Source: Euhalothece natronophila Z-M001 (GTDB lineage: Bacteria; Cyanobacteriota; Cyanobacteriia; Cyanobacteriales; Rubidibacteraceae). From it: a stretch of DNA of 64,000 bases. Below, piece by piece: positions 1-64,000 of this stretch; the first letter of the stretch is position 1; every line of letters starts with the position of its first letter. The DNA is taken from positions 558,001 through 622,000 of the forward strand of contig NZ_CP042326.1 in NCBI RefSeq assembly GCF_007904085.1. The letters run 5' to 3'. The notes beneath the pieces were generated by a model that saw nothing but the letters and a program-made list of their open reading frames with translations, had not been told where the DNA came from and did no database searches. Made by a program: the position numbers and the translations under genes.

Positions 1-235
1 TAGTTTCTGGTAAGTTTGCTAATAAAATAGCATCTCGACGTTGATTATCAAACCACTGTTCCAACTCATGGTCTTTCAGGGAAACCGCCACATCTAAACG
101 TTCAAAAACTGAGTTTTTTAGATGAGCTCTGGCTCGATTATAAGCAGTTACAGCAACTACTGAAAGTGTAATCAGAGAGAGAATATAAAAGGATCCTGCT
201 AATTGAAATAATAAACTTTTACGTAATAGTTTCAT
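1..235 (-). CDS. Sensor protein N-terminus (Cache-type), partial
   Basis: Seventy-eight codons are visible from an ATG at 235; the gene runs off the window start. The product begins with a short basic stretch (MKLLRKS), one membrane helix at about residues 9-30, and then a segment ending in HELEQWFDNQRRDAILLANLPE. That is the helix that opens periplasmic Cache sensor domains of cyanobacterial histidine kinases and cyclases. The neighbouring Cache protein (302-1327) has the matching phrase KEEQLESWFNQQQNT, so the two are related sensors. A kinase or other output domain is inferred and lies outside the window. It is the last visible gene of a co-oriented run and starts 66 bases after the previous stop. 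Confidence 0.65.
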   Translation of the reverse strand, partial: MKLLRKSLLFQLAGSFYILSLITLSVVAVTAYNRARAHLKNSVFERLDVAVSLKDHELEQWFDNQRRDAILLANLPET

Positions 236-301
236 GCCGGTTTCCGTTGCTTAGTGATGAGTTGATCATGTGATAAAACAAGATTAAAATTATTAATGAG
301 C

Positions 302-1327
302 TTATAACTTATTTGTTTTTGCTTTCACTTTTGGCTTAAAGAGAAAAAGGATCATCGATAACAAAGCAGTGATGCTAAAACCTAATCCATAAATCCAAGC
401 TGCTAGCCGCCTAGCCGGTGCAAATATTTGGTATTGTTTCAACTCAGATAACAAAGCCAAATTGTATTCCGATATCCACCGATAATCACCGATAACTGGG
501 TTTCTATTGTAGTTTAAGTAGAGCTCTTGATTGCTATTTCTATGTAAAATTGCTTCATCAATCCCTGGACTACTAATTCCATCGCCCAGAGTATGTGATT
601 CAACAGAGTGAGCCACCAATTCATTTTTTTCAGGAGAAATTCGTCCAACGAGATAAACCTCTAAAGAGGGAGCTTCTTCTGAGGGAAGTTCTAGAGTATA
701 AGGTAATTCACGCATTTCCTGATTAAGAGCATCTAAATCAAGATCCACTGCTAAAAAACCAACCCGTTGATCTTCCTCATTATGAAGGGGAGTCGCAAAA
801 GTGATCATGGGCATAGCATCTCGGCGAGAAGCATAGAAATTAGGAACGACTTGATCGCGATTTTCAGGGGTAAGATAAGTGCTGGTATTTTGAATTGGTT
901 GATATGAGCCCTCTATAGACCCCTTAGTGGAATAAACGATAATGCTACTCTGATTTAAAAGGGAAACAGAATAGCTGTTTTCTAACAAGTCCACTTCTTC
1001 TAATAAAGCTTCAATAGTTGGAACTTCCTCAGGATTAATTCCCCCTGATTCCAAGATTTCAACAATTTGAGGAGATTCCCCCAAAACTTCACTTGCCTCT
1101 AGAACCGTATTCTGTTGCTGATTAAACCAGCTTTCTAACTGTTCTTCTTTAATCTCAGCAATAGTATTCAATTCGTTAAATACAGCAGGAACAATTTGGC
1201 TTCGCATGGACACATAAACTAAAAATGCGCTTAAACTAAAGGCTGTAATTGCTATAAGGGGAAGCCAATCAATTAACATTCCAATGCGGTTACTCCACGA
1301 AGAATTTAACTTTTGGTATGAACTCAT
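302..1327 (-). CDS. Membrane Cache-domain protein without output domain
   Basis: A protein of 341 residues: cytoplasmic N-terminus, a membrane helix at about residues 17-39, a large extracytoplasmic domain of roughly 260 residues with Cache-like features (KEEQLESWFNQQQNT, RRDAMPMITFATPLHN, VGFLAVDLDLDALNQ), a second membrane helix near the C-terminus, and a basic tail. No HAMP, kinase, cyclase or GGDEF domain follows, so it senses but has no output of its own. The reading frame is open further upstream, but the ATG at 1327 (MSSYQKLNSS) is preferred because it sits four bases after the stop of the solute-binding protein gene. This tight coupling suggests that the two products work together, for example as ligand receptor and membrane sensor. 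That role is inference. Confidence 0.75.
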   Translation of the reverse strand: MSSYQKLNSSWSNRIGMLIDWLPLIAITAFSLSAFLVYVSMRSQIVPAVFNELNTIAEIKEEQLESWFNQQQNTVLEASEVLGESPQIVEILESGGINPEEVPTIEALLEEVDLLENSYSVSLLNQSSIIVYSTKGSIEGSYQPIQNTSTYLTPENRDQVVPNFYASRRDAMPMITFATPLHNEEDQRVGFLAVDLDLDALNQEMRELPYTLELPSEEAPSLEVYLVGRISPEKNELVAHSVESHTLGDGISSPGIDEAILHRNSNQELYLNYNRNPVIGDYRWISEYNLALLSELKQYQIFAPARRLAAWIYGLGFSITALLSMILFLFKPKVKAKTNKL

Positions 1328-1331
1328 GGCT

Positions 1332-2723
1332 CTATTCCCATTCTTCAAAAATTTGCTCAATTTCTTCTCTTGCTTTCTCTGCTGAGTCACGGGGGCTTAC
1401 ATCTTCTTCCACCATTCGAGATAAGGCATTTCCCCACACCCCTCTTGCTTCTACTTCCGCATAAGCAGGGTTAAAAACTGTATAAGAGGGACGAGTGCGC
1501 TCAAAATACTGGTGAGTTTTATACACATGGGGATCCTCAGGATCATTCCAAAATGGACGTTCTAAAATTGTTTCCATCACAGGATAAAAGCGACCTTGAG
1601 AACCTTCATTAAATTCTGCTAGGTGTTCTGGTTGTATGAGATAGCTTACTAAATCTTGGGCTTTTTCCGTTTGAGGAGCTCCTTCTGGCAAAATCAACTG
1701 TTTAATTGAGGTGATATACTCCATGGGTTCACCATTTACTTTATTGGGCCATTCGATTGTTCCCATTTCCTCTTTATAAGTAGAGGGATTCTGTCGCTGA
1801 GAACCTGGAATTGATAAAGTAGGGTTGGGAGTCATTAAAGTCTCTCGACTCAGGAAAGAAATATTATTATCTGGGTCAGTCCAATTCGTTACATTACTGG
1901 GAATATAGTCATTTTCATAAAAATCCTTAATTTGAGATAAAATCTCTGTCAATTTCTCTAAGTCAGAATCGTTAAAGGTGAGTTCTCCATTTTCATCCAC
2001 GATCTGAATATCATAACCTTGTAAAATTTGTTCAATAGTGTAGTGAGTATCCGTGGCAGCAGTGGACATTGGTAATCCTAGAGCATATACCTCTTGCCCT
2101 TCTTCTCTTAAAGCGGATTGAACTTCCAACCAAAACTCCCAAAAACCTTCCCAATTTTCAGGAATGTCTTCCTCACTAAAACCAACTTCTTCCAATAAAC
2201 TACGCCAGTAATGTATATAAATCGTATTTTGGGCAATGGGGACAGCGTAAAAACTTCGTCGATCTTCCACATCATTGCGATAGTTGACGCTTTCCAAGGC
2301 TTCTGGCATGAATAAATCTTGGACAGGATCAATAATGTCACTGGTATCTACTAATTTTCCGTTCCAAGCGAAGGTGGGGACAAGAGAAAAATCAAGGGTA
2401 TAACCATAAATAATATCGGGTAAAGTTTCATCAGAATTCATCACACTTTCAGCTTTTTGTGTTAAATCCTTTTCACTATAAAATTGCACATCAACAGCAA
2501 CATTCGATTGTTCAGACCATTCATCAATAAATTTCCGAATAGCATTGGTTTCTTCGGGATAGTAACCTTCGCTCCACCAAACCTCAACATTTTCTCGCGC
2601 TGGCTCTTCTGGGCCAATAATAGGCTGATCACAGGCAATGATTGAACTAAGCATCACGAGAGCAAGCAAAATTCTAATAGTTGATCGAAACTGACTTCGG
2701 AACTTTCTCTTGAAAAAAAACAT
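1332..2723 (-). CDS. Extracellular solute-binding lipoprotein (family 1)
   Basis: A protein of 463 residues with a basic N-terminus, a hydrophobic segment and a lipobox (SSIIAC, lipidated Cys about residue 31), so it is probably anchored on the periplasmic side of the inner membrane. The body resembles ABC-type carbohydrate-binding proteins: an early VEVWWSEGYYPEETNAIRK strand-helix, DIIYGYTLDF, a central YDIQIVDENGELTF, and a C-terminal VEARGVWGNALSRMVEEDVS. No ABC permease or ATPase gene lies beside it. Instead it is followed four bases later by a Cache membrane protein and then by a sensor gene, and preceded by an AEC permease. It may therefore serve in ligand sensing rather than classical uptake. 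The family is fairly sure; the ligand is unknown. Confidence 0.85.
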   Translation of the reverse strand: MFFFKRKFRSQFRSTIRILLALVMLSSIIACDQPIIGPEEPARENVEVWWSEGYYPEETNAIRKFIDEWSEQSNVAVDVQFYSEKDLTQKAESVMNSDETLPDIIYGYTLDFSLVPTFAWNGKLVDTSDIIDPVQDLFMPEALESVNYRNDVEDRRSFYAVPIAQNTIYIHYWRSLLEEVGFSEEDIPENWEGFWEFWLEVQSALREEGQEVYALGLPMSTAATDTHYTIEQILQGYDIQIVDENGELTFNDSDLEKLTEILSQIKDFYENDYIPSNVTNWTDPDNNISFLSRETLMTPNPTLSIPGSQRQNPSTYKEEMGTIEWPNKVNGEPMEYITSIKQLILPEGAPQTEKAQDLVSYLIQPEHLAEFNEGSQGRFYPVMETILERPFWNDPEDPHVYKTHQYFERTRPSYTVFNPAYAEVEARGVWGNALSRMVEEDVSPRDSAEKAREEIEQIFEEWE

Positions 2724-2750
2724 ACTGATTAATCCTATAAACCACCTAAT

Positions 2751-3737
2751 CTACCAAGTTGAAAATCCCCATAGCCAGAGCGGTAAGGTGATGAGCAACA
2801 TTATTGAACTGAGAGCGACAGCTCCCACCACTACTTCACGATTTAATCCATAATTATCAGAAATAACAATTGTTGCAAAGGCACATGGCATTCCTGATTG
2901 TAAAACCATAACCAGTCGTGGCGGACCACTAAATCCTAGGGCAGTTAACCCCATCGCTACTATGATGGGAACTAATAACATCCGTACTGATACAGCCATT
3001 GCTGACGGTTTAATGTTGCGCCAAGAGGAAAGTTGCTGTAATCTAATCCCCATTAAAATTAAGGATAACATAACAACTGACCAAGCAAATCCATTGAGAC
3101 TGATAGCGAGTAAAGAAGGAAATGTAATTTGTCTTAAAAATAAACCAAGGATAAAAGCAAATACAGTGGGATTTTTAATGATAACTTGCAGTAATATAAA
3201 CCAAGGATTACTTTTTTTTCCTTCAACGGCATGACCAAAACGTAACGCAAGAAATACACCTAATCCATAAGCTCCTAACAAAGTTCCTAACAAATCATAA
3301 AATAACGCCCAACCAAAATATTCTGCCCCTAATTGGGGTAAAAGGAGAGTTACAGGAAATCCCATGTAACCTGTATTTCCAAACATTGAGCTTAATAAAA
3401 AACTTCCCTGAGTTGATGGCTCTATTTCCTTTAAGTATGGACGGAATCCTAACCAACTTAATCCCAAAGCTAGTAAAATAGCAACCCAAGCGATAACAGG
3501 AGCCATAAAAACATTCCCTGAAAGGTCTGCTTGATGTAAAAAGTTAATAATACTAATTGGAACACCAATCCAAAATAAAAATTGACCGAGTTTCTTGGGA
3601 ACTATCTCTTGAAGAGAAGCATTAAAGCGATTCTTAAATCGGCGATGGGTAAGAATAAAACTAATCCCAAATCCAACACTGATCGCGGAAAAAATTGGTA
3701 TATAAAGATTAGTAATAAGCTGTAAAATAGTTGACAT
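2751..3737 (-). CDS. AEC-family permease (auxin efflux carrier type)
   Basis: A protein of 328 residues, nearly all hydrophobic, with about ten membrane helices. The pattern is that of the AEC/membrane transport protein family: SSMFGNTGYMGFPVTLLL in the first half and VLQSGMPCAFATIVISDNYGLN in the second, the two halves being inverted repeats in this family. Members export or import carboxylates such as malate or lactate, or amino-acid-like anions. The gene begins 24 bases after a LarA-like racemase gene and is followed by the solute-binding protein 27 bases on. Transport of the hydroxy acid handled by the racemase is a reasonable inference, not shown by the sequence. Confidence 0.85.
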   Translation of the reverse strand: MSTILQLITNLYIPIFSAISVGFGISFILTHRRFKNRFNASLQEIVPKKLGQFLFWIGVPISIINFLHQADLSGNVFMAPVIAWVAILLALGLSWLGFRPYLKEIEPSTQGSFLLSSMFGNTGYMGFPVTLLLPQLGAEYFGWALFYDLLGTLLGAYGLGVFLALRFGHAVEGKKSNPWFILLQVIIKNPTVFAFILGLFLRQITFPSLLAISLNGFAWSVVMLSLILMGIRLQQLSSWRNIKPSAMAVSVRMLLVPIIVAMGLTALGFSGPPRLVMVLQSGMPCAFATIVISDNYGLNREVVVGAVALSSIMLLITLPLWLWGFSTW

Positions 3738-3761
3738 TTAATAAGCCTTTTTATATTGAAT

Positions 3762-5684
3762 TTACTCCCTCTTAGGAATAAAATCAAGGTTTCTCCTAAG
3801 AATAACTGGTTTTTTCAAGTAAGCAATTTCTATCCCCTTAGCAGAAGACTCAAAGCTAGCACTGTAGTGATAAGCAATATCAAGAGCAATTTGAGGGGAA
3901 CAGGTATTGAGATCAATAGTTTGTATCCCTAACAGAGTAATTGATCTACTTTTAATATTAGACTGATTTTGTAGGGAGGGAGAAATATATTCCGTTAAAT
4001 CAGGGTTTAATTGATGTATATAAGAAATAACAACAGGATTAAATGTGGCAATAAAAAAATATTTAAAGTGTTGACAAATTTTTAATAGTCGCAGTGCGCG
4101 TTGTCCGCCTTCTCCTAAACCAAAATGTTCTTGATGAGCAAAAACTTGGGAATTAATTTGGTCAATAATTCCCCTAAAATCATGTCCTTGTTCGTATTGC
4201 TGGAGCAATTGGCTTATTGTTTTCATGGTGACATTGTATTTTCCAGCATATTTAAAGAGCATTTTGTGTAGCGATTGCTCTATTGTATAGTCAAAAACAC
4301 CTTTAGATCGGTGTGCTAAAACTTTCTTAGCTAATTTTTCTAGTTGTAACCAAATTTGATCCGCTTCACTTACAACTTGTAAATGGAGTTGCCATTGCTT
4401 GAGTAAATCATCTCTGGAAATTCGTAAAATTTTTTCAATTTCTTGCCAGCTTGTTGCTTTTAAAAGTTGACCCTTGATCAAATCACGATGTTCTTGGGTC
4501 ATTTCAAGGAGAATATCTAATTGTTCTTTTGTTCCATCATTGCCAATTCCAGAGTTATTGAGGGGTTCATTACAGGGGTTATATAAGAGGGCAACAGAGT
4601 TTTGGTTTGGTGGCTTAAGTAAAGGGGCTGATTTTTCGTTCCAATCACATATATACTGTAAGGCACGAGCTCCAGCGAGAATATCTGTTCCTCGCTTCGG
4701 TTCAATATCACTAATAACTAAATTGAAAGTGGTGTCAACTGAAAAAACATGGTTACGATAGTTATTCTGAGCTAGTTCTTGACGGTAATTTTCATGATCC
4801 CCAAAAGCCATATCCCAAATCTGATCTTCATCTTGGGCAAGAACGGTAAACCCATAGGGAACTGACATAGCTTGGCTTTCTGGGCGAGATATCATTGCTT
4901 GTTGGATTCCTTGAGCAGTGGTATCAATCATTTTGACAAACGGACTTGTGGGATCACCGGCTCGGGCTGTAGTTGCTAATAAAACGCTGGTACTATGACT
5001 ACGGCGAATTTCGTTGAGACTGGCAATGCCTACAGCAAGCATTTTGTTAATTCCACCACTGCCATAGCGACCTTCATAAGGATGGATTTTGGTGTCACCA
5101 GCAATTAAGGTTAGATGATGATTAAAGAGAAGTTGAGGAATTTTTACGCTATAGCGAGTGCTGTTCTTTTGTATTGAGTAAGGTGTCGTCTCTGACTTGT
5201 TTGCAATTTCCCGAGATGAGTGAGGATTAATGATGATTTCAACTAATTCATTCGTTTTGATTTTGGTAGTTTGCTGTTTAATTGCTATGCCAATTGCTTG
5301 CAGTTTTGAGTAGCGCTCTTTACCAATTAATTTTTCAATTTCTTTTAAGCTCATTAAGGGATGAGTTCCTAAACCATAAAGAAGAGTCACTTTTAGTTCA
5401 GGTTTATTATTAACAATATTTAAAATGGCATCAATTAAAATTCTGGCTGCAACTTGAGAACGAGTTTTATCAGGTAAAATTAATAAAATACTTTTGATAT
5501 TTTTTTTATGTTTTTTTTCTCCGATCGCGATCGCTGTGTGAATTTCCTTCTTACAATAAGAGACTAATTCATTTCTATCTAGGGTATCATAAGGAGCAGG
5601 TGAACGAGGAAAAAATACATTCGTTTGTGGCGGTACTTTAACGTTATATTCAGGATAACTTTGAAGTCTTATTGAATGACTCAT
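3762..5684 (-). CDS. LarA-like nickel-pincer racemase family protein
   Basis: A protein of 640 residues. The first 350 or so resemble LarA (lactate racemase, DUF2088 family), which uses a nickel-pincer nucleotide covalently held by a lysine. Family landmarks are visible: PDKTRSQ at 71-77 (D72 and R75, like the D-x-T-R loop), GLGTHPL with H108, and HPYEGRYGSGGINKMLAVG with K214. A histidine follows exactly 16 residues later (H230), the same spacing as the cofactor lysine and catalytic histidine of LarA. The loop before K214 is a little longer than usual, and the protein is about 200 residues longer than typical LarA, with an unassigned C-terminal half. No LarB, LarC or LarE cofactor genes lie in the window. 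It is probably co-transcribed with the AEC permease. The 2-hydroxy-acid substrate is unknown. Confidence 0.7.
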   Translation of the reverse strand: MSHSIRLQSYPEYNVKVPPQTNVFFPRSPAPYDTLDRNELVSYCKKEIHTAIAIGEKKHKKNIKSILLILPDKTRSQVAARILIDAILNIVNNKPELKVTLLYGLGTHPLMSLKEIEKLIGKERYSKLQAIGIAIKQQTTKIKTNELVEIIINPHSSREIANKSETTPYSIQKNSTRYSVKIPQLLFNHHLTLIAGDTKIHPYEGRYGSGGINKMLAVGIASLNEIRRSHSTSVLLATTARAGDPTSPFVKMIDTTAQGIQQAMISRPESQAMSVPYGFTVLAQDEDQIWDMAFGDHENYRQELAQNNYRNHVFSVDTTFNLVISDIEPKRGTDILAGARALQYICDWNEKSAPLLKPPNQNSVALLYNPCNEPLNNSGIGNDGTKEQLDILLEMTQEHRDLIKGQLLKATSWQEIEKILRISRDDLLKQWQLHLQVVSEADQIWLQLEKLAKKVLAHRSKGVFDYTIEQSLHKMLFKYAGKYNVTMKTISQLLQQYEQGHDFRGIIDQINSQVFAHQEHFGLGEGGQRALRLLKICQHFKYFFIATFNPVVISYIHQLNPDLTEYISPSLQNQSNIKSRSITLLGIQTIDLNTCSPQIALDIAYHYSASFESSAKGIEIAYLKKPVILRRNLDFIPKRE

Positions 5685-5702
5685 TGTTTTAAAGAAAATT
5701 CT

Positions 5703-6797
5703 TCATACGTTTAGTTTTTTCAATATAGAATCAAAACGGCTACTATTTTGGTTAGGGGGATCAATTGCTTCTAAATCAAATTGATTTGAAGATAGTAATT
5801 GTGCAGTATTCCCTAAATCCTTTCCATAGCCTAAGCGACTAATTAAACGGGTCAAACGTATAGACAGTAAAGTTGTCAGGATTCGATAAAAGCGACTGCT
5901 CATCTCGATATTTTGTTCTAAATTAGCTAAGAGTTTTTGACGAGGAATTGCTAGCAATATGGAATCTTCCAAAGCAGTAACAGTTAATTTAGGGAGATAA
6001 GAATCCACTAAGGCAGTTTCACCCACTACTTCTCCGGGAGTTGCATATTCAACTTCCTTACTTGGAGGAGTTTCACTCTTTGATTCTGAGTTGCTTAACT
6101 TCTCAAATACTTCGTTTAAGGTATTAGCTTTTTTCTCAGTGATATTCAGGGAAAGTAATCCTTTAAGTACAAGGTAGAGGTTCTCAGTGGGTTGGTTAGC
6201 TGGTATAATTAATTGCCCTGCTTCGTAGCGTTGCACGTCCCCTTGAGTAACTATCCAGTCAATGTCATTGTCATACAGTTCATGAAAGAGGATTGTGCCA
6301 TCTTGGAAGGGAGAAATTTGCAATTTTTTACGATGATTGAGACACTTCTTTAAAAGAAACTCATAGCGATTGAGCAGTAAAAGCGCGATCGCGCGGTAAA
6401 AACGAACTGCAAAATTAGGATTATTCTTTAGATGATTTTTTAAGGATTCACAAGGAACTATCAAAACAATGGAATCAGTTTTTGCTTGAATGGTTACTGG
6501 TGAAGTACTTATCCAAAAGAGAGTTCCTTCCCCAATAATGTCACCCGACTGATAAGAAAAAAGTTCTTGTTCTGCATTAGTCTCACTAATGAGTGCAGAG
6601 TAAGCTCGTCCTAAGGTACTTTCTTCATTATCCTTAATCAGCGATTTCAGTTCACCTTCAAGAAGGATATATAGTTGATTTAAAGGTTCATTTTGCTCAA
6701 CTAAAGTATCCGTTGACGAAACTGTTATTTGTTCACCAACAGATACCAGCCAATCAATGTCATCTTCTGTTAATTGCTCTCGTAATATGTCTGGCAT
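5703..6797 (-). CDS. Double cyclic-nucleotide-binding-fold protein
   Basis: A protein of 364 residues with two CNB (cupin-like) domains, about 10-150 and 165-320. Each starts with DDIDWLV / NDIDWIV, runs through LYILLEGEL / LYLVLKGLL, and ends with a conserved RFYRAIALLLLNR / RFYRILTTLLSIR helix. The phosphate-binding cassettes are degenerate: GDIIGEGTLFWISTSPVTIQA and GEVVGETALVDSYLPKLTVTA keep G-E but lack the Arg that holds the cyclic phosphate. It may therefore not bind cAMP or cGMP in the usual way. The C-terminal 40 residues are polar and carry no DNA-binding helix, so it is not a Crp-type regulator. It lies between the ParA-like ATPase (61 bases upstream) and the LarA-like gene (18 bases downstream), all in one direction. 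Confidence 0.8.
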   Translation of the reverse strand: MPDILREQLTEDDIDWLVSVGEQITVSSTDTLVEQNEPLNQLYILLEGELKSLIKDNEESTLGRAYSALISETNAEQELFSYQSGDIIGEGTLFWISTSPVTIQAKTDSIVLIVPCESLKNHLKNNPNFAVRFYRAIALLLLNRYEFLLKKCLNHRKKLQISPFQDGTILFHELYDNDIDWIVTQGDVQRYEAGQLIIPANQPTENLYLVLKGLLSLNITEKKANTLNEVFEKLSNSESKSETPPSKEVEYATPGEVVGETALVDSYLPKLTVTALEDSILLAIPRQKLLANLEQNIEMSSRFYRILTTLLSIRLTRLISRLGYGKDLGNTAQLLSSNQFDLEAIDPPNQNSSRFDSILKKLNV

Positions 6798-6858
6798 TTT
6801 CTTTTATTGCCATCAAAAGTATTTATTTTGTAGCTCAAATAATGATCTAACTTTCTCA

Positions 6859-7617
6859 TCACATTTTTTGAGTAACACCATTAAACACTTGCGTTAAATG
6901 GTGATCAGGATACTGGACTGTAAATAAGCCTCCACTTGCCAAAATCATCATTTCATCTGAATGTGGCAAAACCCCTGCTACTTCTACATCATAAATTTCC
7001 TCAATTTTAGACTTTAGTTGCTCACTATCAAACGCAGTTGGCGCTTTATTGACTAATAGCAACATTTTTGGAATTTGCAGTTTACGAGAGACTTCTACAG
7101 TAACTGCTGTTCCTTGATAGTCCTGCCGATCCGGGCGTAAAATAAGAATTAAAATATCAGAAATAGTGATTGAAAGTAAAGTCTCTTCATTTAGCCCAGG
7201 ATGAGTATCTAAGAGCAAGTAGTCCAGTGTCAATTCCTCTGCTAAAGATTGTAATCCTTCGCTTAAATATTCAATATCATAGCCATTTCGCAAAACTTGG
7301 GCAATATCCTCAGTATTACTACTAGAAGGAATTAAAAAAAGCTTACCCTCTCCTTGATTAAAGCCATCTCCTAAAGTCGTAGTTACATCGTAAGCAACCT
7401 GTGAAATCGGGAGTTTCCCCCAAACATAATCATTGAGAGATGTAGTGACATCATCTTTCTCGAACCCAAATAGTACGTGAATACCGGGAGATTGAATATC
7501 TGTGTCAACCACTGCCACCCGATTTCCTTGTTTAGTAAGCATGGCTGCCAGATTGGCGGTTACATTAGATTTGCCAGTTCCACCACGGTAAGAATGAATT
7601 GATATAATTTGCGACAT
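6859..7617 (-). CDS. ParA/MinD-like ATPase with variant Walker A
   Basis: A protein of 252 residues in the SIMIBI MinD/ParA group. The P-loop is SYRGGTGKSN: the catalytic K16 is present, but the signature lysine of the deviant Walker A (K-G-G-x-x-K-S/T) is Arg at position 11. Further motifs are VVDTDIQSPGIHVLFG (A-prime strand), YLLLDTHPGLNEE (Walker B) and LLLVNKAP. There is no visible amphipathic C-terminal membrane-targeting helix as in MinD and no DNA-binding N-terminus as in plasmid ParA. An upstream TTG at 7641 is possible, but the ATG at 7617 fits the family start and has AAAGG about 11 bases before it. It is embedded between CNB proteins and a small membrane protein, suggesting a positioning or switch role in that module. 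Confidence 0.85.
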   Translation of the reverse strand: MSQIISIHSYRGGTGKSNVTANLAAMLTKQGNRVAVVDTDIQSPGIHVLFGFEKDDVTTSLNDYVWGKLPISQVAYDVTTTLGDGFNQGEGKLFLIPSSSNTEDIAQVLRNGYDIEYLSEGLQSLAEELTLDYLLLDTHPGLNEETLLSITISDILILILRPDRQDYQGTAVTVEVSRKLQIPKMLLLVNKAPTAFDSEQLKSKIEEIYDVEVAGVLPHSDEMMILASGGLFTVQYPDHHLTQVFNGVTQKM

Positions 7618-7740
7618 AAAATAGTAAACCTTTAATTTCAATCAATAAGCTGTGGATGAACCTTTTTATTTGCTAGTTAACTAGCCTCTTTTGATGAACT
7701 AATTTTGCTACTTTAAATAAGCTCCAAAATTTATTAAATA

Positions 7741-7950
7741 TTATCCGATTAATAATTGTTTCAGCTCATCGTACCAAGCAAAGACCATAATCGCAGCCAA
7801 CATGGTAAAGAGCATAACGAAACCAATATAGGTCATTTTTTTCTCATGACTATCAACAGCTTGCTCAAGCTGATCATAAAGTTGGTTCCGAAGTCGCAGA
7901 ATTTTTCTAGGATTCTTAGGCGTTTTTTTGGGAGGTTTTGGAGAATTCAT
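7741..7950 (-). CDS. Small membrane protein in CNB/ParA module
   Basis: A protein of 69 residues: a strongly basic, proline-rich N-terminus (PKPPKKTPKNPRK), a short amphipathic helix (LRNQLYDQLEQAVDSHEKK), then a single membrane helix (MTYIGFVMLFTMLAAIMVFAW) and a short tail. It begins 14 bases after the stop of the membrane-anchored CNB protein and is followed by about 120 noncoding bases before the ATPase start. I do not recognise a family. The position suggests a membrane partner of the CNB protein or an anchor for the ATPase. Confidence 0.7.
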   Translation of the reverse strand: MNSPKPPKKTPKNPRKILRLRNQLYDQLEQAVDSHEKKMTYIGFVMLFTMLAAIMVFAWYDELKQLLIG

Positions 7951-7964
7951 ACTTAATATTTCCT

Positions 7965-8516
7965 TTAGAATGTATGACTAACAAACTCAAGAATTTGGGA
8001 CTTAAAGAAAATAGAGCCACCTACTAAAACAGTAATTAGTAAAGCTCCGACAATGGGCAAAATTCCCACATGACTTTTCATGACTCCTTCTTCATGGTCA
8101 CGAATTGCTTGACGGATGGCTTGAGACATTTCCTCCTGAAAAGATTCTAGATCACGATTAATGTCCTTATTAGATTCTTCTTTTTCCGCATACATATTAC
8201 GAAGACGATCAAAAGCGCTACGGATTAAAATTAAACTTTTCTCAGGACTGTCATAGACCATGTCAAGAATTTCATCATTTGATAAAACTGACAAAGTTAC
8301 AGGTTCTAGAACCCTTACTGTAGCTGATCTCGGTTGAGAATCAATCACTCCCAGCTCACCAAATATTTCCCCACGACCAAGGGTGTTAAGTTGAACAGTT
8401 TGACCAAGATGCTCGCGAATGACCTCTACCTTTCCTTTACGGATGATGTACGCATAATTACTAGGATCTCCTTCTTGGAAGACAACATCACCGGCTTCAA
8501 AGGTTTTAGTTTCCAT
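7965..8516 (-). CDS. Membrane-anchored CNB-domain protein
   Basis: A protein of 183 residues. Residues 1-115 form one CNB domain with an intact phosphate-binding cassette: GEIFGELGVIDSQPRSATV has the G-E pair and the Arg that contacts the cyclic phosphate. There follows a charged helical linker of about 40 residues and a C-terminal membrane helix (VGILPIVGALLITVLVGG). It is therefore a tail-anchored nucleotide sensor facing the cytoplasm rather than a transcription factor, since no helix-turn-helix is present. It is the first gene of the minus-strand run, with a short divergent region (8517-8651) before the MFS gene. A tandem cyclase at 11554-13116 could supply its ligand; that is inference. 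Confidence 0.85.
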   Translation of the reverse strand: METKTFEAGDVVFQEGDPSNYAYIIRKGKVEVIREHLGQTVQLNTLGRGEIFGELGVIDSQPRSATVRVLEPVTLSVLSNDEILDMVYDSPEKSLILIRSAFDRLRNMYAEKEESNKDINRDLESFQEEMSQAIRQAIRDHEEGVMKSHVGILPIVGALLITVLVGGSIFFKSQILEFVSHTF

Positions 8517-8651
8517 CTTTTAATTTACCTCCAACGGCTTTAGCTTATGGTTCTCATTGATAATTGTCGTTGATCAATAATCAGTTGTTTCTTTACAAAC
8601 ATAGGATAGCAAACATATATTAGTTATAAAAATAGTATTGATACTGAATTA

Positions 8652-9869
8652 ATGACAAAAAACTCTCCTCAAGAACCTAGGGTTTCCCCACTAGTATTTG
8701 TGATTCTTACCATTTTAATTGAAGTGATCGGAAGTGGCTTAGTCGCACCTTTAATTCCCTATATTGTTGATGAATTCAGCTCGGATGCGCTAACCGTGAG
8801 CCTACTGGCTTCAAGCTATGCTGGTGCTCAATTTCTTGCAGCTCCTATCTTAGGAACTATATCTGATCGAGTGGGTCGTCGTCCCGTTTTGCTAGTTTGT
8901 ACTTTCAATACGGCTCTTGCTTTCTTTATATTTGGCTTGGCTCAAGCGTTGTGGATCATGTTTCTGGCTCAAATTATCAATGGTCTTACTGCAGGGGTCG
9001 TGACGACTGCCCAAGGTTATCTTGCAGATATTTCTAACTCAAAGGAAGAGCGCACTAAAAGCTTTGGATTAATTGGGGCGGCTGCAGGAATTGGATTTAT
9101 CTTAGGACCAGCTTTGGGAGCTACCCTAGCAGGAGTTAATTTACGCTTACCAGTGCTGGTAGCAGGAAGCCTTGCCCTCGCTAACTTTGTTATGGGATAT
9201 TTTACTCTCAAGGAATCTTTAAAAGAACCTATTAAAACTCCCCTAACAGTTAGATCCTTTTCCACGTTTGCTCAACTTCGAGATTTAATGGAACGTTCTC
9301 ATCTCCGCTATCTCTTTTCAGGATATTTTCTATTTTATTTAGGTTTTGCTGGACTTACGAGTATCTTCGTGGTTTTTGTGCGAGATGAGTTTTCTTGGGG
9401 ACCAGCTGAAGCTGCGGGGGTTTTAGTTTGGGTGGGAGTGATCACCACTTTAGTACAAGGCGGTTTAATTGGTAAACTAGTACTTCGCTTTAGCAATGAT
9501 CGTCTGGTGATAGTGGGCTTAACCGGCATCGTCATCGCTCTGATTGGCATCTGCTTTATCCCCCGAGGAATTTATTTGTATGGAACACAAACCCTTTTTG
9601 CTTTCAGTGTTGGGCTAGCTTCTCCTACCTTACGAGGGACAATAGCTAATGGAGTTCCTGATAGTGAACAAGGTAAAGTCAGTGGCGGGTCTCAATCTAT
9701 AGTTAGTCTTGCCCAAATTATTGGACCCATTGTAGCTGGGGGAGCTTACGATTACTTAAATAGTAATTTCTCTTTTGGCTTGCAAGCATTTTTAGTGGGC
9801 TTGGCTTTGGTGTGCTTCTTAAAAAGCCTTAGCTCTCGTCCCTCCTCTTCAACTCCTATTGTGAAATAA
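8652..9869 (+). CDS. MFS transporter, TetA-like
   Basis: A protein of 405 residues with twelve predicted membrane helices. The loop 2-3 signature GTISDRVGRRPVLLVC is the classical MFS motif A, and NGLTAGVVTTAQGYLADIS is the drug-antiporter-like helix 4-5 region; a shortened second motif occurs after helix 8. Probably a proton-driven exporter of unknown small molecules. It starts divergently from the CNB gene, and its last 14 bases overlap the convergent VOC gene. Confidence 0.9.
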   Translation: MTKNSPQEPRVSPLVFVILTILIEVIGSGLVAPLIPYIVDEFSSDALTVSLLASSYAGAQFLAAPILGTISDRVGRRPVLLVCTFNTALAFFIFGLAQALWIMFLAQIINGLTAGVVTTAQGYLADISNSKEERTKSFGLIGAAAGIGFILGPALGATLAGVNLRLPVLVAGSLALANFVMGYFTLKESLKEPIKTPLTVRSFSTFAQLRDLMERSHLRYLFSGYFLFYLGFAGLTSIFVVFVRDEFSWGPAEAAGVLVWVGVITTLVQGGLIGKLVLRFSNDRLVIVGLTGIVIALIGICFIPRGIYLYGTQTLFAFSVGLASPTLRGTIANGVPDSEQGKVSGGSQSIVSLAQIIGPIVAGGAYDYLNSNFSFGLQAFLVGLALVCFLKSLSSRPSSSTPIVK

Positions 9870-10269
9870 ATACGTCTTCTGGATTATAGGCAATTAATTC
9901 AATAACATGACCATCAGGATCTTTGATAAAGATTGATCGACAGAAAGGCCCATAGTCAAAAAGCTCTGGAGCCAGCCCTTTGCCTTCTAACATTTCCTTA
10001 ATTAGTTCATATTGCTCGGGAGTTATTTTAAAGGCAAAATGACGCATGGCGATGGTATCGTGATTGGGCGTTTTGCCCGGTTTATCTGTATCAGCCGGAA
10101 ACAGATTGAGATAAGTTTGTCCTGCTCGTAATAGGAAAGGGGGGCCTTCTAAACCGTGCATAAAACATTGTTCCATCCCTAAAACTTCTTGATACCAAAT
10201 TACTGATTTTTGGGGATCGGAAACAGTTAAGGCTATATGGTCAATGTGCTTGATATCAGTTTCATTCAT
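9856..10269 (-). CDS. VOC-family (glyoxalase-like) protein
   Basis: A protein of 137 residues with two beta-alpha-beta-beta-beta units of the vicinal oxygen chelate fold: IDHIALTVSDPQKSVIWYQEVLGM at the start and RSIFIKDPDGHVIELIAY at the end. Metal ligands are consistent with H11 near the N-terminus, H72 in MRHFAFKI and E near the end. The wording (VLGM, FLLRAGQTYLNLFPAD) resembles virulence-protein/dioxygenase-like VOC members rather than glyoxalase I. The substrate is unknown. The 3' end overlaps the MFS gene tail by 14 bases. Confidence 0.85.
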   Translation of the reverse strand: MNETDIKHIDHIALTVSDPQKSVIWYQEVLGMEQCFMHGLEGPPFLLRAGQTYLNLFPADTDKPGKTPNHDTIAMRHFAFKITPEQYELIKEMLEGKGLAPELFDYGPFCRSIFIKDPDGHVIELIAYNPEDVFISQ

Positions 10270-10361
10270 GTCAATTATTTTTCAGATAATAGCTTTCAAA
10301 AATGCTAAGGAAAGTAATAATTCCCTTGCTAAAATAAAATATACCAACTACATTAATTCAG

Positions 10362-11450
10362 TCAAGTATTTTTAGATAATGTTGCATCGTATTCCTGTAA
10401 AAATCCATTTTTCCCTTTTTTTCGCAGTAACTTACGTAGTTCAATTGTAACCACATCAGTGTCATGGAGTAAATCTTTGGGTTGCTCAAGAGAGGGGCAA
10501 TGAGGTTCAATTGATTCAATTATATGCTGGTCTTCTTGCAAGAACTTTATCACCCGATTACGGGCATTGTTATCAGCAAGAGGGGTCTTGAGAAATGATC
10601 GGAAATGTTTCCAAATATTACGTGTCCGTTGTCCAGATATTGGAACACTAACTAACAATAGATAAATCTGGAAATCGCTAAAGACAACTCGAATAAAAAC
10701 TATATTAGGTAACCATAACTCTACATACTGTGCCCCTTCAGATTCACTAACTTCGTTAGCTTCTACAGCTGCAACTTCTTCAGGTTGATTTTTCTTCTTT
10801 TTATTGAAGGGTAATAATTGATTGATGCTCCAACGTTGAGTTTTACGATATTCGCGATCGCGAGGAGTCAAAATTGTTTGAGAGAGACAATAAGGGGTGA
10901 TAGATTTTTTAGTGGGTAAAACTCTTGCATCCGAACTATTGCCAAAGCTACCAGAATGAACAAAGGGAACATGAGTTAGATCAGTAAAACCTTCAAGTGC
11001 GCGAATCCAATGGGCTTCCCAAATTGCTTCTCCTTCCAAAACCCTCCAAGTTGAATCATCACTATTAGGAACTAAGTTTAAGTCTGGAAGTGGTTCAGGC
11101 TCACTATTTCCCCACCACAAAAAAATTAACCCCCGTTGTTCTTTACAATCAAAAGTTTGAACACAGGCTTTTTTGGGAATAGCTTGTTCTGGAAGGGCTG
11201 CTGGGATAGTTACACATTTCCCTTGCTTATCATAAATCCAGCCATGATAGGGACATTGCAATTGATCGCCAAGAACTTTCCCTTTTGAGAGAGCGGCCCC
11301 TTTGTGAGGGCAACGATCCACGATGGCATGAGGAAATCCTTTCTGGTCTCTCCATAAGCAAATTTTAGACTCAAACAGCTCAATGCTGATTGGTTTTTGC
11401 TTTAAATTAGAACTCAGTTCTACGGCATACCAAGTATCGGTTAGTTGCAT
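10362..11450 (-). CDS. Rieske non-heme iron oxygenase (PaO/CAO type)
   Basis: A protein of 362 residues. The N-terminal Rieske [2Fe-2S] site is clear: CPHKGAALSKG (C-x-H) and CPYHGW (C-x-x-H), separated by the usual 16-17 residues. The catalytic domain has the mononuclear iron motif ALEGFTDLTHVPFVH (D, H, H). Architecture and wording match the cyanobacterial/plant group that includes pheophorbide a oxygenase, Tic55 and chlorophyllide oxygenase. An electron donor is needed but not encoded nearby. The substrate is probably a tetrapyrrole or an aromatic ring. A stretch around residues 210-235 is rich in Glu/Lys and looks like a flexible insertion. Confidence 0.85.
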   Translation of the reverse strand: MQLTDTWYAVELSSNLKQKPISIELFESKICLWRDQKGFPHAIVDRCPHKGAALSKGKVLGDQLQCPYHGWIYDKQGKCVTIPAALPEQAIPKKACVQTFDCKEQRGLIFLWWGNSEPEPLPDLNLVPNSDDSTWRVLEGEAIWEAHWIRALEGFTDLTHVPFVHSGSFGNSSDARVLPTKKSITPYCLSQTILTPRDREYRKTQRWSINQLLPFNKKKKNQPEEVAAVEANEVSESEGAQYVELWLPNIVFIRVVFSDFQIYLLLVSVPISGQRTRNIWKHFRSFLKTPLADNNARNRVIKFLQEDQHIIESIEPHCPSLEQPKDLLHDTDVVTIELRKLLRKKGKNGFLQEYDATLSKNT

Positions 11451-11553
11451 CTTAATTTTTTAGGTCGTAGTACAATTGTTTTCATCAGTAAGTGATCTGC
11501 TTCATAGTGTAACATATCTAGAAAATATTATGATACTGATTTAATGATTTTTT

Positions 11554-13116
11554 TTATTTAGAAATAATTTCAAAAATAGGTGTTAAATTTTTGCTACCTT
11601 TTAGCCTTAACTTCTGAACTAGCTGATAGTGAAAAGGTAAATCATCAAGATTAAGTAAATTTTGCTCAAGCTCAATTCGTTCCACCATCGAATTAGTGAT
11701 CCAAATTTGATTTTTAGGGGCTTGACTCATCACGTAGGCAGCTCGATTAACTGGTGCTCCTAAGGCATTATAATCTCTGCGATGATAGGGCTGACCAATT
11801 TCTCCTGCAAATACAGTTCCCCAAGCTAATCCAATTTGGCAGCTAACTGGAATTTTTTGCTGACCAACTTCCACTTCTGGAAATTGAGAAATAAGTTGCC
11901 TAATTTGGGTAGCAACGGTAGTAGCCCGAATAGCATCATCAGTTCGAGAGTTGGGAACACCAAAATAAGCGAGTATGTCTGAGTAACGATGGTAAGTCCA
12001 GTTTTGTAAAAAACCTTCTTTGGCTTCTATCAGAGCGTTAATTTGAGCAAACAGGTAGGAGAGGGCGTGAATCAGTTGTTCTTGTTCAGTGGTGGCTTTG
12101 ACTGAATCGATACGCTCTGGTATTCCTATTAAGTTGATAAATAAGACAGCAGTTTGGGAGAGGGTAGGGGGAATAGCGCGATCGCGAGCATTTTCTACTA
12201 GTAATTTTAAGACAGGAGGGGCAATATATTTGGAGAGAGGAGCAGTTTGCTTAAGCAAATGATTAATTTCGCGCATCATCTCTTCTGAGCTATTATTGAA
12301 TAGCATACTACGGGGAAAACGTCGTCGCTGTGGCGTAATTTCAAATCGTCCCAAGCTCTCGCTCGTCATATCATCTTCTATTAAAAAGTAGCCTTCTTGA
12401 TGGGGAGTTAATCGGAAGCTATCCTGAACCCACTTAGCAGTTTCCTCGCTAATGCAAACCCTTCCTACTTTTCCAAAACTTTCTGTATTTTTGGCACAAC
12501 GTACAGTTTGACCTAATAAAATCCGCATCATTCGCATGGGAGTGCCAACATCAGCAGTTAAGAATTGACCGCTATGAATCCCAATTCGCATCCCTAAGCT
12601 CTGACTTTCTCCGAAGGTTTCCAGTTGATTAAACTCTGTCATCATTCGTTGCAACCTAAGTCCCGCTCGGACGGCTTTAGCGGTTGCTTGTTCAGGAGTA
12701 GCACCATCAAATTTAACTAAAGTTGCATCTCCTGTAAATTCCAGTAAATCCCCTTCTGAGGCACTAATAATTTCAATGGTACGAGAAAAATAAGTATTAA
12801 TTAACTTCGCAAGATAACGAGACCCCACAGCTCCCTGCTGGCTACAAGTTTGTGTTAGAGCCGTAAATCCAGCTAAGTCAGTAAACATTAGGGTTCCACT
12901 ATTCCATTGCCAGAGAGGTTGCTCAGTTTCTAATAAGTGCTCACTAACGCTGAAAGGAAGATAGTAAAACAGCAAATATCGTAATGTTCGTAGATGCTTG
13001 ATCACTTCTAACAACGTTGATTCTGTTGGTTGAATCCAAAGTTTTGCTTGAAGCGTCGCAGGTAACTGAATTCTTAGTTGGTCTTTTTTGGAAGCTAAGG
13101 AATCAGGAAGCAACAT
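11554..13116 (-). CDS. Tandem class III adenylate/guanylate cyclase
   Basis: A protein of 520 residues with two class III cyclase homology domains in one chain. Domain 1 (about 72-250) has both metal aspartates, FTDLAGFT (D80) and EFTGDATLVKF (D130). Domain 2 (about 325-510) has lost the first Asp (VLFINLIGIP) but keeps the nucleotide-side signature RRDYNALGAPVNRAA, with the adenine-type Asp and the transition-state Asn. The two domains thus complement each other, as in mammalian soluble adenylyl cyclase, giving one active site per chain. No membrane helix or sensor domain is visible. It probably makes cAMP, a possible ligand for the CNB protein at 7965-8516. The chain starts 38 bases upstream of the ftsH terminator hairpin on the same strand. 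Confidence 0.85.
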   Translation of the reverse strand: MLLPDSLASKKDQLRIQLPATLQAKLWIQPTESTLLEVIKHLRTLRYLLFYYLPFSVSEHLLETEQPLWQWNSGTLMFTDLAGFTALTQTCSQQGAVGSRYLAKLINTYFSRTIEIISASEGDLLEFTGDATLVKFDGATPEQATAKAVRAGLRLQRMMTEFNQLETFGESQSLGMRIGIHSGQFLTADVGTPMRMMRILLGQTVRCAKNTESFGKVGRVCISEETAKWVQDSFRLTPHQEGYFLIEDDMTSESLGRFEITPQRRRFPRSMLFNNSSEEMMREINHLLKQTAPLSKYIAPPVLKLLVENARDRAIPPTLSQTAVLFINLIGIPERIDSVKATTEQEQLIHALSYLFAQINALIEAKEGFLQNWTYHRYSDILAYFGVPNSRTDDAIRATTVATQIRQLISQFPEVEVGQQKIPVSCQIGLAWGTVFAGEIGQPYHRRDYNALGAPVNRAAYVMSQAPKNQIWITNSMVERIELEQNLLNLDDLPFHYQLVQKLRLKGSKNLTPIFEIISK

Positions 13117-13148
13117 TAGAACCTCTCTTTTGATAGTGACAACAAATA

Positions 13149-13180
13149 GAAAAAAGTCGTGCCTCTCTGGACACGACTAA
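13149..13180 (-). terminator. Rho-independent terminator of ftsH
   Basis: On the minus strand a perfect 7-bp inverted repeat (AGTCGTG / CACGACT, 13171-13177 and 13154-13160) with a 10-base loop is followed directly by TTTTTT. A second 7-bp hairpin (AATTCAC / GTGAATT) lies between it and the ftsH stop, without a T run. Confidence 0.85.
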
Positions 13181-13213
13181 ATTAATTAATTCACTTTAAG
13201 CGTGAATTAAAAA

Positions 13214-15067
13214 CTACGCGATCGCTGCCATTTTCACTTCATTTTCATTGAGCATCCGTTGTAACTCTTCTGCATCAACGGTTTCTCGCTCAACAAGAGC
13301 CTGTGCCAACTCATCTAAGATATGACGGTTAGACACTAACACATCTTTACAGCGACGATAGGCTTGTTCTACTAAATTGCGAACTTCCTCATCAATAGCG
13401 GAGGCAGTTTCATCAGAATAATCGCGATCGGAGGCAATATCCCGTCCCATAAACACGTTACCATTTTGACGACCTAACGCTACTGGGCCAAGTCGGTCAC
13501 TCATTCCGAGACTGGTAACCATTTGACGGGCAACTCGTGCCACTTGCTGTAAGTCATTGGAAGCACCAGTTGTGACTTCTTCTTCACCGAAGATGATTTC
13601 TTCAGCAATGCGACCACCTAGCGCCACTGCCATTTGGTTTTGGAGATAAGAACGGGAATAAAGCCCTGAATCTAACCGTTCCTCACTAGGGGTAAACCAA
13701 GTTAAACCACCAGCAGCGCCACGAGGAATAATGCTGATTTTCTGCACAGGATCATAGTCTGGCATTAAGGCACCCACTAAGGCATGACCCGCTTCGTGGT
13801 AAGCAACCAACGCTTTTCGTTGCTCACTCATTACCCGATCTTTCTTCTCAGGGCCGGCAAGAACGCGATCAATCGCATCATTTACCTCGTCCATGGAGAT
13901 TTCAGTTAAGTTACGTCGGGCGGCTAAAATTGCGGCTTCATTAAGCAAGTTTTCTAAATCTGCCCCAGTAAAACCAGGAGTACGACGAGCAATTTTCTCT
14001 AAATCCACATCCTTGGCTAAGGTTTTGCCACGGGCGTGAACTTGCATAATTTCCAAACGTCCAGCATAGTCTGGGCGATCCACCACAATTTGACGGTCAA
14101 AACGACCCGGACGCATTAACGCTTGGTCTAACACATCAGGACGGTTAGTGGCGGCAATAATGATAATACCAGTATTGCTTTCAAAGCCATCCATTTCTGT
14201 TAGCAACTGGTTGAGGGTTTGTTCCCGTTCGTCGTTACCGCCGCCTAAGCCAGCACCACGCTGACGACCAACGGCATCAATTTCATCAATGAAGATGATA
14301 CAGGGGGCATTAGATTTAGCTTGTTCAAATAAATCGCGAACACGAGAAGCCCCAACGCCGACAAACATTTCGACAAATTCTGAACCTGAAATTGAGAAGA
14401 AGGGAACACCCGCTTCTCCTGCTACAGCGCGGGCTAAAAGGGTTTTACCTGTTCCAGGTGGTCCCACTAATAATGCGCCTTTCGGGATTTTTGCTCCCAC
14501 ATCGGTGAAGCGATCAGCATTTTTTAAGAAGTCAACTAATTCTGTTAACTCTAATTTAGCTTGTTCAATACCAGCCACATCACTAAATGTGACATTGGTT
14601 TGCGGTTCCATTTGCACTTTCGCTTTGGACTTACCAAAGTTCATGGCTTGAGAACCAGGGCCACCCTGCGCCCGACGTAGGAGAAAGAATAATCCCACTA
14701 GGAGAAGAATTGGGAAAAAGAGGCTGCTGAGAGCACGGAATAAGAAGCCATCATCACTTTCTGGCTGCACGGAAATATCCACATTATTTTCCGTTAAAAT
14801 ATCAATTAATTGCGGATCATTGGGAAGATTGACCTGCACTTGTTGTCCATCCTGTGCAGTGGCAATTGCTTCGGAACGATCGCTGTTTAGCTTAACTTTT
14901 TCCACATTGCCATTTTCTACCCGATTTATAAATTCACTATAACGCCATGTTGCTTGGGTTTGTGGCTCTTGATCTAAAAATGCTGTTGCCAAAGCAATGA
15001 CAACGATGGCTAGCAGGGCATATAATCCCGCATTACGCCATTTTTTATTATTATTATTGTTATTCAC
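13214..15067 (-). CDS. ftsH: ATP-dependent zinc metalloprotease FtsH
   Basis: A protein of 617 residues: membrane helix 1 at about 13-31, periplasmic/lumenal domain to about 107, membrane helix 2 at about 112-130, AAA+ module with Walker A GPPGTGKT (202-209), Walker [10 protein letters not shown] (to 263), the SRH arginine region [20 protein letters not shown], and zinc protease motif HEAGH (424-428). It degrades membrane and short-lived soluble proteins; cyanobacterial paralogues form hetero-hexamers used in PSII D1 turnover and iron acclimation. The Asn-rich start [19 protein letters not shown] resembles the Synechocystis FtsH1/FtsH3 branch, but which paralogue is not certain. It ends in a good terminator. 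The leader (15068-15302) carries a direct repeat described under findings. Confidence 0.97.
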
Positions 15068-15302
15068 GCTTAACCTCCGTGGTTCAGATTTAATGGAATT
15101 TGCTGTAGCTCCTATTTAAATTATTATGCTGATGAGGATCCAGACACACCATTAATGATCTGCTTGTTATATTAATTTATGTTAACGTTTCTAAGACTCT
15201 CTTGACAGGTCTTGACAAAATACTAACCCTAGGTTGCACTCTGATGCAATTTCTCTTCAAAGTTGTAGATCATGACCCTTTTTAGGGCAGGGCTGTTTCC
15301 TT

Positions 15303-15338
15303 CTCCCCATCTCCCTGTCTCCCCATCTCCCCACCTGA
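15303..15338. repeat. Octameric CTCCCCAT-type tandem repeat
   Basis: Four and a half tandem units of an 8-base motif (CTCCCCAT, CTCCCTGT, CTCCCCAT, CTCCCCAC) ending in CTGA, located between the GTPase stop and the ftsH leader. The same family, with the same final unit, occurs at 29884-29935. Confidence 0.8.
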
Positions 15339-15354
15339 GGGGGATTCTATTGCA

Positions 15355-16635
15355 TTATTTCTTTTTGAACCGTTCTTTTGCTTCGGCAAAGGCCTCCTGC
15401 ATAACTCCCTGAATTTTCTCAGGATCAGGCTTTTTACCGCCCATTAAATCGCCAAAATAAACACAAGCCCCTTCCCCTAAAGCCCAAGTGTAAGCAGCAG
15501 CCCAAGAAGCCGCGATCGCGCTGCCTAATCCTGGAATAAATTTAATTAATTCTCGTCCCACTAATTGAGCAAAAAATCCCCCTGCAATGGCACTTACCAC
15601 ACCACCAGCTTGGGAAAAAGATAAGGGTTGTCCATAAAGTTTTCCTAAGATGCCTACTAAAGATACTTGCAAGGTGGTTAAAACGGGCATGGTTGCAAAA
15701 GGGAGAGGGACTGCTGCCACTGTTCCTGCAATAATAGAGAAAGCTAAAATATAGCGTCTTCCCACATCCCGATAGAGACTCCCTAATTGATCGCCCATTG
15801 AGGTATCTAATAACTCATACATGGCTTTTGCTTCCGCCTCAGGAAGTAATTCCCCTAAACCATCACGGAGGGCTTCTATACCATAAAAAACTGGGGTATA
15901 GCCATCTTCTTCTAAGGTAAAATCAATTAAAACAGCGCGATCGTATAACCCCGAAAAGGTTTCTTTAATTTTTTCAAAAGGACGTTCAATTGTTGGAAAA
16001 GAGGGGGGATAGTCAGGATGATTTTCTATCTCTGGGGGATACACTTCATGTAAACAAGTAACCGTTAATAAAATTGGAACGCTCGGATATTTTTTTCGTA
16101 ATGCCTGCGCTGTTTTTTGTAACGTATCTGTAGCAAAATCATTAATTTTTACAGTTAAAATTAAAATCCGAGCGCGATGATCGGTACTTGCATCTAAACT
16201 GGTTTCTAATTCTTCAATAATTTGTGGGGTATTTTCTTGAATATCTCCTAAGCCAATTGTATCAGTAAAAATTACTAATGGTAACTCTTCTGAGGGGTAG
16301 GGATAACGTTCTGTATGCTGCGTATGAGGACGAAATCCTTGCCCAATAATTTCTTCAGAAACCCCAGTTAATCCCCGAACAATTGAACTTTTTCCCGATT
16401 GAGGCTTTCCCGCTAAAATTACTTCTGTTGTTGGTAACTCTTCCCGAACTTTCGTTAAAATGTCGGCAACTTCTTCTTCAGAAACTGTAAACCACTGCTT
16501 GACTTGATCTGTGGCTTTTTGAAAAGGGAGAAGGGATTGGAACCGATTGCTCGTATTTTGCCAAACTGAGAAAATTGCCTGAATCCAAGATTGATTATTA
16601 GACTTTTGAGATGAATTTTGATCTGGTTGATTCAT
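15355..16635 (-). CDS. Membrane-associated Era-like GTPase, DUF697-like
   Basis: A protein of 426 residues. The GTPase domain has G1 GKPQSGKSS (near residue 78), switch/G3 FTDTIGLGD, and an atypical G4 (LTVTCLH in place of N-K-x-D), which may alter base specificity. The C-terminal third has two hydrophobic segments (RYILAFSIIAGTVAAVPLPF and AIAGGFFAQLVGRELIKFIPG ... AIAASWAAAYTWALGEG) typical of YcjF/DUF697-type membrane-inserting domains. Such proteins are common and uncharacterised in cyanobacteria. It diverges from the PlsY-like fusion gene at 16719, with about 80 bases between the starts. Confidence 0.8.
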   Translation of the reverse strand: MNQPDQNSSQKSNNQSWIQAIFSVWQNTSNRFQSLLPFQKATDQVKQWFTVSEEEVADILTKVREELPTTEVILAGKPQSGKSSIVRGLTGVSEEIIGQGFRPHTQHTERYPYPSEELPLVIFTDTIGLGDIQENTPQIIEELETSLDASTDHRARILILTVKINDFATDTLQKTAQALRKKYPSVPILLTVTCLHEVYPPEIENHPDYPPSFPTIERPFEKIKETFSGLYDRAVLIDFTLEEDGYTPVFYGIEALRDGLGELLPEAEAKAMYELLDTSMGDQLGSLYRDVGRRYILAFSIIAGTVAAVPLPFATMPVLTTLQVSLVGILGKLYGQPLSFSQAGGVVSAIAGGFFAQLVGRELIKFIPGLGSAIAASWAAAYTWALGEGACVYFGDLMGGKKPDPEKIQGVMQEAFAEAKERFKKK

Positions 16636-16718
16636 CAGAAATAAAAGTTACATTTAAACTAACATGGGGGAACTTCTATTGTACCTTAGTAATTAATTAG
16701 GAATCAGTAATTGATCTT

Positions 16719-19604
16719 ATGACTCTCACACAACTTTGGGGGGCCTTACTCATTTTTGTTATTTGCCCCATTTTAGGCGCAGTCCCTTTAATTCAGTGGC
16801 TAACCCTTTTTTTGACAGGAAAAAACTTAAACCAACTAGGAACGGGGAATATCTCCGTCTCAGCAGCGTTTTATCATGGGGGAAAACTGGCTGGAATTTT
16901 AGCAGTCCTCTCGGAGGCAGGAAAAGGGATTGCTGCTGTTTTGTTAGCAAGGTCATTTTTTTCCGAGGATCCTGTGTGGGAAATCGTGGCTTTAATTGCT
17001 GTAGTGATTGGACGATATTGGGTGGCAAAAGGTGCTGGAACCACGAATGTAACTTGGGGAATGGTGGTTCATGATCCCATTGCAGCAGGATTAATTTTCT
17101 TAATTGGGGGAATTAGTTTTACGATCTTGCGCGATCGCGCTTCTGGCCGTAATGGTATCTTAATTTTAATGCCCTTAATTCTCGGGTTACTTCATATTGA
17201 TGATCCGCCTAGAATTATTAGTGCCATTGCCCTCTCCCTAATCATTTTCGCCATTTATAATAAAATTCCAGATGACCTTAATTTACCCAGCAATGAGAGT
17301 AAGGCTAACTCTATGTTTAAATTTTTTCGCGGCGATCGCGCGGTTCTTTCCTTAGATCAACCTCTGAAGGCAAAAAAAGTCGGACAAAAAGCTGCCACAC
17401 TCTCCCAACTCAAACGCTGGGGATATCCTGTTCCTTTTGGTTGGGTTCTCCCTGCAGGGGATGACTTTCAACCCTTAGTAGAATTAGCCGCTCCAGATGA
17501 AAATAACCCCTTAATTGTTCGCTCCTCTGCCGTAGGAGAAGATACTGAAGACACCTCTGCGGCCGGACAATACCAAAGTATTTCTCATATTACCAGCGAG
17601 GAAGCCCTCCGTGATGGCATTTTACAATGTCAGGCTTCTTATAACAATCCTACGGCCGCTCAATATCGTCGCCAACAACAACAAGAAGAGTTGGCAATGG
17701 CGGTATTAGTGCAACAACAAATTCAAGGAGTCTTTTCAGGGGTTGCCTTTAGTCGCGATCCCGTGAAACAAATGGACGATGCCGTGTTAGTTGAAGCACT
17801 CCCCGGTGAACCAACGCAAGTAGTTTCTGGACAAAAAACCCCGCAACAATATCGCGTCATTTACCAAGATTCCTCACCACAAGTGGAAGGAGACGGCGAC
17901 ATTCCCGAATGGCTATTACAAGAGATCGCCCACTTAACCCGAGAATTAGAGAGACGGTTTTATGACTTTCCCCAAGATATTGAATGGACTTATGATGGAC
18001 AACAACTATGGATTTTACAAACGCGTCCTATTACCAATTTACAGCCCATCTGGACGAGAAAAATTGCCGCAGAAGTAATACCGGGGTTAATTCGTCCTCT
18101 AACATGGTCAATTAATCGTCCTCTCACTTGTGGCGTTTGGGGACAACTCTTTACTATTGTTCTCGGCGATCGCGCTAAAGGGCTAAAATTTAATGAAACG
18201 GCAACCCTACACTACAGCCGTGCCTATTTTAATGCCACCCTCTTAGGTAAAATTTTCCGACGCATGGGACTCCCCGCAGAAAGTCTAGAATTTCTTACCA
18301 GAGGGGCAAAATTTACCCGTCCTTCCCTGCTTTCCACCCTTCGCAATATTCCAGGCTTATGCCGCTTAGGATGGCGAGAATTACGTTTAAGCAAAGACTT
18401 TGCCATTGATGAAGAGTCCTTATTTACGCCCACTCTCCAAGACTTACAACATAAATCTGCCAAGCAGCTATCGCCTCAAGAATTGCTCACTCGCATTGAG
18501 ATGATTCTCAACACCTTGCAAGCTGCTACCTACTATAATATCCTCGCCCCCCTTAGTTTTTCTCTCCGCAAGAGTCTCTTAAAAGTTCCTGATGAAGCCC
18601 TCAACTATAACTGCTTACCCGAAGTGGCTTCTACTCAAGAATTAGCCAAAATTGCGAAAGATGCCAGAAACTTAATTCCCGTGCAGGAAGTAGAGTCTCA
18701 AAGCGCACCGTCTTTATTTGCCACCTTAGCTGAATCTCCCGATGGAGAAAGCATTTTAGATCAATTTCAAGATTGGTTAAATCAGTATGGTTATCTCAGT
18801 GAAACTGCCACGGATATTGCGGTTCCCCGTTGGTTGGAAGATCCTCGTTCAGCGCGATCACTATTTGCCCAATTTTTCTTTAATCAACAACCTGAAACCA
18901 CCAACAACCAGATCAACAGTAATCATAATTGGCGTACCCGCACCCTACAAAGACGATTAGAATTAAAAGCCCGAACTGCAGAAGTTTATAACCAGTTACT
19001 TGCCCATCTAAGATGGAGTGTTCTCGCCTTAGAACAGATTTGGCTAAAAACAGGATTATTAAAAGAACCAGAAGACATCTTTTTCTTAACACTTTCCGAA
19101 ATCCGTAAAATTGCTACTGAGGATGATCCCCAACTGCGAGCAGAAATTGCTCAATATATTGAAAATCGTCGCCTTTATTTTGCGGAAGATCAAAAGTTAC
19201 CCAATGTTCCTTATGTCGTTTATGGTCGTCCTCCCCAGCGCGATCAAATTATTTCTTCACAGCAACTATCATCACAGCAACGCTGGCAAGGCATTGGCGC
19301 GAGCACAGGACAAGCGATAGGTCGTATTCAAATTATTACCGATATCTCTCAATCCAATAATGCCACGATTGACGAAAAAACCATTGTTGTTGTTCCCTAT
19401 ACTGATGCGGGTTGGGGGGTTCTTTTAGCTCGTGCCGGCGGGTTAATCTCAGAAGTGGGAGGAAGACTCTCCCATGGCGCAATTATTGCCCGTGAATATA
19501 ATCTGCCTGCGGTGATGGATATTCCTAATGCCACTCAGATTTTCCGAAACAATCAACTGGTTAAAATTGATGGTCAAACTGGCGTGATTGAGTTGTTAGA
19601 ATAG
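16719..19604 (+). CDS. PlsY-like domain fused to PEP-synthase-like dikinase
   Basis: A protein of 961 residues. Residues 1-195 are a hydrophobic domain like the acyl-phosphate glycerol-3-phosphate acyltransferase PlsY (LGTGNISVSAAF for G-S-G-N-x-G-x-T-N, EAGKGIAAVLL for motif 2). Motif 3 is altered (IGRYWVAKGAGTTNVTWG), lacking the usual G-H pair. After a linker, residues 210-440 form the ATP-grasp of PEP synthase/PPDK (GQKAATLSQLKRWGYPVP, IVRSSAVGEDTEDTSAAGQY, WILQTRPI). The C-terminus has the swivelling phosphohistidine domain (GGRLSHGAIIAREYNLPAVM). No pyruvate-binding barrel follows. The ATP-grasp/middle/His order is that of rifampicin phosphotransferase rather than PEP synthase. Membrane-linked phosphotransfer is the likely activity; the substrate is unknown. 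Confidence 0.8.
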   Translation: MTLTQLWGALLIFVICPILGAVPLIQWLTLFLTGKNLNQLGTGNISVSAAFYHGGKLAGILAVLSEAGKGIAAVLLARSFFSEDPVWEIVALIAVVIGRYWVAKGAGTTNVTWGMVVHDPIAAGLIFLIGGISFTILRDRASGRNGILILMPLILGLLHIDDPPRIISAIALSLIIFAIYNKIPDDLNLPSNESKANSMFKFFRGDRAVLSLDQPLKAKKVGQKAATLSQLKRWGYPVPFGWVLPAGDDFQPLVELAAPDENNPLIVRSSAVGEDTEDTSAAGQYQSISHITSEEALRDGILQCQASYNNPTAAQYRRQQQQEELAMAVLVQQQIQGVFSGVAFSRDPVKQMDDAVLVEALPGEPTQVVSGQKTPQQYRVIYQDSSPQVEGDGDIPEWLLQEIAHLTRELERRFYDFPQDIEWTYDGQQLWILQTRPITNLQPIWTRKIAAEVIPGLIRPLTWSINRPLTCGVWGQLFTIVLGDRAKGLKFNETATLHYSRAYFNATLLGKIFRRMGLPAESLEFLTRGAKFTRPSLLSTLRNIPGLCRLGWRELRLSKDFAIDEESLFTPTLQDLQHKSAKQLSPQELLTRIEMILNTLQAATYYNILAPLSFSLRKSLLKVPDEALNYNCLPEVASTQELAKIAKDARNLIPVQEVESQSAPSLFATLAESPDGESILDQFQDWLNQYGYLSETATDIAVPRWLEDPRSARSLFAQFFFNQQPETTNNQINSNHNWRTRTLQRRLELKARTAEVYNQLLAHLRWSVLALEQIWLKTGLLKEPEDIFFLTLSEIRKIATEDDPQLRAEIAQYIENRRLYFAEDQKLPNVPYVVYGRPPQRDQIISSQQLSSQQRWQGIGASTGQAIGRIQIITDISQSNNATIDEKTIVVVPYTDAGWGVLLARAGGLISEVGGRLSHGAIIAREYNLPAVMDIPNATQIFRNNQLVKIDGQTGVIELLE

Positions 19605-19626
19605 CCAAATCTCACGAAAAGTCAGA

Positions 19627-21207
19627 TTAATTTTGTCTGCTTTTCAGTTTACTCCTGACTAAAACCACCCCTCCTAAGCCAAGTAACACCCAGTTTAACC
19701 AATTGCCCCAACGCACATATAAAGTTTGGGTATCGCGCCGATAAATCGTGCTGAGATGAGTTTCATATTCATCAAGATCTGATAACCAGAGAGTATTGCC
19801 ACGGGGATCGACAATGGCTGAATAGCCTGTATTGGTAGCTCGAACCATCGCGCGATCGTTTTCAATGGCTCGCATCACATCAAGGGCATGGTGTTGGGCT
19901 GGCATTGCTGCACTATAGTGATCGTCATTGGAGGGAACAAGAATAAACTCCCCTCCTCTGGCAACTTGACGGCGGAAATGTTCTCCATAGGCAGATTCAT
20001 AGCAAATTCCCACTGCTGCTTTTCCCCAAGGTGTGATAAAGGTTTGATCTGGGCTACCATGGGCAAATTGCGAGTCAAGAGGAGAGAGACGATCTACCAC
20101 ATTCCCTAAAATGTCTTCAAAGGGGATATACTCTCCGAGGGGAACTAATTTCACTTTATCGAAACGAGCCAGAGTTTCTGCCTCTCCATTCAAACTATAG
20201 AGGCTATTGGTGGAACGCCCTTCTTTTTTACCAAACGCTCCTAACCACACAGGGACATTTTTCTGTAAAATCGCTTGATAAAAATCACTATTACCACGCA
20301 CTTGTTCTTCCCATTGAAAGGGAAGCGCCGTTTCTGGGGTGAGTATTGCCTCCGCACCAGCTTCAGCAAGCCCGATATATCCTGTTGTATAGCCTTCTAA
20401 TGCTTTACGCCAGCCTTCGGGATACAGTTTGATGGTATTGGGAACATTGCCCTGAATAATGCCAACTCGAAGAGCATTTTCTTGAGGGGTTTCTAGGGGT
20501 TGGAGATAAAGCAACCAGCCAATAAGATGTAACCCTACTAGTAAGCCAAGGGATACTTGAGTTAAGCCTCCAAGGAAGCGAGAGCGATTTTGGCGATGGT
20601 TTATGAGAATTGCTTCGGCGAGTAATCCATTCACCGCAACAATGGCGGCGGTAACAGTGGTTGTTCCAGAAACAGAAAGCCATTGTAAAATCGGTAAATT
20701 GTAAGGGCTTTGGGTTAAAGCAAAGGTGGGCCAATGCAGGGGGGTATGACTAACGAGGGTTTCCACAGTACACCACAACGCTACCCCAAGTAGAACTCGC
20801 GATAAGGGATGACTCAGGGAACGCGTCAAGAATATCATCCCTAGTGACCAAAGTAAGACAAAAAAACTACCCCAAGCGATAATAAAAAGCCAACAGAAAA
20901 TCGCAATGAGAAGACTGCTCAGCCATGGAACGCCCATCCATGTCATTGGGTGAATGCCAGTAATCCAAAATATCGTAACCCCATAATAGCCCACGGCAAA
21001 GGTCAAAGGGGGTAGAAGTTGGCGAATCTGGAATTTCTGTTGATTAATAAGCCAAATCCATAAGGGAATTAGGGCAATCCAAGCTAAAAACCATGCGTTA
21101 AAGGGATCAGAACCCATCCCCATTAAAATACCCGCGAGAAAACAAGTGATCCAAGGTTTGGTAGCGAGTTGTTTGAGAAATGTCAGTTTGGTTAGTTGTT
21201 GTGACAT
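19627..21207 (-). CDS. lnt: Apolipoprotein N-acyltransferase
   Basis: A protein of 526 residues from the ATG at 21207 (MSQQLTK); an in-frame ATG five codons earlier is possible. About seven N-terminal membrane helices are followed by a carbon-nitrogen hydrolase domain. The catalytic Glu-Lys-Cys triad is visible in ILTPETALPF, FDKVKLVPLGEYIPFE and AVGICYESAYG, and a final membrane helix follows. It adds the third acyl chain to lipoproteins such as the solute-binding protein at 1332-2723. The stop lies 22 bases from the convergent PlsY-like fusion gene. Confidence 0.93.
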   Translation of the reverse strand: MSQQLTKLTFLKQLATKPWITCFLAGILMGMGSDPFNAWFLAWIALIPLWIWLINQQKFQIRQLLPPLTFAVGYYGVTIFWITGIHPMTWMGVPWLSSLLIAIFCWLFIIAWGSFFVLLWSLGMIFLTRSLSHPLSRVLLGVALWCTVETLVSHTPLHWPTFALTQSPYNLPILQWLSVSGTTTVTAAIVAVNGLLAEAILINHRQNRSRFLGGLTQVSLGLLVGLHLIGWLLYLQPLETPQENALRVGIIQGNVPNTIKLYPEGWRKALEGYTTGYIGLAEAGAEAILTPETALPFQWEEQVRGNSDFYQAILQKNVPVWLGAFGKKEGRSTNSLYSLNGEAETLARFDKVKLVPLGEYIPFEDILGNVVDRLSPLDSQFAHGSPDQTFITPWGKAAVGICYESAYGEHFRRQVARGGEFILVPSNDDHYSAAMPAQHHALDVMRAIENDRAMVRATNTGYSAIVDPRGNTLWLSDLDEYETHLSTIYRRDTQTLYVRWGNWLNWVLLGLGGVVLVRSKLKSRQN

Positions 21208-21259
21208 TTTGACAAAAATCATTCTACTTAAGTTTGAAAAAATTCGGTATTATAGTATA

Positions 21260-21378
21260 GGGAAGTTTTTGATCAAGAGAGAATTAATGGACGATTAAAG
21301 TCCCTGTCTTCCGTTTAGGAAGGCGTAATCTCTGACTAGGCACAATTATTTTGGTGACCTTCAGTTTATAATTTTCCC
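21260..21378 (+). ncRNA. Candidate structured RNA between lnt and NYN gene
   Basis: The 420-base gap 21223-21645 holds no ORF but has a -10-like TATAGTAT at 21251-21258, followed by GGGAA (21260-21264) able to pair with TTCCC (21374-21378). Inside are GGAC/GTCC, CTTCC/GGAAG (21308-21312, 21318-21322) and a longer stem GGCACAA/TTGGTGACC with bulges closed by CTGA/TCAG. This gives a closed, branched fold of about 119 nt. It could be a small RNA (6S RNA was considered, but no diagnostic bubble could be confirmed) or a leader. A TTGACA at 21379-21384 may start a further transcript toward the NYN gene. A second pairing, AGCCCT with AGGGCT enclosing AAGCA/TGCTT, lies near 21533-21585. Confidence 0.3.
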
Positions 21379-21669
21379 TTGACAATTCACTTTTTGTTAT
21401 TTTTATATTTTTAATATTAAATGTCTGTTTTCTATTTTATCTTAAATTATCATTTGAAGCTAGTTTGTTTCTACCATGATTGTTGGTAACCCCTAAAATT
21501 ACTAACTTTTTATTCTAATTTTTAACTACTAAAAAGCCCTTTTTATAAGCAGTGAATCTGTTGCTTTAAGTTAGGGCTAAGATAATTCTGCTTATATTTT
21601 TTCAAATTTAAGCTAATATAATTCCCCTGTTTAATTGACGCTCTATTGTTATTAGTAATGCGATTTATT

Positions 21670-22185
21670 ATGAATTGTAATATCAACCGTCTTTCGATTT
21701 TTGTGGACGGCAATAATATGTTTTATGCTCAGCAAAAAAATGGCTGGTTTTTTGATCCGAGACGAGTTTTAGACTACTTTAAAAATGAACCGACGATTAG
21801 CTTTGTTAATGCGTTTTGGTACACAGGGCTAAAGGACTCCCAAGATCAAAGGGGGTTTCGAGATGCCCTAATTAGCTTAGGCTATACGGTACGCACGAAG
21901 ATATTAAAGGAATATTATGATGATGTGTCGGGGCGATATTCCCAGAAAGCCAATTTAGATATAGAAATTGTGATTGATATGTTTAATACTGTTGAGCAAT
22001 ATAATCGCGTAATCTTGTTTAGTGGTGATGGGGATTTTGAACGCGCGATCGAGCTTTTACGATCAAAAAATACTCATATTACCGTTGTTTCCACAGAAGG
22101 CATGATTGCTCGGGAATTGCGAAATGCCACTGACCGCTATATTGACCTTAATGATATTCGAGAAAGTATTGAAAAGATAGACTAG
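21670..22185 (+). CDS. NYN-domain protein, LabA/DUF88 family
   Basis: A protein of 171 residues from ATG 21670; ATG 21658 is an alternative and no clear Shine-Dalgarno sequence decides. This is a PIN-like NYN fold: [14 protein letters not shown] with the first acidic residue, [12 protein letters not shown] in the middle, and [16 protein letters not shown] near the end supply the metal-binding aspartates. The family includes LabA, which affects circadian output in Synechococcus elongatus, and various RNases. RNA cleavage is probable but unproven. It is followed by leuA after 37 bases. Confidence 0.85.
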
Positions 22186-22222
22186 AATTAAAGATCAGAT
22201 AGTGTGCTTAATTAATTTATCT

Positions 22223-23833
22223 ATGAGTAAAGAACGCGATCGAATTATAATATTTGATACCACACTCCGTGATGGCGAACAATCTCCAGGGGCTACTCTC
22301 AATGGGGATGAAAAGCTGACCATTGCTCGTTCCTTGTACCGCTTAGGAGTGGATGTCATTGAAGCTGGATTTCCCTATTCCAGTGTTGGGGATTTTGAAG
22401 CCGTCAAATCTATTGCTGAAACCGTGGGTACAGCCGATGGCCCCACTATTTGTGCTTTAGCTAGAGCTAGAGAACAAGATATTAAAGCAGCAGGAGAAGC
22501 CATTGCACCGGCAGCAAAAGGGCGCATCCATACCTTTTTGGCAACTTCTGATATTCACCTCAAGTATAAACTCAAGAAAACTCGGGAAGAAGTCTTAGAA
22601 ATTATCCCGAAAATGGTGGGATATGCGAAAACTTTCACCGATGATGTGGAGTTTTCTGCCGAAGATGCGGGACGCTCGGATCATGAATTTTTGTATCAAG
22701 TGGTGGAAAGCGCGATCGCTGCAGGGGCAACTACCATTAATATTCCTGATACCGTGGGCTATACCACTCCAGAAGAATTTGGGGCGTTAATTCGTGGCTT
22801 AAAAGAAAATGTCCCCAATATTGAACAGGCAATTATCTCTGTTCACGGGCATAATGATCTCGGGTTAGCAGTGGCGAACTTCCTCTCGGCAATTCAAAAT
22901 GGCGCACGACAACTAGAATGCACCATTAATGGCATTGGTGAACGGGCTGGAAATGCGGCTTTAGAAGAATTAGTGATGGCACTTCATGTCCGCCGTCAAT
23001 TTTATAATCCCTTCTTAGGACGAGAACCAGAGTCGGAAGAACCGTTAACGAGTATTAACACCAAAGAAATTTATAAAACTTCCCGTTTAGTCTCTAACCT
23101 CACTGGAATGCCCATTCAGCCGAATAAAGCAATTGTGGGGGCAAATGCCTTTGCCCATGAATCAGGGATTCACCAAGATGGGGTGCTTAAGAATAAACAG
23201 ACTTATGAAATTATGGATGCTGAGTCCATTGGTTGGACAAGTAACCAAATTATTCTCGGTAAGCATTCTGGACGTAATGCCTTTGGTAGTCGTTTGCGAG
23301 ACTTAGGCTATGAGTTTACCGAAACGGAATTAAATAAAGCCTTCTTGCGCTTCAAAGATCTAGCAGATAAGAAAAAAGTTGTCACTGATTGGGATTTAGA
23401 AGCCATTGTCAATGATGAAACCCAACACGCTCCTGATATCTTTGGTTTAGAATTAGTACAGGTATCTTGTGGCGATCACTCTCGTCCCACTGCAACGGTT
23501 ACTATCCGCACCCCAGAGGGCGAAGAATTAACCGATGCTGCCATTGGAACTGGGCCAGTAGATGCGGTGTATAAAGCCATTAATCGGGTGGTGAAAGTTC
23601 CTAACGAGTTAATTGAGTATTCGGTGAAGTCCGTAACAGCAGGGATTGATGCCATTGGTGAAGTAACCATTCGCTTGCGCCATGACGGTCAGGTTTATTC
23701 TGGTCATTCTGCCAATACTGATGTGATTGTTGCTTCAGCACAAGCCTATATTAATGCCTTGAATCGTCTCTCTGCTACGTTACAAGAAGGCAATAAACTC
23801 AATCCTCAAACGGCAACTGTTGCCCAAAGTTAA
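22223..23833 (+). CDS. leuA: 2-isopropylmalate synthase
   Basis: A protein of 536 residues from ATG 22223 (MSKERDRI); an upstream GTG at 22202 would add seven residues without family support. The catalytic TIM barrel starts with [16 protein letters not shown] (metal Asp and acetyl-CoA chemistry) and continues with [17 protein letters not shown] (metal histidines) and [10 protein letters not shown]. The C-terminal 150 residues form the LeuA dimer/allosteric domain, which binds leucine for feedback inhibition. First committed step of leucine synthesis. Ends in a strong terminator. Confidence 0.96.
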
Positions 23834-23859
23834 TTACACTAATTCGGCTTAGGTTAACC

Positions 23860-23902
23860 TCCTCCATGGGAATCTATTATATTCCTTTGGAGGATTTTTT
23901 TT
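23860..23902 (+). terminator. Rho-independent terminator of leuA
   Basis: TCCTCC (23860-23865) pairs with GGAGGA (23889-23894), with an inner GGAAT/ATTCC stem, followed by eight T residues (23895-23902). Confidence 0.9.
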
Positions 23903-23982
23903 GAGGTAAGAAAACAGTGTTTTTACTTATCCTAGAAGTTTACTGAGAACTAGGTTAATCTGTAAAAACTTTTAAACCTGTG

Positions 23983-24010
23983 TTACAATTGCCTTTGAAG
24001 AGTGTATAAT
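23983..24010 (+). promoter_or_regulatory. Sigma-70-type promoter for the gene at 24052
   Basis: TTACAA at 23983-23988 and TATAAT at 24005-24010 with a 16-base spacer, about 40 bases before the ATG at 24052. Confidence 0.65.
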
Positions 24011-24051
24011 CGTGTTTGCATGATGTACATTGAAGCATCTTTAAAAGTGAT

Positions 24052-25062
24052 ATGGTAAGACAAACTGAGCCAAATACAGATCATCAACCCTGGTGGAATC
24101 GCTCCATCATGGGGGATAATAGTGCTTTAGAGAGCTTAAAAAAATTATTTTCTTCTAAAGCAGAGATCCCTTCTAAATATGTAATTGAGCATGATCAAGC
24201 CATGCAAGAGGCTGAAAGGTTAGCCAGCTTTATTACTAAACTTGATAGTGAAAAATTTGATAATCCTGAATTTGCTCTGTTAGTCAGGACAAAGAGTAAT
24301 TTCCAGAGACAAGCGAATGGCTATCAAGGGCTGGAAAATAGTGCTAAACTTCTCGAAGCAGCGTTACAGGCAAAAGAAAGTTTTATTGGGATTGAAGAAA
24401 TTGAATTTCAATATCGCGGGTTTGTTCAACAGGAGTTTTATGATCAGGTGTTTCAGTTACTTTCTAAACAATTATCTCACTCAGTCTTTTTAAAGTTATT
24501 AGAGAGATTGGGTCAAAAAACTATTAATCAGATAAAATCTCAAGAAGGCAAAATTGCTATTCAGACTTATGTAGCAGAAATTAAAGAGCTTGCTAGTCAA
24601 AACCAGCTTGGGCTACAATTGCTATTTAACTTTAAAAATAATCAATTTCAAGACTTTTCTCTATTACAAAAAATCTCTGAATTAGTTACCAGTTTTCACA
24701 CTCAAGAAGTTCATCATCCCGAAGCCTTTATAACTATAGTGGATTTAAACTATAATCTTTTCCAAGATTTAGGCGATATTATTAAAATGCCTGAACATCA
24801 GCAACGACCTGAGGGATATGCCAAGATACTTCAATACATTGTTTTAAATTATAAACATAAAAATTCCTATCAAAAGTTACAACAATTGTTAACGCAATTA
24901 AAAAAATGGTATCCCCATTACCAAAAGATAAATTCTATTCGTAAATACTATAATGTGCAAGAGTATAAGCAACCATCGTCATTTAAAAGAACAATCCCAG
25001 GGTTGGTTCTCTACCAAAAATATCAACGTTTATTATTACAATCTGTTGTGAGCCATAACTAA
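24052..25062 (+). CDS. Hypothetical helical protein
   Basis: A protein of 336 residues, soluble by composition and almost wholly helical, rich in Gln, Lys and Leu (for example LQQLLTQLKKWYPHYQKIN). No signal peptide, membrane helix or catalytic motif is seen. Heptad-like spacing of Leu/Ile suggests helical bundles. It stands alone between the leuA terminator and a MITE-like repeat, with its own promoter. I do not recognise the family; a lineage-restricted cyanobacterial protein is likely. Confidence 0.7.
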   Translation: MVRQTEPNTDHQPWWNRSIMGDNSALESLKKLFSSKAEIPSKYVIEHDQAMQEAERLASFITKLDSEKFDNPEFALLVRTKSNFQRQANGYQGLENSAKLLEAALQAKESFIGIEEIEFQYRGFVQQEFYDQVFQLLSKQLSHSVFLKLLERLGQKTINQIKSQEGKIAIQTYVAEIKELASQNQLGLQLLFNFKNNQFQDFSLLQKISELVTSFHTQEVHHPEAFITIVDLNYNLFQDLGDIIKMPEHQQRPEGYAKILQYIVLNYKHKNSYQKLQQLLTQLKKWYPHYQKINSIRKYYNVQEYKQPSSFKRTIPGLVLYQKYQRLLLQSVVSHN

Positions 25063-25067
25063 AAATA

Positions 25068-25205
25068 TATAGCAATATGATCTCATTTGTAAAAAGTAGC
25101 TTAAGTTACGTAGGCTGAAAGCCGTGCCGAAGGCTTCCCCCCTAACCCCCCTTATTAAAGGGGGGAACTAAAGTGGAAGTTTACAACTGATTTAGGATTG
25201 CTATA
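25068..25205. mobile_element. MITE-like element with 9-bp terminal inverted repeats
   Basis: Perfect terminal inverted repeats TATAGCAAT (25068-25076) and ATTGCTATA (25197-25205) bound 138 bases with no ORF. Inside is an internal hairpin, CCCCCC TTATTAAA GGGGGG (about 25149-25168), preceded by a further C-rich tract. No transposase is present, so it would be mobilised in trans. Confidence 0.65.
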
Positions 25206-25229
25206 GCAGTATTCACTCTAATTAAGTTT

Positions 25230-25266
25230 TTGTCCTTCGTCCCTTTGTAAGCAAATAACCAATAAC
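25230..25266 (+). repeat. Composite intergenic repeat, short copy
   Basis: A short copy of the composite repeat found elsewhere in the window: GTCCTTCGTCCCTTTGTAAG followed by two AATAACC-type units. Same orientation as the copy at 42101-42162. Confidence 0.6.
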
Positions 25267-25302
25267 TTTAGATTTAAAGTTTCTAAAAAAGATTAGATCA
25301 CC

Positions 25303-25572
25303 TTAAAACGCCTGTATCCATTCTTTAACTTCGTAGTCTGTCCAAATGCCATTTTGCCAATAGGGATCATTTTCCACTAACTCTCGAACTGTTTTTTCAT
25401 CTGTTGCCTCATATAAAGCAAACACTTTTTTTAAATCTTTCGTGGGGCCAATGGTTAATAACACTCCTTGTTCTTTTTGCGCTTTTAAGCCATCTAAATG
25501 GGCTTGACGAAAAGGGGCGCGTTTTTCTTCCACATTATCGCAGTAGTTTCCCCACATCACATATTTGGGCAT
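25303..25572 (-). CDS. YciI-like protein
   Basis: A protein of 89 residues with the ferredoxin-like YCII fold: YVMWGNYCDNVEEKRAPFRQ, HLDGLKAQKEQGVLLTIGP (with the conserved His and Gly-Pro) and VENDPYWQNGIWTDYEVKEW. It begins four bases after the pheT stop, so it is translated from the same message. Function is not established for the family; some members act as small dehalogenase- or lyase-like enzymes. Confidence 0.88.
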   Translation of the reverse strand: MPKYVMWGNYCDNVEEKRAPFRQAHLDGLKAQKEQGVLLTIGPTKDLKKVFALYEATDEKTVRELVENDPYWQNGIWTDYEVKEWIQAF

Positions 25573-25576
25573 AATT

Positions 25577-28012
25577 TTAACTCCTTAAGGTAACAGTAAA
25601 TTCTTGATTTAGAGCCTTGCGAACCTTCTCTAAAGACGGCTCAACTTCTTCATCGGTTAAAGTCCGATCGCGCGCTTGATAGATTAAACTAAAAGCTAAA
25701 CTCCGTTGTCCTTCAGGGACATTTTCACCGCGATATTCATCAAATAATTCTACTTGTTGTAGCAGGTTTCCTCCAGCTTTTTCCATCACTTGAATTAAGT
25801 CCGCTACGGGCAAGTCAACAGGGGCATATAATGCCATATCTCTGGCAACCGCAGGATAAGTTGAGAAGGGAGAAAAGCGCGACTGGGAGACATTTTTCTC
25901 AGCGAGGGCATTTAATAATAATTCTAGGTCAAAACTAAACACATAAACTGCGTCAGGCAAATCATGTTCTTGTCGGAATTGGGGATGTAATTGCCCAAAA
26001 ATTCCTAATCGCTGTTTCTCTAAAAATAAAATCGCAGTACGCCCCGGATGTAACCGCGAGTCTTCTTCTGTGGCTTGATAAGTAACGCTTAAGCCTAAAC
26101 GAGTGAAGGCAGCCTCTAATATGCCTTTCGCCTGATACCAACTCATGGACTGTCCTTGCCCTGAATTTACCCATTTTCCTTGGGGGAACATTTCACCGCC
26201 CATAATGCCAGCAAGGGTGTCAGCTTCGCCAATACCATTATCAGTATTCCAGAAGCGTCTGCCCATTTCAAAACCATTTAAAGCCCCATTACCTCGCGCT
26301 AAGTTGTAGGAAAAGGCATTAATTAGCCCACTGAGGAGTTCCGTTCGCAGTGCTGAGTATTCCTTGAAAAGGGGGTTAGCAAGGGTAACGGCCTTTCCTT
26401 CTGGTTTAACAAGGGAATAATGGAGAACTTCGGTTAATCCCACTGCCCGTAACGCCTCTCGAATGCGATTTTTATTCTGTTGTCGTGAGGAGAGATAACC
26501 CGGTTGCGTACTTTCGGGAAGAGTATCCTTAAAGTAATCATAGCCATAAAGACGGGCTACTTCTTCGATGAGATCAATTTCTCGTTCTAAATCATGGTAG
26601 CGGTAGGGGGGAACAGTAACTGTCCAACTCATGGCTTTTTCATCGCGAGTTAATTCACAACCTAAAGCCGTGAGGGTGCGTTCCACATCTTCGGGGGTTA
26701 ACTTTCCATCTTCGCGGTTATTAACCTCCCCTAAGACATGATGAATGCGATCTAATTTTAAGTTATGTTTACGATACCATTGGTCAGGAGAGGGGCGAGT
26801 GTCGGCAATGGCTTGCTGCGTGGGTGTTCCTTGGGCTAAATCAACTAGAAGCGCGATCGCGCGTTGTAACGCCTTTTCTAATTCTGCTTGGTTCACCCCC
26901 CGTTCATAGCGAGTAGAAGCCTCAGTCCGTAATCCTTGCGCCCTTGCAGAACGTCTCACTGCCACAGGTTCAAATAAAGCAGCTTCTAAAATAATATTCT
27001 CAGTTTGATCATAAACTTCTGTTTCTTCTCCCCCCATTACCCCAGCTAACGCCACAGGCACATCATTCGCCGTAATCAGCAAGTTTTCAGGATGCAATTG
27101 CCGAGTTTGTCCATCGAGGGTGGTTAACGTCTCTTTCTCCTGTGCTAAACGTACCCCAAGGCTTAAATTATCTTCCCCTGCAACAGTTTTTAACCGTTCT
27201 CTGTCAAAAGCGTGTAACGGTTGACCCCATTCCAGTAACACATAATTAGTAACATCAACCACATTATTAATGGGACGTACCCCTGCTGCTTGTAATCGCC
27301 GTTGCAGCCATTGCGGCGAGGGAGCAATTTTTAAGTTAGTAATTTCAGTTCCAATATAAGCAGGACAAGCTGTTTTTTCAGTAACCTTCACTTGTAGCGT
27401 CTGCTGGTTCCCCGATAAATCTCTATCCGAAGTTTCAGGAAGTTTTAATGGCACACCCGTTAAGGCGGCTACTTCTCGCGCCACACCCACTAAACTTAAG
27501 GCATCAGCACGATTTGCGGTTGTTGTCAAGTCTAAAACCACATCATCTAACCCTAGAAGCGGGTAAACTGGTTCCCCAAGAGTCAAATTATCCTCACTGA
27601 AAATATGAATGCCCTCAGACTCTTTTTCCAAGCCTAATTCCGCTAGAGAACAGATCATTCCCTCCGAATGAACGCCTCGTAGCTTACTGCGTTTAATTTT
27701 AAGCTCCTTCACTGGCAGATAACTACCCACCGTTGCCACAGGAACATAAATATCAGGGCGGACATTAGCTGCCCCACAGACAATATTTTTCGGTTCTCCT
27801 TCGCCAATATCCACTTTGCAGACACTGAGTTTATCAGCATTGGGATGAGTATTCTTTTCTAAAACCTTTCCCACCACTACACCTTCTGCGAAAGTGCGGC
27901 GGTGTTCAATTTCTTCCACTTCAAACCCAGCAATGGTTAAAATTTCCCCTAACTCTTCAGGAGTCAGATTAATCTCGACAAATTCTTGCAACCAGTTTAG
28001 AGAGACGCGCAT
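25577..28012 (-). CDS. pheT: Phenylalanine-tRNA ligase beta subunit
   Basis: A protein of 811 residues with full domain order: N-terminal B1, the EMAP-like tRNA-binding domain ([26 protein letters not shown]), B3/B4 editing domain, B5 domain, the catalytic-like core ([33 protein letters not shown]) and a C-terminal FDX-ACB anticodon-binding domain ([20 protein letters not shown]). Works with PheS, which is not in the window. Followed directly by the YciI-like gene. Confidence 0.97.
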
Positions 28013-28250
28013 CGACTTGCTTTATATTGGTGTATCCATTCAAACTCAGCTTTTTAGTATTTTGACATGATCTGGTTTTCTCGCCAAGATTCCCCCTTTA
28101 GATATGCCATTTTTTATCCGTGTCTGAGGTATTCTATAGGTAGATATCTATTAACTTAGCTCTACTATTGAATGTGATAAAAATAACTAACTGACAAAAC
28201 TGAGTGCGTCGTCAAATCATAGTGCAAACCTTATCTGCGAAATTTACAAG

Positions 28251-29807
28251 ATGATTTACTGCCTGAATCCGTCTTGCCCTCAACCAAAAAATCCTAATAA
28301 TGTTAGAACTTGTCAAACCTGTGGTAGTGACTTAAAACTCAATGGTCGCTACATAGTAGGAAAAACCCTTGGTCAAGGGGGATTTGGGGCAACGTTTTTG
28401 GCAGTGGATACCAGTTTACCCGGAAATCCAGTTTGTGTCATTAAACAACTGCGCCCCGCTAATACCAGCAATAGCTTTTTAAAAATGGCACGAGATTTAT
28501 TTGATCGAGAAGCGGAAACTTTAGGAAAACTGGGAAATCATCCTCAAATTCCGCGCCTGTTAGATTATTTTGAGGAAAAACAACAATTCTTTTTAGTCCA
28601 AGATTTTGTTAAAGGGTCAAACTTACAAAAAGAAGTGAAAGAAAATGGCCCCTTTAGTGAAGCGGCGGTACGTCAATTTTTAACCGAGATTTTACCCCTA
28701 TTTGAGTATATCCACTCGGAAAAAGTGATTCATCGGGATATTAAACCAGCGAATATCATCCGACGGGGAATGGATAAAAAGCTAGTGTTAATTGATTTTG
28801 GGGCAGTTAAAAATCGCGTAAATGAAGAAATGGCAGCGGACTTATCTGGAGAGGATCCCCTTACTGCTTTTGCTGTGGGCACTCCTGGTTATTCGCCCCC
28901 TGAACAAATGGCGATGCGTCCCACCTATGCCAGTGATATTTATAGTTTAGGCGCAAGTTGTATTTATTTACTCTCTGGAAAATCTCCGAAAGATATTGGT
29001 TACAACTCTCGTACAGGGGCTTTAGATTGGGAACCGTACGTTAATACCAGTAGTCACCTGAAACAAGTATTGGGGAAAATGTTAGAGATGGCGGTGCGCG
29101 ATCGATATCAGTCGGCACAAGCGGTTTTAGATGCTTTGGAAATGGAGGCTTATGAGGAGAGTCTTTCTCAAGGATTAGTCAAACGCACAATTTTGGCGAA
29201 ACAAAAACAAACCGAAAATCAATCTCAACGTTCTAGCTGGAATTTTGAACTAGCTGAGTCTATTCGGAAGCGTCGTATTCGCATGGGATTACCCACTAGT
29301 CAAACACGGGATTTGAGTCAAGGTCGGACAACAGGAGGAATGTCCACAGGAGGAAGGAGTAAAGGCAGTGCGTCTCGTAAGTTAACAGCAAAACAGGTAG
29401 TAACTCAATATAAAAAGGGAAGGCGAGATTTTTCACAGGTGGATTTATATCGTCTGCAACTGGAAGAGGCAAGTTTAAGTAAAAGTATTTTTCGGGATGC
29501 TAATTTAATGCAGACTAATTTTTCCAAGGCTGATTTAACGGAGGCTGATTTTGCCAAAGGAATTTTACGGCGGGTAATTTTGCGAGAGGCGAGGTTAAGT
29601 AAGGCGTTTTTTAGTGAAGCGGATTTAAATAAGGCAGATTTACGGAAAGCGGATTTAACTTTGGCAAATTTTCAAGGGGCAAACCTTACAGAAGCAGACT
29701 TATCAGGGGCAAATTTAACTAATGCTAAAATCAGTGAGCAACAGTTGAAACAGGCGAAAACGAATTGGGCGACAATTTTGCCCAATGGCAAGCGGGCTTT
29801 GTGGTAG
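28251..29807 (+). CDS. SpkB-like Ser/Thr kinase with pentapeptide repeats
   Basis: A protein of 518 residues. The N-terminus has a small cysteine cluster (C4, C9, C21, C24) like a zinc ribbon. The Hanks kinase domain follows, with glycine loop GQGGFGATF, K65 in VIKQL, HRDIKPAN (161-168) and DFG (182-184), then GTPGYSPPEQM in the activation/P+1 region. A basic, Gly/Ser-rich linker (about 345-378) leads to about 22 pentapeptide repeats (A-D/N-L-x-x) to the C-terminus. The order Cys cluster, kinase, pentapeptides is that of Synechocystis SpkB, linked there to oxidative stress and motility. Substrates here are unknown. Confidence 0.9.
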   Translation: MIYCLNPSCPQPKNPNNVRTCQTCGSDLKLNGRYIVGKTLGQGGFGATFLAVDTSLPGNPVCVIKQLRPANTSNSFLKMARDLFDREAETLGKLGNHPQIPRLLDYFEEKQQFFLVQDFVKGSNLQKEVKENGPFSEAAVRQFLTEILPLFEYIHSEKVIHRDIKPANIIRRGMDKKLVLIDFGAVKNRVNEEMAADLSGEDPLTAFAVGTPGYSPPEQMAMRPTYASDIYSLGASCIYLLSGKSPKDIGYNSRTGALDWEPYVNTSSHLKQVLGKMLEMAVRDRYQSAQAVLDALEMEAYEESLSQGLVKRTILAKQKQTENQSQRSSWNFELAESIRKRRIRMGLPTSQTRDLSQGRTTGGMSTGGRSKGSASRKLTAKQVVTQYKKGRRDFSQVDLYRLQLEEASLSKSIFRDANLMQTNFSKADLTEADFAKGILRRVILREARLSKAFFSEADLNKADLRKADLTLANFQGANLTEADLSGANLTNAKISEQQLKQAKTNWATILPNGKRALW

Positions 29808-29864
29808 TTGTTTGTCATTTGTCATTTGTCATTCGTCATTCGTCATTCGTCATTTGTCCTTTGC
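29808..29864. repeat. Heptameric tandem repeat (GTCATTY)
   Basis: Seven-base units TTTGTCA/TTCGTCA repeated about seven times directly after the kinase stop, ending in TTTGTCCTTTG. Belongs to the short tandem repeat family seen at six other intergenic sites in the window. Confidence 0.8.
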
Positions 29865-29883
29865 ATCTGGATAAGAAGTTCTC

Positions 29884-29935
29884 TCTCCCCATCTCCCTAT
29901 CTCCCCATCTCCCTATCTCCCCATCTCCCCACCTG
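29884..29935. repeat. Octameric CTCCCCAT-type tandem repeat
   Basis: About six units alternating CTCCCCAT and CTCCCTAT, ending CTCCCCAC-CTGA exactly like the copy at 15303-15338. Confidence 0.8.
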
Positions 29936-29967
29936 ACAGTGATTTCAGGAGAATAAAACCATCCTGA

Positions 29968-29995
29968 TTGACAGGGGAGTCTTTCTTTTTATAAT
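29968..29995 (+). promoter_or_regulatory. Promoter of the metal P-type ATPase
   Basis: TTGACA (29968-29973), 16-base spacer, TATAAT (29990-29995): near-consensus sigma-70 promoter 36 bases before the ATG. The metalloregulator operator overlaps its -10 end. Confidence 0.8.
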
Positions 29996-30018
29996 ATCTG
30001 AATATGTCTTCAGGTTTT
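29993..30018 (+). promoter_or_regulatory. SmtB/ZiaR-type 12-2-12 operator
   Basis: AATATCTGAATA (29993-30004), TG, TCTTCAGGTTTT (30007-30018) is an imperfect 12-2-12 inverted repeat with the TGAA/TTCA cores of ArsR/SmtB-family zinc operators. It covers the end of the -10 box and the likely start site, so repressor binding would block transcription of the exporter until metal rises. A further TTCAGGTGTTT half site follows at about 30017-30027. Confidence 0.7.
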
Positions 30019-30031
30019 CAGGTGTTTAAAA

Positions 30032-31966
30032 ATGGGACAACACGGTGCTTGCGGTTGTACGCATGATCATGGACATGGGCATCATCATGGTGCAACAGAG
30101 TTTAGTTGGAAAAAGGAACTTACCCCGATCGCGCTTTCAGCTATTTTATTTCTCATCGGGTTAGTTTTTAATCAGCCTCTTGGTAATACCCCTTATGGAA
30201 TCGCTGAGTATGCTGTGTTACTACCTGCTTATGCAGTGAGTGGTTGGGGGGTTGTTACCAGTGCCGGGCGAAATTTACTCAAGGGAAAGGTTTTTGATGA
30301 AAACTTCTTGATGACCATTGCTACCCTTAGCGCGATCGCGCTTGGAGAACTCCCCGAAGCGGTAGCAGTGATGCTATTTTTTCAAGTGGGAGAACTTTTC
30401 CAAGATAGTGCTGTTGCCCGTTCTCGAAATTCAATTGAATCTTTACTCGCGATTCGCCCAGATACTGCTAACTTGAAAATTGACACCGAAATTAAACCCG
30501 TTTCCCCAGAAACAGTGCAAGTAGGGGAATTAATTCTCGTGCGTCCAGGGGAAAAAGTGCCCCTTGATGGGGAAATTTTACAGGGAAACTCAAAACTAGA
30601 TACGTCTCCTTTAACTGGTGAATCCATCCCTGAAACAGTGGAAGCGGGAGACAATATTCTTGCTGGTACGATTAATCAAACTGGTGTTTTAACGGTAAAA
30701 GTCACTAAGCCATTTGCAGAATCTTCCATTGCGAAAATTCTAGATTTAGTACAAAACGCCAATAGTAAGAAGGCTAAAACCGAAAAGTTTATTACTCGTT
30801 TTGCCCGTTACTATACCCCAATTGTGGTCTTATTATCTCTTGCGGTTGCTATTTTGCCACCGTTATTCCTCCCAGGGGCAACCCATGCCGAATGGGCTTA
30901 TCGAGCGTTAATTTTACTGGTCATTTCTTGTCCATGTGGCTTAGTGATTAGTATTCCCCTTGGCTACTTTGGTGGGGTAGGAAATGCTGCTAAACATGGC
31001 ATTTTGGTGAAAGGAGCAATGTTTTTAGATGCTCTAACGGAAGTGAAAACCGTTGTTTTTGATAAAACGGGAACGCTGACAAAAGGGAATTTTCAGGTCA
31101 CTGATATTGTTACCCATAATGGACTGAAAGAACCAGAATTGCTAGAATTAGCTGCCACTGTGGAATCACAATCAACTCATCCTGTGGCTCAATCTATTTG
31201 TGAGAAATATGGGACAACCATTGATCACTCTCAATTAGAGACTTATCAAGAAATTTCTGGACATGGCATTATTGCAGAAGTCAACCAACAAGTGGTTGTA
31301 GTGGGAAATGATCGCCTCTTGCATCGTGAACAGATCCCCCATGAACCTGAGATTTGCCAGTTGGAGGGGACAGTGGCACATACTGCTGTTAATGGGGAAT
31401 ATACAGGTCATATTCTCATTGCTGATGAACTCAAGGAGGATGGAGTAGAAGCGGTGCAAGGATTAAAATCTCAAGGAATTGAGGTGGTGATGTTAACGGG
31501 GGATCATGAAAGCGTCGCCAGCGCGATCGCGCAAAAGTTAAACATCGATCACTATCAAGCGCAATTACTCCCAGAAGATAAAGTAAACGCTTTAGAAGGA
31601 ATTTTGCAGCGATCACACCGCGAAAAAAATAAAGTTGCCTTTGTTGGCGATGGTATTAACGATGCCCCTGTCATTGCGCGAGCAGATGTAGGGATAGCAA
31701 TGGGGGGGTTAGGTTCTGATGCAGCGATTGAAACGGCTGATGTTGTAATTATGACCGATCATCCGTCGAAAGTTTCTCAGGCGATCGCGATCGCCCATAA
31801 AACTCGTCGCATTGTCTGGCAAAATATTGGCTTTGCTTTAGGGATTAAAGGCTTATTTATCCTTTTAGGCGCGGTAGGCGTTGCTACCCTTTGGGAAGCA
31901 ATTTTTGCTGATGTAGGAGTAGCTTTAATTGCTATTTTCAATGCGAGCCGTATCATGAAAGATTGA
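30032..31966 (+). CDS. Zn/Cd/Pb-exporting P1B-type ATPase
   Basis: A protein of 644 residues. Instead of an HMA domain the N-terminus has a short Cys/His-rich tail (C7, C9 and eight His by residue 19). Core motifs: TGES, the intramembrane SCPCGL (C300-P-C302), phosphorylation site DKTGT (D344), the HP locus (STHPVAQSI), GDGINDAP and a last helix with ADVGVALIAIFNASR, whose Asp is typical of Zn/Cd/Pb (P1B-2) pumps such as ZiaA and CadA. It exports divalent metal from the cytoplasm and is preceded by its own SmtB/ZiaR-type operator. No ArsR-family regulator gene is adjacent. Confidence 0.92.
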   Translation: MGQHGACGCTHDHGHGHHHGATEFSWKKELTPIALSAILFLIGLVFNQPLGNTPYGIAEYAVLLPAYAVSGWGVVTSAGRNLLKGKVFDENFLMTIATLSAIALGELPEAVAVMLFFQVGELFQDSAVARSRNSIESLLAIRPDTANLKIDTEIKPVSPETVQVGELILVRPGEKVPLDGEILQGNSKLDTSPLTGESIPETVEAGDNILAGTINQTGVLTVKVTKPFAESSIAKILDLVQNANSKKAKTEKFITRFARYYTPIVVLLSLAVAILPPLFLPGATHAEWAYRALILLVISCPCGLVISIPLGYFGGVGNAAKHGILVKGAMFLDALTEVKTVVFDKTGTLTKGNFQVTDIVTHNGLKEPELLELAATVESQSTHPVAQSICEKYGTTIDHSQLETYQEISGHGIIAEVNQQVVVVGNDRLLHREQIPHEPEICQLEGTVAHTAVNGEYTGHILIADELKEDGVEAVQGLKSQGIEVVMLTGDHESVASAIAQKLNIDHYQAQLLPEDKVNALEGILQRSHREKNKVAFVGDGINDAPVIARADVGIAMGGLGSDAAIETADVVIMTDHPSKVSQAIAIAHKTRRIVWQNIGFALGIKGLFILLGAVGVATLWEAIFADVGVALIAIFNASRIMKD

Positions 31967-32049
31967 TTATGAAGCAGGGGCATGATTTTAGAAACAATTC
32001 AAATTTTTATCTGCCCCATCTGAATTTACCAAAAAAATTCAGTTCTAAC

Positions 32050-32187
32050 TTATTTGAAGCCCACCGCAGCTTGCCAAACAAAAGCAAGCAACAGAAAGAA
32101 GACAGGAATAATGGGTAAAACATCCACTAAGGGATTAAAGATAGAATAGGCTTCTGGTAATTTGGCAAATAATAGTGCTACTTCCAT
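32050..32187 (-). CDS. psbK: Photosystem II reaction centre protein PsbK
   Basis: A 45-codon gene read from ATG 32187 to TAA 32050. The product [18 protein letters not shown] continues with [16 protein letters not shown] and ends [11 protein letters not shown], matching PsbK closely. The leader of eight residues would be removed before KLPEAY to give the 37-residue mature subunit. It has one membrane helix and sits at the edge of PSII near CP43. A ribosome binding site AAGGA lies about 11 bases upstream. It is monocistronic and convergent with the ATPase gene. Confidence 0.95.
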
Positions 32188-32394
32188 TTTTTATCGATCC
32201 TTACCAACGCAGTTTCTTAAAATATCGCTATTTATCTTAACATGAGTTGCTTGTATTGATCTTTTCATCAAAGAAAAACTCAGATTACAGCTTCAAGCCG
32301 GTTTAATTCCACTATTTACTGGTTGCTTAATACAACCGTTCAGCGTGAATCTGAAGAATCTCCCGTTATACTATAGTCGTCCCAATTCAGTTCC

Positions 32395-32443
32395 GTAGTG
32401 CAGGCATCTTGGCTGCTACTAGAGAGCAAGATGCTCCCACTAC
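32395..32443. repeat. Long imperfect hairpin repeat
   Basis: GTAGTG..GGCATCTTG pairs with CAAGATGC..CCACTAC across a loop of about 14 bases, giving a stem near 17 bp. The wording (gcatcttgct/agcaagatgc) is that of hairpin repeats often scattered through cyanobacterial intergenic DNA. No T run follows, so it is better read as a dispersed repeat than as a terminator. The rest of the gap 32188-32584 contains no gene that I can see. Confidence 0.55.
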
Positions 32444-32584
32444 TTTTAGGTTGCTGTTTTTTTATTTAGAATCACTATAAAAATAACCACGTGCACTTAT
32501 TGAACAGAACTTCCCTCTCAGGTTACAATTCAGTTTGTGTCTTTAAAAAAAATCTAGTAAATCGTTAAATTAGGGAACGGCTCT

Positions 32585-33862
32585 ATGATCCACGACATTT
32601 TCATGCCTGCACTGAGTTCAACTATGACCGAAGGAAAAATCGTTTCTTGGGCAAAATCCCCTGGAGAGAAGGTGCAGAAGGGAGAAACTATCCTCGTAGT
32701 GGAATCAGACAAAGCAGATATGGATGTGGAGTCGTTCCATGATGGCTATCTTGCCACGATTATGGTAGAAGCAGGAGAACAAGCGCCTGTGGGATCAGCC
32801 ATTGGCTTACTTGCAGAAACCGAAGCAGAAATTGAAACAGCCAAAGAGCAAGCTAAAAATCAAACACCAGAGAAAAGTAGCGATAGTACCCCGAAAACGC
32901 CGCTAGAGGAAGCGCCTGCTGCAAAACCCCAAGAACCAGCGCCCCAACCAGCAGCCGCTACTTCCACTAAAAAGCAGGATGGTCGTGTAGTCGCCTCTCC
33001 TCGCGCTCGCAAGTTAGCTAAGGAATATGGCGTTGACCTTTCTACTTTACAAGGAAGTGGCCCCCATGGGCGCATTGTCGCCAGTGATATTGAAGCAGCG
33101 GCAGGTAAGTCTCCTACCCCGACTCCTCAACCTACCCCGACTCCTCAGCCGACACCGCAACCCTCTCCCACGCCAGCACCCTCTGTTAGTGGTGAGGTTG
33201 TTCCTTTCACAACTTTACAAAATTCTGTGGTGCAAAATATGGTGGCGACGGTACAAGTTCCCACTTTCCATGTGGGCTATACCATCACCACAGATGAACT
33301 AGACAAACTCTATAAACAGATTAAGTCGAAAGGGGTAACGATGACGGCGTTATTAGCCAAAGCTGTGGCGATGACGTTGCAAAAACATCCCATTGTTAAT
33401 GCTAGTTATACCGAAAAAGGCACTCAATATCATGGGGCGATTAATATTGCGGTTGCTGTGGCGATGGAGGATGGAGGCTTAATTACTCCTGTTTTACGTA
33501 ATGCCGCTGAACAAGATATTTATACCCTCTCTCGCAATTGGAAAGATTTAGTAAAACGCGCTCGTAGCAAACAGTTACAACCAGAGGAATATAGCACTGG
33601 AACATTTACCCTGTCTAATTTGGGAATGTTTGGGGTTGACCGTTTTGATGCAATTTTACCTCCCGGACAAGGAGGCATTCTTGCCATTGGTGCTTCTCAA
33701 CCGCAGGTAGTGGCTACTGATGATGGCATGTTTGGGGTGCGTCGTCAGATGAGTGTGAATATTACTTGCGATCATCGCATTATATATGGCGCTCATGCCG
33801 CCGCTTTCTTACAAGATTTAGCACAATTAATGGAAAATAATCCGCAATCTTTAACAATGTAA
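32585..33862 (+). CDS. Pyruvate dehydrogenase E2, dihydrolipoamide acetyltransferase
   Basis: A protein of 425 residues: lipoyl domain with lipoyl lysine K43 (VESDKADMDVES), an acidic/Ala-Pro linker, the E1/E3-binding domain (VASPRARKLAKEYGVDL...GPHGRIVASDI, about 132-170), a Pro-Thr-Gln linker (SPTPTPQPTPTPQP) and the catalytic acyltransferase domain. The active-site segment reads CDHRIIYGAHAAAFL. The usual Asp two residues before Gly is Tyr, which is normal for the cyanobacterial/plastid E2 branch. Depends on LipA (61431-62309) for its cofactor. Other PDH genes are elsewhere. Confidence 0.93.
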   Translation: MIHDIFMPALSSTMTEGKIVSWAKSPGEKVQKGETILVVESDKADMDVESFHDGYLATIMVEAGEQAPVGSAIGLLAETEAEIETAKEQAKNQTPEKSSDSTPKTPLEEAPAAKPQEPAPQPAAATSTKKQDGRVVASPRARKLAKEYGVDLSTLQGSGPHGRIVASDIEAAAGKSPTPTPQPTPTPQPTPQPSPTPAPSVSGEVVPFTTLQNSVVQNMVATVQVPTFHVGYTITTDELDKLYKQIKSKGVTMTALLAKAVAMTLQKHPIVNASYTEKGTQYHGAINIAVAVAMEDGGLITPVLRNAAEQDIYTLSRNWKDLVKRARSKQLQPEEYSTGTFTLSNLGMFGVDRFDAILPPGQGGILAIGASQPQVVATDDGMFGVRRQMSVNITCDHRIIYGAHAAAFLQDLAQLMENNPQSLTM

Positions 33863-33865
33863 GTT

Positions 33866-33950
33866 AGTGGTCATTGGTCATTGGTCATTAGTCATTAGTC
33901 ATTGGTCATTAGTCATTGGTCATTGGTCATTAGTCATTGGTCATTGGGTT
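33866..33950. repeat. Heptameric repeat, distal half of an interrupted composite repeat
   Basis: About eleven GTCATTG/GTCATTA units followed by GGGTT. Read on the minus strand it is AACCCAATGACCAATGAC and so on, directly abutting the TnpB element's right end at 33951. Its partner half (GTCCTTTGTTGTTTAT) lies beyond the other end at 35346. Confidence 0.85.
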
Positions 33951-34080
33951 TTGAACCTCTCCCGTTAAATCAAAGATTATAACGGGAGATTCCCATATAG
34001 ACTCTTATCTAGGCAACCGTAGTTGCCCCCGACAGACCGCCATAACTGGGCTGTTTCACCACGGGCGTACCGACCGCAGT
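33951..34080 (-). ncRNA. Predicted omega-RNA (right-end RNA) of TnpB
   Basis: By analogy with characterised TnpB systems, the guide RNA scaffold comes from the 3' end of tnpB and the right end of the element. Here the minus strand after the stop carries a 10-bp hairpin, TCTCCCGTTA / TAACGGGAGA, then GGTTCAA at the border. The guide would begin at 33950. The 5' limit at 34080 is approximate. Confidence 0.4.
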
Positions 34081-35199
34081 TAATCCTCGCTTTAATACCA
34101 CTTCTGCTGCTGCTACATCCCTATCTTGCTGATATCCACACTCTGGACAAACATGAAGACGTTGGTTTAAGTCCTTTTTCCCAGTATGAACTCCACAATT
34201 AGGACAAACTTGAGAAGTGTAATCCTTATCCACTTTGGCAAAATAGGTATCTGTTTGAGAACAGACATATTCCAAAGTAGTTATGAATTGACCTAACCCC
34301 ATGTCTAGGGATTGTTTAGAGAACATTCCTTTACTCCAAGCTGTAAAGTTGATGTCTTCAACGAAGATCATTCCAGTGTCAGCGCAGAGTTGATGAGCAA
34401 GTTTGAAGTGGTAATCTTTGCGTTGATTAGCTACTTTTTCGTATAGTTTAGCTATCCTCTTTTGTAACTTGAGATACTTTCCAGACCCTTTCTTCTTGTT
34501 ACGTAGTTTTCTTTGCAGTAATCCAATCTTGCGCAGAACGCGATCAAGAAACTGTGGTCTTTCTATGGTTAAACCTTCAGAGGTAGCTAGCATACTTTTA
34601 ATTCCAACATCTAACCCCACTGCATGACCGTGAGGTGCTGGTGTTGGAATGTCAACATCTAATTCCAAGGCTAAGTTAACGTAGTAGCCAGACGCTTTCT
34701 TAATGACTTGGACTTGTTTAATTTGAAATCCTTTTGGAATTTCCCGTGATTTAATGAACCTTACCTGTTTCAGCAAGGGCATTCTAATTTGATTACCTTC
34801 GACTTCAATCTTGTTACTAACGAGATTAAAAGACTTCATCTTCTTCTTAAACCGAGGAAAGCCATAGCCTTTAGACTTCATGTCGTTAAAAGCTCGGTGA
34901 AGTTTTCTCAAAGTTTGTTGCATAGCCTGAGCATTCCCAGACTTAAGAAAGGGATAAGTTTTTTTAGCTTTGGTTAGGTTAGAGGATTGAATGTGGTAAT
35001 TGGGATATTCAAAAGGAGGTACAATGTATTCCGAGGTGATCGAGCATGAATTAATTCGACAACTACGAGAGTTATACCAGAGCTTTCTTTCAGCCAAGGC
35101 ATAATTCCAAACCGAACGACAAACATTGAGATTGTGTTCAATCTTTTCAATTTGTTGTTTAGTGGGTTTAATTTTGTAGTTGTAGGTTAAATTCAGCAT
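34009..35199 (-). CDS. tnpB: TnpB RNA-guided nuclease
   Basis: A protein of 396 residues and apparently intact: N-terminal TnpB fold (YNYKIKPTKQQIEKIEHNLNVCRSVWNYAL), RuvC-I GLDVGIKSML (Asp), RuvC-II FVEDINF (Glu), zinc ribbon CPNCGVHTGKKDLNQRLHVCPECGY, and RuvC-III QDRDVAAAEVVLKRG (Asp). All three catalytic acids and four zinc cysteines are present. TnpB is the ancestor of Cas12 and cuts DNA under omega-RNA guidance next to a short motif (TAM). No tnpA accompanies it. The stop lies only about 58 bases from the right end of the element. Confidence 0.93.
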   Translation of the reverse strand: MLNLTYNYKIKPTKQQIEKIEHNLNVCRSVWNYALAERKLWYNSRSCRINSCSITSEYIVPPFEYPNYHIQSSNLTKAKKTYPFLKSGNAQAMQQTLRKLHRAFNDMKSKGYGFPRFKKKMKSFNLVSNKIEVEGNQIRMPLLKQVRFIKSREIPKGFQIKQVQVIKKASGYYVNLALELDVDIPTPAPHGHAVGLDVGIKSMLATSEGLTIERPQFLDRVLRKIGLLQRKLRNKKKGSGKYLKLQKRIAKLYEKVANQRKDYHFKLAHQLCADTGMIFVEDINFTAWSKGMFSKQSLDMGLGQFITTLEYVCSQTDTYFAKVDKDYTSQVCPNCGVHTGKKDLNQRLHVCPECGYQQDRDVAAAEVVLKRGLTAVGTPVVKQPSYGGLSGATTVA

Positions 35200-35367
35200 C
35201 GACCAGATTTCTCAACATTAATCTGAGTTTAGCACCTATCTTACATAATAGGTAAACTTATTGTAACTGTCCTGAGTCATCTACCCGTTAACCTAACGGT
35301 ATAACGGAGCGGAGCAAAGCGTGAGCATCTTCTCAGGACGTTAAGATAAACAACAAAGGACAAATCA

Positions 35368-36783
35368 TTATTGTAGTGCTTTCAGCATAGTTTGGAGTTT
35401 GAGTTGAATTTCTGCCAATTCTTTATCAGGATTGGAACCAGCAACAATGCCCGCACCAGCATAGAGTCGGGCTTGGTTTTTATTGATCATTGCGGAACGA
35501 ATCCCCACCATAAATTCGGCATTGCCTTGGGTATCTAACCAGCCAATTGGGGCGGCATAAAGCGCGCGATCAAAGGTTTCATATTGCCCAATTTTTTCGC
35601 AAGCTACCTCAGTTGTTACCCCAGCTACTGCTGGCGTAGGATGAAGTTTAGCTAAAATTTCGATTGGGTTAATGTTATTGGGAACTTGGGATTCAATTAA
35701 TGTCCATAAATGTTGGATATTACTCAGTTTTAATAGCTGACGGCGCGATCGCTGTGGCGTTAATCCTAACGCTTCTAATTGTTTGATAATATAACAACTT
35801 ACGGCTTGATGTTCTCGTCTCTCTTTCTCACTAGCAAGTAAATTTTGAGCGAATTGATGATCGATTTTTTCAGTTTTACCACGGGGGGCAGAACCAGCTA
35901 TGGCATCACTGATTAAATGTTGTTTTCTTAAACTAAATAAGCGCTCTGGGGTTGCTCCTAAAAAGGTGGTTCCTTCTCCGTTACTCACAGAAAAAATATA
36001 GCAATGGGGATATCTTTGTCGTAAATAATGTAAAGATAAATAAGGGGAAAAGGAAACAGGAGAAACCACATCTAGATGATGAGCCAGCACAATTTTCGTT
36101 AATTCTTGGCGTTCAATATCTTTTAGGGCAAGTTTGACGGCAGATTTGAATTGTGATGAGTCCTGAAGTTCACTTTTTTGAAAAGGAGAACTGAGAGAAA
36201 ATGGAAAGGTAATAATTGAATTTCCGACTTTTTCAATTTCTTCAATTTTGTTGCTAAGTTTTGATTCAATGGTGGCGATATTACTGTTATGAGAGAGGAG
36301 AAAGTTATAGGTTAAAAAACAAGTATTATCCGCTCGGGATACTTGCCAACGAGGAATAAATATGGTAACGGATGGAAAATGCCCTTGATAGCTTGATGTT
36401 GAAAAAAAAGAGAAGTTAGTTAAGAATTTTAATCCTGCTTCCGAGAGTTGGCTATGTTTTAACTCAATAATTTTATCTTTGCAGTTATCAATAAAATCTT
36501 GAGTCTGCTGAAAACGATTCGTCCCCGTGATATTTTTTTCTTGACAAATTCCCCAAGCCGCGATCGCGCTTTTTGGTTGTTGCGTTTCCCAATAAAAAGA
36601 GCGCTCCTCACGGAAATTTAACTGTTGCAAAATCGCCAAGGGTTCTACGAGGGACAAAGGCTGTGTCACACTAATAATAAATGATTGGTGCCTTTGCTGA
36701 CATTTTTTATGGCAATCTTGCAAAAAGTGATGGAGGTGATCAGGGTCGGCTAATCGTCTAGCATAGCAGGGAGTCACTGACAT
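35368..36783 (-). CDS. menF: Isochorismate synthase
   Basis: A protein of 471 residues from ATG 36783 (MSVTPCYARRL). The open frame extends 16 codons further and mimics a signal peptide, but the family starts at MSVTP. The C-terminal chorismate-binding domain contains LSLHYLRQRYPHCYIFSV, FLGATPERLFSLR, DAIAGSAPRGKT and LHPTPAVAGV, the hallmarks of MenF/EntC enzymes. First step of phylloquinone (vitamin K1) synthesis, needed for photosystem I. Divergent from menA, so the pathway genes share a control region. Confidence 0.92.
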   Translation of the reverse strand: MSVTPCYARRLADPDHLHHFLQDCHKKCQQRHQSFIISVTQPLSLVEPLAILQQLNFREERSFYWETQQPKSAIAAWGICQEKNITGTNRFQQTQDFIDNCKDKIIELKHSQLSEAGLKFLTNFSFFSTSSYQGHFPSVTIFIPRWQVSRADNTCFLTYNFLLSHNSNIATIESKLSNKIEEIEKVGNSIITFPFSLSSPFQKSELQDSSQFKSAVKLALKDIERQELTKIVLAHHLDVVSPVSFSPYLSLHYLRQRYPHCYIFSVSNGEGTTFLGATPERLFSLRKQHLISDAIAGSAPRGKTEKIDHQFAQNLLASEKERREHQAVSCYIIKQLEALGLTPQRSRRQLLKLSNIQHLWTLIESQVPNNINPIEILAKLHPTPAVAGVTTEVACEKIGQYETFDRALYAAPIGWLDTQGNAEFMVGIRSAMINKNQARLYAGAGIVAGSNPDKELAEIQLKLQTMLKALQ

Positions 36784-36803
36784 GAGTGCAACAATTGTAA
36801 ATA

Positions 36804-36831
36804 ATTTTATAATTGATCTGGTCTTGTGCAA
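36804..36831 (-). promoter_or_regulatory. Candidate menF promoter
   Basis: On the minus strand TTGCAC (36831-36826), 16-base spacer, TAAAAT (36809-36804), 20 bases before ATG 36783. Confidence 0.45.
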
Positions 36832-36993
36832 ACAAAGATGATATTTCTAAGGAGAAGTTGCTGGTGGTAAAAACCATTGCTTGCTATTGATTTATCTTAA
36901 CAATGATTGATTGCAGTCGCTTCTTCGGGATCATTTTTGATTGTTCCCATCCCTAAAGCCAAAACAAGACAACCTGAGTTATTCTTACTTTCT

Positions 36994-37920
36994 ATGCGCT
37001 TGACTCATTTTGCTGACAATTCTGTAAAAAAAATTAATACATCTTTGTGGTTAGCCGCGATTAAGCCTCCGATTTATAGCGTGGCAATTATTCCAATTAC
37101 AATGGGGACGCTCGCCGCTTATCGAGACACTGGAGAAATTAATCTTCCTATATTTTCCCTGTTTATATTATCAGGAATTCTAATTATTGCATGGCTAAAT
37201 TTGAGTAATGATGTTTTTGATTCAGAAACAGGCATTGATGTTAATAAATCGAGTTCAGTTGTTAATATTACAGGGAATAAACAGTTAGTTTTTAGAATTA
37301 GTAATATCTGTTTAGGCCTGGCGATTTTAGGGTTAAGCGCGATCGCGTGGTTACAGCAAGACTGGCAAGTGATCCTCTTGGTGTTACTCGCTTGCTTCTT
37401 GGGTTACACCTATCAGGGGCCACCATTTCGACTGGGTTATCAAGGCTTAGGAGAATTTATTTGCTTTATTTGCTTTGGCCCCATTGCCATTGCTGCCGCC
37501 TATTATTCCCAAGCGCAAGTTCTCACACCTGTTACGCTTCCCACTGCTATTCTAATCGGAATTAGTACCACCATTATTTTATTCTGTTCCCATTTCCATC
37601 AAGTACAAGATGATATTCTCGCTGGGAAAAAATCACCCATTGTTCGGTTAGGAACAAAACAGGGGGCAAACGTTCTGATGATTTTAACCGCAAGTATGTT
37701 TGCTTTGACAGTTCTCTGGTGGCTGCTAGGATACTTTCCCTTATCGAGCCTTCTGATTTTTCTAGCAATTCCTTCTGGTCAACAATTAGTGAGTCATGTC
37801 CAAAAATATCATGATCAACCGAGTAGGGTAAGTAATTCTAAATTTATTGCAGTGAAGTTTTATATTTGGAGTAGTGTGTTTTTGGCATTAGGGTTAATTG
37901 CGCCCACTTTCTTCTCTTGA
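36994..37920 (+). CDS. menA: 1,4-dihydroxy-2-naphthoate phytyltransferase
   Basis: A protein of 308 residues from ATG 36994 (MRLTHFADN); an in-frame ATG at 36907 would add 29 residues with little family support. UbiA-type prenyltransferase with about eight to nine membrane helices. The first Asp-rich motif is NLSNDVFDSETGID and the second lies around HFHQVQDDILAGKKS. It attaches the phytyl chain in phylloquinone synthesis in the membrane. Divergent from menF; its tail overlaps the convergent hydrolase gene by 27 bases. Confidence 0.9.
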   Translation: MRLTHFADNSVKKINTSLWLAAIKPPIYSVAIIPITMGTLAAYRDTGEINLPIFSLFILSGILIIAWLNLSNDVFDSETGIDVNKSSSVVNITGNKQLVFRISNICLGLAILGLSAIAWLQQDWQVILLVLLACFLGYTYQGPPFRLGYQGLGEFICFICFGPIAIAAAYYSQAQVLTPVTLPTAILIGISTTIILFCSHFHQVQDDILAGKKSPIVRLGTKQGANVLMILTASMFALTVLWWLLGYFPLSSLLIFLAIPSGQQLVSHVQKYHDQPSRVSNSKFIAVKFYIWSSVFLALGLIAPTFFS

Positions 37921-38808
37921 TGACCTGATGATCGTACTAGCCAATAACCCGCTCACTACAGCAGGGATTTCTAAATGCGGTAAAACACCAGTTCCTGGAA
38001 CAATATGAAACTGCGCGATCGCGCCTTGATTTAAATTCGCTAACCGTTTGCCTTTTTCAGGGCGACTAAATCGTGACTGTGATCCCCAAACTAAACTCGT
38101 GGGTGTGTTCAAATCTCCCATGTACTGTGCTAGATCAAAGCAAATATCCCCTTTCAAAGAAGCAAGGGCAGCATATTCGGCGTTAGGTTTCAAAGCTGAA
38201 GTTAAATAGGCTTCAACCACTTCTTCGCTTAAACGGGAGGTATCAGCAAACAAAAATTGTTCTAAAAAGTTTCTAACTGCCCATTCATTGCCTGCACCCA
38301 CGGCATAAATAAGGCGATCTAACCCTGGCAAATTAATTAACTGGGAGGCAAATTCCTCCTGATAATCTTCACTAAAATCGCGATATCCCGATGGAGAAAC
38401 TAAAAACAAACCTCGGAATAACTGCGGCTCAGAAATAGCTAATCGAATGACTAACCCTGCAGTTAAAGAAGAAGCAACCACCCAAGCAGGTTTTTTTGCT
38501 ACATTTTCTAATAAGAGCTTAATAATCTCTAAATAATCTTCAGCCGAATATTTTTTCACAGGATGAGCCGAATCTCCCCAACCAATTAAATCAGGGGCAA
38601 TTACATTATAATTACTAGCAAAAGTCGGATAAACTTTTGACCATTCATAAGCCGACGAACCGCCCCCTAAACTATGGAGAAAAACGAGAGGAATTGCTTC
38701 TGAAACGTTTGGGGGATAAAAGGAAGCATCAGGCACACTATAGACCATTTTTCCCCATTTCGTCTCTAAACTTCGCTGTTGAAATCCTGCTGGTTGAAAT
38801 GCTCGCAT
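37894..38808 (-). CDS. Alpha/beta hydrolase with atypical active site
   Basis: A protein of 304 residues with the alpha/beta hydrolase fold: LVFLHSLGGGSSAYEW (oxyanion region, HG replaced by HS), VIAPDLIGWGDS, and a nucleophile elbow reading VASSLTAG (Ser about 114) instead of G-x-S-x-G. The acid position in LVWGSQSRF is Ser where Asp is usual; a C-terminal His occurs in TGVLPHLEIP. The lineage is common in cyanobacteria. Proximity to menF/menA suggests MenH, but the altered triad and the convergent orientation argue against a firm call. Confidence 0.75.
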   Translation of the reverse strand: MRAFQPAGFQQRSLETKWGKMVYSVPDASFYPPNVSEAIPLVFLHSLGGGSSAYEWSKVYPTFASNYNVIAPDLIGWGDSAHPVKKYSAEDYLEIIKLLLENVAKKPAWVVASSLTAGLVIRLAISEPQLFRGLFLVSPSGYRDFSEDYQEEFASQLINLPGLDRLIYAVGAGNEWAVRNFLEQFLFADTSRLSEEVVEAYLTSALKPNAEYAALASLKGDICFDLAQYMGDLNTPTSLVWGSQSRFSRPEKGKRLANLNQGAIAQFHIVPGTGVLPHLEIPAVVSGLLASTIIRSSREESGRN

Positions 38809-38854
38809 GACCTTATAATGATTTTTAACTAATACAGTTATAGCAGTTTTTAAA

Positions 38855-38917
38855 AGTCATTAGTCATTGGTTACTGGGCACTGATTTATTTACAAAGGAC
38901 AAGGGACAAACAACTAA
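38855..38917. repeat. Composite intergenic repeat, minus orientation
   Basis: GTCATTA/GTCATTG units, then TTACAAAGGACAAGGGACAAAC. A diverged copy of the composite repeat lying between the hydrolase and the next gene. Confidence 0.7.
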
Positions 38918-38918
38918 C

Positions 38919-39398
38919 TTAAAATGTAATCCTTTCTCGTAATAAAGAGAGCTTTTCTCTCACCGCTTCATGAGTATATTCATCATCAGGATGAGGGGGA
39001 TCACCCGGCTTTTGAAAATAAGGACGCTCTTGGTACATTTGCCCCCATTTTACATCTGCCTCTCGTACCATTTCGTAAAATAATCCCTGCTGAGTTAATA
39101 TCTTTTCTAAAATTTTATCTAACCCTTTTAATGGGGATTCTAAATGTTGACTTAGTAAGGGATCAGATTTTACCCAACGTTTCAAAACTGATTGCAATGC
39201 CCCAGAAGAGTCAGGTAAATTATTATCAATAAAAAGGTTTACTTCTGTGGTTACTTGCACTAATTTTGGAACCGGGGATTCTCCTTTTAAAAAGTTTCCC
39301 CCTTCTCGACCAATGGCTTCAGCTAAAGAGTACTTTCGATCTGATAGGATATCTTGTTGTAGGTTTTTCTCTTGATCGCGATCGCGCTGAGAACTCAT
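38919..39398 (-). CDS. Hypothetical protein
   Basis: A protein of 159 residues, soluble, polar and helical. Conserved-looking stretches are AEAIGREGGNFLKGESPVPKL and the C-terminal YFQKPGDPPHPDDEYTHEAV, the latter Pro/Asp rich. No signal peptide or membrane helix. Its start lies 32 bases from the divergent protease gene. Family not recognised; it looks like a cyanobacterial conserved protein. Confidence 0.75.
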   Translation of the reverse strand: MSSQRDRDQEKNLQQDILSDRKYSLAEAIGREGGNFLKGESPVPKLVQVTTEVNLFIDNNLPDSSGALQSVLKRWVKSDPLLSQHLESPLKGLDKILEKILTQQGLFYEMVREADVKWGQMYQERPYFQKPGDPPHPDDEYTHEAVREKLSLLRERITF

Positions 39399-39430
39399 CG
39401 TATTTCCTTACCATTTTCTTCCTCTTTGCC

Positions 39431-39775
39431 ATGGTATCAGATATTAATCTAAAAGAACTCCTCCTCTGGTTACTGGGAAAACGGAAGAGATTTCGCATCA
39501 CAGGAAACTCCATGTTACCCCTTCTCAAACCGGGAGAAGAAGTATTAATTGACCCCAATATTTATCAAAAACAGCTACCAGAAGTGGGAGACATTGTCGT
39601 TACTCAACATCCCACTCAAAAGGACTTACAATTAATTAAAAGAGTCGCAAGTATCCGAGACAATGGCAGTTGTTTATTGTTAGGAGATAACCCCACTGCC
39701 AGCACAGATAGCCGACAGTTTGGGGAAGTTCCTTTATGCCTTATTCAAGGGCAAGTCACTTGTCGATTTGGCTAA
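39431..39775 (+). CDS. sodX: Nickel-type SOD maturation protease-like S26 peptidase
   Basis: A protein of 114 residues from ATG 39431; the longer open frame from 39266 overlaps the divergent gene and is not credible. It is a compact signal-peptidase-type (S26) domain with the Ser/Lys dyad in FRITGNSMLPLLKPGE (S27) and LQLIKRVAS (K70), and the family box LLGDNPTASTDSRQFG. This short form without a membrane anchor matches SodX, which trims the NiSOD precursor to expose the His-Cys nickel hook. The substrate gene sodN is not in the window. Confidence 0.8.
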   Translation: MVSDINLKELLLWLLGKRKRFRITGNSMLPLLKPGEEVLIDPNIYQKQLPEVGDIVVTQHPTQKDLQLIKRVASIRDNGSCLLLGDNPTASTDSRQFGEVPLCLIQGQVTCRFG

Positions 39776-39838
39776 TATTAGTCATTAGTCATTGGTTATT
39801 GGTTTACAAACAACAAAGGACGAAGGACAAACAACAAG
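39776..39838. repeat. Composite intergenic repeat, intact, minus orientation
   Basis: Reverse strand reads GTCCTTCGTCCTTTG, TTGTTTGTAAACCAATAACC, AATGACTAATGAC. It is the closest intact relative of the site interrupted by the TnpB element. Confidence 0.85.
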
Positions 39839-39871
39839 TTAAGAGTAATTTCCAAGAGGGTATAACTAACC

Positions 39872-41041
39872 TTATTTGCCCATCCCTAACTGTTGTGCCT
39901 TCTGATAAACCTTTCCTTCCGTCAAGAGAGAGGGCGCGATCACTATTTCTACTTGTTGCATTTCCTTAAGATTTTTTGCCCCCAAGGTTCCCATACTGGT
40001 TTTTAATGCACCTAATAAGTTGTGCGTACCATCATCAAGTCGTGCCGGCCCAGTGAGAATTTCTTTTACCGTGCCAGTGGTTCCTACATTAATCCGAGTT
40101 CCACGAGGTAAAATGGGGCTTGGAGTTGCCATTCCCCAGTGGAAACCTTGTCCAGGAGCTTCTGCTGCCCGAGCAAACGGAGAACCAATCATCACCGAAT
40201 CAGCCCCGCAGGCAATACATTTACAAATATCCCCACCAGTCACTAAACCACCATCAGCAATAATCGGAACATATCTGCCACTTTCTTGATAGTATTGCTC
40301 CCGTGCTGCAGCACAATCCGCCACTGCAGTTGCTTGGGGAACACCTACGCCTAAAACCCCACGAGAGGTACAGGCAGCGCCTGGCCCAATTCCCACTAAA
40401 ACGCCTGATGCTCCTGCTTTCATCAAGTCATAGGCAACCGCTTCAGTGACACAGTTTCCTAAAATGACGGGCATGGGCATTTTTTCACAAAAGCCTGCTA
40501 AGTCTAGCGGAGTAACTTCCTCAGGGGATAAATGAGCTGTGGAAACAACTGTAGCTTGCACAAATAGGAGATCTGCACCTGCTTCTGCTACAGCATCGCC
40601 ATATTTGGCAGCCCCTGCTGGTGTGAGACTCACTGCTGCAATTCCACTCTGAGACTTAATTTCGTTGATGCGCTTTTTAATCAATTCCGATTGAATAGGA
40701 ACTGAATAAAGTTCTTGCATTAACCCAACAAACTCATGTTTTCCCACAGAGGCAATCTTTTCTAGGATGGGGTCGGGGTCTTCGTAGCGAGTTTGAATCC
40801 CCTCTAAATTTAAAACCCCTAATCCTCCCAACTCAGAGAGTAATACTGCCATTTTGACATCTACTACCCCATCCATGGCACTGGCGATAATTGGAATTTC
40901 CCGTTGAATTTCGCCGACTTGCCAAGTGGTATTCGGTAAATTAGGATCTATTGTGCGTCGTCCTGGAACAAGGGCAATTTCATCAATTCCATAGGCTCGA
41001 CGTGCTGTTTTTCCTTGACCAATTTGAATATCAAGACTCAT
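39872..41041 (-). CDS. guaB3: GuaB3-family IMP dehydrogenase
   Basis: A protein of 389 residues, a TIM barrel without CBS domains. Motifs: YGIDEIALVPGRRTIDP at the N-terminus, GIGPGAACTSRGVLGVGVPQ (catalytic Cys loop), VPIIADGGLVTGGDICKCIACGAD (phosphate-binding) and GSPFARAAEAPG. GuaB3 is a cyanobacterial/actinobacterial branch that oxidises IMP to XMP in guanine nucleotide synthesis. It is monocistronic, followed by a repeat. Confidence 0.9.
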   Translation of the reverse strand: MSLDIQIGQGKTARRAYGIDEIALVPGRRTIDPNLPNTTWQVGEIQREIPIIASAMDGVVDVKMAVLLSELGGLGVLNLEGIQTRYEDPDPILEKIASVGKHEFVGLMQELYSVPIQSELIKKRINEIKSQSGIAAVSLTPAGAAKYGDAVAEAGADLLFVQATVVSTAHLSPEEVTPLDLAGFCEKMPMPVILGNCVTEAVAYDLMKAGASGVLVGIGPGAACTSRGVLGVGVPQATAVADCAAAREQYYQESGRYVPIIADGGLVTGGDICKCIACGADSVMIGSPFARAAEAPGQGFHWGMATPSPILPRGTRINVGTTGTVKEILTGPARLDDGTHNLLGALKTSMGTLGAKNLKEMQQVEIVIAPSLLTEGKVYQKAQQLGMGK

Positions 41042-41198
41042 AACTTAACTACTCGTTCCCAAAGCTATTCCCTATAGATTAACTGATTTTAACATTAAAT
41101 TCCTTGATGGGAAGATGCTTCTAAAGGGGTAAACTCGATACAATAAACTTTAGTTCTGATTGTATTTGGTAGCCTCGTCCTCTATAACAACTTAATTT

Positions 41199-42095
41199 AT
41201 GAGTCCGAAAAAACTTTCTGATGACGAAAAAGTCGAGCTAGTTCGTTTATATCGTGAAACAGACGCAACAACCGCCACTTTAGCGCATCACTTTCAAGTG
41301 AGTAGTTCCACGGTTGGTCGTGTGCTTAAAAATAAGTTATCCCCCCAAGATTATAACCATCTAGTTCGTAAAAAGCGTTATCAAAAACGCTCCAAACATC
41401 GCTCTAAACCAGCCCCCAAAGTTTCTTCTAAAAAGGAATCAACTCAGTCTCGTGAACAAGAGAATGAAAGTGATAATAATGATACTCAATTGTCTCAAGT
41501 TCCAGAGATGCAAAAGTCGGTTTCTGCACCCGCTAATTCGTATATAGATCAAGAGCCATCAAATCAACAAATTGAGTTATCATTTTCCGATAATGAGTCT
41601 TCCCCTCAGATAACTCTTCCCTCAGACCAGGAAGAGCAAGAAGAAATGGAGAATGTTGATTTTAGTGTGATTAAAGCAATGTTCGGGGAAGATATGGGGA
41701 GTGATGATTTAGAAGACTCAGAGGAAGATGACTGGGAAGAAGAGGAAGAACAAGTTACAAGCAATCCGAAAAAGAAGTCTAATGAAGTGGAAGTGTTACC
41801 CCTTTCTCAGGCAAAATTCCCTAAAACTTGTTATTTGGTAATTGATCGAGGAGCAAATTTAATTACGAAGCCTTTAAAAGACTTTAATGATTTAGGAAAA
41901 ATTCCCAGTGTAGAAACCCAACAAAAAACATTGCCAGTTTTTGATAATCATCGGGTAGCACGACGATTTTCTAATCGCTCTCAAAAAGTAATTAAAGTTC
42001 CTGATGGTAAAATGATTCAAAAAACTAAAGAACATTTACAAGCGAAGGGGATTAAACGAATTTTAATGGATGGAAAAGTTTATATGCTTTCTTAA
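41199..42095 (+). CDS. HTH protein with acidic linker and conserved C-terminal domain
   Basis: A protein of 298 residues in three parts. Residues 1-50 are a transposase/resolvase-like helix-turn-helix (LSDDEKVELVRLYRETDATTATLAHHFQVSSSTVGRVLKN). Residues 55-210 are low-complexity, first basic, then very acidic (DDLEDSEEDDWEEEEEQ). Residues 215-298 form a compact domain (KTCYLVIDRGANLITKPLKDF ... VPDGKMIQKTKEHLQAKGIKRILMDGKVYML). It is not a transposase, as no DDE residues are visible. The architecture looks like a DNA-binding adaptor conserved in cyanobacteria; function unknown. Confidence 0.75.
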   Translation: MSPKKLSDDEKVELVRLYRETDATTATLAHHFQVSSSTVGRVLKNKLSPQDYNHLVRKKRYQKRSKHRSKPAPKVSSKKESTQSREQENESDNNDTQLSQVPEMQKSVSAPANSYIDQEPSNQQIELSFSDNESSPQITLPSDQEEQEEMENVDFSVIKAMFGEDMGSDDLEDSEEDDWEEEEEQVTSNPKKKSNEVEVLPLSQAKFPKTCYLVIDRGANLITKPLKDFNDLGKIPSVETQQKTLPVFDNHRVARRFSNRSQKVIKVPDGKMIQKTKEHLQAKGIKRILMDGKVYMLS

Positions 42096-42100
42096 TTTTT

Positions 42101-42162
42101 TGTCCTTTGTCGTTTGTAAACCAATGACTGATGACCAATAACCAATGACTAATGACTAATAA
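42101..42162. repeat. Composite intergenic repeat, intact, plus orientation
   Basis: TGTCCTTTGTCGTTTGTAAA, CCAATGACTGATGACC, AATAACCAATGACTAATGAC. The rest of the gap to 42327 has no gene that I can see. Confidence 0.85.
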
Positions 42163-42327
42163 TTTTAAGTTTTATTAAAAAATCTAAAAAACTTTCGCAA
42201 GCAAGCGGTAATAAGGGAGGGAGGCTTATAAAATTAAATATTAATAAAATCTTAAATAGTGGGTGAGTAGCGGGGTTTCCCATAGCTGATCATTACTATT
42301 TGTCTTTAGAGAAGGAATGGAAATAAG

Positions 42328-43218
42328 ATGCAACTTAGCCATTTACTCAGGCTGTATGAACAAGGGGAGCGAGATTTTCGTGGTGTTGACCTTAGTGGCT
42401 TGGATTTAACGGGAGTTACCTTAATTGGGGTGGATTTTACTGGGGCGAATTTAATTGGGGTTAATTTAAAGCGAGCTTTTTTAACTAAGTCAATTTTTGA
42501 TCAGGCAAAGTTAAACTGGGCAAATTTTAGTTATGCCAAGTTAAGTGATAGTTATTTTCGAGATGCTGAATTAACTAAAGCCGTTTTTATCGGTGCTTTT
42601 ATGATCAATTGTATCTTGCTTGGAGCAAGAATTAGTGGGGCAGATTTTTCCCAAGCTAATCTTAAGAAATCGAATTTACAAAGAAGTAATTTATCGGGAG
42701 TGAATGGCTATCAAGTGAATTTGCGAGAAGCCAATTTAAATGATGCTAATTTAAGTTGGGGAAATTTTTTAGAAGCAAGATTAAGCAAGGCTTCTTTACA
42801 GGGAACGTCTTTGATCGATGTGAATCTGCAACGGGCTTTAATGAAAAAAGTTGACTTACAAAATGTTGATTTATCTCGGGTGAATTTAGTGGAAGCCAAG
42901 TTAAGTGAGGCGAATTTAGAAGGAGTAAATTTAAGGCAAGGAAAATTAGCGCGATCGCGCCTTAATTCGACTAATTTAACAAAAGCTAATCTCACGGAAG
43001 CAGATTTAAGCCAAGCCTCCTTAGAAAATGCCAACTTAACAGGTGCCAACTTAACAAGAGCCCATTTACAGGGAACTAATTTAACAGGAACAATTCTTGA
43101 TCCAACTGAGCAAAGTAATAGCAATGCTAACCAGTCTAAGGTTCCCTCAAAACCTGTCAATTTTCCGAAAAATAAAAGCTATTTTGATCCAAGTATGGCT
43201 TATGATATTGCCATTTAA
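42328..43218 (+). CDS. Pentapeptide repeat protein
   Basis: A protein of 296 residues. After a short start (MQLSHLLRLYEQGERDFRGVDL) nearly the whole chain, to about residue 260, consists of A-[DN]-L-x-x pentapeptides that form a right-handed quadrilateral beta helix. A polar C-terminal tail of about 35 residues follows. The opening phrase LLRLYEQGERDFRGVDLSGL resembles the linker-to-repeat junction of the SpkB-like kinase at 28251 (VVTQYKKGRRDFSQVDLYRL), so the two are related modules. No signal peptide; cytoplasmic. Function unknown. Overlaps the convergent rnhB by four bases. Confidence 0.88.
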   Translation: MQLSHLLRLYEQGERDFRGVDLSGLDLTGVTLIGVDFTGANLIGVNLKRAFLTKSIFDQAKLNWANFSYAKLSDSYFRDAELTKAVFIGAFMINCILLGARISGADFSQANLKKSNLQRSNLSGVNGYQVNLREANLNDANLSWGNFLEARLSKASLQGTSLIDVNLQRALMKKVDLQNVDLSRVNLVEAKLSEANLEGVNLRQGKLARSRLNSTNLTKANLTEADLSQASLENANLTGANLTRAHLQGTNLTGTILDPTEQSNSNANQSKVPSKPVNFPKNKSYFDPSMAYDIAI

Positions 43219-43838
43219 AAAGTCGCTAATCGACAGGGGCGAAAAGAGCGACGATGTTGGGGAGAGGGGCCATATTTTTCTAACGCAGAACGATGAGCGG
43301 CGGTTCCATATCCCTTATTTTGGGCAAGATGATATTGAGGGTATTTTTCTGCCCAGTCTCGAATAATTAAATTATCGCGGTGAACTTTAGCAACAATACT
43401 GGCTGCTGCAATTAAGCGCGATCGCGCATCTCCCTGTTTTAAATTCACCTGTTGAATATTATGGAGATCAGGTAAAGCAAATCGACCATCCACCAAACAA
43501 ATCATCGGCGGTGGCGTTAACTTTTGCACAGATCGTTGCATCGCCCGTAAGGAAGCCTGAAGAATATTAATCTCATCAATTTCACTGGCTTGAGCTGCCC
43601 CAATTTGAGCATCTGTCACCATGGCTTTAATGAGTTCCGCATACTCAGTCCGTCGTTTAGGGGAGACTTTTTTACTATCTTTTGCCGCAATTTCATTTAA
43701 TTCAGTGACCTGTGACGCTGGAAGAATGATCGCGGCTGCCACCACTGGGCCAAATAGCGCTCCTCTTCCCACTTCGTCAACCCCAGCAATTAAGGTAGAG
43801 GGATGAACCTTTTTCAGGATTTGTTCTTCTATCTCCAT
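43215..43838 (-). CDS. rnhB: Ribonuclease HII
   Basis: A protein of 207 residues with the RNase HII signature LIAGVDEVGRGALFGPVVAAA (catalytic Asp-Glu), AAKDSKKVSPKRR, CLVDGRFALPD (Asp) and AASIVAKVHRD (Asp). Removes RNA from RNA-DNA hybrids and misincorporated ribonucleotides. Its start at 43838 is divergent from the Uma2 gene at 43887. Confidence 0.95.
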   Translation of the reverse strand: MEIEEQILKKVHPSTLIAGVDEVGRGALFGPVVAAAIILPASQVTELNEIAAKDSKKVSPKRRTEYAELIKAMVTDAQIGAAQASEIDEINILQASLRAMQRSVQKLTPPPMICLVDGRFALPDLHNIQQVNLKQGDARSRLIAAASIVAKVHRDNLIIRDWAEKYPQYHLAQNKGYGTAAHRSALEKYGPSPQHRRSFRPCRLATF

Positions 43839-43886
43839 TTGTCACGCTACAATCAAACTAACTCTCAGCATGGTGAATTGAAAACA

Positions 43887-44645
43887 ATGACGGTTACTTC
43901 CATTGCTTTACCCACCCAAGATCAACTCCCCTGTGATGATGGCATCCCCATGGAAACTCAACGACATAAAATGCAAATGGATTTATTAATCCAACTGTTA
44001 TATCCTTGGCTCGAACAACGGGATAATGGTTATGTGGGGGGCAATATGTTTATTTATTATAGTGCTGCCCAACTGAAAAACCAAGACTTTAAGGGGCCTG
44101 ATTTTTTTGCCGTCATCGGCGTTTCTAAAAAAGAACGTAAAAGCTGGGTGGTGTGGGAAGAAGGAAAAGCCCCAGACGTAATTGTGGAATTACTTTCTGA
44201 AAGCACGGCTAATTATGATAAGACGGTGAAAAAAGAGATATATCAAGACCAAATGCGCGTGCCAGAATACTTTTGGTATGATCCCTTTAATGAGGAAGAC
44301 TTTGCAGGATTTCGCTTAAACGGAAGACATTATTCTCCCTTACAAGAAGAAGACAAGGGATATTTTTGTGAAAGTTTACAACTGTATTTAAGACGATGGC
44401 ACGGCAGTTTTGAAGGGGTAGAAGCTACGTGGTTACGATGGGCAGATTTAGAGGGGAATCTTTTACCCACAAGACAGGAAATGTCAGTAAAGGCGCAAGC
44501 AGAGGCTCAACAAGCCCAAGCAGAAGCTCAACAAGCCCAAGCAGAAGCCCAACAAGCCCAAACAGAAGCCCAACAAGTGCAAGAAAAAAATCAAAGACTA
44601 GCGGAAAAATTGCGAGAAATGGGGGTTGATCCTGATACGATCTAG
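43887..44645 (+). CDS. Uma2/DUF820-family nuclease-like protein
   Basis: A protein of 252 residues from ATG 43887; the longer open frame overlaps rnhB. It has the PD-(D/E)xK-like DUF820 fold: GPDFFAVIGVSKKERKSW, PDVIVELLSESTANYD (acidic residue and Glu) and KKEIYQDQMRVPEYFWYDP. The C-terminus is a coiled coil built on a minisatellite: AEAQQAQ repeated about four times (44495-44580). The family is greatly expanded in cyanobacteria and its role is unsettled. Confidence 0.88.
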   Translation: MTVTSIALPTQDQLPCDDGIPMETQRHKMQMDLLIQLLYPWLEQRDNGYVGGNMFIYYSAAQLKNQDFKGPDFFAVIGVSKKERKSWVVWEEGKAPDVIVELLSESTANYDKTVKKEIYQDQMRVPEYFWYDPFNEEDFAGFRLNGRHYSPLQEEDKGYFCESLQLYLRRWHGSFEGVEATWLRWADLEGNLLPTRQEMSVKAQAEAQQAQAEAQQAQAEAQQAQTEAQQVQEKNQRLAEKLREMGVDPDTI

Positions 44646-44669
44646 ATGATTAATTCTGATTATTAGAAC

Positions 44670-45584
44670 GTGGGACAATCAACAGTTATTGGCATTGATT
44701 TAGGCGGCACTGCCATTAAAATGGGTCAATTTCTCCCTGATGGCAGTTGCTTAAATACGCTTACCCTCCAAACGCCGCAGCCTCCTGATCCAGAAGTAGT
44801 GGTGGAAGTCATTGCTAAAGCCGTACAAGACTTAAATGGGGAGAAAAATGTAAGCGCGATCGGAATTGGTACTCCTGGCCCGACAGATGCCAATAGCCGC
44901 ATTGCACGAATTGCCATTAACCTTCCCGGTTGGCAAGATGTTCCCCTAGCAGACTTATTAGAAGCGAAGTTAAATCTTCCGACAATTGTTGCAAATGATG
45001 CTAACTGTGCAGGGTTAGGAGAATCTTGGTTGGGCGCTGGGCGTAATGTTAGTAACCTCATTCTCTTAACTTTGGGGACTGGCGTAGGAGGGGCAATTAT
45101 CCTTAATAATGAACTGTTTATTGGCCCCTATGGCGCGGCAGGAGAGTTAGGTTTAATTACCCTCAATCCCCAAGGGGAACGCTGTAATAGTGGTAATCAT
45201 GGCTCTTTAGAACAACATTTATGCGCTCAGTCGATTTACCGTCAAACCCAAAAAACCCCTGCTGAGTTAGGAGAATTAGCCCAAGCTGGCGATGAAATGG
45301 CTTTGGAATTTTGGCGAAAATATGGACAGACGTTAGGAGTGGGGTTAGCGAGTTTGATCTATGTGTTAACGCCTGAAGCCATTTTAATTGGCGGTGGAAT
45401 TAGTGCCAGTGCTAAGTTTTTCCTCCCTGCTGCGTGGGAAGAAATTGAAAAGCGAGTGGTTGGGATTTCTCGATTGAATATTCAGCTTCTGACTGCTGAA
45501 TTAGGGAATCAAGCTGGAATGGTAGGTGCGGCGAAATTAGCATGGGAGAGGCAAGGTGAGGGAACTTCAGTCATTAGTCATTAG
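44670..45584 (+). CDS. ROK-family sugar kinase
   Basis: A protein of 304 residues with a GTG start (MGQSTVIGIDLGGTAIKMG). ATP phosphate loops TVIGIDLGGTAIK and LTLGTGVGGAIIL, catalytic NDANCAGLGE (Asp), and ROK signature region GELGLITLNPQGERC. The zinc motif C-x-C-G-x-x-G-C-x-E is degenerate here (CNSGNHGSLEQ, one cysteine left). Likely a glucokinase or related sugar kinase. The last residues (SVISH) and the stop codon are supplied by the heptameric repeat that follows. Confidence 0.88.
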   Translation: MGQSTVIGIDLGGTAIKMGQFLPDGSCLNTLTLQTPQPPDPEVVVEVIAKAVQDLNGEKNVSAIGIGTPGPTDANSRIARIAINLPGWQDVPLADLLEAKLNLPTIVANDANCAGLGESWLGAGRNVSNLILLTLGTGVGGAIILNNELFIGPYGAAGELGLITLNPQGERCNSGNHGSLEQHLCAQSIYRQTQKTPAELGELAQAGDEMALEFWRKYGQTLGVGLASLIYVLTPEAILIGGGISASAKFFLPAAWEEIEKRVVGISRLNIQLLTAELGNQAGMVGAAKLAWERQGEGTSVISH

Positions 45585-45672
45585 TCATTAGTCATTAGTT
45601 ATTAGTTATTGGTTATTGGTCATTAGTTATTGGTTTACAAAGGACGAAGGACAAACAACAAACAACAAACAA
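45570..45672. repeat. Composite intergenic repeat overlapping a gene end
   Basis: About nine GTCATTA/GTTATTA/GTTATTG units, then TTTACAAAGGACGAAGGAC and several ACAAACA units. The first units encode the C-terminal residues and stop of the ROK kinase. Confidence 0.85.
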
Positions 45673-45690
45673 TAAAAAATAAAAAAATAG

Positions 45691-45960
45691 ATGAACTTTC
45701 ATGGGTATATTTACTATCCTCCCACTAGAGTATGGGGACAGCTACTTGTTCCTTTTATTGGAGTATGTCTAATAATACTGATTGAGCTTATCGATTGGAT
45801 GGATACTGGTTTCCTATTTTGGATGCTATTTGTGATAGTAGGACGTTCTGGATTTCAACTAATTATCAAAGGAATCAAAAATATATTCAGGGGAACCACG
45901 TTAAGTGTTAACGAGAAAAATTTTACCCTAAAAACCGTTATTGTTGTTTGTCAAACGTAG
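45691..45960 (+). CDS. Small membrane protein, uncertain
   Basis: A protein of 89 residues with two hydrophobic segments (LLVPFIGVCLIILIELIDW, FLFWMLFVIVG) and a short basic loop. It is preceded by the repeat tract without a clear ribosome binding site. No family recognised; it may be a fragment of a longer ancestral protein. Confidence 0.4.
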   Translation: MNFHGYIYYPPTRVWGQLLVPFIGVCLIILIELIDWMDTGFLFWMLFVIVGRSGFQLIIKGIKNIFRGTTLSVNEKNFTLKTVIVVCQT

Positions 45961-45999
45961 TCGCAGAAGGTAAAACCAGGCTTTTATTACTGTTTTCAA

Positions 46000-46809
46000 C
46001 TAATCCCTAGCATTTAAGCGATTGTAGTTGCTTTCTCTATTGAAACCTGATTGAATCACATAGAAAATAAATTGGAAGATTTGATATATGTGTATCTGTA
46101 TTTCGCATGGAATAACTGGTTTATCGAAATATCCTTTTATTTGTTGACGTTTCACTAGATTCCACTGAGTAAGCTGTTTTTGAGATGTGACATTAATTGA
46201 GAAATGAAAGATCTCTTCTAGATATTTTTTAACTTCTGGACGAACAGCAAACAAAACATAAGTTTCTTTATGTCTGAGTAAATATAAATATGCACTTAAA
46301 ACAACAATCACTGTAAGAAATGAGGATTTAAAATATTTAGCCCTAAATTCTTTCGACATTACCCACCTTCCTAGTTCAACCATGGTTTGAGAAGAACAAT
46401 CCAAATTGAAATAATTTTGCATTGGCAGATATACATGATCATTAGAAAATGTTATACGTATAGCACCAATTACTCCGTTACCACGTTTTTTAAGGATAAT
46501 GTTTTCGCTGTAGGGATCAAATTCATCCAAAAAAATTTCTTTCGGGGATTCTTCTATGTGACCTTTTTCCAAATACACTTGATAACGCAGCCGATAAACT
46601 TCTTCTAATTCTCGCCCTTGAGCAAGCGAAACCTCATATCCTCGAAACCATATAATGCGTTTTACTATCCATAATCCGCTATAAGCAACAAATAAGGCTA
46701 TTGATCGGTATATATTTGATAGATCAAATCTGATATTAAACCAACTCCAAATCATACCAATAATGTTTATACTCAATAAGACTATAGAACCCAAATTCAA
46801 CACCCTCAA
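46000..46809 (-). CDS. LuxI/FeeM-like N-acyl synthase with membrane anchor
   Basis: A protein of 269 residues. Two N-terminal membrane segments (about 7-24 and 35-54) are followed by a GNAT-fold domain laid out like LuxI/FeeM acyl synthases: LEEVYRLRYQVYLEKGH (R75), LDEFDPYSENIIL (D95, E96, D98), VIGAIRITFSN (R118), VYLPMQNYF and MVELGRWVMSKEFR (E145, R148). These correspond to the Arg, the Asp-x-x-Asp, the central Arg and the Glu-Arg pair of autoinducer synthases. It could make an N-acyl amino acid or related lipid signal from acyl-ACP. No LuxR-type gene is near. The gene is more AT-rich than its neighbours, which may indicate transfer. Confidence 0.65.
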   Translation of the reverse strand: MRVLNLGSIVLLSINIIGMIWSWFNIRFDLSNIYRSIALFVAYSGLWIVKRIIWFRGYEVSLAQGRELEEVYRLRYQVYLEKGHIEESPKEIFLDEFDPYSENIILKKRGNGVIGAIRITFSNDHVYLPMQNYFNLDCSSQTMVELGRWVMSKEFRAKYFKSSFLTVIVVLSAYLYLLRHKETYVLFAVRPEVKKYLEEIFHFSINVTSQKQLTQWNLVKRQQIKGYFDKPVIPCEIQIHIYQIFQFIFYVIQSGFNRESNYNRLNARD

Positions 46810-47281
46810 CTTTCACCTTGTCTGTTTTGCCAATATAACGATAAGAAATAAGAGACTCTTGTAAAGAAAAGCGCGATTGCTAACCACAACAGTTCAAACT
46901 CGATTAAAATAGTGGATCAAAATCGTTATAGCCCAAAAGTCCTCATAAAAAGTTTTAGTTTCGAGTGGTTTTTATAGCACTTCATATCTAAGATTATCAG
47001 CATTAATATCTGCCACTTTTTCTTCTTTGATCTTATCTAATTTATTGTGCTTATTCAGTGATATAGTTAACTTTTTATTATACAAAACTTTATCTGGGTA
47101 GTATTGAATAGTAATGGTAAGTAGAAGAATATGAACTGAAGGGTAAAAGAAAAATTAACATGGATGAAGTTGCATTAGAACTAGGGCAAGAATTTGCAGA
47201 TTGGATATTTGAAATTGATAATAATACGAAATGTAGTAAATGAAGCCTTGATTGAGTGAGAAACTCTCAACAGTGAGCTTT
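46810..47281. other. Gap with gene remnants, no confident gene
   Basis: About 470 AT-rich bases. On the minus strand an open stretch (about 47130-46976) without a start ends in ADINADNLRYEVL and looks like the tail of a lost gene. On the plus strand a 27-codon frame from ATG 47164 (MDEVALELGQEF) ends at once. Neither is called as a gene. Confidence 0.4.
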
Positions 47282-48523
47282 TTAAGTTTCTTTTACTTCT
47301 TGTGTTTGAGGTTGGGAAGTTTCATTTTTAAATAAGATAATAGCAGCGATACCAGACAACAGTTGTAGCCCACCAAAAGCCATTAGAGTAGCAGGAAAGC
47401 CAAAATGTAATAACTCTCCAAATAAGTAACTACCCAAACCGAAGCCAATAAATAGGGCAAACACCTTTAACCCCATAATCTGTCCTAAACTTTGTTCACT
47501 GCCTAAATTGCTAACAATTCCGACAAACAGAGGTTGCGTCAAATCATAGCCTAAAGAAAGCACTAATATCGCAATGGTTGTTCCTGTGGGAGGAATCTCA
47601 AAAATCATCGCTAATCCTGCAAAGGCTGCCACAATTAAACCAGGAGGAATGATCCAACAACGGCCAAATCGATCTGCTGCTCGCCCGATGATTCCACTAA
47701 AAATTAGCCCTGGAATCCCGTAACCCAAAATTGTTAAACCAATGCCCACATCATCCATTTGTGGGTAACGTTGGGTCATATATACTCCTAACCAAGTATA
47801 AACCCCGCCATGATAAATCCCATTCCATAAGACGTATAAATAGGTGCGAAATCCTCTGGGTTCAGATAAAATTTTGCCGTAGCGTTCAAAAATTTCTCGC
47901 AGGGAAGGAATCTTTTTCGCTTTCGGAGCATCAAACAAAGCCCCATAGCGACGTAAACCGAGTAAGACTAAGGTTGCCATGACAGAAGTAGCAACGAATA
48001 AAAATTCCCAGCCCGTAAAAGAAACTAGCAAAGCCCCTCCTGCTGATCCGGCTGCCATTCCGCCTTCCATCGCTGCAAAAATTAAGCCTAATTTCGCTCC
48101 TCTTTTATTAAAGGGAAATAAGTCTCCAATGAGGGCAAATGTTAAGGGGATCACTCCACTAGAACTCAAACCAGTTACCAATCGCCAGAAAATCATTTGA
48201 TTAGCGGTTTGAGCCGTCACTGTCAAAAAAGTAGAAGTAATAAATAAAATTAAGGAGATTTGGATGATCGGCCAACGTCCAAAACGATCTGAAATTAACC
48301 CATAAAATAAAGCAGCTATCCCGTAAGAAAGCATATAAGCTGGAACAATTAACCCCATTTTTTGTTCTGAAACGTTAAATTCTCCTGCTAGTCTTGGGAT
48401 TAAAGGGGCAACCATGTAGCATTGAAGGAAAATTAGCCCTGCCTCAACCGCTAGAAGTCGGAATAGCTGATTATGTTTCTGTAGCCGCCTTTGGCGATTG
48501 GCTTCTTCAGTATGTTCAAACAT
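47282..48523 (-). CDS. MFS transporter
   Basis: A protein of 413 residues with twelve membrane helices. Motif A is YGLISDRFGRWPIIQISL, and a second copy GIIGRAADRFGRCWIIP lies after helix 7. LVTGLSSSGVIPLTFALIGDLFP resembles Bcr/CflA-like drug exporters. Substrate unknown. Stands alone with AT-rich flanks. Confidence 0.88.
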   Translation of the reverse strand: MFEHTEEANRQRRLQKHNQLFRLLAVEAGLIFLQCYMVAPLIPRLAGEFNVSEQKMGLIVPAYMLSYGIAALFYGLISDRFGRWPIIQISLILFITSTFLTVTAQTANQMIFWRLVTGLSSSGVIPLTFALIGDLFPFNKRGAKLGLIFAAMEGGMAAGSAGGALLVSFTGWEFLFVATSVMATLVLLGLRRYGALFDAPKAKKIPSLREIFERYGKILSEPRGFRTYLYVLWNGIYHGGVYTWLGVYMTQRYPQMDDVGIGLTILGYGIPGLIFSGIIGRAADRFGRCWIIPPGLIVAAFAGLAMIFEIPPTGTTIAILVLSLGYDLTQPLFVGIVSNLGSEQSLGQIMGLKVFALFIGFGLGSYLFGELLHFGFPATLMAFGGLQLLSGIAAIILFKNETSQPQTQEVKET

Positions 48524-48610
48524 TAATATTTTTCAATAGGATGAATATTTATCCTAAAGTTTAATTGATGTTAACAGGTGTTAATACACCCTGACAGTTT
48601 ACTTGAAATC

Positions 48611-49327
48611 CTAGCTAATTGCCACTTCTAGCATTTCTTCAGGGGTGAGATGATCATAAACGACGTTACCATCCCGAAACCAGACAATGCGCTTGGTTTC
48701 TTTTGCCACTTCTACTTCATGAGTCACCATAACAATGGTAATTCCCGTTTCATGGAGTTCTTGGAAAATGGCTAAAATTTCCCGCACGGTTCGCGAATCT
48801 AAAGCCCCTGTGGGCTCATCAGCTAGCAGTAAACGGGGGTTATTAACAATTGCTCGCGCGATCGCGACTCGTTGTTGTTGCCCGCCTGACAATTGATTGG
48901 GTTTATTATAAAGACGACTCCCTAAGCCCACTCTTTCTAAAGCCCTAACAGCGCGATCTTTCCGTTCTGTTGCCGAAACTCCAGCATAAATCATGGGGAG
49001 AATGACATTATCCAAAGCGGTTAGGTGGGGGAGTAAATGAAACTGTTGGAAGACAAACCCGATTTTACGGTTGCGAATGTCTGCAAGGGTAGGATTGGGG
49101 AGTAAGGAAACATCTTGCTGATCAAAATAGTAATGCCCGGCGGTAGGGCGATCTAAGCAACCAATTACATTCATGGCTGTGGATTTGCCTGATCCTGAAG
49201 CCCCCATAATCGAACAGTATTCTCCTTCCTCAATTGTCAAATTCACCTGATTCAGGGCGTGAACCGTGGCGTTTCCTGTGCCATAAACTTTGGAGAGATT
49301 GTCTAATTGAATCAGGGTTGAGGGCAT
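48611..49327 (-). CDS. ABC transporter ATP-binding protein, MacB/DevA type
   Basis: A protein of 238 residues. Walker [11 protein letters not shown]-loop [16 protein letters not shown], signature LSGGQQQR, Walker [14 protein letters not shown] and switch [10 protein letters not shown]. The wording is that of the MacB/LolD/DevA subgroup, which powers FtsX-like permeases in lipoprotein or glycolipid export. No permease gene is adjacent; upstream is rsmH in the same direction, 95 bases away. Confidence 0.9.
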
Positions 49328-49422
49328 ATCAGGATTAAATAATTTGCTCGTTGCACTTAGTTAAGGGTTGCTCGAAGTGTTAGCAGACTGCAAATGCTTC
49401 ATCAGTTCTTATTATAGTGGCT

Positions 49423-50283
49423 TTAATCCGTTCTTTCAGCAATTCTTAGTTTAGCCGATCGCGCTCTTGGGTTTTCTTGACTTTCTTCTGGTGTCGCCGT
49501 AATTGGCTTTTTTGTAATCACCTTGAGTTGAGGATGTTCCCGAAAGGTATGTTTAACGATGCGATCTTCTAGACTATGAAAACTAATAATAACCAGTCTT
49601 CCTTGTGGCTTTAACCAGTGAGGAGATTTCTCTAAAAAGGCTTTTAAGTTGTCTAATTCATTGTTAACAGCGATACGGAGGGCTTGAAAAACGCGAGTTG
49701 CAGGGTGAATGCGACCATAGCGCTTTTGTGGGGCAAAACATAGCGCGATCGCGCTTGCCAGTTCGGTTGTTGTTGAAAAAGGACGTTTTTGTAGAATTTT
49801 TCGAGCAATTTTCCGAGAATATCTTTCTTCCCCATAGTGATAGAAAATATCGGCTAAGGTGCTTTCATCCCAGTGATTAATTATCTCGGCTGCCGTTAAA
49901 GATTGCTGGGGATTCATTCGCATATCTAAATCCGCTTCTTTTTGGAAACTAAAGCCTCGTTCAGGGTTATCTAATTGGGGGGAACTTACGCCTAAATCTG
50001 CCAAAATTCCATCAAATTTTAAGGTTTCAGGGTCATATTCGGTAAAGTTTTTATGATAGAATTTAATTTGTTTATAGGCAGAAAGTTTGTCTTTTGCTGC
50101 CGCGATCGCGCTTTCATCTTGATCCAAGGCAATGAGATGAATATTCTCAGCAGAATTAAGGATCAGTTCACTGTGACCTCCTCCTCCCACTGTTGCATCT
50201 AGATAATTGCCACTGGCTTTAATTGTTAATCCCTGAATAACGGCTTCACTTAAAACAGGAAGATGATGGAATGTTTGGTTCAT
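49423..50283 (-). CDS. rsmH: 16S rRNA (cytosine-1402-N4)-methyltransferase
   Basis: A protein of 286 residues (formerly MraW) with SAM motif [53 protein letters not shown] and the C-terminal [18 protein letters not shown]. Methylates C1402 in the decoding centre. Its first codons overlap the start of the divergent glycosyltransferase gene by 13 bases. Confidence 0.96.
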
Positions 50284-51911
50284 TGTTCGTAAAACTGAGT
50301 CATTATGTCAACATTAAAGGCAAATATAAAGGGTTAGTCCTTATTCTTTTACTGGCGACTGGCTTAAGATTATTCACTTTGGTAAAAAAAGATTTATGGA
50401 TTGATGAAATTATTACAGCTATTTTGACATTTGGTCAAGGTTATCAAGGCATTCCTACAGAGGAGTTAATTCCCTTAGATCAAATTTCCCTTTTATTTCA
50501 ATATCAACAACAAAGTTATTCCGAAATTGCTCACGCTTTAGCGGAAACCTCCAGTCATCCGCCACTATTTTTTTACTTAATTCACCAATGGCTAGGCTGG
50601 TTACAAGAACTTCCTTTCCCTGATCTGTCTCTAGCAACACAGCTAAGATTATTCCCTGCAATATTAGGAATTATTGCGGTAATATTATTATATCATCTTA
50701 ATCAAGAAAGTTTTTCTCAACGAGCTGGTATTGTGGGAGCAACTTTAATGGCGGTTTCTCCTTTTGCCGTTTATTTATCCCAAGAAGCCAGACAATATAC
50801 GTTGGGATTAATTTTAATTACTTCTGCGCTTTTTTTCCTGATTAAACTGATTAAACAATCACAAAGCACGGGAATTTATTGGCTACTGTGGGGCGTTACC
50901 AATAGCCTTGGGATTTATACCCATTATTTTTTTCTATTATCTTTTTTGGCTCAAATTGTTACTCTATTTATATTTCTCTACCCTTCCAAAACCCGTCTCA
51001 TGACATTAGGAGGAGTAATTATTGGCGTAGGGTTAAGTTATCTTCCTTGGCTTCCCACTGTTGTTGATCATTTCTCTAGTTCGACCACTGATTGGTTACC
51101 TGAATTTGATTGGCTTTCCCCGATTTATCAACTCTTATTAGGGGGCATCGTGATGGTGGTGACATTACCAGTGGAACAGCAACCGCTATTAATCCAGATT
51201 TTATCAGGAATTTTTATGTTAGGGTTTTGGGGATGGTTGGTCTATCATTTTCGATTCGGCTATCAACAATTACGACGAGATACAGACACAAAAAAAGCAA
51301 CACTCGCTTTATCTCTTTATTTAGTTATATTATTTGTGCAGTTTATCTTAATTATTTATGTTTTACAAAGAAATATCGCGATCGCGCCTCGGTATAATTA
51401 TGTGTTTTATCCAGCAATTTGTGCGCTTTTAGGCGCAAGTTTCAGTTTTCCTGAGAAAAGAAAAGTCATGCTAACGCTTATCAGTGTGGGGATCATTAGC
51501 AGTATTTTTGTCGGCTTCAATTTGTTTTTTATTAAACCCTATCAACCTGAACTCACTGCCAAACGGTTTAACCAACATTCGGAACCCACTTTAGTAATCA
51601 TGAACTATAGAAACCAAGCAGAATTAGCGTTAGGCTTAAGTTATGGTCTAGCACTGGATAGACAATCAGAGGAGTCGTCAAATAGTGCTTTAATGTTACT
51701 AGATCGCAGTGAAGGTTATTCTAGAGTATGGGAAAAAATTAGCCAAATAGAGATGAATCTGCCAAGCAGTTGGGTAGTCGCACCGGGAGGATTAACAGAA
51801 AAAGACTTTCCCGATCAATTAAAATTTGCAAATAGGAATGATTGTAAGCGCGATCGCGCTGCTTACTATCGCATTGGGTTTCCCTATCAACGATACCAAT
51901 GTCAACAGTAA
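50271..51911 (+). CDS. GT-C family membrane glycosyltransferase (GT39/ArnT-like)
   Basis: A protein of 546 residues with about eleven membrane helices. The first extracytoplasmic loop has the catalytic-type acid pair [16 protein letters not shown], then a long loop with [16 protein letters not shown], typical of the dolichyl/undecaprenyl-phosphate-sugar transferases of the PMT/ArnT group. A C-terminal soluble domain begins near residue 430. The start overlaps rsmH's start on the other strand; no better in-frame start follows before the first helix. Confidence 0.82.
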
Positions 51912-52001
51912 ATCTTGAAATTACCCTGAAACTTTTATTCTGGCTTCCCGTCTAAAGATACTGCACTTACACCCAATTCAAAATCATTACTCTCAATAAC
52001 C

Positions 52002-52472
52002 ATGCTGAAACTGTTTTCCTGGTGTCCTTCTTTCTTAAAATTAACCCTAGTCACCACCGCCCTATTGCTTGCTGAAACTAGCTTAGGGATGATCCCGAAT
52101 CAACTTGCGACTAGGGGACTGCTTCAAAATTCAAGTATTGCTCAAGCCCAAAATAATTATGATGAAGAAAAGCTCAACAGTTATGCTGCCGCTGTTCTAG
52201 AAATTGAACCAATCCGAGAAGAAGTCAAGCGAAAAATCCAAGCAGAACTCGATGGACAACCAATGCCACAAATGGCTTGCCATCGTTCCGAAAGCTATCA
52301 AGACTTGCCCGAGGAAGCGCGATCGCTGATTATTAATTACTGTCAGCGTTCTGAGGAAATTGTCGAAAATCAAGGCTTGAGTGTATCAGAATTTAACGAA
52401 ATTACACAGGAAATTCAAAATAATCCTGAACTTCGTCAAAGAGTGCAGGACAAGATGTTAGAGTTACAGTAA
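52002..52472 (+). CDS. DUF4168 exported protein
   Basis: A protein of 156 residues with a long signal peptide ending in SIAQAQ|NNYDEEK. The mature part carries the DUF4168 pattern: YAAAVLEIEPIREEVKRKI, then LSVSEFNEITQEIQNNPELRQRVQDKM. Periplasmic or thylakoid lumen, function unknown. It precedes nblS by 55 bases on the same strand and may share its transcript. Confidence 0.82.
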   Translation: MLKLFSWCPSFLKLTLVTTALLLAETSLGMIPNQLATRGLLQNSSIAQAQNNYDEEKLNSYAAAVLEIEPIREEVKRKIQAELDGQPMPQMACHRSESYQDLPEEARSLIINYCQRSEEIVENQGLSVSEFNEITQEIQNNPELRQRVQDKMLELQ

Positions 52473-52527
52473 TAAGCCCAATCAAGAAATATGCGAAAAT
52501 AGAGTAGCAGATATTGGCTATCTTTTT

Positions 52528-54540
52528 GTGATCGCAGATGCCGGGGTTAGAACCTTGAATACAATCCGCGAAATTATCGCCCGTTGGTGGTCAGATTTTA
52601 CCCTTCAAACTCGTCTCATGGCAGTGGGAACCTTAGTGGTTTCCCTCGTCATGAGTGGTTTAACCTTTTGGGCTGTGAATACCATCCAACAAGATGCTCG
52701 GATGAATGACACCCGATTTGGACGGGATTTAGGCTTATTACTAGCTGCGAATATTGCCCCCCTAGTTGCCGAAGATAACCTCACAGAAGTTGCCCTCTTC
52801 TCAGGACGATTTTATAGTAGTACCTCCAGTGTCCGCTATATTCTCTATGCCGAACCAGATGGCAAAATCCGCTTTGGGATTCCTTTCTCCGAGGGCGAAG
52901 GACAAAATGCACTAACCATTCAACGATGGATTCAACTTCCCGATAGTTATGATCCAGACGCAGATCAACCCTTTGTGCGTCAACATAATACCCCTGATGG
53001 TGAAGTAACAGACGTTTTCGTTCCCTTAATCTACGAAAAAGAATATCTCGGAGTTTTAGCTGTCGGAATTAATCCTAATCCTACCGTTGTTGCCTCTTCT
53101 AATCTTACCCGAGATGTCACCATTGCAGTTTTTATTTCTATTTGGGCAATGGTCATTTTAGGGGCAGTTTTTAATGCTTTAACCATTACTAAGCCCATTA
53201 AAGAATTGTTAGTGGGAGTGAAAAATATTGCAGCCGGAAACTTTAAGCAACGCATTGAACTCCCCCTTGGTGGTGAATTAGGAGAATTGATTTCTAGCTT
53301 TAATTATATGGCAGAACGGTTGGCGCGATATGAAGAACAAAATATTGAAGAATTAACTGCAGAAAAAGCTAAATTAGAAACCTTAGTTTCTACCATTGCT
53401 GATGGAGCGGTTTTAATTGATACTGATTTACAAATCATGTTAGTGAATCCCACCGCAAAACGAATTTTTGGTTGGGAAGGAAAGGAAATTATTGGGAAAA
53501 ATGTGTTGCACCATCTTCCCCATGAAGTGAATATAGAAATCAGTGAACCGCTACAAGAAGTGATCGCAAGAGATACTTCCGATGAAACTGAAGATGTGGA
53601 AACTCTCAGAAATGGTGGCGAGTTTCGGATTACCTTAAATAGTCCCCATGAGCGAACCGTTCGCATTTTACTAACACGGGTTTTAGATCAATATCGTGAA
53701 AGTATCAAAGGGTTAGCGATTACCGTCCAAGATATTACCCGAGAAGTGGAATTAAACAAAGCAAAAAGCCAATTTATTAGTAATGTTTCCCATGAATTAA
53801 GAACCCCCTTATTTAATATTAAATCCTTTATTGAAACCCTTTCTGAGTATGGAGAAGAACTAAGCCCAGAAGAACAAAAAGAATTTTTACATACTACCAA
53901 TAGTGAAACAGATCGCTTAACCCGTTTGGTGAATGATGTTCTTGATTTATCCCGATTAGAATCCTCCAAGGCTTATCAAATGACAGCCGTGGATTTGAGT
54001 CAGCCCATTGAGCAAACCCTTCGTAGTTATCATCTCAATGCTAAGGATAAAGAAATTGAACTTTTACAAGAGGTTCAGCCTGAGTTACCCCCTGTGATGG
54101 GCAATTATGACTTACTATTACAAGTCTTTGCCAATTTAGTTGGCAATGCTTTAAAATTTAGTCGTCCCAAGGGAAAAGTAATGATTCGTGCTTATCTTCT
54201 TGATCCCGAAGATCATCCTTACCAATCGAGCCCCCAAGTTCGGGTAGAGGTTTCTGATACAGGAATTGGCATTGATACTGAAGATCAAGAGGCAATTTTT
54301 GATCGCTTTTTTCGGGTGGAAAACCAAGTCCATACCTTAGAAGGAACGGGCTTAGGCTTGTCCATTGTTCGCAATATTATTGAAAAACATCACAGCATGG
54401 TACGGTTAGTGAGTGAATTAGGTGTAGGAACCACCTTCTGGTTCGACTTGTTAGTTCATGAATCTGCCGTAGGGAAACATGAGGATGGACAAGTGACCCC
54501 GAAAGGTGAAGAATTGATTGTAAATTCTGAATTGAATTAA
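52528..54540 (+). CDS. nblS: Sensor histidine kinase NblS (Hik33/DspA/Ycf26)
   Basis: A protein of 670 residues with a GTG start. Order: membrane helix at about 28-50, extracytoplasmic sensor domain, second membrane helix at about 192-215, HAMP (TKPIKELLVGVKNIAAGNF), short coiled coil, PAS domain (LETLVSTIADGAVLIDTDLQIMLVNPTAKRIFGWEGKEIIG), HisKA with SNVSHELRTPLFNIKSFIETL, and HATPase_c with N (LVGNALKFS), DTGIGI and GTGLGLSIV boxes. NblS senses high light, cold, osmotic and nutrient stress and signals to RpaB. Tightly followed by a pentapeptide protein, purK and a CDF transporter. Confidence 0.93.
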   Translation: MIADAGVRTLNTIREIIARWWSDFTLQTRLMAVGTLVVSLVMSGLTFWAVNTIQQDARMNDTRFGRDLGLLLAANIAPLVAEDNLTEVALFSGRFYSSTSSVRYILYAEPDGKIRFGIPFSEGEGQNALTIQRWIQLPDSYDPDADQPFVRQHNTPDGEVTDVFVPLIYEKEYLGVLAVGINPNPTVVASSNLTRDVTIAVFISIWAMVILGAVFNALTITKPIKELLVGVKNIAAGNFKQRIELPLGGELGELISSFNYMAERLARYEEQNIEELTAEKAKLETLVSTIADGAVLIDTDLQIMLVNPTAKRIFGWEGKEIIGKNVLHHLPHEVNIEISEPLQEVIARDTSDETEDVETLRNGGEFRITLNSPHERTVRILLTRVLDQYRESIKGLAITVQDITREVELNKAKSQFISNVSHELRTPLFNIKSFIETLSEYGEELSPEEQKEFLHTTNSETDRLTRLVNDVLDLSRLESSKAYQMTAVDLSQPIEQTLRSYHLNAKDKEIELLQEVQPELPPVMGNYDLLLQVFANLVGNALKFSRPKGKVMIRAYLLDPEDHPYQSSPQVRVEVSDTGIGIDTEDQEAIFDRFFRVENQVHTLEGTGLGLSIVRNIIEKHHSMVRLVSELGVGTTFWFDLLVHESAVGKHEDGQVTPKGEELIVNSELN

Positions 54541-54552
54541 GTATTAAAAATA

Positions 54553-55053
54553 ATGAACTTTCTAACTAAATTAATTTCTGGTGTGCTTGCTTGTGTGGTT
54601 CTCTTCTTTCCTTTAACTGCCCAAGCCCAAACTAGTACAGTTTTTGAACGTCAATCTTTAATTAGTGCTGATTTATCTCGAGAAAATCTTTCGGGTGAAA
54701 CGTTGCAGTTACGAGAAATTTCTGATGCTAACTTAACCGAGGCGAATTTGAGTCATACTGACTTACGGGGATCAATTTTTACCGAGTCAGTCATGGTAGA
54801 GGCAAACTTAGAAGGAGCCAATTTAACCTTTACTGTCTTAAATGCTGTGGATTTTACAGGCGCAAATCTCAGCCAAGCTATTTTAGAAGATGCAATTCTC
54901 TCACGGGCTAAATTTGAAAATACCACAATAACTGGCGCGGATTTTAGTAACGCGGTATTAGATAACTCTCAAATTGATCAGCTTTGTAAAAGTGCAGAAG
55001 GCGTTAACGAGGAGACGGGTGTTGCGACTCGGGATTCATTAGGATGTCTATAA
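54553..55053 (+). CDS. Exported pentapeptide repeat protein
   Basis: A protein of 166 residues with a signal peptide (cleavage after LTAQAQ) and about sixteen pentapeptide repeats (LIDADLS-type, such as NLTEANLSHTDLRGSIFTE). Ends in a Cys-containing tail (QIDQLCKSAEG...DSLGCL) common in lumenal pentapeptide proteins of cyanobacteria and plants. It starts 12 bases after nblS, and its last 10 bases overlap purK, indicating translational coupling. Confidence 0.88.
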   Translation: MNFLTKLISGVLACVVLFFPLTAQAQTSTVFERQSLISADLSRENLSGETLQLREISDANLTEANLSHTDLRGSIFTESVMVEANLEGANLTFTVLNAVDFTGANLSQAILEDAILSRAKFENTTITGADFSNAVLDNSQIDQLCKSAEGVNEETGVATRDSLGCL

Positions 55054-56180
55054 AAAAGCGTGTTGGTGTAATTGGTGGGGGGCAACTTGCTTGGATGATG
55101 GGTTTAGAAGCGTCATCTCTAGGGGTGTCTTTACGAGTACAAACCCCTAATTTTCATGATCCGGCAGTGGCTTATGCTGAAGAAAGCGTTATTGCCTCTT
55201 TGTCAGATTTAGAGGCAACAAGACAGTTAGCCCAATCTTGCGATGTGATCACTTTTGAGAATGAGTTTATTGATTTAGCTGGCTTAAGTCGTTTGCGAGA
55301 AGAGGTAGATTTTTATCCCAGCTTAAATTCTCTTGCACCGTTGTTAGATAAATTTGAACAACGCTGTTATCTCCAAGAGTTGGGTATCCCTGTACCGGTT
55401 TTTAAGACGGCAATTGCTGGGGAAGCTCAATTTGAGGAAGATGAGTTTCCCTTAGTGATTAAGGCAAGACGACATGGGTATGATGGACAGGGAACATTTA
55501 TTGTAGAGACAGATAGGGAGTTAACAAGAGTATGGGAAACCTTAAAAGGGCTTCCGGTACTCGTGGAAGAGTGCATTCCTTTTGAGAAAGAGTTAGCTGT
55601 CATGGCAGCCAGAGGAGTGAATGGGGAGACTGTGGTTTATCCTGTTACGGAAACCTATCAGCAAGATCAGGTGTGTCAGCGAGTGATTGCCCCGGCACGG
55701 ATTAGTGAGGCGTTAGAAGAGGAAATTCGCGCGATCGCGCAGTCACTGTTAACTGCCCTTAATTGGGTGGGGGTTTTTGGTATTGAGTTTTTCCTCACCG
55801 ACAATGAGCGGGTGTTAGTGAATGAAGTTGCCCCCCGAACTCATAATTCTGGACATTATACCCTTGATGCTTGCGATATTTCCCAATTTGCCATGCACTT
55901 AAAAGCCGTTACTGGTGATACCTTAACCCCTCCTCAGATGAAAAGTGAGGCAGCGGTAATGGTGAATTTACTGGGTTATGAAACCCTAGAAAGTGACTAT
56001 GCCCAACAACGTGAGAAATTACAAGCTCTGCCCCATACTCATCTCTACTGGTATGGGAAAACCCAAGCGCGTCCAGGGCGAAAACTCGGTCATGTTACTA
56101 TTTTAGAAAAAGATATTACCAAAGCCAGCGCGATCGCGGATCAAGTTTCCGCCATTTGGGATTCTCATGACAAAGGTTGA
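55044..56180 (+). CDS. purK: N5-carboxyaminoimidazole ribonucleotide synthase
   Basis: A protein of 378 residues. N-terminal VGVIGGGQLAWMMGLEA, ATP-grasp core with VIKARRHGYDGQGTFIV, VEECIPFEKELAVMAARG, FFLTDNERVLVNEVAPRTHNSGHYTLDA, and C-terminal KLGHVTIL. Converts AIR, ATP and bicarbonate to N5-CAIR in purine synthesis. Overlaps genes on both sides (10 and 14 bases). Confidence 0.95.
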   Translation: MSIKKRVGVIGGGQLAWMMGLEASSLGVSLRVQTPNFHDPAVAYAEESVIASLSDLEATRQLAQSCDVITFENEFIDLAGLSRLREEVDFYPSLNSLAPLLDKFEQRCYLQELGIPVPVFKTAIAGEAQFEEDEFPLVIKARRHGYDGQGTFIVETDRELTRVWETLKGLPVLVEECIPFEKELAVMAARGVNGETVVYPVTETYQQDQVCQRVIAPARISEALEEEIRAIAQSLLTALNWVGVFGIEFFLTDNERVLVNEVAPRTHNSGHYTLDACDISQFAMHLKAVTGDTLTPPQMKSEAAVMVNLLGYETLESDYAQQREKLQALPHTHLYWYGKTQARPGRKLGHVTILEKDITKASAIADQVSAIWDSHDKG

Positions 56181-57099
56181 TCATCGTCCAGAAGTCCGCC
56201 GTGTTCTAATTATCACGCTCATCCTCAATATTATTGTTATGGGCTTAAAATTAGTCGTGGGGTTTCTCACCGGTGCGTTAAGTTTACAAGCAGATGCCCT
56301 TCATAGCTTTACCGATGCAGCAAACAACGTTCTGGGATTAGTCAGTAATCAATTTGCCTCCCCACAACCCGATCGCGATCACCCTTATGGACACCAAAAA
56401 TTTGAAGCCCTTGGGGCATTAGGAATTGCCGCCTTTTTAGGGATTACTTGCTTTGAAATTATCCAACGTAGCATCGAGCGCATTTTTACAGGAGTCTCAC
56501 CAATTACGCTTCAAGGTTGGGAATTATGGCTATTAATCCTTGTGTTAGGCGTTAACATTTTTATTGCCTTTTATGAACGTCATGTTGGGAAAAAACTCAA
56601 CAATCGGATTTTAATTGCAGACTCCTATCACACCATGGGAGATATTTGGACAACTATTGTCATCGTTGCAGGATTAGTGGGAATTTGGCAGGGGGCAAGA
56701 TGGGATATTCCCGAATTACAATGGCTAGATGTTGTTTTAGCCTTTCCAGTTGCCTTATTAGTCTTTAAAAGTGCTTGGGAGGTTTTGAAAGAAAATTTAC
56801 CTTGGCTAGTGGATGAGGCGGCAATTCCCCCAGAAGTCATCCATCGCATTACTTTACAAGTGCCAGGGGTGATTAATTGCCATGATATTGCCTCCCGAGG
56901 CGTAGTGGGACAACAAGTCTTTATCGAAATGCACATGATTGTAGATGCCAATGATCTTGAAACTGCCCACAAAATTACAGAAGCAGTTGAGGAAAAATTG
57001 AAAACCTATGTGGGGCCAGCAAGAGTGGTTATTCATATGGAACCGCCACGATATCAGTCGGATACAATCACCTTTTCTGAGCCAAACGACACCAATTAG
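56167..57099 (+). CDS. Cation diffusion facilitator transporter
   Basis: A protein of 310 residues with six membrane helices and a cytoplasmic domain. Metal sites are HxxxD in LHSFTDAANN (helix 2) and HxxxD in DSYHTMGDIWTT (helix 5), both His-Asp pairs suiting Zn2+ or Cd2+. DRDHPYGHQKFEALG is the family loop. The C-terminal domain has IEMHMIVDANDLETAHKI. Exports divalent cations by proton antiport. Overlaps purK by 14 bases. Confidence 0.93.
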   Translation: MTKVDHRPEVRRVLIITLILNIIVMGLKLVVGFLTGALSLQADALHSFTDAANNVLGLVSNQFASPQPDRDHPYGHQKFEALGALGIAAFLGITCFEIIQRSIERIFTGVSPITLQGWELWLLILVLGVNIFIAFYERHVGKKLNNRILIADSYHTMGDIWTTIVIVAGLVGIWQGARWDIPELQWLDVVLAFPVALLVFKSAWEVLKENLPWLVDEAAIPPEVIHRITLQVPGVINCHDIASRGVVGQQVFIEMHMIVDANDLETAHKITEAVEEKLKTYVGPARVVIHMEPPRYQSDTITFSEPNDTN

Positions 57100-57204
57100 G
57101 AAGCCAAATATCGAAAAAACTAAAAAAAACCTGAGAAACCCTCCATACTGCCTAAGTAATAATGCACAATGAAGGTGATCGCAACGTAATTATCCCAAAA
57201 ACCT

Positions 57205-59583
57205 ATGACAGTTGCTACTCCCATCCAAAATAAACCCCTATCTGAAGAACAAGTAGAGAAAATGCACGCTTATTGGCGGGCAGCAAACTATCTCTCCGTG
57301 GGACAAATTTATCTCTACGATAATCCTCTCCTAAAAGAGCCCCTAAAGCAAGAACATATTAAACCTCGTCTTCTCGGACACTGGGGAACCACCCCCGGAT
57401 TGAACTTTATTTATGTTCACCTCAACCGCGTTATCAAGCAAAAAGACCTCAATGTTATTTATCTTGCCGGTCCCGGTCACGGTGGCCCCGGGTTAGTGGC
57501 TAACACCTATCTTGAAGGCACATACACTGAATTTTACCCTGATATTTCTCAAGATGAACGGGGCATGAAAAAACTCTTCACCCAATTCTCTTTTCCGGGT
57601 GGTGTGCCCTCTCACGTTGCCCCAGAAACCCCCGGTTCCATTCATGAGGGTGGAGAACTTGGTTATGCCTTAGCCCATGCTTATGGCGCTGTTTTTGATA
57701 ATCCTGACCTCATCGCAGCTTGTGTTGTTGGCGATGGAGAAGCAGAAACCGGCCCCCTTGCTACCAGTTGGCATTCTAATAAATTCCTCAATCCTGTCCA
57801 TGATGGGGCAGTTTTACCGATTTTACACCTTAACGGGTACAAAATTGCAAACCCCACTGTTCTATCACGACTGGGGGATAAAGAACTGGAAAACCTCTTT
57901 GTGGGTTATGGTTATAAGCCCTATGTTGTGGACGGATCAGACCCTGAAGCCATGCACCAGTTAATGGCGGGGACACTTGATAGTATTATTGGCGAAATTA
58001 AAAGCATTCAAGCAGAAGCCCGAACCAATGGCTTTACCGAACGTCCCCAGTGGCCAATGATTATTTTACGCACTCCCAAAGGCTGGACGGGACCGAAAGA
58101 AGTGGATGGCAAGAAAACAGAAGGCTTCTGGCGTTCTCACCAGGTTCCCTTTTCTGATACGCAGACTAACCTAGAACATATTGCGCTTTTAGAAGAGTGG
58201 ATGAGAAGTTACAAGCCGGAAGAACTCTTTGATGAAAATGGGAAATTCCGCCAAGACTTAGCCGCCCTCGCACCAGAAGGAGAAAGACGGATGGGGGCAA
58301 ATCCTCATGCCAATGGGGGGTTATTGATGAAGGCTTTAAAAATGCCCGACTTCAAAGATTATGCCGTAGAAGTCAGTAAACCGGCTACGACTTACGCCCA
58401 AGCCACTCGCATTACAGGAGAATTTCTCCGCGATGTGATGAAAATGAATCCCCATACTTTCCGCGTCATGGGGCCAGATGAAACGGCTTCTAACCGTTTA
58501 AGTGCCTTATTTGAAGTCACTGACCGCACTTGGATGGATAAACGCCTCCCTGAAGATGAAAATTTATCCCCTGAGGGGCGCGTGATGGAAGTTTTAAGCG
58601 AACACCTTTGTCAGGGCTGGTTAGAAGGCTATCTCTTAACGGGACGACATGGCTTTTTCTCCTGTTATGAAGCCTTTATTCATATCATTGATTCTATGTT
58701 TAACCAGCACGCTAAATGGTTAAAAACGACTCGTGATGAAATCCCTTGGCGACAACCGATTCCATCCCTTAATTATCTCCTCACCTCCCATGTGTGGCGA
58801 CAAGATCATAATGGCTTTTCTCACCAAGACCCCGGGTTTATTGACCATGTGGTGAATAAAAAAGCTGATGTGGTGCGGATTTATCTTCCCCCTGATGCCA
58901 ATACCTTATTATCGGTTACTGACCACTGTCTGCGGAGTCGTAATTATGTCAATGTAATTGTTGCTGGTAAACAGCCTGAATTACAGTATTTAGATATGGA
59001 TGAGGCAGTTAAACACTGTACGGCTGGTTTGAGTATTTGGCCCTGGGCGAGTAATGATCAAGGAAGTGAACCGGATGTGGTCATGGCTTGCGCTGGCGAT
59101 ACTCCCACGTTAGAAACTTTGGCAGCGGTGGATATCTTGCGTCAGAAATTCCCTCACTTAAAAGTGCGTGTGGTCAATGTAGTGGACTTAATGACCCTAC
59201 AACCAGAAACAGAACACCCTCATGGCATTACCGATCGCGAGTTTGATACCATCTTTACTACTGATAAACCCATTGTTTTTGCCTATCATGGCTATCCTTG
59301 GTTAATTCATCGTCTTACCTATCGTCGCACCAATCACTCTAATCTCCATGTGCGCGGTTATAAAGAAGAGGGAACGACCACGACTCCCTTTGATATGGTG
59401 GTCAAAAATGATTTAGATCGTTTCCATTTAGTGCAAGATGTGATCGATCGCGTTCCTAAGCTAGGGTATGCAGCGGCTTATGTCAAACAAGAACTACGGG
59501 ATAAGTTGATTGAACATCATCACTATGTCACTAAATACGGCATTGATATGCCAGAAATCCGTAACTGGAAGTGGCCCTATTAA
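57205..59583 (+). CDS. xpk: Phosphoketolase (Xfp family)
   Basis: A protein of 792 residues, full length for the family. TPP enzyme signatures: [74 protein letters not shown] and [21 protein letters not shown]. Splits xylulose 5-phosphate and/or fructose 6-phosphate with phosphate to acetyl phosphate plus an aldose phosphate, offering a carbon-saving bypass to acetyl-CoA. Monocistronic. Confidence 0.96.
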
Positions 59584-59780
59584 TCCGTAATCAGTAACCA
59601 GTGACCAGTATTTTTTGGTTGCTGGTTATTTACTACAAGACTTGATTTTTGTCAAAACATCTTGCTGAACTGACCCTCTAGGCGCGATCGCGCTCAAGAA
59701 TAGTAAACTGTATTAGCGAGATCAAACTGGACTTAATCTGATGTAATTATTCCTAAGGGCGGGAGTTTTCAGGATATTAA

Positions 59781-60545
59781 GGAATTATTGGCTTACCGCC
59801 AAATTTGTTTTATGGAACGGGAATTCCAGCTTGCATCATTGTTTTAGATCAAGAAAATGCTAATCAGCGCGATCGCGTATTTATGATCGATGCCAGTCGG
59901 GAATATATTAAAGATGGCAATAAAAACCGTTTTCGCGAACAAGATATTCGCAAAATTGTTGATGTTTTTAATCAACAGCAGACGATTCCCCGATATTCTC
60001 GATTAGTTCCTATTGAGGAGATTGCTAACAATGACTATAATTTAAATCTTCCCCGTTATATCGACACTCAAGAAACCGAAGATATTCAAGATATAGAAGC
60101 GCATTGGAAGGGTGGCATCCCCAAGGCTGATATTGAAGCATTAGAAGATTATTGGGAGATTTATCCTTCTCTAAAACAAGAATTGTTTGAACCGCTACGT
60201 TCGGGATATTTGCAAATTAAAATTCCCCCAGATGAAGTCAAGAAATACGTTTTTGAACATCCCGAATTTACCAGTTATGCTAATGCCATTGCCGACATTT
60301 TTAATCAATGGTGGGATCAAAATGTCTCCAACTTAAAGGGCATTCAACAAGGAGATAATCCCAAAGCGGTTATTAATCCCTTAGCAGAATCATTATTAAA
60401 CGCATTTGAAAATCGTAACCTCATTGATAAATATGACATTTACCAGCATTTAATGGATTACTGGCTGGAAACGATGCGCGATGATGTCTATATTTTGGCA
60501 GAAGATGGATGGGTTGCTGAAATTATTAATCCGTGCGCTAAATAG
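59781..60545 (+). pseudogene. Truncated type I restriction methylase subunit (hsdM)
   Basis: An in-frame fragment of about 254 codons of HsdM. It opens GIIGLPPNLFYGTGIPACI, the conserved stretch after the N-P-P-F/Y methylase motif, continues through DASREYIKDGNKNRFREQDI, and stops at EIINPCAK. A stop (59778-59780) lies directly before it, and traces of earlier HsdM sequence (VIIPKGGSFQDIKE) appear in another frame. The SAM-binding N-terminal part is gone, and no hsdS or hsdR is present. An IS630-like remnant follows 36 bases on, probably the cause of the 3' truncation. Confidence 0.75.
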
Positions 60546-60580
60546 TTAACATAGGGAAGAGAAGTAGAGTAGTGTTCTGT

Positions 60581-61236
60581 ATGCAATTAAAAGACACTCG
60601 GAGTTTACCTCCTCAAGCTCAACAAGAAATTCGTAAAAGGGCAGTCATGGCAGTGATTGAGAAAGAACGTCCTCAAGGAGAAGTAGCCCAAGATTTTGGA
60701 GTCACTCGTACGGCGGTTAATCAGTGGGTACAACGCTACCGTCAGGGTGGCGAGGCAGCTCTCAAGGCTTGTAAACAAGGTCGTCGTGAGCATCCTAGCT
60801 TGGCGCGATCAAATCTTCGATTCGGTGAGCGGAGCTCAATCGCAGGTAACGACAATTACTCGTCTTATTCGTGATTACAGCCCAGAACAATTAAAAGGGC
60901 GCATTTACTCTCTGGACTCGACAAGCCGTATCTCAGCTCATTGAACAATGTTGGGGAATAACTCTTTCTCAAACGACGATTGGTCGTTATTTACGTCGCT
61001 GGGGGCTCTCACCACAGAAACCTGCTAAGCGCGCCAGAGAACAATGTCCTTTAACACTCCAACAGTGGTTAAATTACCAGTACCCATCTCTACGTCAACG
61101 AGCGCAACAAGAAGGAGCAGAAATTCATTGGGGTGATGAAATGGGGCTACGTTCCGACCATCAAGCGGAAGTTGGTCAGAGGTGGGGAAAACGCCAGTTG
61201 TGGGTGGTGGTGCTTAAAAAAAACACAGCTACATAG
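60581..61236 (+). pseudogene. Degenerate IS630-type transposase
   Basis: Three frames must be joined. Frame 1 (from ATG 60581) gives an HTH (VIEKERPQGEVAQDFGVTRT, AVNQWVQRYRQGGE). Near 60800 the reading continues in frame 2 (DQIFDSVSGAQSQVTTITR, LIRDYSPEQLKG), and near 60897 in frame 3 (AFTLWTRQAVSQLIEQCWGI, TLSQTTIGRYLRRWGLSPQK, EGAEIHWGDEMGLRSDHQ). Only the first catalytic Asp of the DDE triad is reached before a stop at 61234-61236; the rest is missing. Next to tRNA-Pro. Confidence 0.85.
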
Positions 61237-61249
61237 CCTAAGATAATAT

Positions 61250-61322
<73 letters not shown>

Positions 61323-61430
61323 TCCCGCTCTTTGACATTCTACCACAGAGGGGATGCTCGTTGCTGTCTTGCGACTATTTTTTCTCACAGGTTAGGATAA
61401 AAGAGTGTACCTTTTTGGAGACAGTGTCGC

Positions 61431-62309
61431 GTGGTCGTAAAACCCGATTGGTTAAAAGTTAAAGCCCCTCAGTTTGAGCGTGTTGGTAAAGTTAAATCCA
61501 CATTACGAGAGTTAAAGTTAAATACTGTTTGTGAGGAAGCCTCTTGTCCCAACATTGGAGAATGTTTCCAGAAGGGAACTGCTACTTTTCTAATTATGGG
61601 GCCAGCTTGTACTCGCGCCTGTCCCTATTGTGACATTGATTTTGAGAAGAAACCCCAAGCGCCTGATCCTTTAGAGGCGTTACACTTAGCCGAAGCGGTG
61701 CAGAAGATGGGTTTAAATCATGTAGTAATTACTTCTGTCAATCGCGATGATCTACCTGATCAAGGGGCTTCCCAGTTTGTCCGTTGTATTGAACAAGTAC
61801 GGAAGGTTTCTCCTGATACTACCATTGAATTACTAATTCCAGACCTCTGTGGAGATTGGAACGCCCTAGAAACAATTCTCAATGCTCAACCTGATGTTTT
61901 AAACCATAATACTGAAACAATTCCCCGTTTATATCGTCGCGTGCGTCCCCAAGGAGATTATGCGCGATCGCTGCAGTTATTACAAAAGACCCGAGAAATT
62001 GCCCCTTGGATTTATACTAAGTCTGGTTTAATGGTGGGTTGGGATGAAACGGAAGCAGAAGTGAAAGCAGTTCTCGATGATCTGCGCGAAGTGGATTGTG
62101 ATATTGTCACAATTGGACAGTATTTACAGCCCACAGAAAAGCATCTAGGGGTTAAACAATTTGTTACCCCAGAAACCTTTGAAAATTGGCGCAAGTACGG
62201 GGAAGCGATTGGGTTCTTACAAGTGGTATCCTCTCCTCTGACTCGCAGTTCTTATCACGCAGAACAAGTCCAAGAATTAATGGCTCAATATCCTCGTTCA
62301 AAAGGATGA
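61431..62309 (+). CDS. lipA: Lipoyl synthase
   Basis: A protein of 292 residues with a GTG start ([10 protein letters not shown]). Two [4Fe-4S] clusters: auxiliary [12 protein letters not shown] (C34, C39, C45) and radical-SAM CTRACPYC (C60, C64, C67). NHNTET-type segment [18 protein letters not shown] and the final SSYHAEQV with the conserved Ser follow. Inserts sulfur into octanoyl groups on lipoyl domains such as the E2 at 32585-33862. Confidence 0.96.
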
Positions 62310-62384
62310 AATCCTGCGACCACGGGAACTTATTGGGGCAACAGTAGTTCTTGATAAAGGACAATTATTAGTTTTCTTGTTGTC

Positions 62385-62990
62385 ATGTTGTCTCGCAAAC
62401 CCTTTCGTTTTCTACTTATAGTCGGATTAGCGGCTATCTTGACCGTTATCATCTCGATTCCGGTTCGCTTTGTACTGGTTAAACTCCAAAATCCTGAACC
62501 GGAAGCTATCCTCATGCTAGGGGGGGATTTGTTTCGGGAAGACTTTACTGCAGAATTTGGTCAGCAACACCCTAATCTCGAAATTTGGATTTCAGGGACT
62601 TATCCTGAAGGTCGTCGGATATTAGAAGAACATGACCTTGATCCGGATCGGGTTCATTATGACGATCGCGCGACAGATACGGTTACAAATTTCACCACAA
62701 TGATCGAACCCCTGAAACAGAATCATATTTCCCATGTCTATCTCATTACCTCTGATCATCATATGCCACGTTCTACCGCCATTGGCATGATCATTTTTGG
62801 TAGTCGTGGCATTACGTTTACCCGTGTTCCTGCTCCCTCTGACCAATCCCCGGAAACAACGCTTCGGATTGCCCGTGATGTGGGGCGTTCTTTCATGTGG
62901 CTCGTAACAGGTCGCACAGGGGCAAGTTTTAACCCCCGATTGTCCTCCCAGATCAAGCCCTTACTCTCCGTTATACCTCAACACAACTAG
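62385..62990 (+). CDS. YdcF/DUF218-family protein
   Basis: A protein of 201 residues with one N-terminal membrane helix (about 8-30) and a DUF218 domain: AILMLGGDLFRED, HYDDRATDTVTNF (the conserved E/D-R-A-x-x-T box), VYLITSDHHMPRSTAIGMI. Relatives include SanA and ElyC, linked to envelope biogenesis. The 3' end overlaps the convergent gene by 30 bases. Confidence 0.88.
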   Translation: MLSRKPFRFLLIVGLAAILTVIISIPVRFVLVKLQNPEPEAILMLGGDLFREDFTAEFGQQHPNLEIWISGTYPEGRRILEEHDLDPDRVHYDDRATDTVTNFTTMIEPLKQNHISHVYLITSDHHMPRSTAIGMIIFGSRGITFTRVPAPSDQSPETTLRIARDVGRSFMWLVTGRTGASFNPRLSSQIKPLLSVIPQHN

Positions 62991-64000
62991 ACTTCTTGCC
63001 CCAATTTTTAGGGGAATCACATGAGGATTATTGGAGTATTGACCAGTGGTGGTGTCGAGCATTATTCCTTCCTGATAGGCAGTGCAGGTTTGAAATTGCT
63101 CTAAAACAGACTGCGATCCCGCCATTAAACTCTCCCCATCAAAAATAACCTGCCACTGACCGAAAAATCCTTCAGGAACAGGTAATTCATACCTTTCATC
63201 GCCAGCAAAGGTCTGTGTTCCTAAATTAAAAACAATCAATAGTGATTCCTCTTTACTAAAATGACTACGGCGGAAAACGCAAATTAAGCCAGTACTACTA
63301 TTACTGTGGTGCATTTCGGGGAAGATTAAAGACTCTCGCCCTTCTTCATTGAGTTTGGTATAGTGACGAAAAATATTCCGCAACTTAATCATGTCACGGC
63401 GATGCTGTTCATGGGTCTGATAGATGATCAGCGGCGATAACCCCGTCTCTTGCCAAGTTTCTGATTGTTCGGGGGTCATGCCTTCCCAAGTGACTTTCCA
63501 TTCTTGGGGATCATCTAAGGCCCCTAAACTGAGACTATCCACTCCAGGGGTAAACATATAGCGCGATCGCGCAATAAACATGGTCATCGCTTCTGCGAGT
63601 CGCACCGTACGGCGCACATAATCTAAAAGATGATGCTCATTTAATGCCCCCAGTTCTATCAACTCTTGACCCTGATTTTTCGCTAACTGTGCTGGATGAC
63701 CGCCATACGCCCAGTTAACATGAGGGCGACCAGCTAGAATATGAGGGCAGAACCAAGTTTCATCATGGAGTTGGGCATAAACGGCTTCTGGGCGTTGGGA
63801 ATGAACAACATCACTAATATGATGCGCGATCGCGTCGGTATTAGGAACTAAATGATGATCTCGAATGGCAACAGGCTTATACAATTCCTCAACAATAGAA
63901 AAGCCCATTGGGGCATAAAAGATATCAATAAAGTCCTGTACCACTGGATTTTGCGACACCTCAAAGGTTTCTCCCAAAGTAAGCACTTCTGGACAAACGT
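62961..64000 (-). CDS. Alpha-amylase-superfamily-like protein, C-terminal part
   Basis: At least 345 codons; the frame stays open to the window edge, so the N-terminus is missing, and the GTG at 63986 is probably internal. The sequence looks like the latter part of a GH13-type barrel with a C-terminal beta domain: FIDIFYAPMGFSIVEELYKP, QLHDETWFCPHI, FTPGVDSLSLGAL, then EESLLIVFNLGTQTFAGDERYELP. Possibly an alpha-glucan or glycosyl-transfer enzyme. The exact family is not certain. Confidence 0.5.
   Translation of the reverse strand, partial: VCPEVLTLGETFEVSQNPVVQDFIDIFYAPMGFSIVEELYKPVAIRDHHLVPNTDAIAHHISDVVHSQRPEAVYAQLHDETWFCPHILAGRPHVNWAYGGHPAQLAKNQGQELIELGALNEHHLLDYVRRTVRLAEAMTMFIARSRYMFTPGVDSLSLGALDDPQEWKVTWEGMTPEQSETWQETGLSPLIIYQTHEQHRRDMIKLRNIFRHYTKLNEEGRESLIFPEMHHSNSSTGLICVFRRSHFSKEESLLIVFNLGTQTFAGDERYELPVPEGFFGQWQVIFDGESLMAGSQSVLEQFQTCTAYQEGIMLDTTTGQYSNNPHVIPLKIGARSLVVLRYNGE

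Follow-up and report, generated by a model that had tools for sequence, protein, structure and literature searches.

Co-distribution of a MinD-like ATPase with a C-terminal sensor tail in cyanobacteria, and a candidate receptor-to-ATPase operon in Euhalothece natronophila

Four neighboring genes of the cyanobacterium Euhalothece natronophila Z-M001 encode a membrane-anchored CNB protein (CNB1), a small membrane protein (SMP), a MinD/ParA-like ATPase, and a double-CNB protein (CNB2); they lie in the window, the 64,000-nucleotide stretch of a 3.52-Mb cyanobacterial genome that was analyzed here. Judging from sequence comparison, the real and strongest partner of the ATPase appears to be the C-terminal tail of otherwise unrelated sensors, carried in this genome by a dCache-HAMP receptor. 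As a tentative reading, whose chance we place a little short of even, the four genes open a nine-gene operon whose products make up a receptor-to-ATPase relay.

Gene content and extent of the locus

The four open reading frames run head to tail on the minus strand from coordinate 8516 to 5703. CNB1 (7965..8516, minus) has 183 residues, with a CNB domain (PF00027, 84.0 bits, above the Pfam gathering score) followed by a C-terminal membrane anchor, and SMP (7741..7950, minus) is a single-pass membrane protein of 69 residues. The ATPase, with an RGGTGKS P-loop, occupies 6859..7617 (minus) and is followed by CNB2 (5703..6797, minus), a double-CNB protein of 364 residues that scores 205 bits against TIGR03896 (cut-off 161.05). 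The ATPase frame extends to a TTG at 7641; this start is probably too early, because the relatives (46 aligned) start at MSKIISIHS, matching the ATG at 7617, from which the window protein begins MSQIISIHS. The intergenic gaps are 14 bp between CNB1 and SMP, 99 bp between SMP and the ATPase (123 bp from the ATG), and 61 bp between the ATPase and CNB2, so that the co-orientation and short gaps described in the initial annotation are confirmed. Its statement that none of the four has a DNA-binding or enzymatic output domain stands in the enzymatic part, except for the ATPase.

The unit itself has to be widened from four genes to nine. Beyond CNB2 follow five further co-oriented genes, the successive spacings being 18, 24, and 27 bp, an overlap, and 66 bp. 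These encode a protein of 640 residues whose N-terminal domain is of the lactate-racemase (LarA) type (3762..5684, minus; PF09861, 35.3 bits), an auxin-efflux-carrier-type membrane transporter (2751..3737, minus; PF03547, 56.9 bits), an extracellular solute-binding protein that is probably a lipoprotein (1332..2723, minus; PF13416, 79.6 bits), a dCache-like membrane protein that lacks both HAMP and the tail (302..1390, minus; PF02743, 26.0 bits and so short of the gathering score, 45), and the dCache-HAMP receptor, of whose 424 residues the N-terminal part lies at 1..235 (minus), the rest reaching 1039 bp left of the window. At its C-terminus, the receptor carries the conserved tail KQEITELRIEIDQQKKEEEVKEIVETDFFQDLENKAQSLRKR; this tail, apparently the strongest partner of the ATPase, lies outside the region that had been annotated. 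From spacing and orientation, we infer that the four genes are the first four of a nine-gene operon that closes with this receptor; promoter and terminator scans gave no more sites than shuffled sequences. The gene content and order of the locus and the family membership of its products are established. No other locus combining CNB1, SMP, the ATPase, and CNB2 was found among the genomes examined.

On the other side of CNB1 lie an MFS transporter (8652..9869, plus), a glyoxalase/VOC protein (9856..10269, minus) whose gene it overlaps tail to tail, and a Rieske oxygenase (10362..11450, minus). This flank is syntenic with two loci of picocyanobacteria in which CNB1, SMP, and the ATPase are likewise found. 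Elsewhere, the partner genes include NHLP exporters, DevBCA-like exporters, glutaminase, or an Asp/Glu racemase with a dicarboxylate symporter, and in the present operon they are the LarA-like protein and the auxin-type carrier. Given these partners here and elsewhere, the ligand of the receptor might be guessed to be a small carboxylate or an amino acid.

The ATPase family and the sensor tail

The ATPase scores above the Pfam gathering scores of both AAA_31 (65 bits) and CbiA (60.2 bits), and the P-loop fold of CbiA/MinD/ParA places it, on sequence grounds, in the ParA/MinD superfamily. Cyanobacteria, Chloroflexota, and a few other groups contribute its 46 aligned family members, which have a mean column identity of 59% and share the conserved blocks RGGTGKS, DTDIQSPG, and DTHPGLNEETLLS. 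In at least 90% of these 46 homologues, the signature lysine of the deviant Walker A motif (KGGxxK[S/T]) is replaced by arginine, with the catalytic lysine kept, and the window ATPase retains the residues that are invariant throughout the family. An AlphaFold2 monomer model (mean pLDDT 91.3) has its best Foldseek matches in MinD (E 7e-15), FleN, and FlhG, with McdA also listed. The family is like MinD, FlhG, FleN, and ParA in fold, in the position of the P-loop, and in the conserved Asp at the Walker B and switch positions, but it differs from them in the arginine, in scores far below the MinD cut-offs, and in its partners, which are sensor tails and CNB proteins. MinD proper was rejected as an assignment (TIGR01968 and TIGR01969, 51.7 vs 212.9 and 85.1 vs 201.75 bits), as was BcsQ (TIGR03371, 41.7 bits vs a cut-off of 157.85). 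ParA-type ATPases without the signature lysine have been described in BcsQ (RGGVGTT) and McdA (SGGQGKT) (PMC9178275; PMC6328274); these proteins, which act in cellulose secretion and carboxysome positioning, respectively, share its absence with the present family but have other partners.

Genes next to the ATPase often encode sensors that end in a segment of the type LxIEIDxxKKxxQVxEITETDxFxxLQxKAxxLR. This tail is about 45 residues long, has no Pfam model, and stands behind very different Pfam input domains: CHASE2, CNB, HAMP, REC, HAMP-GAF, PAS, Nif11-dCache-HAMP, and dCache-HAMP. At most 14 residues follow it in 31 of the 56 tail proteins retrieved, and the CHASE2-type proteins continue for about 100-138 residues, with weak repeats of its second half. 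In its length and frequent position after HAMP or other sensors, the tail is comparable to the S-helix (about 40 residues; PMC1592074), but it is C-terminal, has no Pfam output domain behind it, and lacks the ERT signature; identity with the S-helix was rejected on its position and the missing ERT. Winged-helix-like proteins also often adjoin the ATPase, and three loci show a fusion of the two.

The co-distribution of tail and ATPase is well supported. Among 390 cyanobacterial genomes, the tail is found in 159 and the ATPase in 162; both are present in 153 and both absent from 222, which leaves 15 discordant genomes (nine with the ATPase only, six with the tail only; Fisher p 2e-88 without phylogenetic correction, at hand-chosen thresholds). 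Phylogeny was addressed by within-genus contrasts only: in five genera of a fully listed 60-genome set, some species have both and others neither. This set contains 19 genomes with both, none with the tail only, and a single one with the ATPase only, whose ATPase is divergent (46% identity). Because the tail model was built from neighbors of the ATPase, proximity of the two is given by construction in the training loci, whereas their co-distribution is not; of the 28 tail matches, 16 have an ATPase gene within 10 kb. In the source genome, a single ATPase of this family is encoded together with a single tail protein, the dCache-HAMP receptor; both belong to the same operon and lie 7.7 kb apart. 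The family also occurs in Chloroflexota, where the evidence consists of individual loci. A literature search limited to openly licensed papers returned no relevant description of this ATPase-receptor combination.

A rather unlikely alternative is that the ATPase is a positioning device, patterning on the membrane or nucleoid, with the CNB proteins or the receptor tails as cargo adaptors that place receptors or exporters. The nearness of the fold to MinD, FleN, and FlhG, with McdA among the matches, would fit such a role, as would the precedent of McdA (PMC6328274) and BcsQ (PMC9178275), which show ParA-type function without the signature lysine. However, the sequence has no sign of patterning, no clear membrane-targeting helix was identified, and the diversity of inputs ahead of the tail (REC, PAS, GAF, CNB, CHASE2) resembles signal input more than cargo.

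CNB2, CNB1, and SMP as partners of the ATPase

Each of the CNB proteins is linked to the ATPase beyond this genome. The initial annotation knew of no described function for the four-gene combination; CNB2, however, is by its profile score a member of the known family TIGR03896 (cyc_nuc_ocin), described as bacteriocin-type transport-associated, and proteins with two CAP_ED domains were already noted in group V bacteriocin clusters by Wang et al. (PMC3140520). Its PF00027 match (90.3 bits) is above the Pfam gathering score. At E<=1e-48, CNB2 is found in 36 genomes, 34 of which have the ATPase; of 29 CNB2 genes checked, 21 are no more than 6 kb from the ATPase gene. Intact full-length relatives occur in seven of the 60 genomes, always with an ATPase within about 4 kb; five of these seven loci have the ATPase, DUF7005, CNB2, and an NHLP HlyD, to which two ABC exporters and small Nif11-like open reading frames are added in most cases. 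The same order is seen at two loci designated L010 and L014, for which profiles confirm both double-CNB proteins and, at L010, DUF7005 and HlyD (TIGR03794). TIGR03896 relatives of CNB2 are thus usually located in NHLP/Nif11 peptide-export clusters beside the same ATPase family, but the present locus has no NHLP exporter, DUF7005 gene, or adjoining precursor peptide and has CNB1 and SMP in addition.

The phosphate-binding arginine is absent from both CNB domains of CNB2, and also from 11 aligned homologues wherever the domain is complete, which makes ordinary cNMP binding by this protein unlikely. The nucleotide control proposed in the initial annotation is consequently retained for CNB1, whose cassette Glu and Arg are present, and probably not for CNB2. 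A phmmer search returned no solved relative of CNB2, and its AlphaFold2 model (from three sequences; mean pLDDT 49) was set aside.

It is also possible, though we consider it unlikely, that the locus is an orphan remnant of an NHLP/Nif11 export cluster, in which the ATPase and CNB2 outlived a lost exporter and the remainder is neighborhood noise. The nearest relatives of both proteins do reside in ATPase-DUF7005-CNB2-HlyD-ABC clusters, the source genome has no HlyD of NHLP type above the TIGR03794 cut-off (best 95.7 vs 156.2 bits), and a congener carries a frameshifted CNB2 inside an NHLP cluster, without an ATPase nearby. Yet none of the four genes is disrupted, the ATPase retains the invariant residues of its family, and CNB1, SMP, and the tail receptor have joined it, so that loss of an exporter would account for the origin of CNB2 and not for its present role.

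CNB1 has one hydrophobic segment at its C-terminus, and SMP has one as well (simple hydropathy). The phosphate-binding cassette of CNB1, FGELGVIDSQPRSATV, is intact, its Glu and Arg (FGE...PRSATV) being conserved in 19 homologues, and CNB1 is, among solved chains, closest to cGMP/cAMP-dependent kinases and CRP-type proteins. Orthologues of CNB1 (E<=1.4e-23) occur in 31 of the 390 cyanobacterial genomes, and all 31 have the ATPase (p 2e-13), mostly close by; the gene is divergent within 200 bp of the ATPase in many loci and 6-7 kb away in others. SMP matches no Pfam family, and its similarity to homologues is weak (BLAST E 1e-4 to 1e-8); in eight other loci, a homologue lies no more than 150 bp from CNB1. 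Ahead of the membrane segment, SMP and the CNB1 tail have in common the pattern R..[LM]...[IL]..A[VI]..HE.[KR][MV], and SMP therefore looks like the CNB1 anchor minus the CNB domain.

In the ATPase tree, the window protein clusters with those of the congener and of loci L010, L011, and L014, which are of the CNB2/NHLP type (98/97), and the other CNB1-linked ATPases form a separate clade (100/100). Since the two lie in different clades, proximity of ATPase and CNB1 arose at least twice, and the placement suggests that the operon joined a CNB2-type ATPase to a CNB1/SMP pair.

A possible source of the CNB1 ligand is a class III nucleotide cyclase 3 kb upstream (11554..13116, minus), with two cyclase domains (PF00211, 102.4 bits, two stretches). 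Relatives 40-46% identical to it directly abut the ATPase in about seven distinct loci, and a cyclase homologue lies within 6 kb in 13 of 106 ATPase loci. As some genomes have 30-40 PF00211 matches, cyclase proximity was dropped as a statistical argument, and only the direct abutment is suggestive. A cyclase and a CNB-membrane protein in one neighborhood also recall the cyclase and receptor of Pycsar, and an anti-phage defense in which the cyclic nucleotide triggers CNB1 as membrane effector was considered. We judge it very improbable: what the PycC (77.6 bits, cyclase) and PycTIR (36 bits, CNB1) models recognize is a generic cyclase domain and a generic CNB domain, there is no match to a PycTM model or another specific effector, and CNB1 is constantly associated with the ATPase and receptors, with stable metabolic or export neighbors (Rieske, VOC, MFS, DevBCA) instead of defense islands. 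An encapsulin 2B reading was rejected, its matches (31.3 and 33.9 bits vs a cut-off of 400) being confined to the CNB domain.

Finally, with 15 CNB-domain matches in the source genome one near any gene is not rare, but coincidental adjacency of unrelated regulatory genes is scarcely credible and already contradicted, because every pairwise link recurs in independent, unrelated genomes and is accompanied by the co-distribution statistics. The functional linkage in a membrane system that the initial annotation had proposed is borne out by the ATPase-CNB1(-SMP) and ATPase-CNB2 links recurring across cyanobacteria. Its check on constant association of all four gave the opposite result, in that two genomes hold the ATPase, CNB1, and CNB2 on different contigs.

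A putative relay and its meaning for sensor output

In the proposed receptor-to-ATPase relay, the dCache-HAMP receptor would sense a small external ligand, and its tail of about 45 residues would dock on the MinD-like ATPase and set the ATP-dependent dimer or hydrolysis state of the latter at the membrane. CNB1 and SMP may form a membrane-anchored pair through their common juxtamembrane/anchor segment, with CNB1 contributing a cyclic-nucleotide input. CNB2 would act as a CNB-fold adaptor, which in relatives may join the same ATPase family to a peptide exporter; in the present operon, it may have stayed behind with the transporter and racemase-like genes or have been recruited to serve them. 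The presumed order leads from ligand to receptor, tail, and ATPase state, then to CNB1/SMP and CNB2 at the membrane, and finally to a transport or metabolic partner as the output. Because CNB1 and CNB2 are each missing from most ATPase genomes, both are optional.

Bacterial sensors are usually classed by their output, be it a kinase, a cyclase, a chemotaxis signaling domain, or a transcription factor, and those that end in nothing but a tail are usually regarded as having no output. At about even chances in our estimate, the present family represents an undescribed class of signal transduction, in which many kinds of sensor (dCache-HAMP, CHASE2, PAS, GAF, REC, CNB) would act through one tail on a MinD-like ATPase with an arginine P-loop, in about 40% of the sampled cyanobacteria and in Chloroflexota, with optional CNB membrane adaptors and with this operon as one variant. 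If the tail is the output and is received by the ATPase, a testable partner would be at hand for many unexplained sensors of cyanobacteria and Chloroflexota, the tail-ATPase pair being small enough for direct testing, and an ATPase family best known for positioning would gain a role in sensing.

Flanks and a further member of the window operon

Within the operon that carries the MinD/ParA-like ATPase, the sole family match of a 640-aa protein (window 3762-5684) is an N-terminal lactate-racemase domain, and no family matched its C-terminal part. A DNA phosphorothioation cassette made up of SspC-like, DndC and DndD/PbeC genes (locus L220:2871-11952, on G000:C1) lies to the left of the window; its last gene and the gene for the dCache-HAMP tail receptor have their ends ~10 bp apart. 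Inside the window, on the other side of the operon, an MFS gene and a VOC gene, overlapping tail to tail, are followed by a Rieske oxygenase (window 8652-11450), a conserved cluster found in identical arrangement in the picocyanobacterial loci L204 and L206.

Fusions involving the ATPase and the tail

The ATPase is fused to a winged-helix-like domain in loci L019:1084-2190, L074:4088-5233 and L084:4159-5304, this domain being a separate adjoining gene in other loci. Immediately downstream of a Chloroflexota ATPase lies a gene whose 1278-aa product combines a TLC nucleotide-transporter-like domain with HEAT and CNB domains (L031:6879-10715). The conserved C-terminal tail also ends a receptor in which an N-terminal Nif11 domain precedes dCache and HAMP (L148:11563-13296); located within a peptide-export cluster, this receptor is a sensor fused to a precursor-like leader.

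ATPase operons in the congener

In the congener G001, the double-CNB gene of an NHLP export cluster (L143, G001:C1:226000-244000) is frameshifted, and no ATPase adjoins this cluster. Two operons of the same genome (L156:7076-8880, with PF04960 confirmed, and L157:6252-8224) combine the ATPase with a glutaminase-type gene and a tail protein, which suggests amino-acid sensing.
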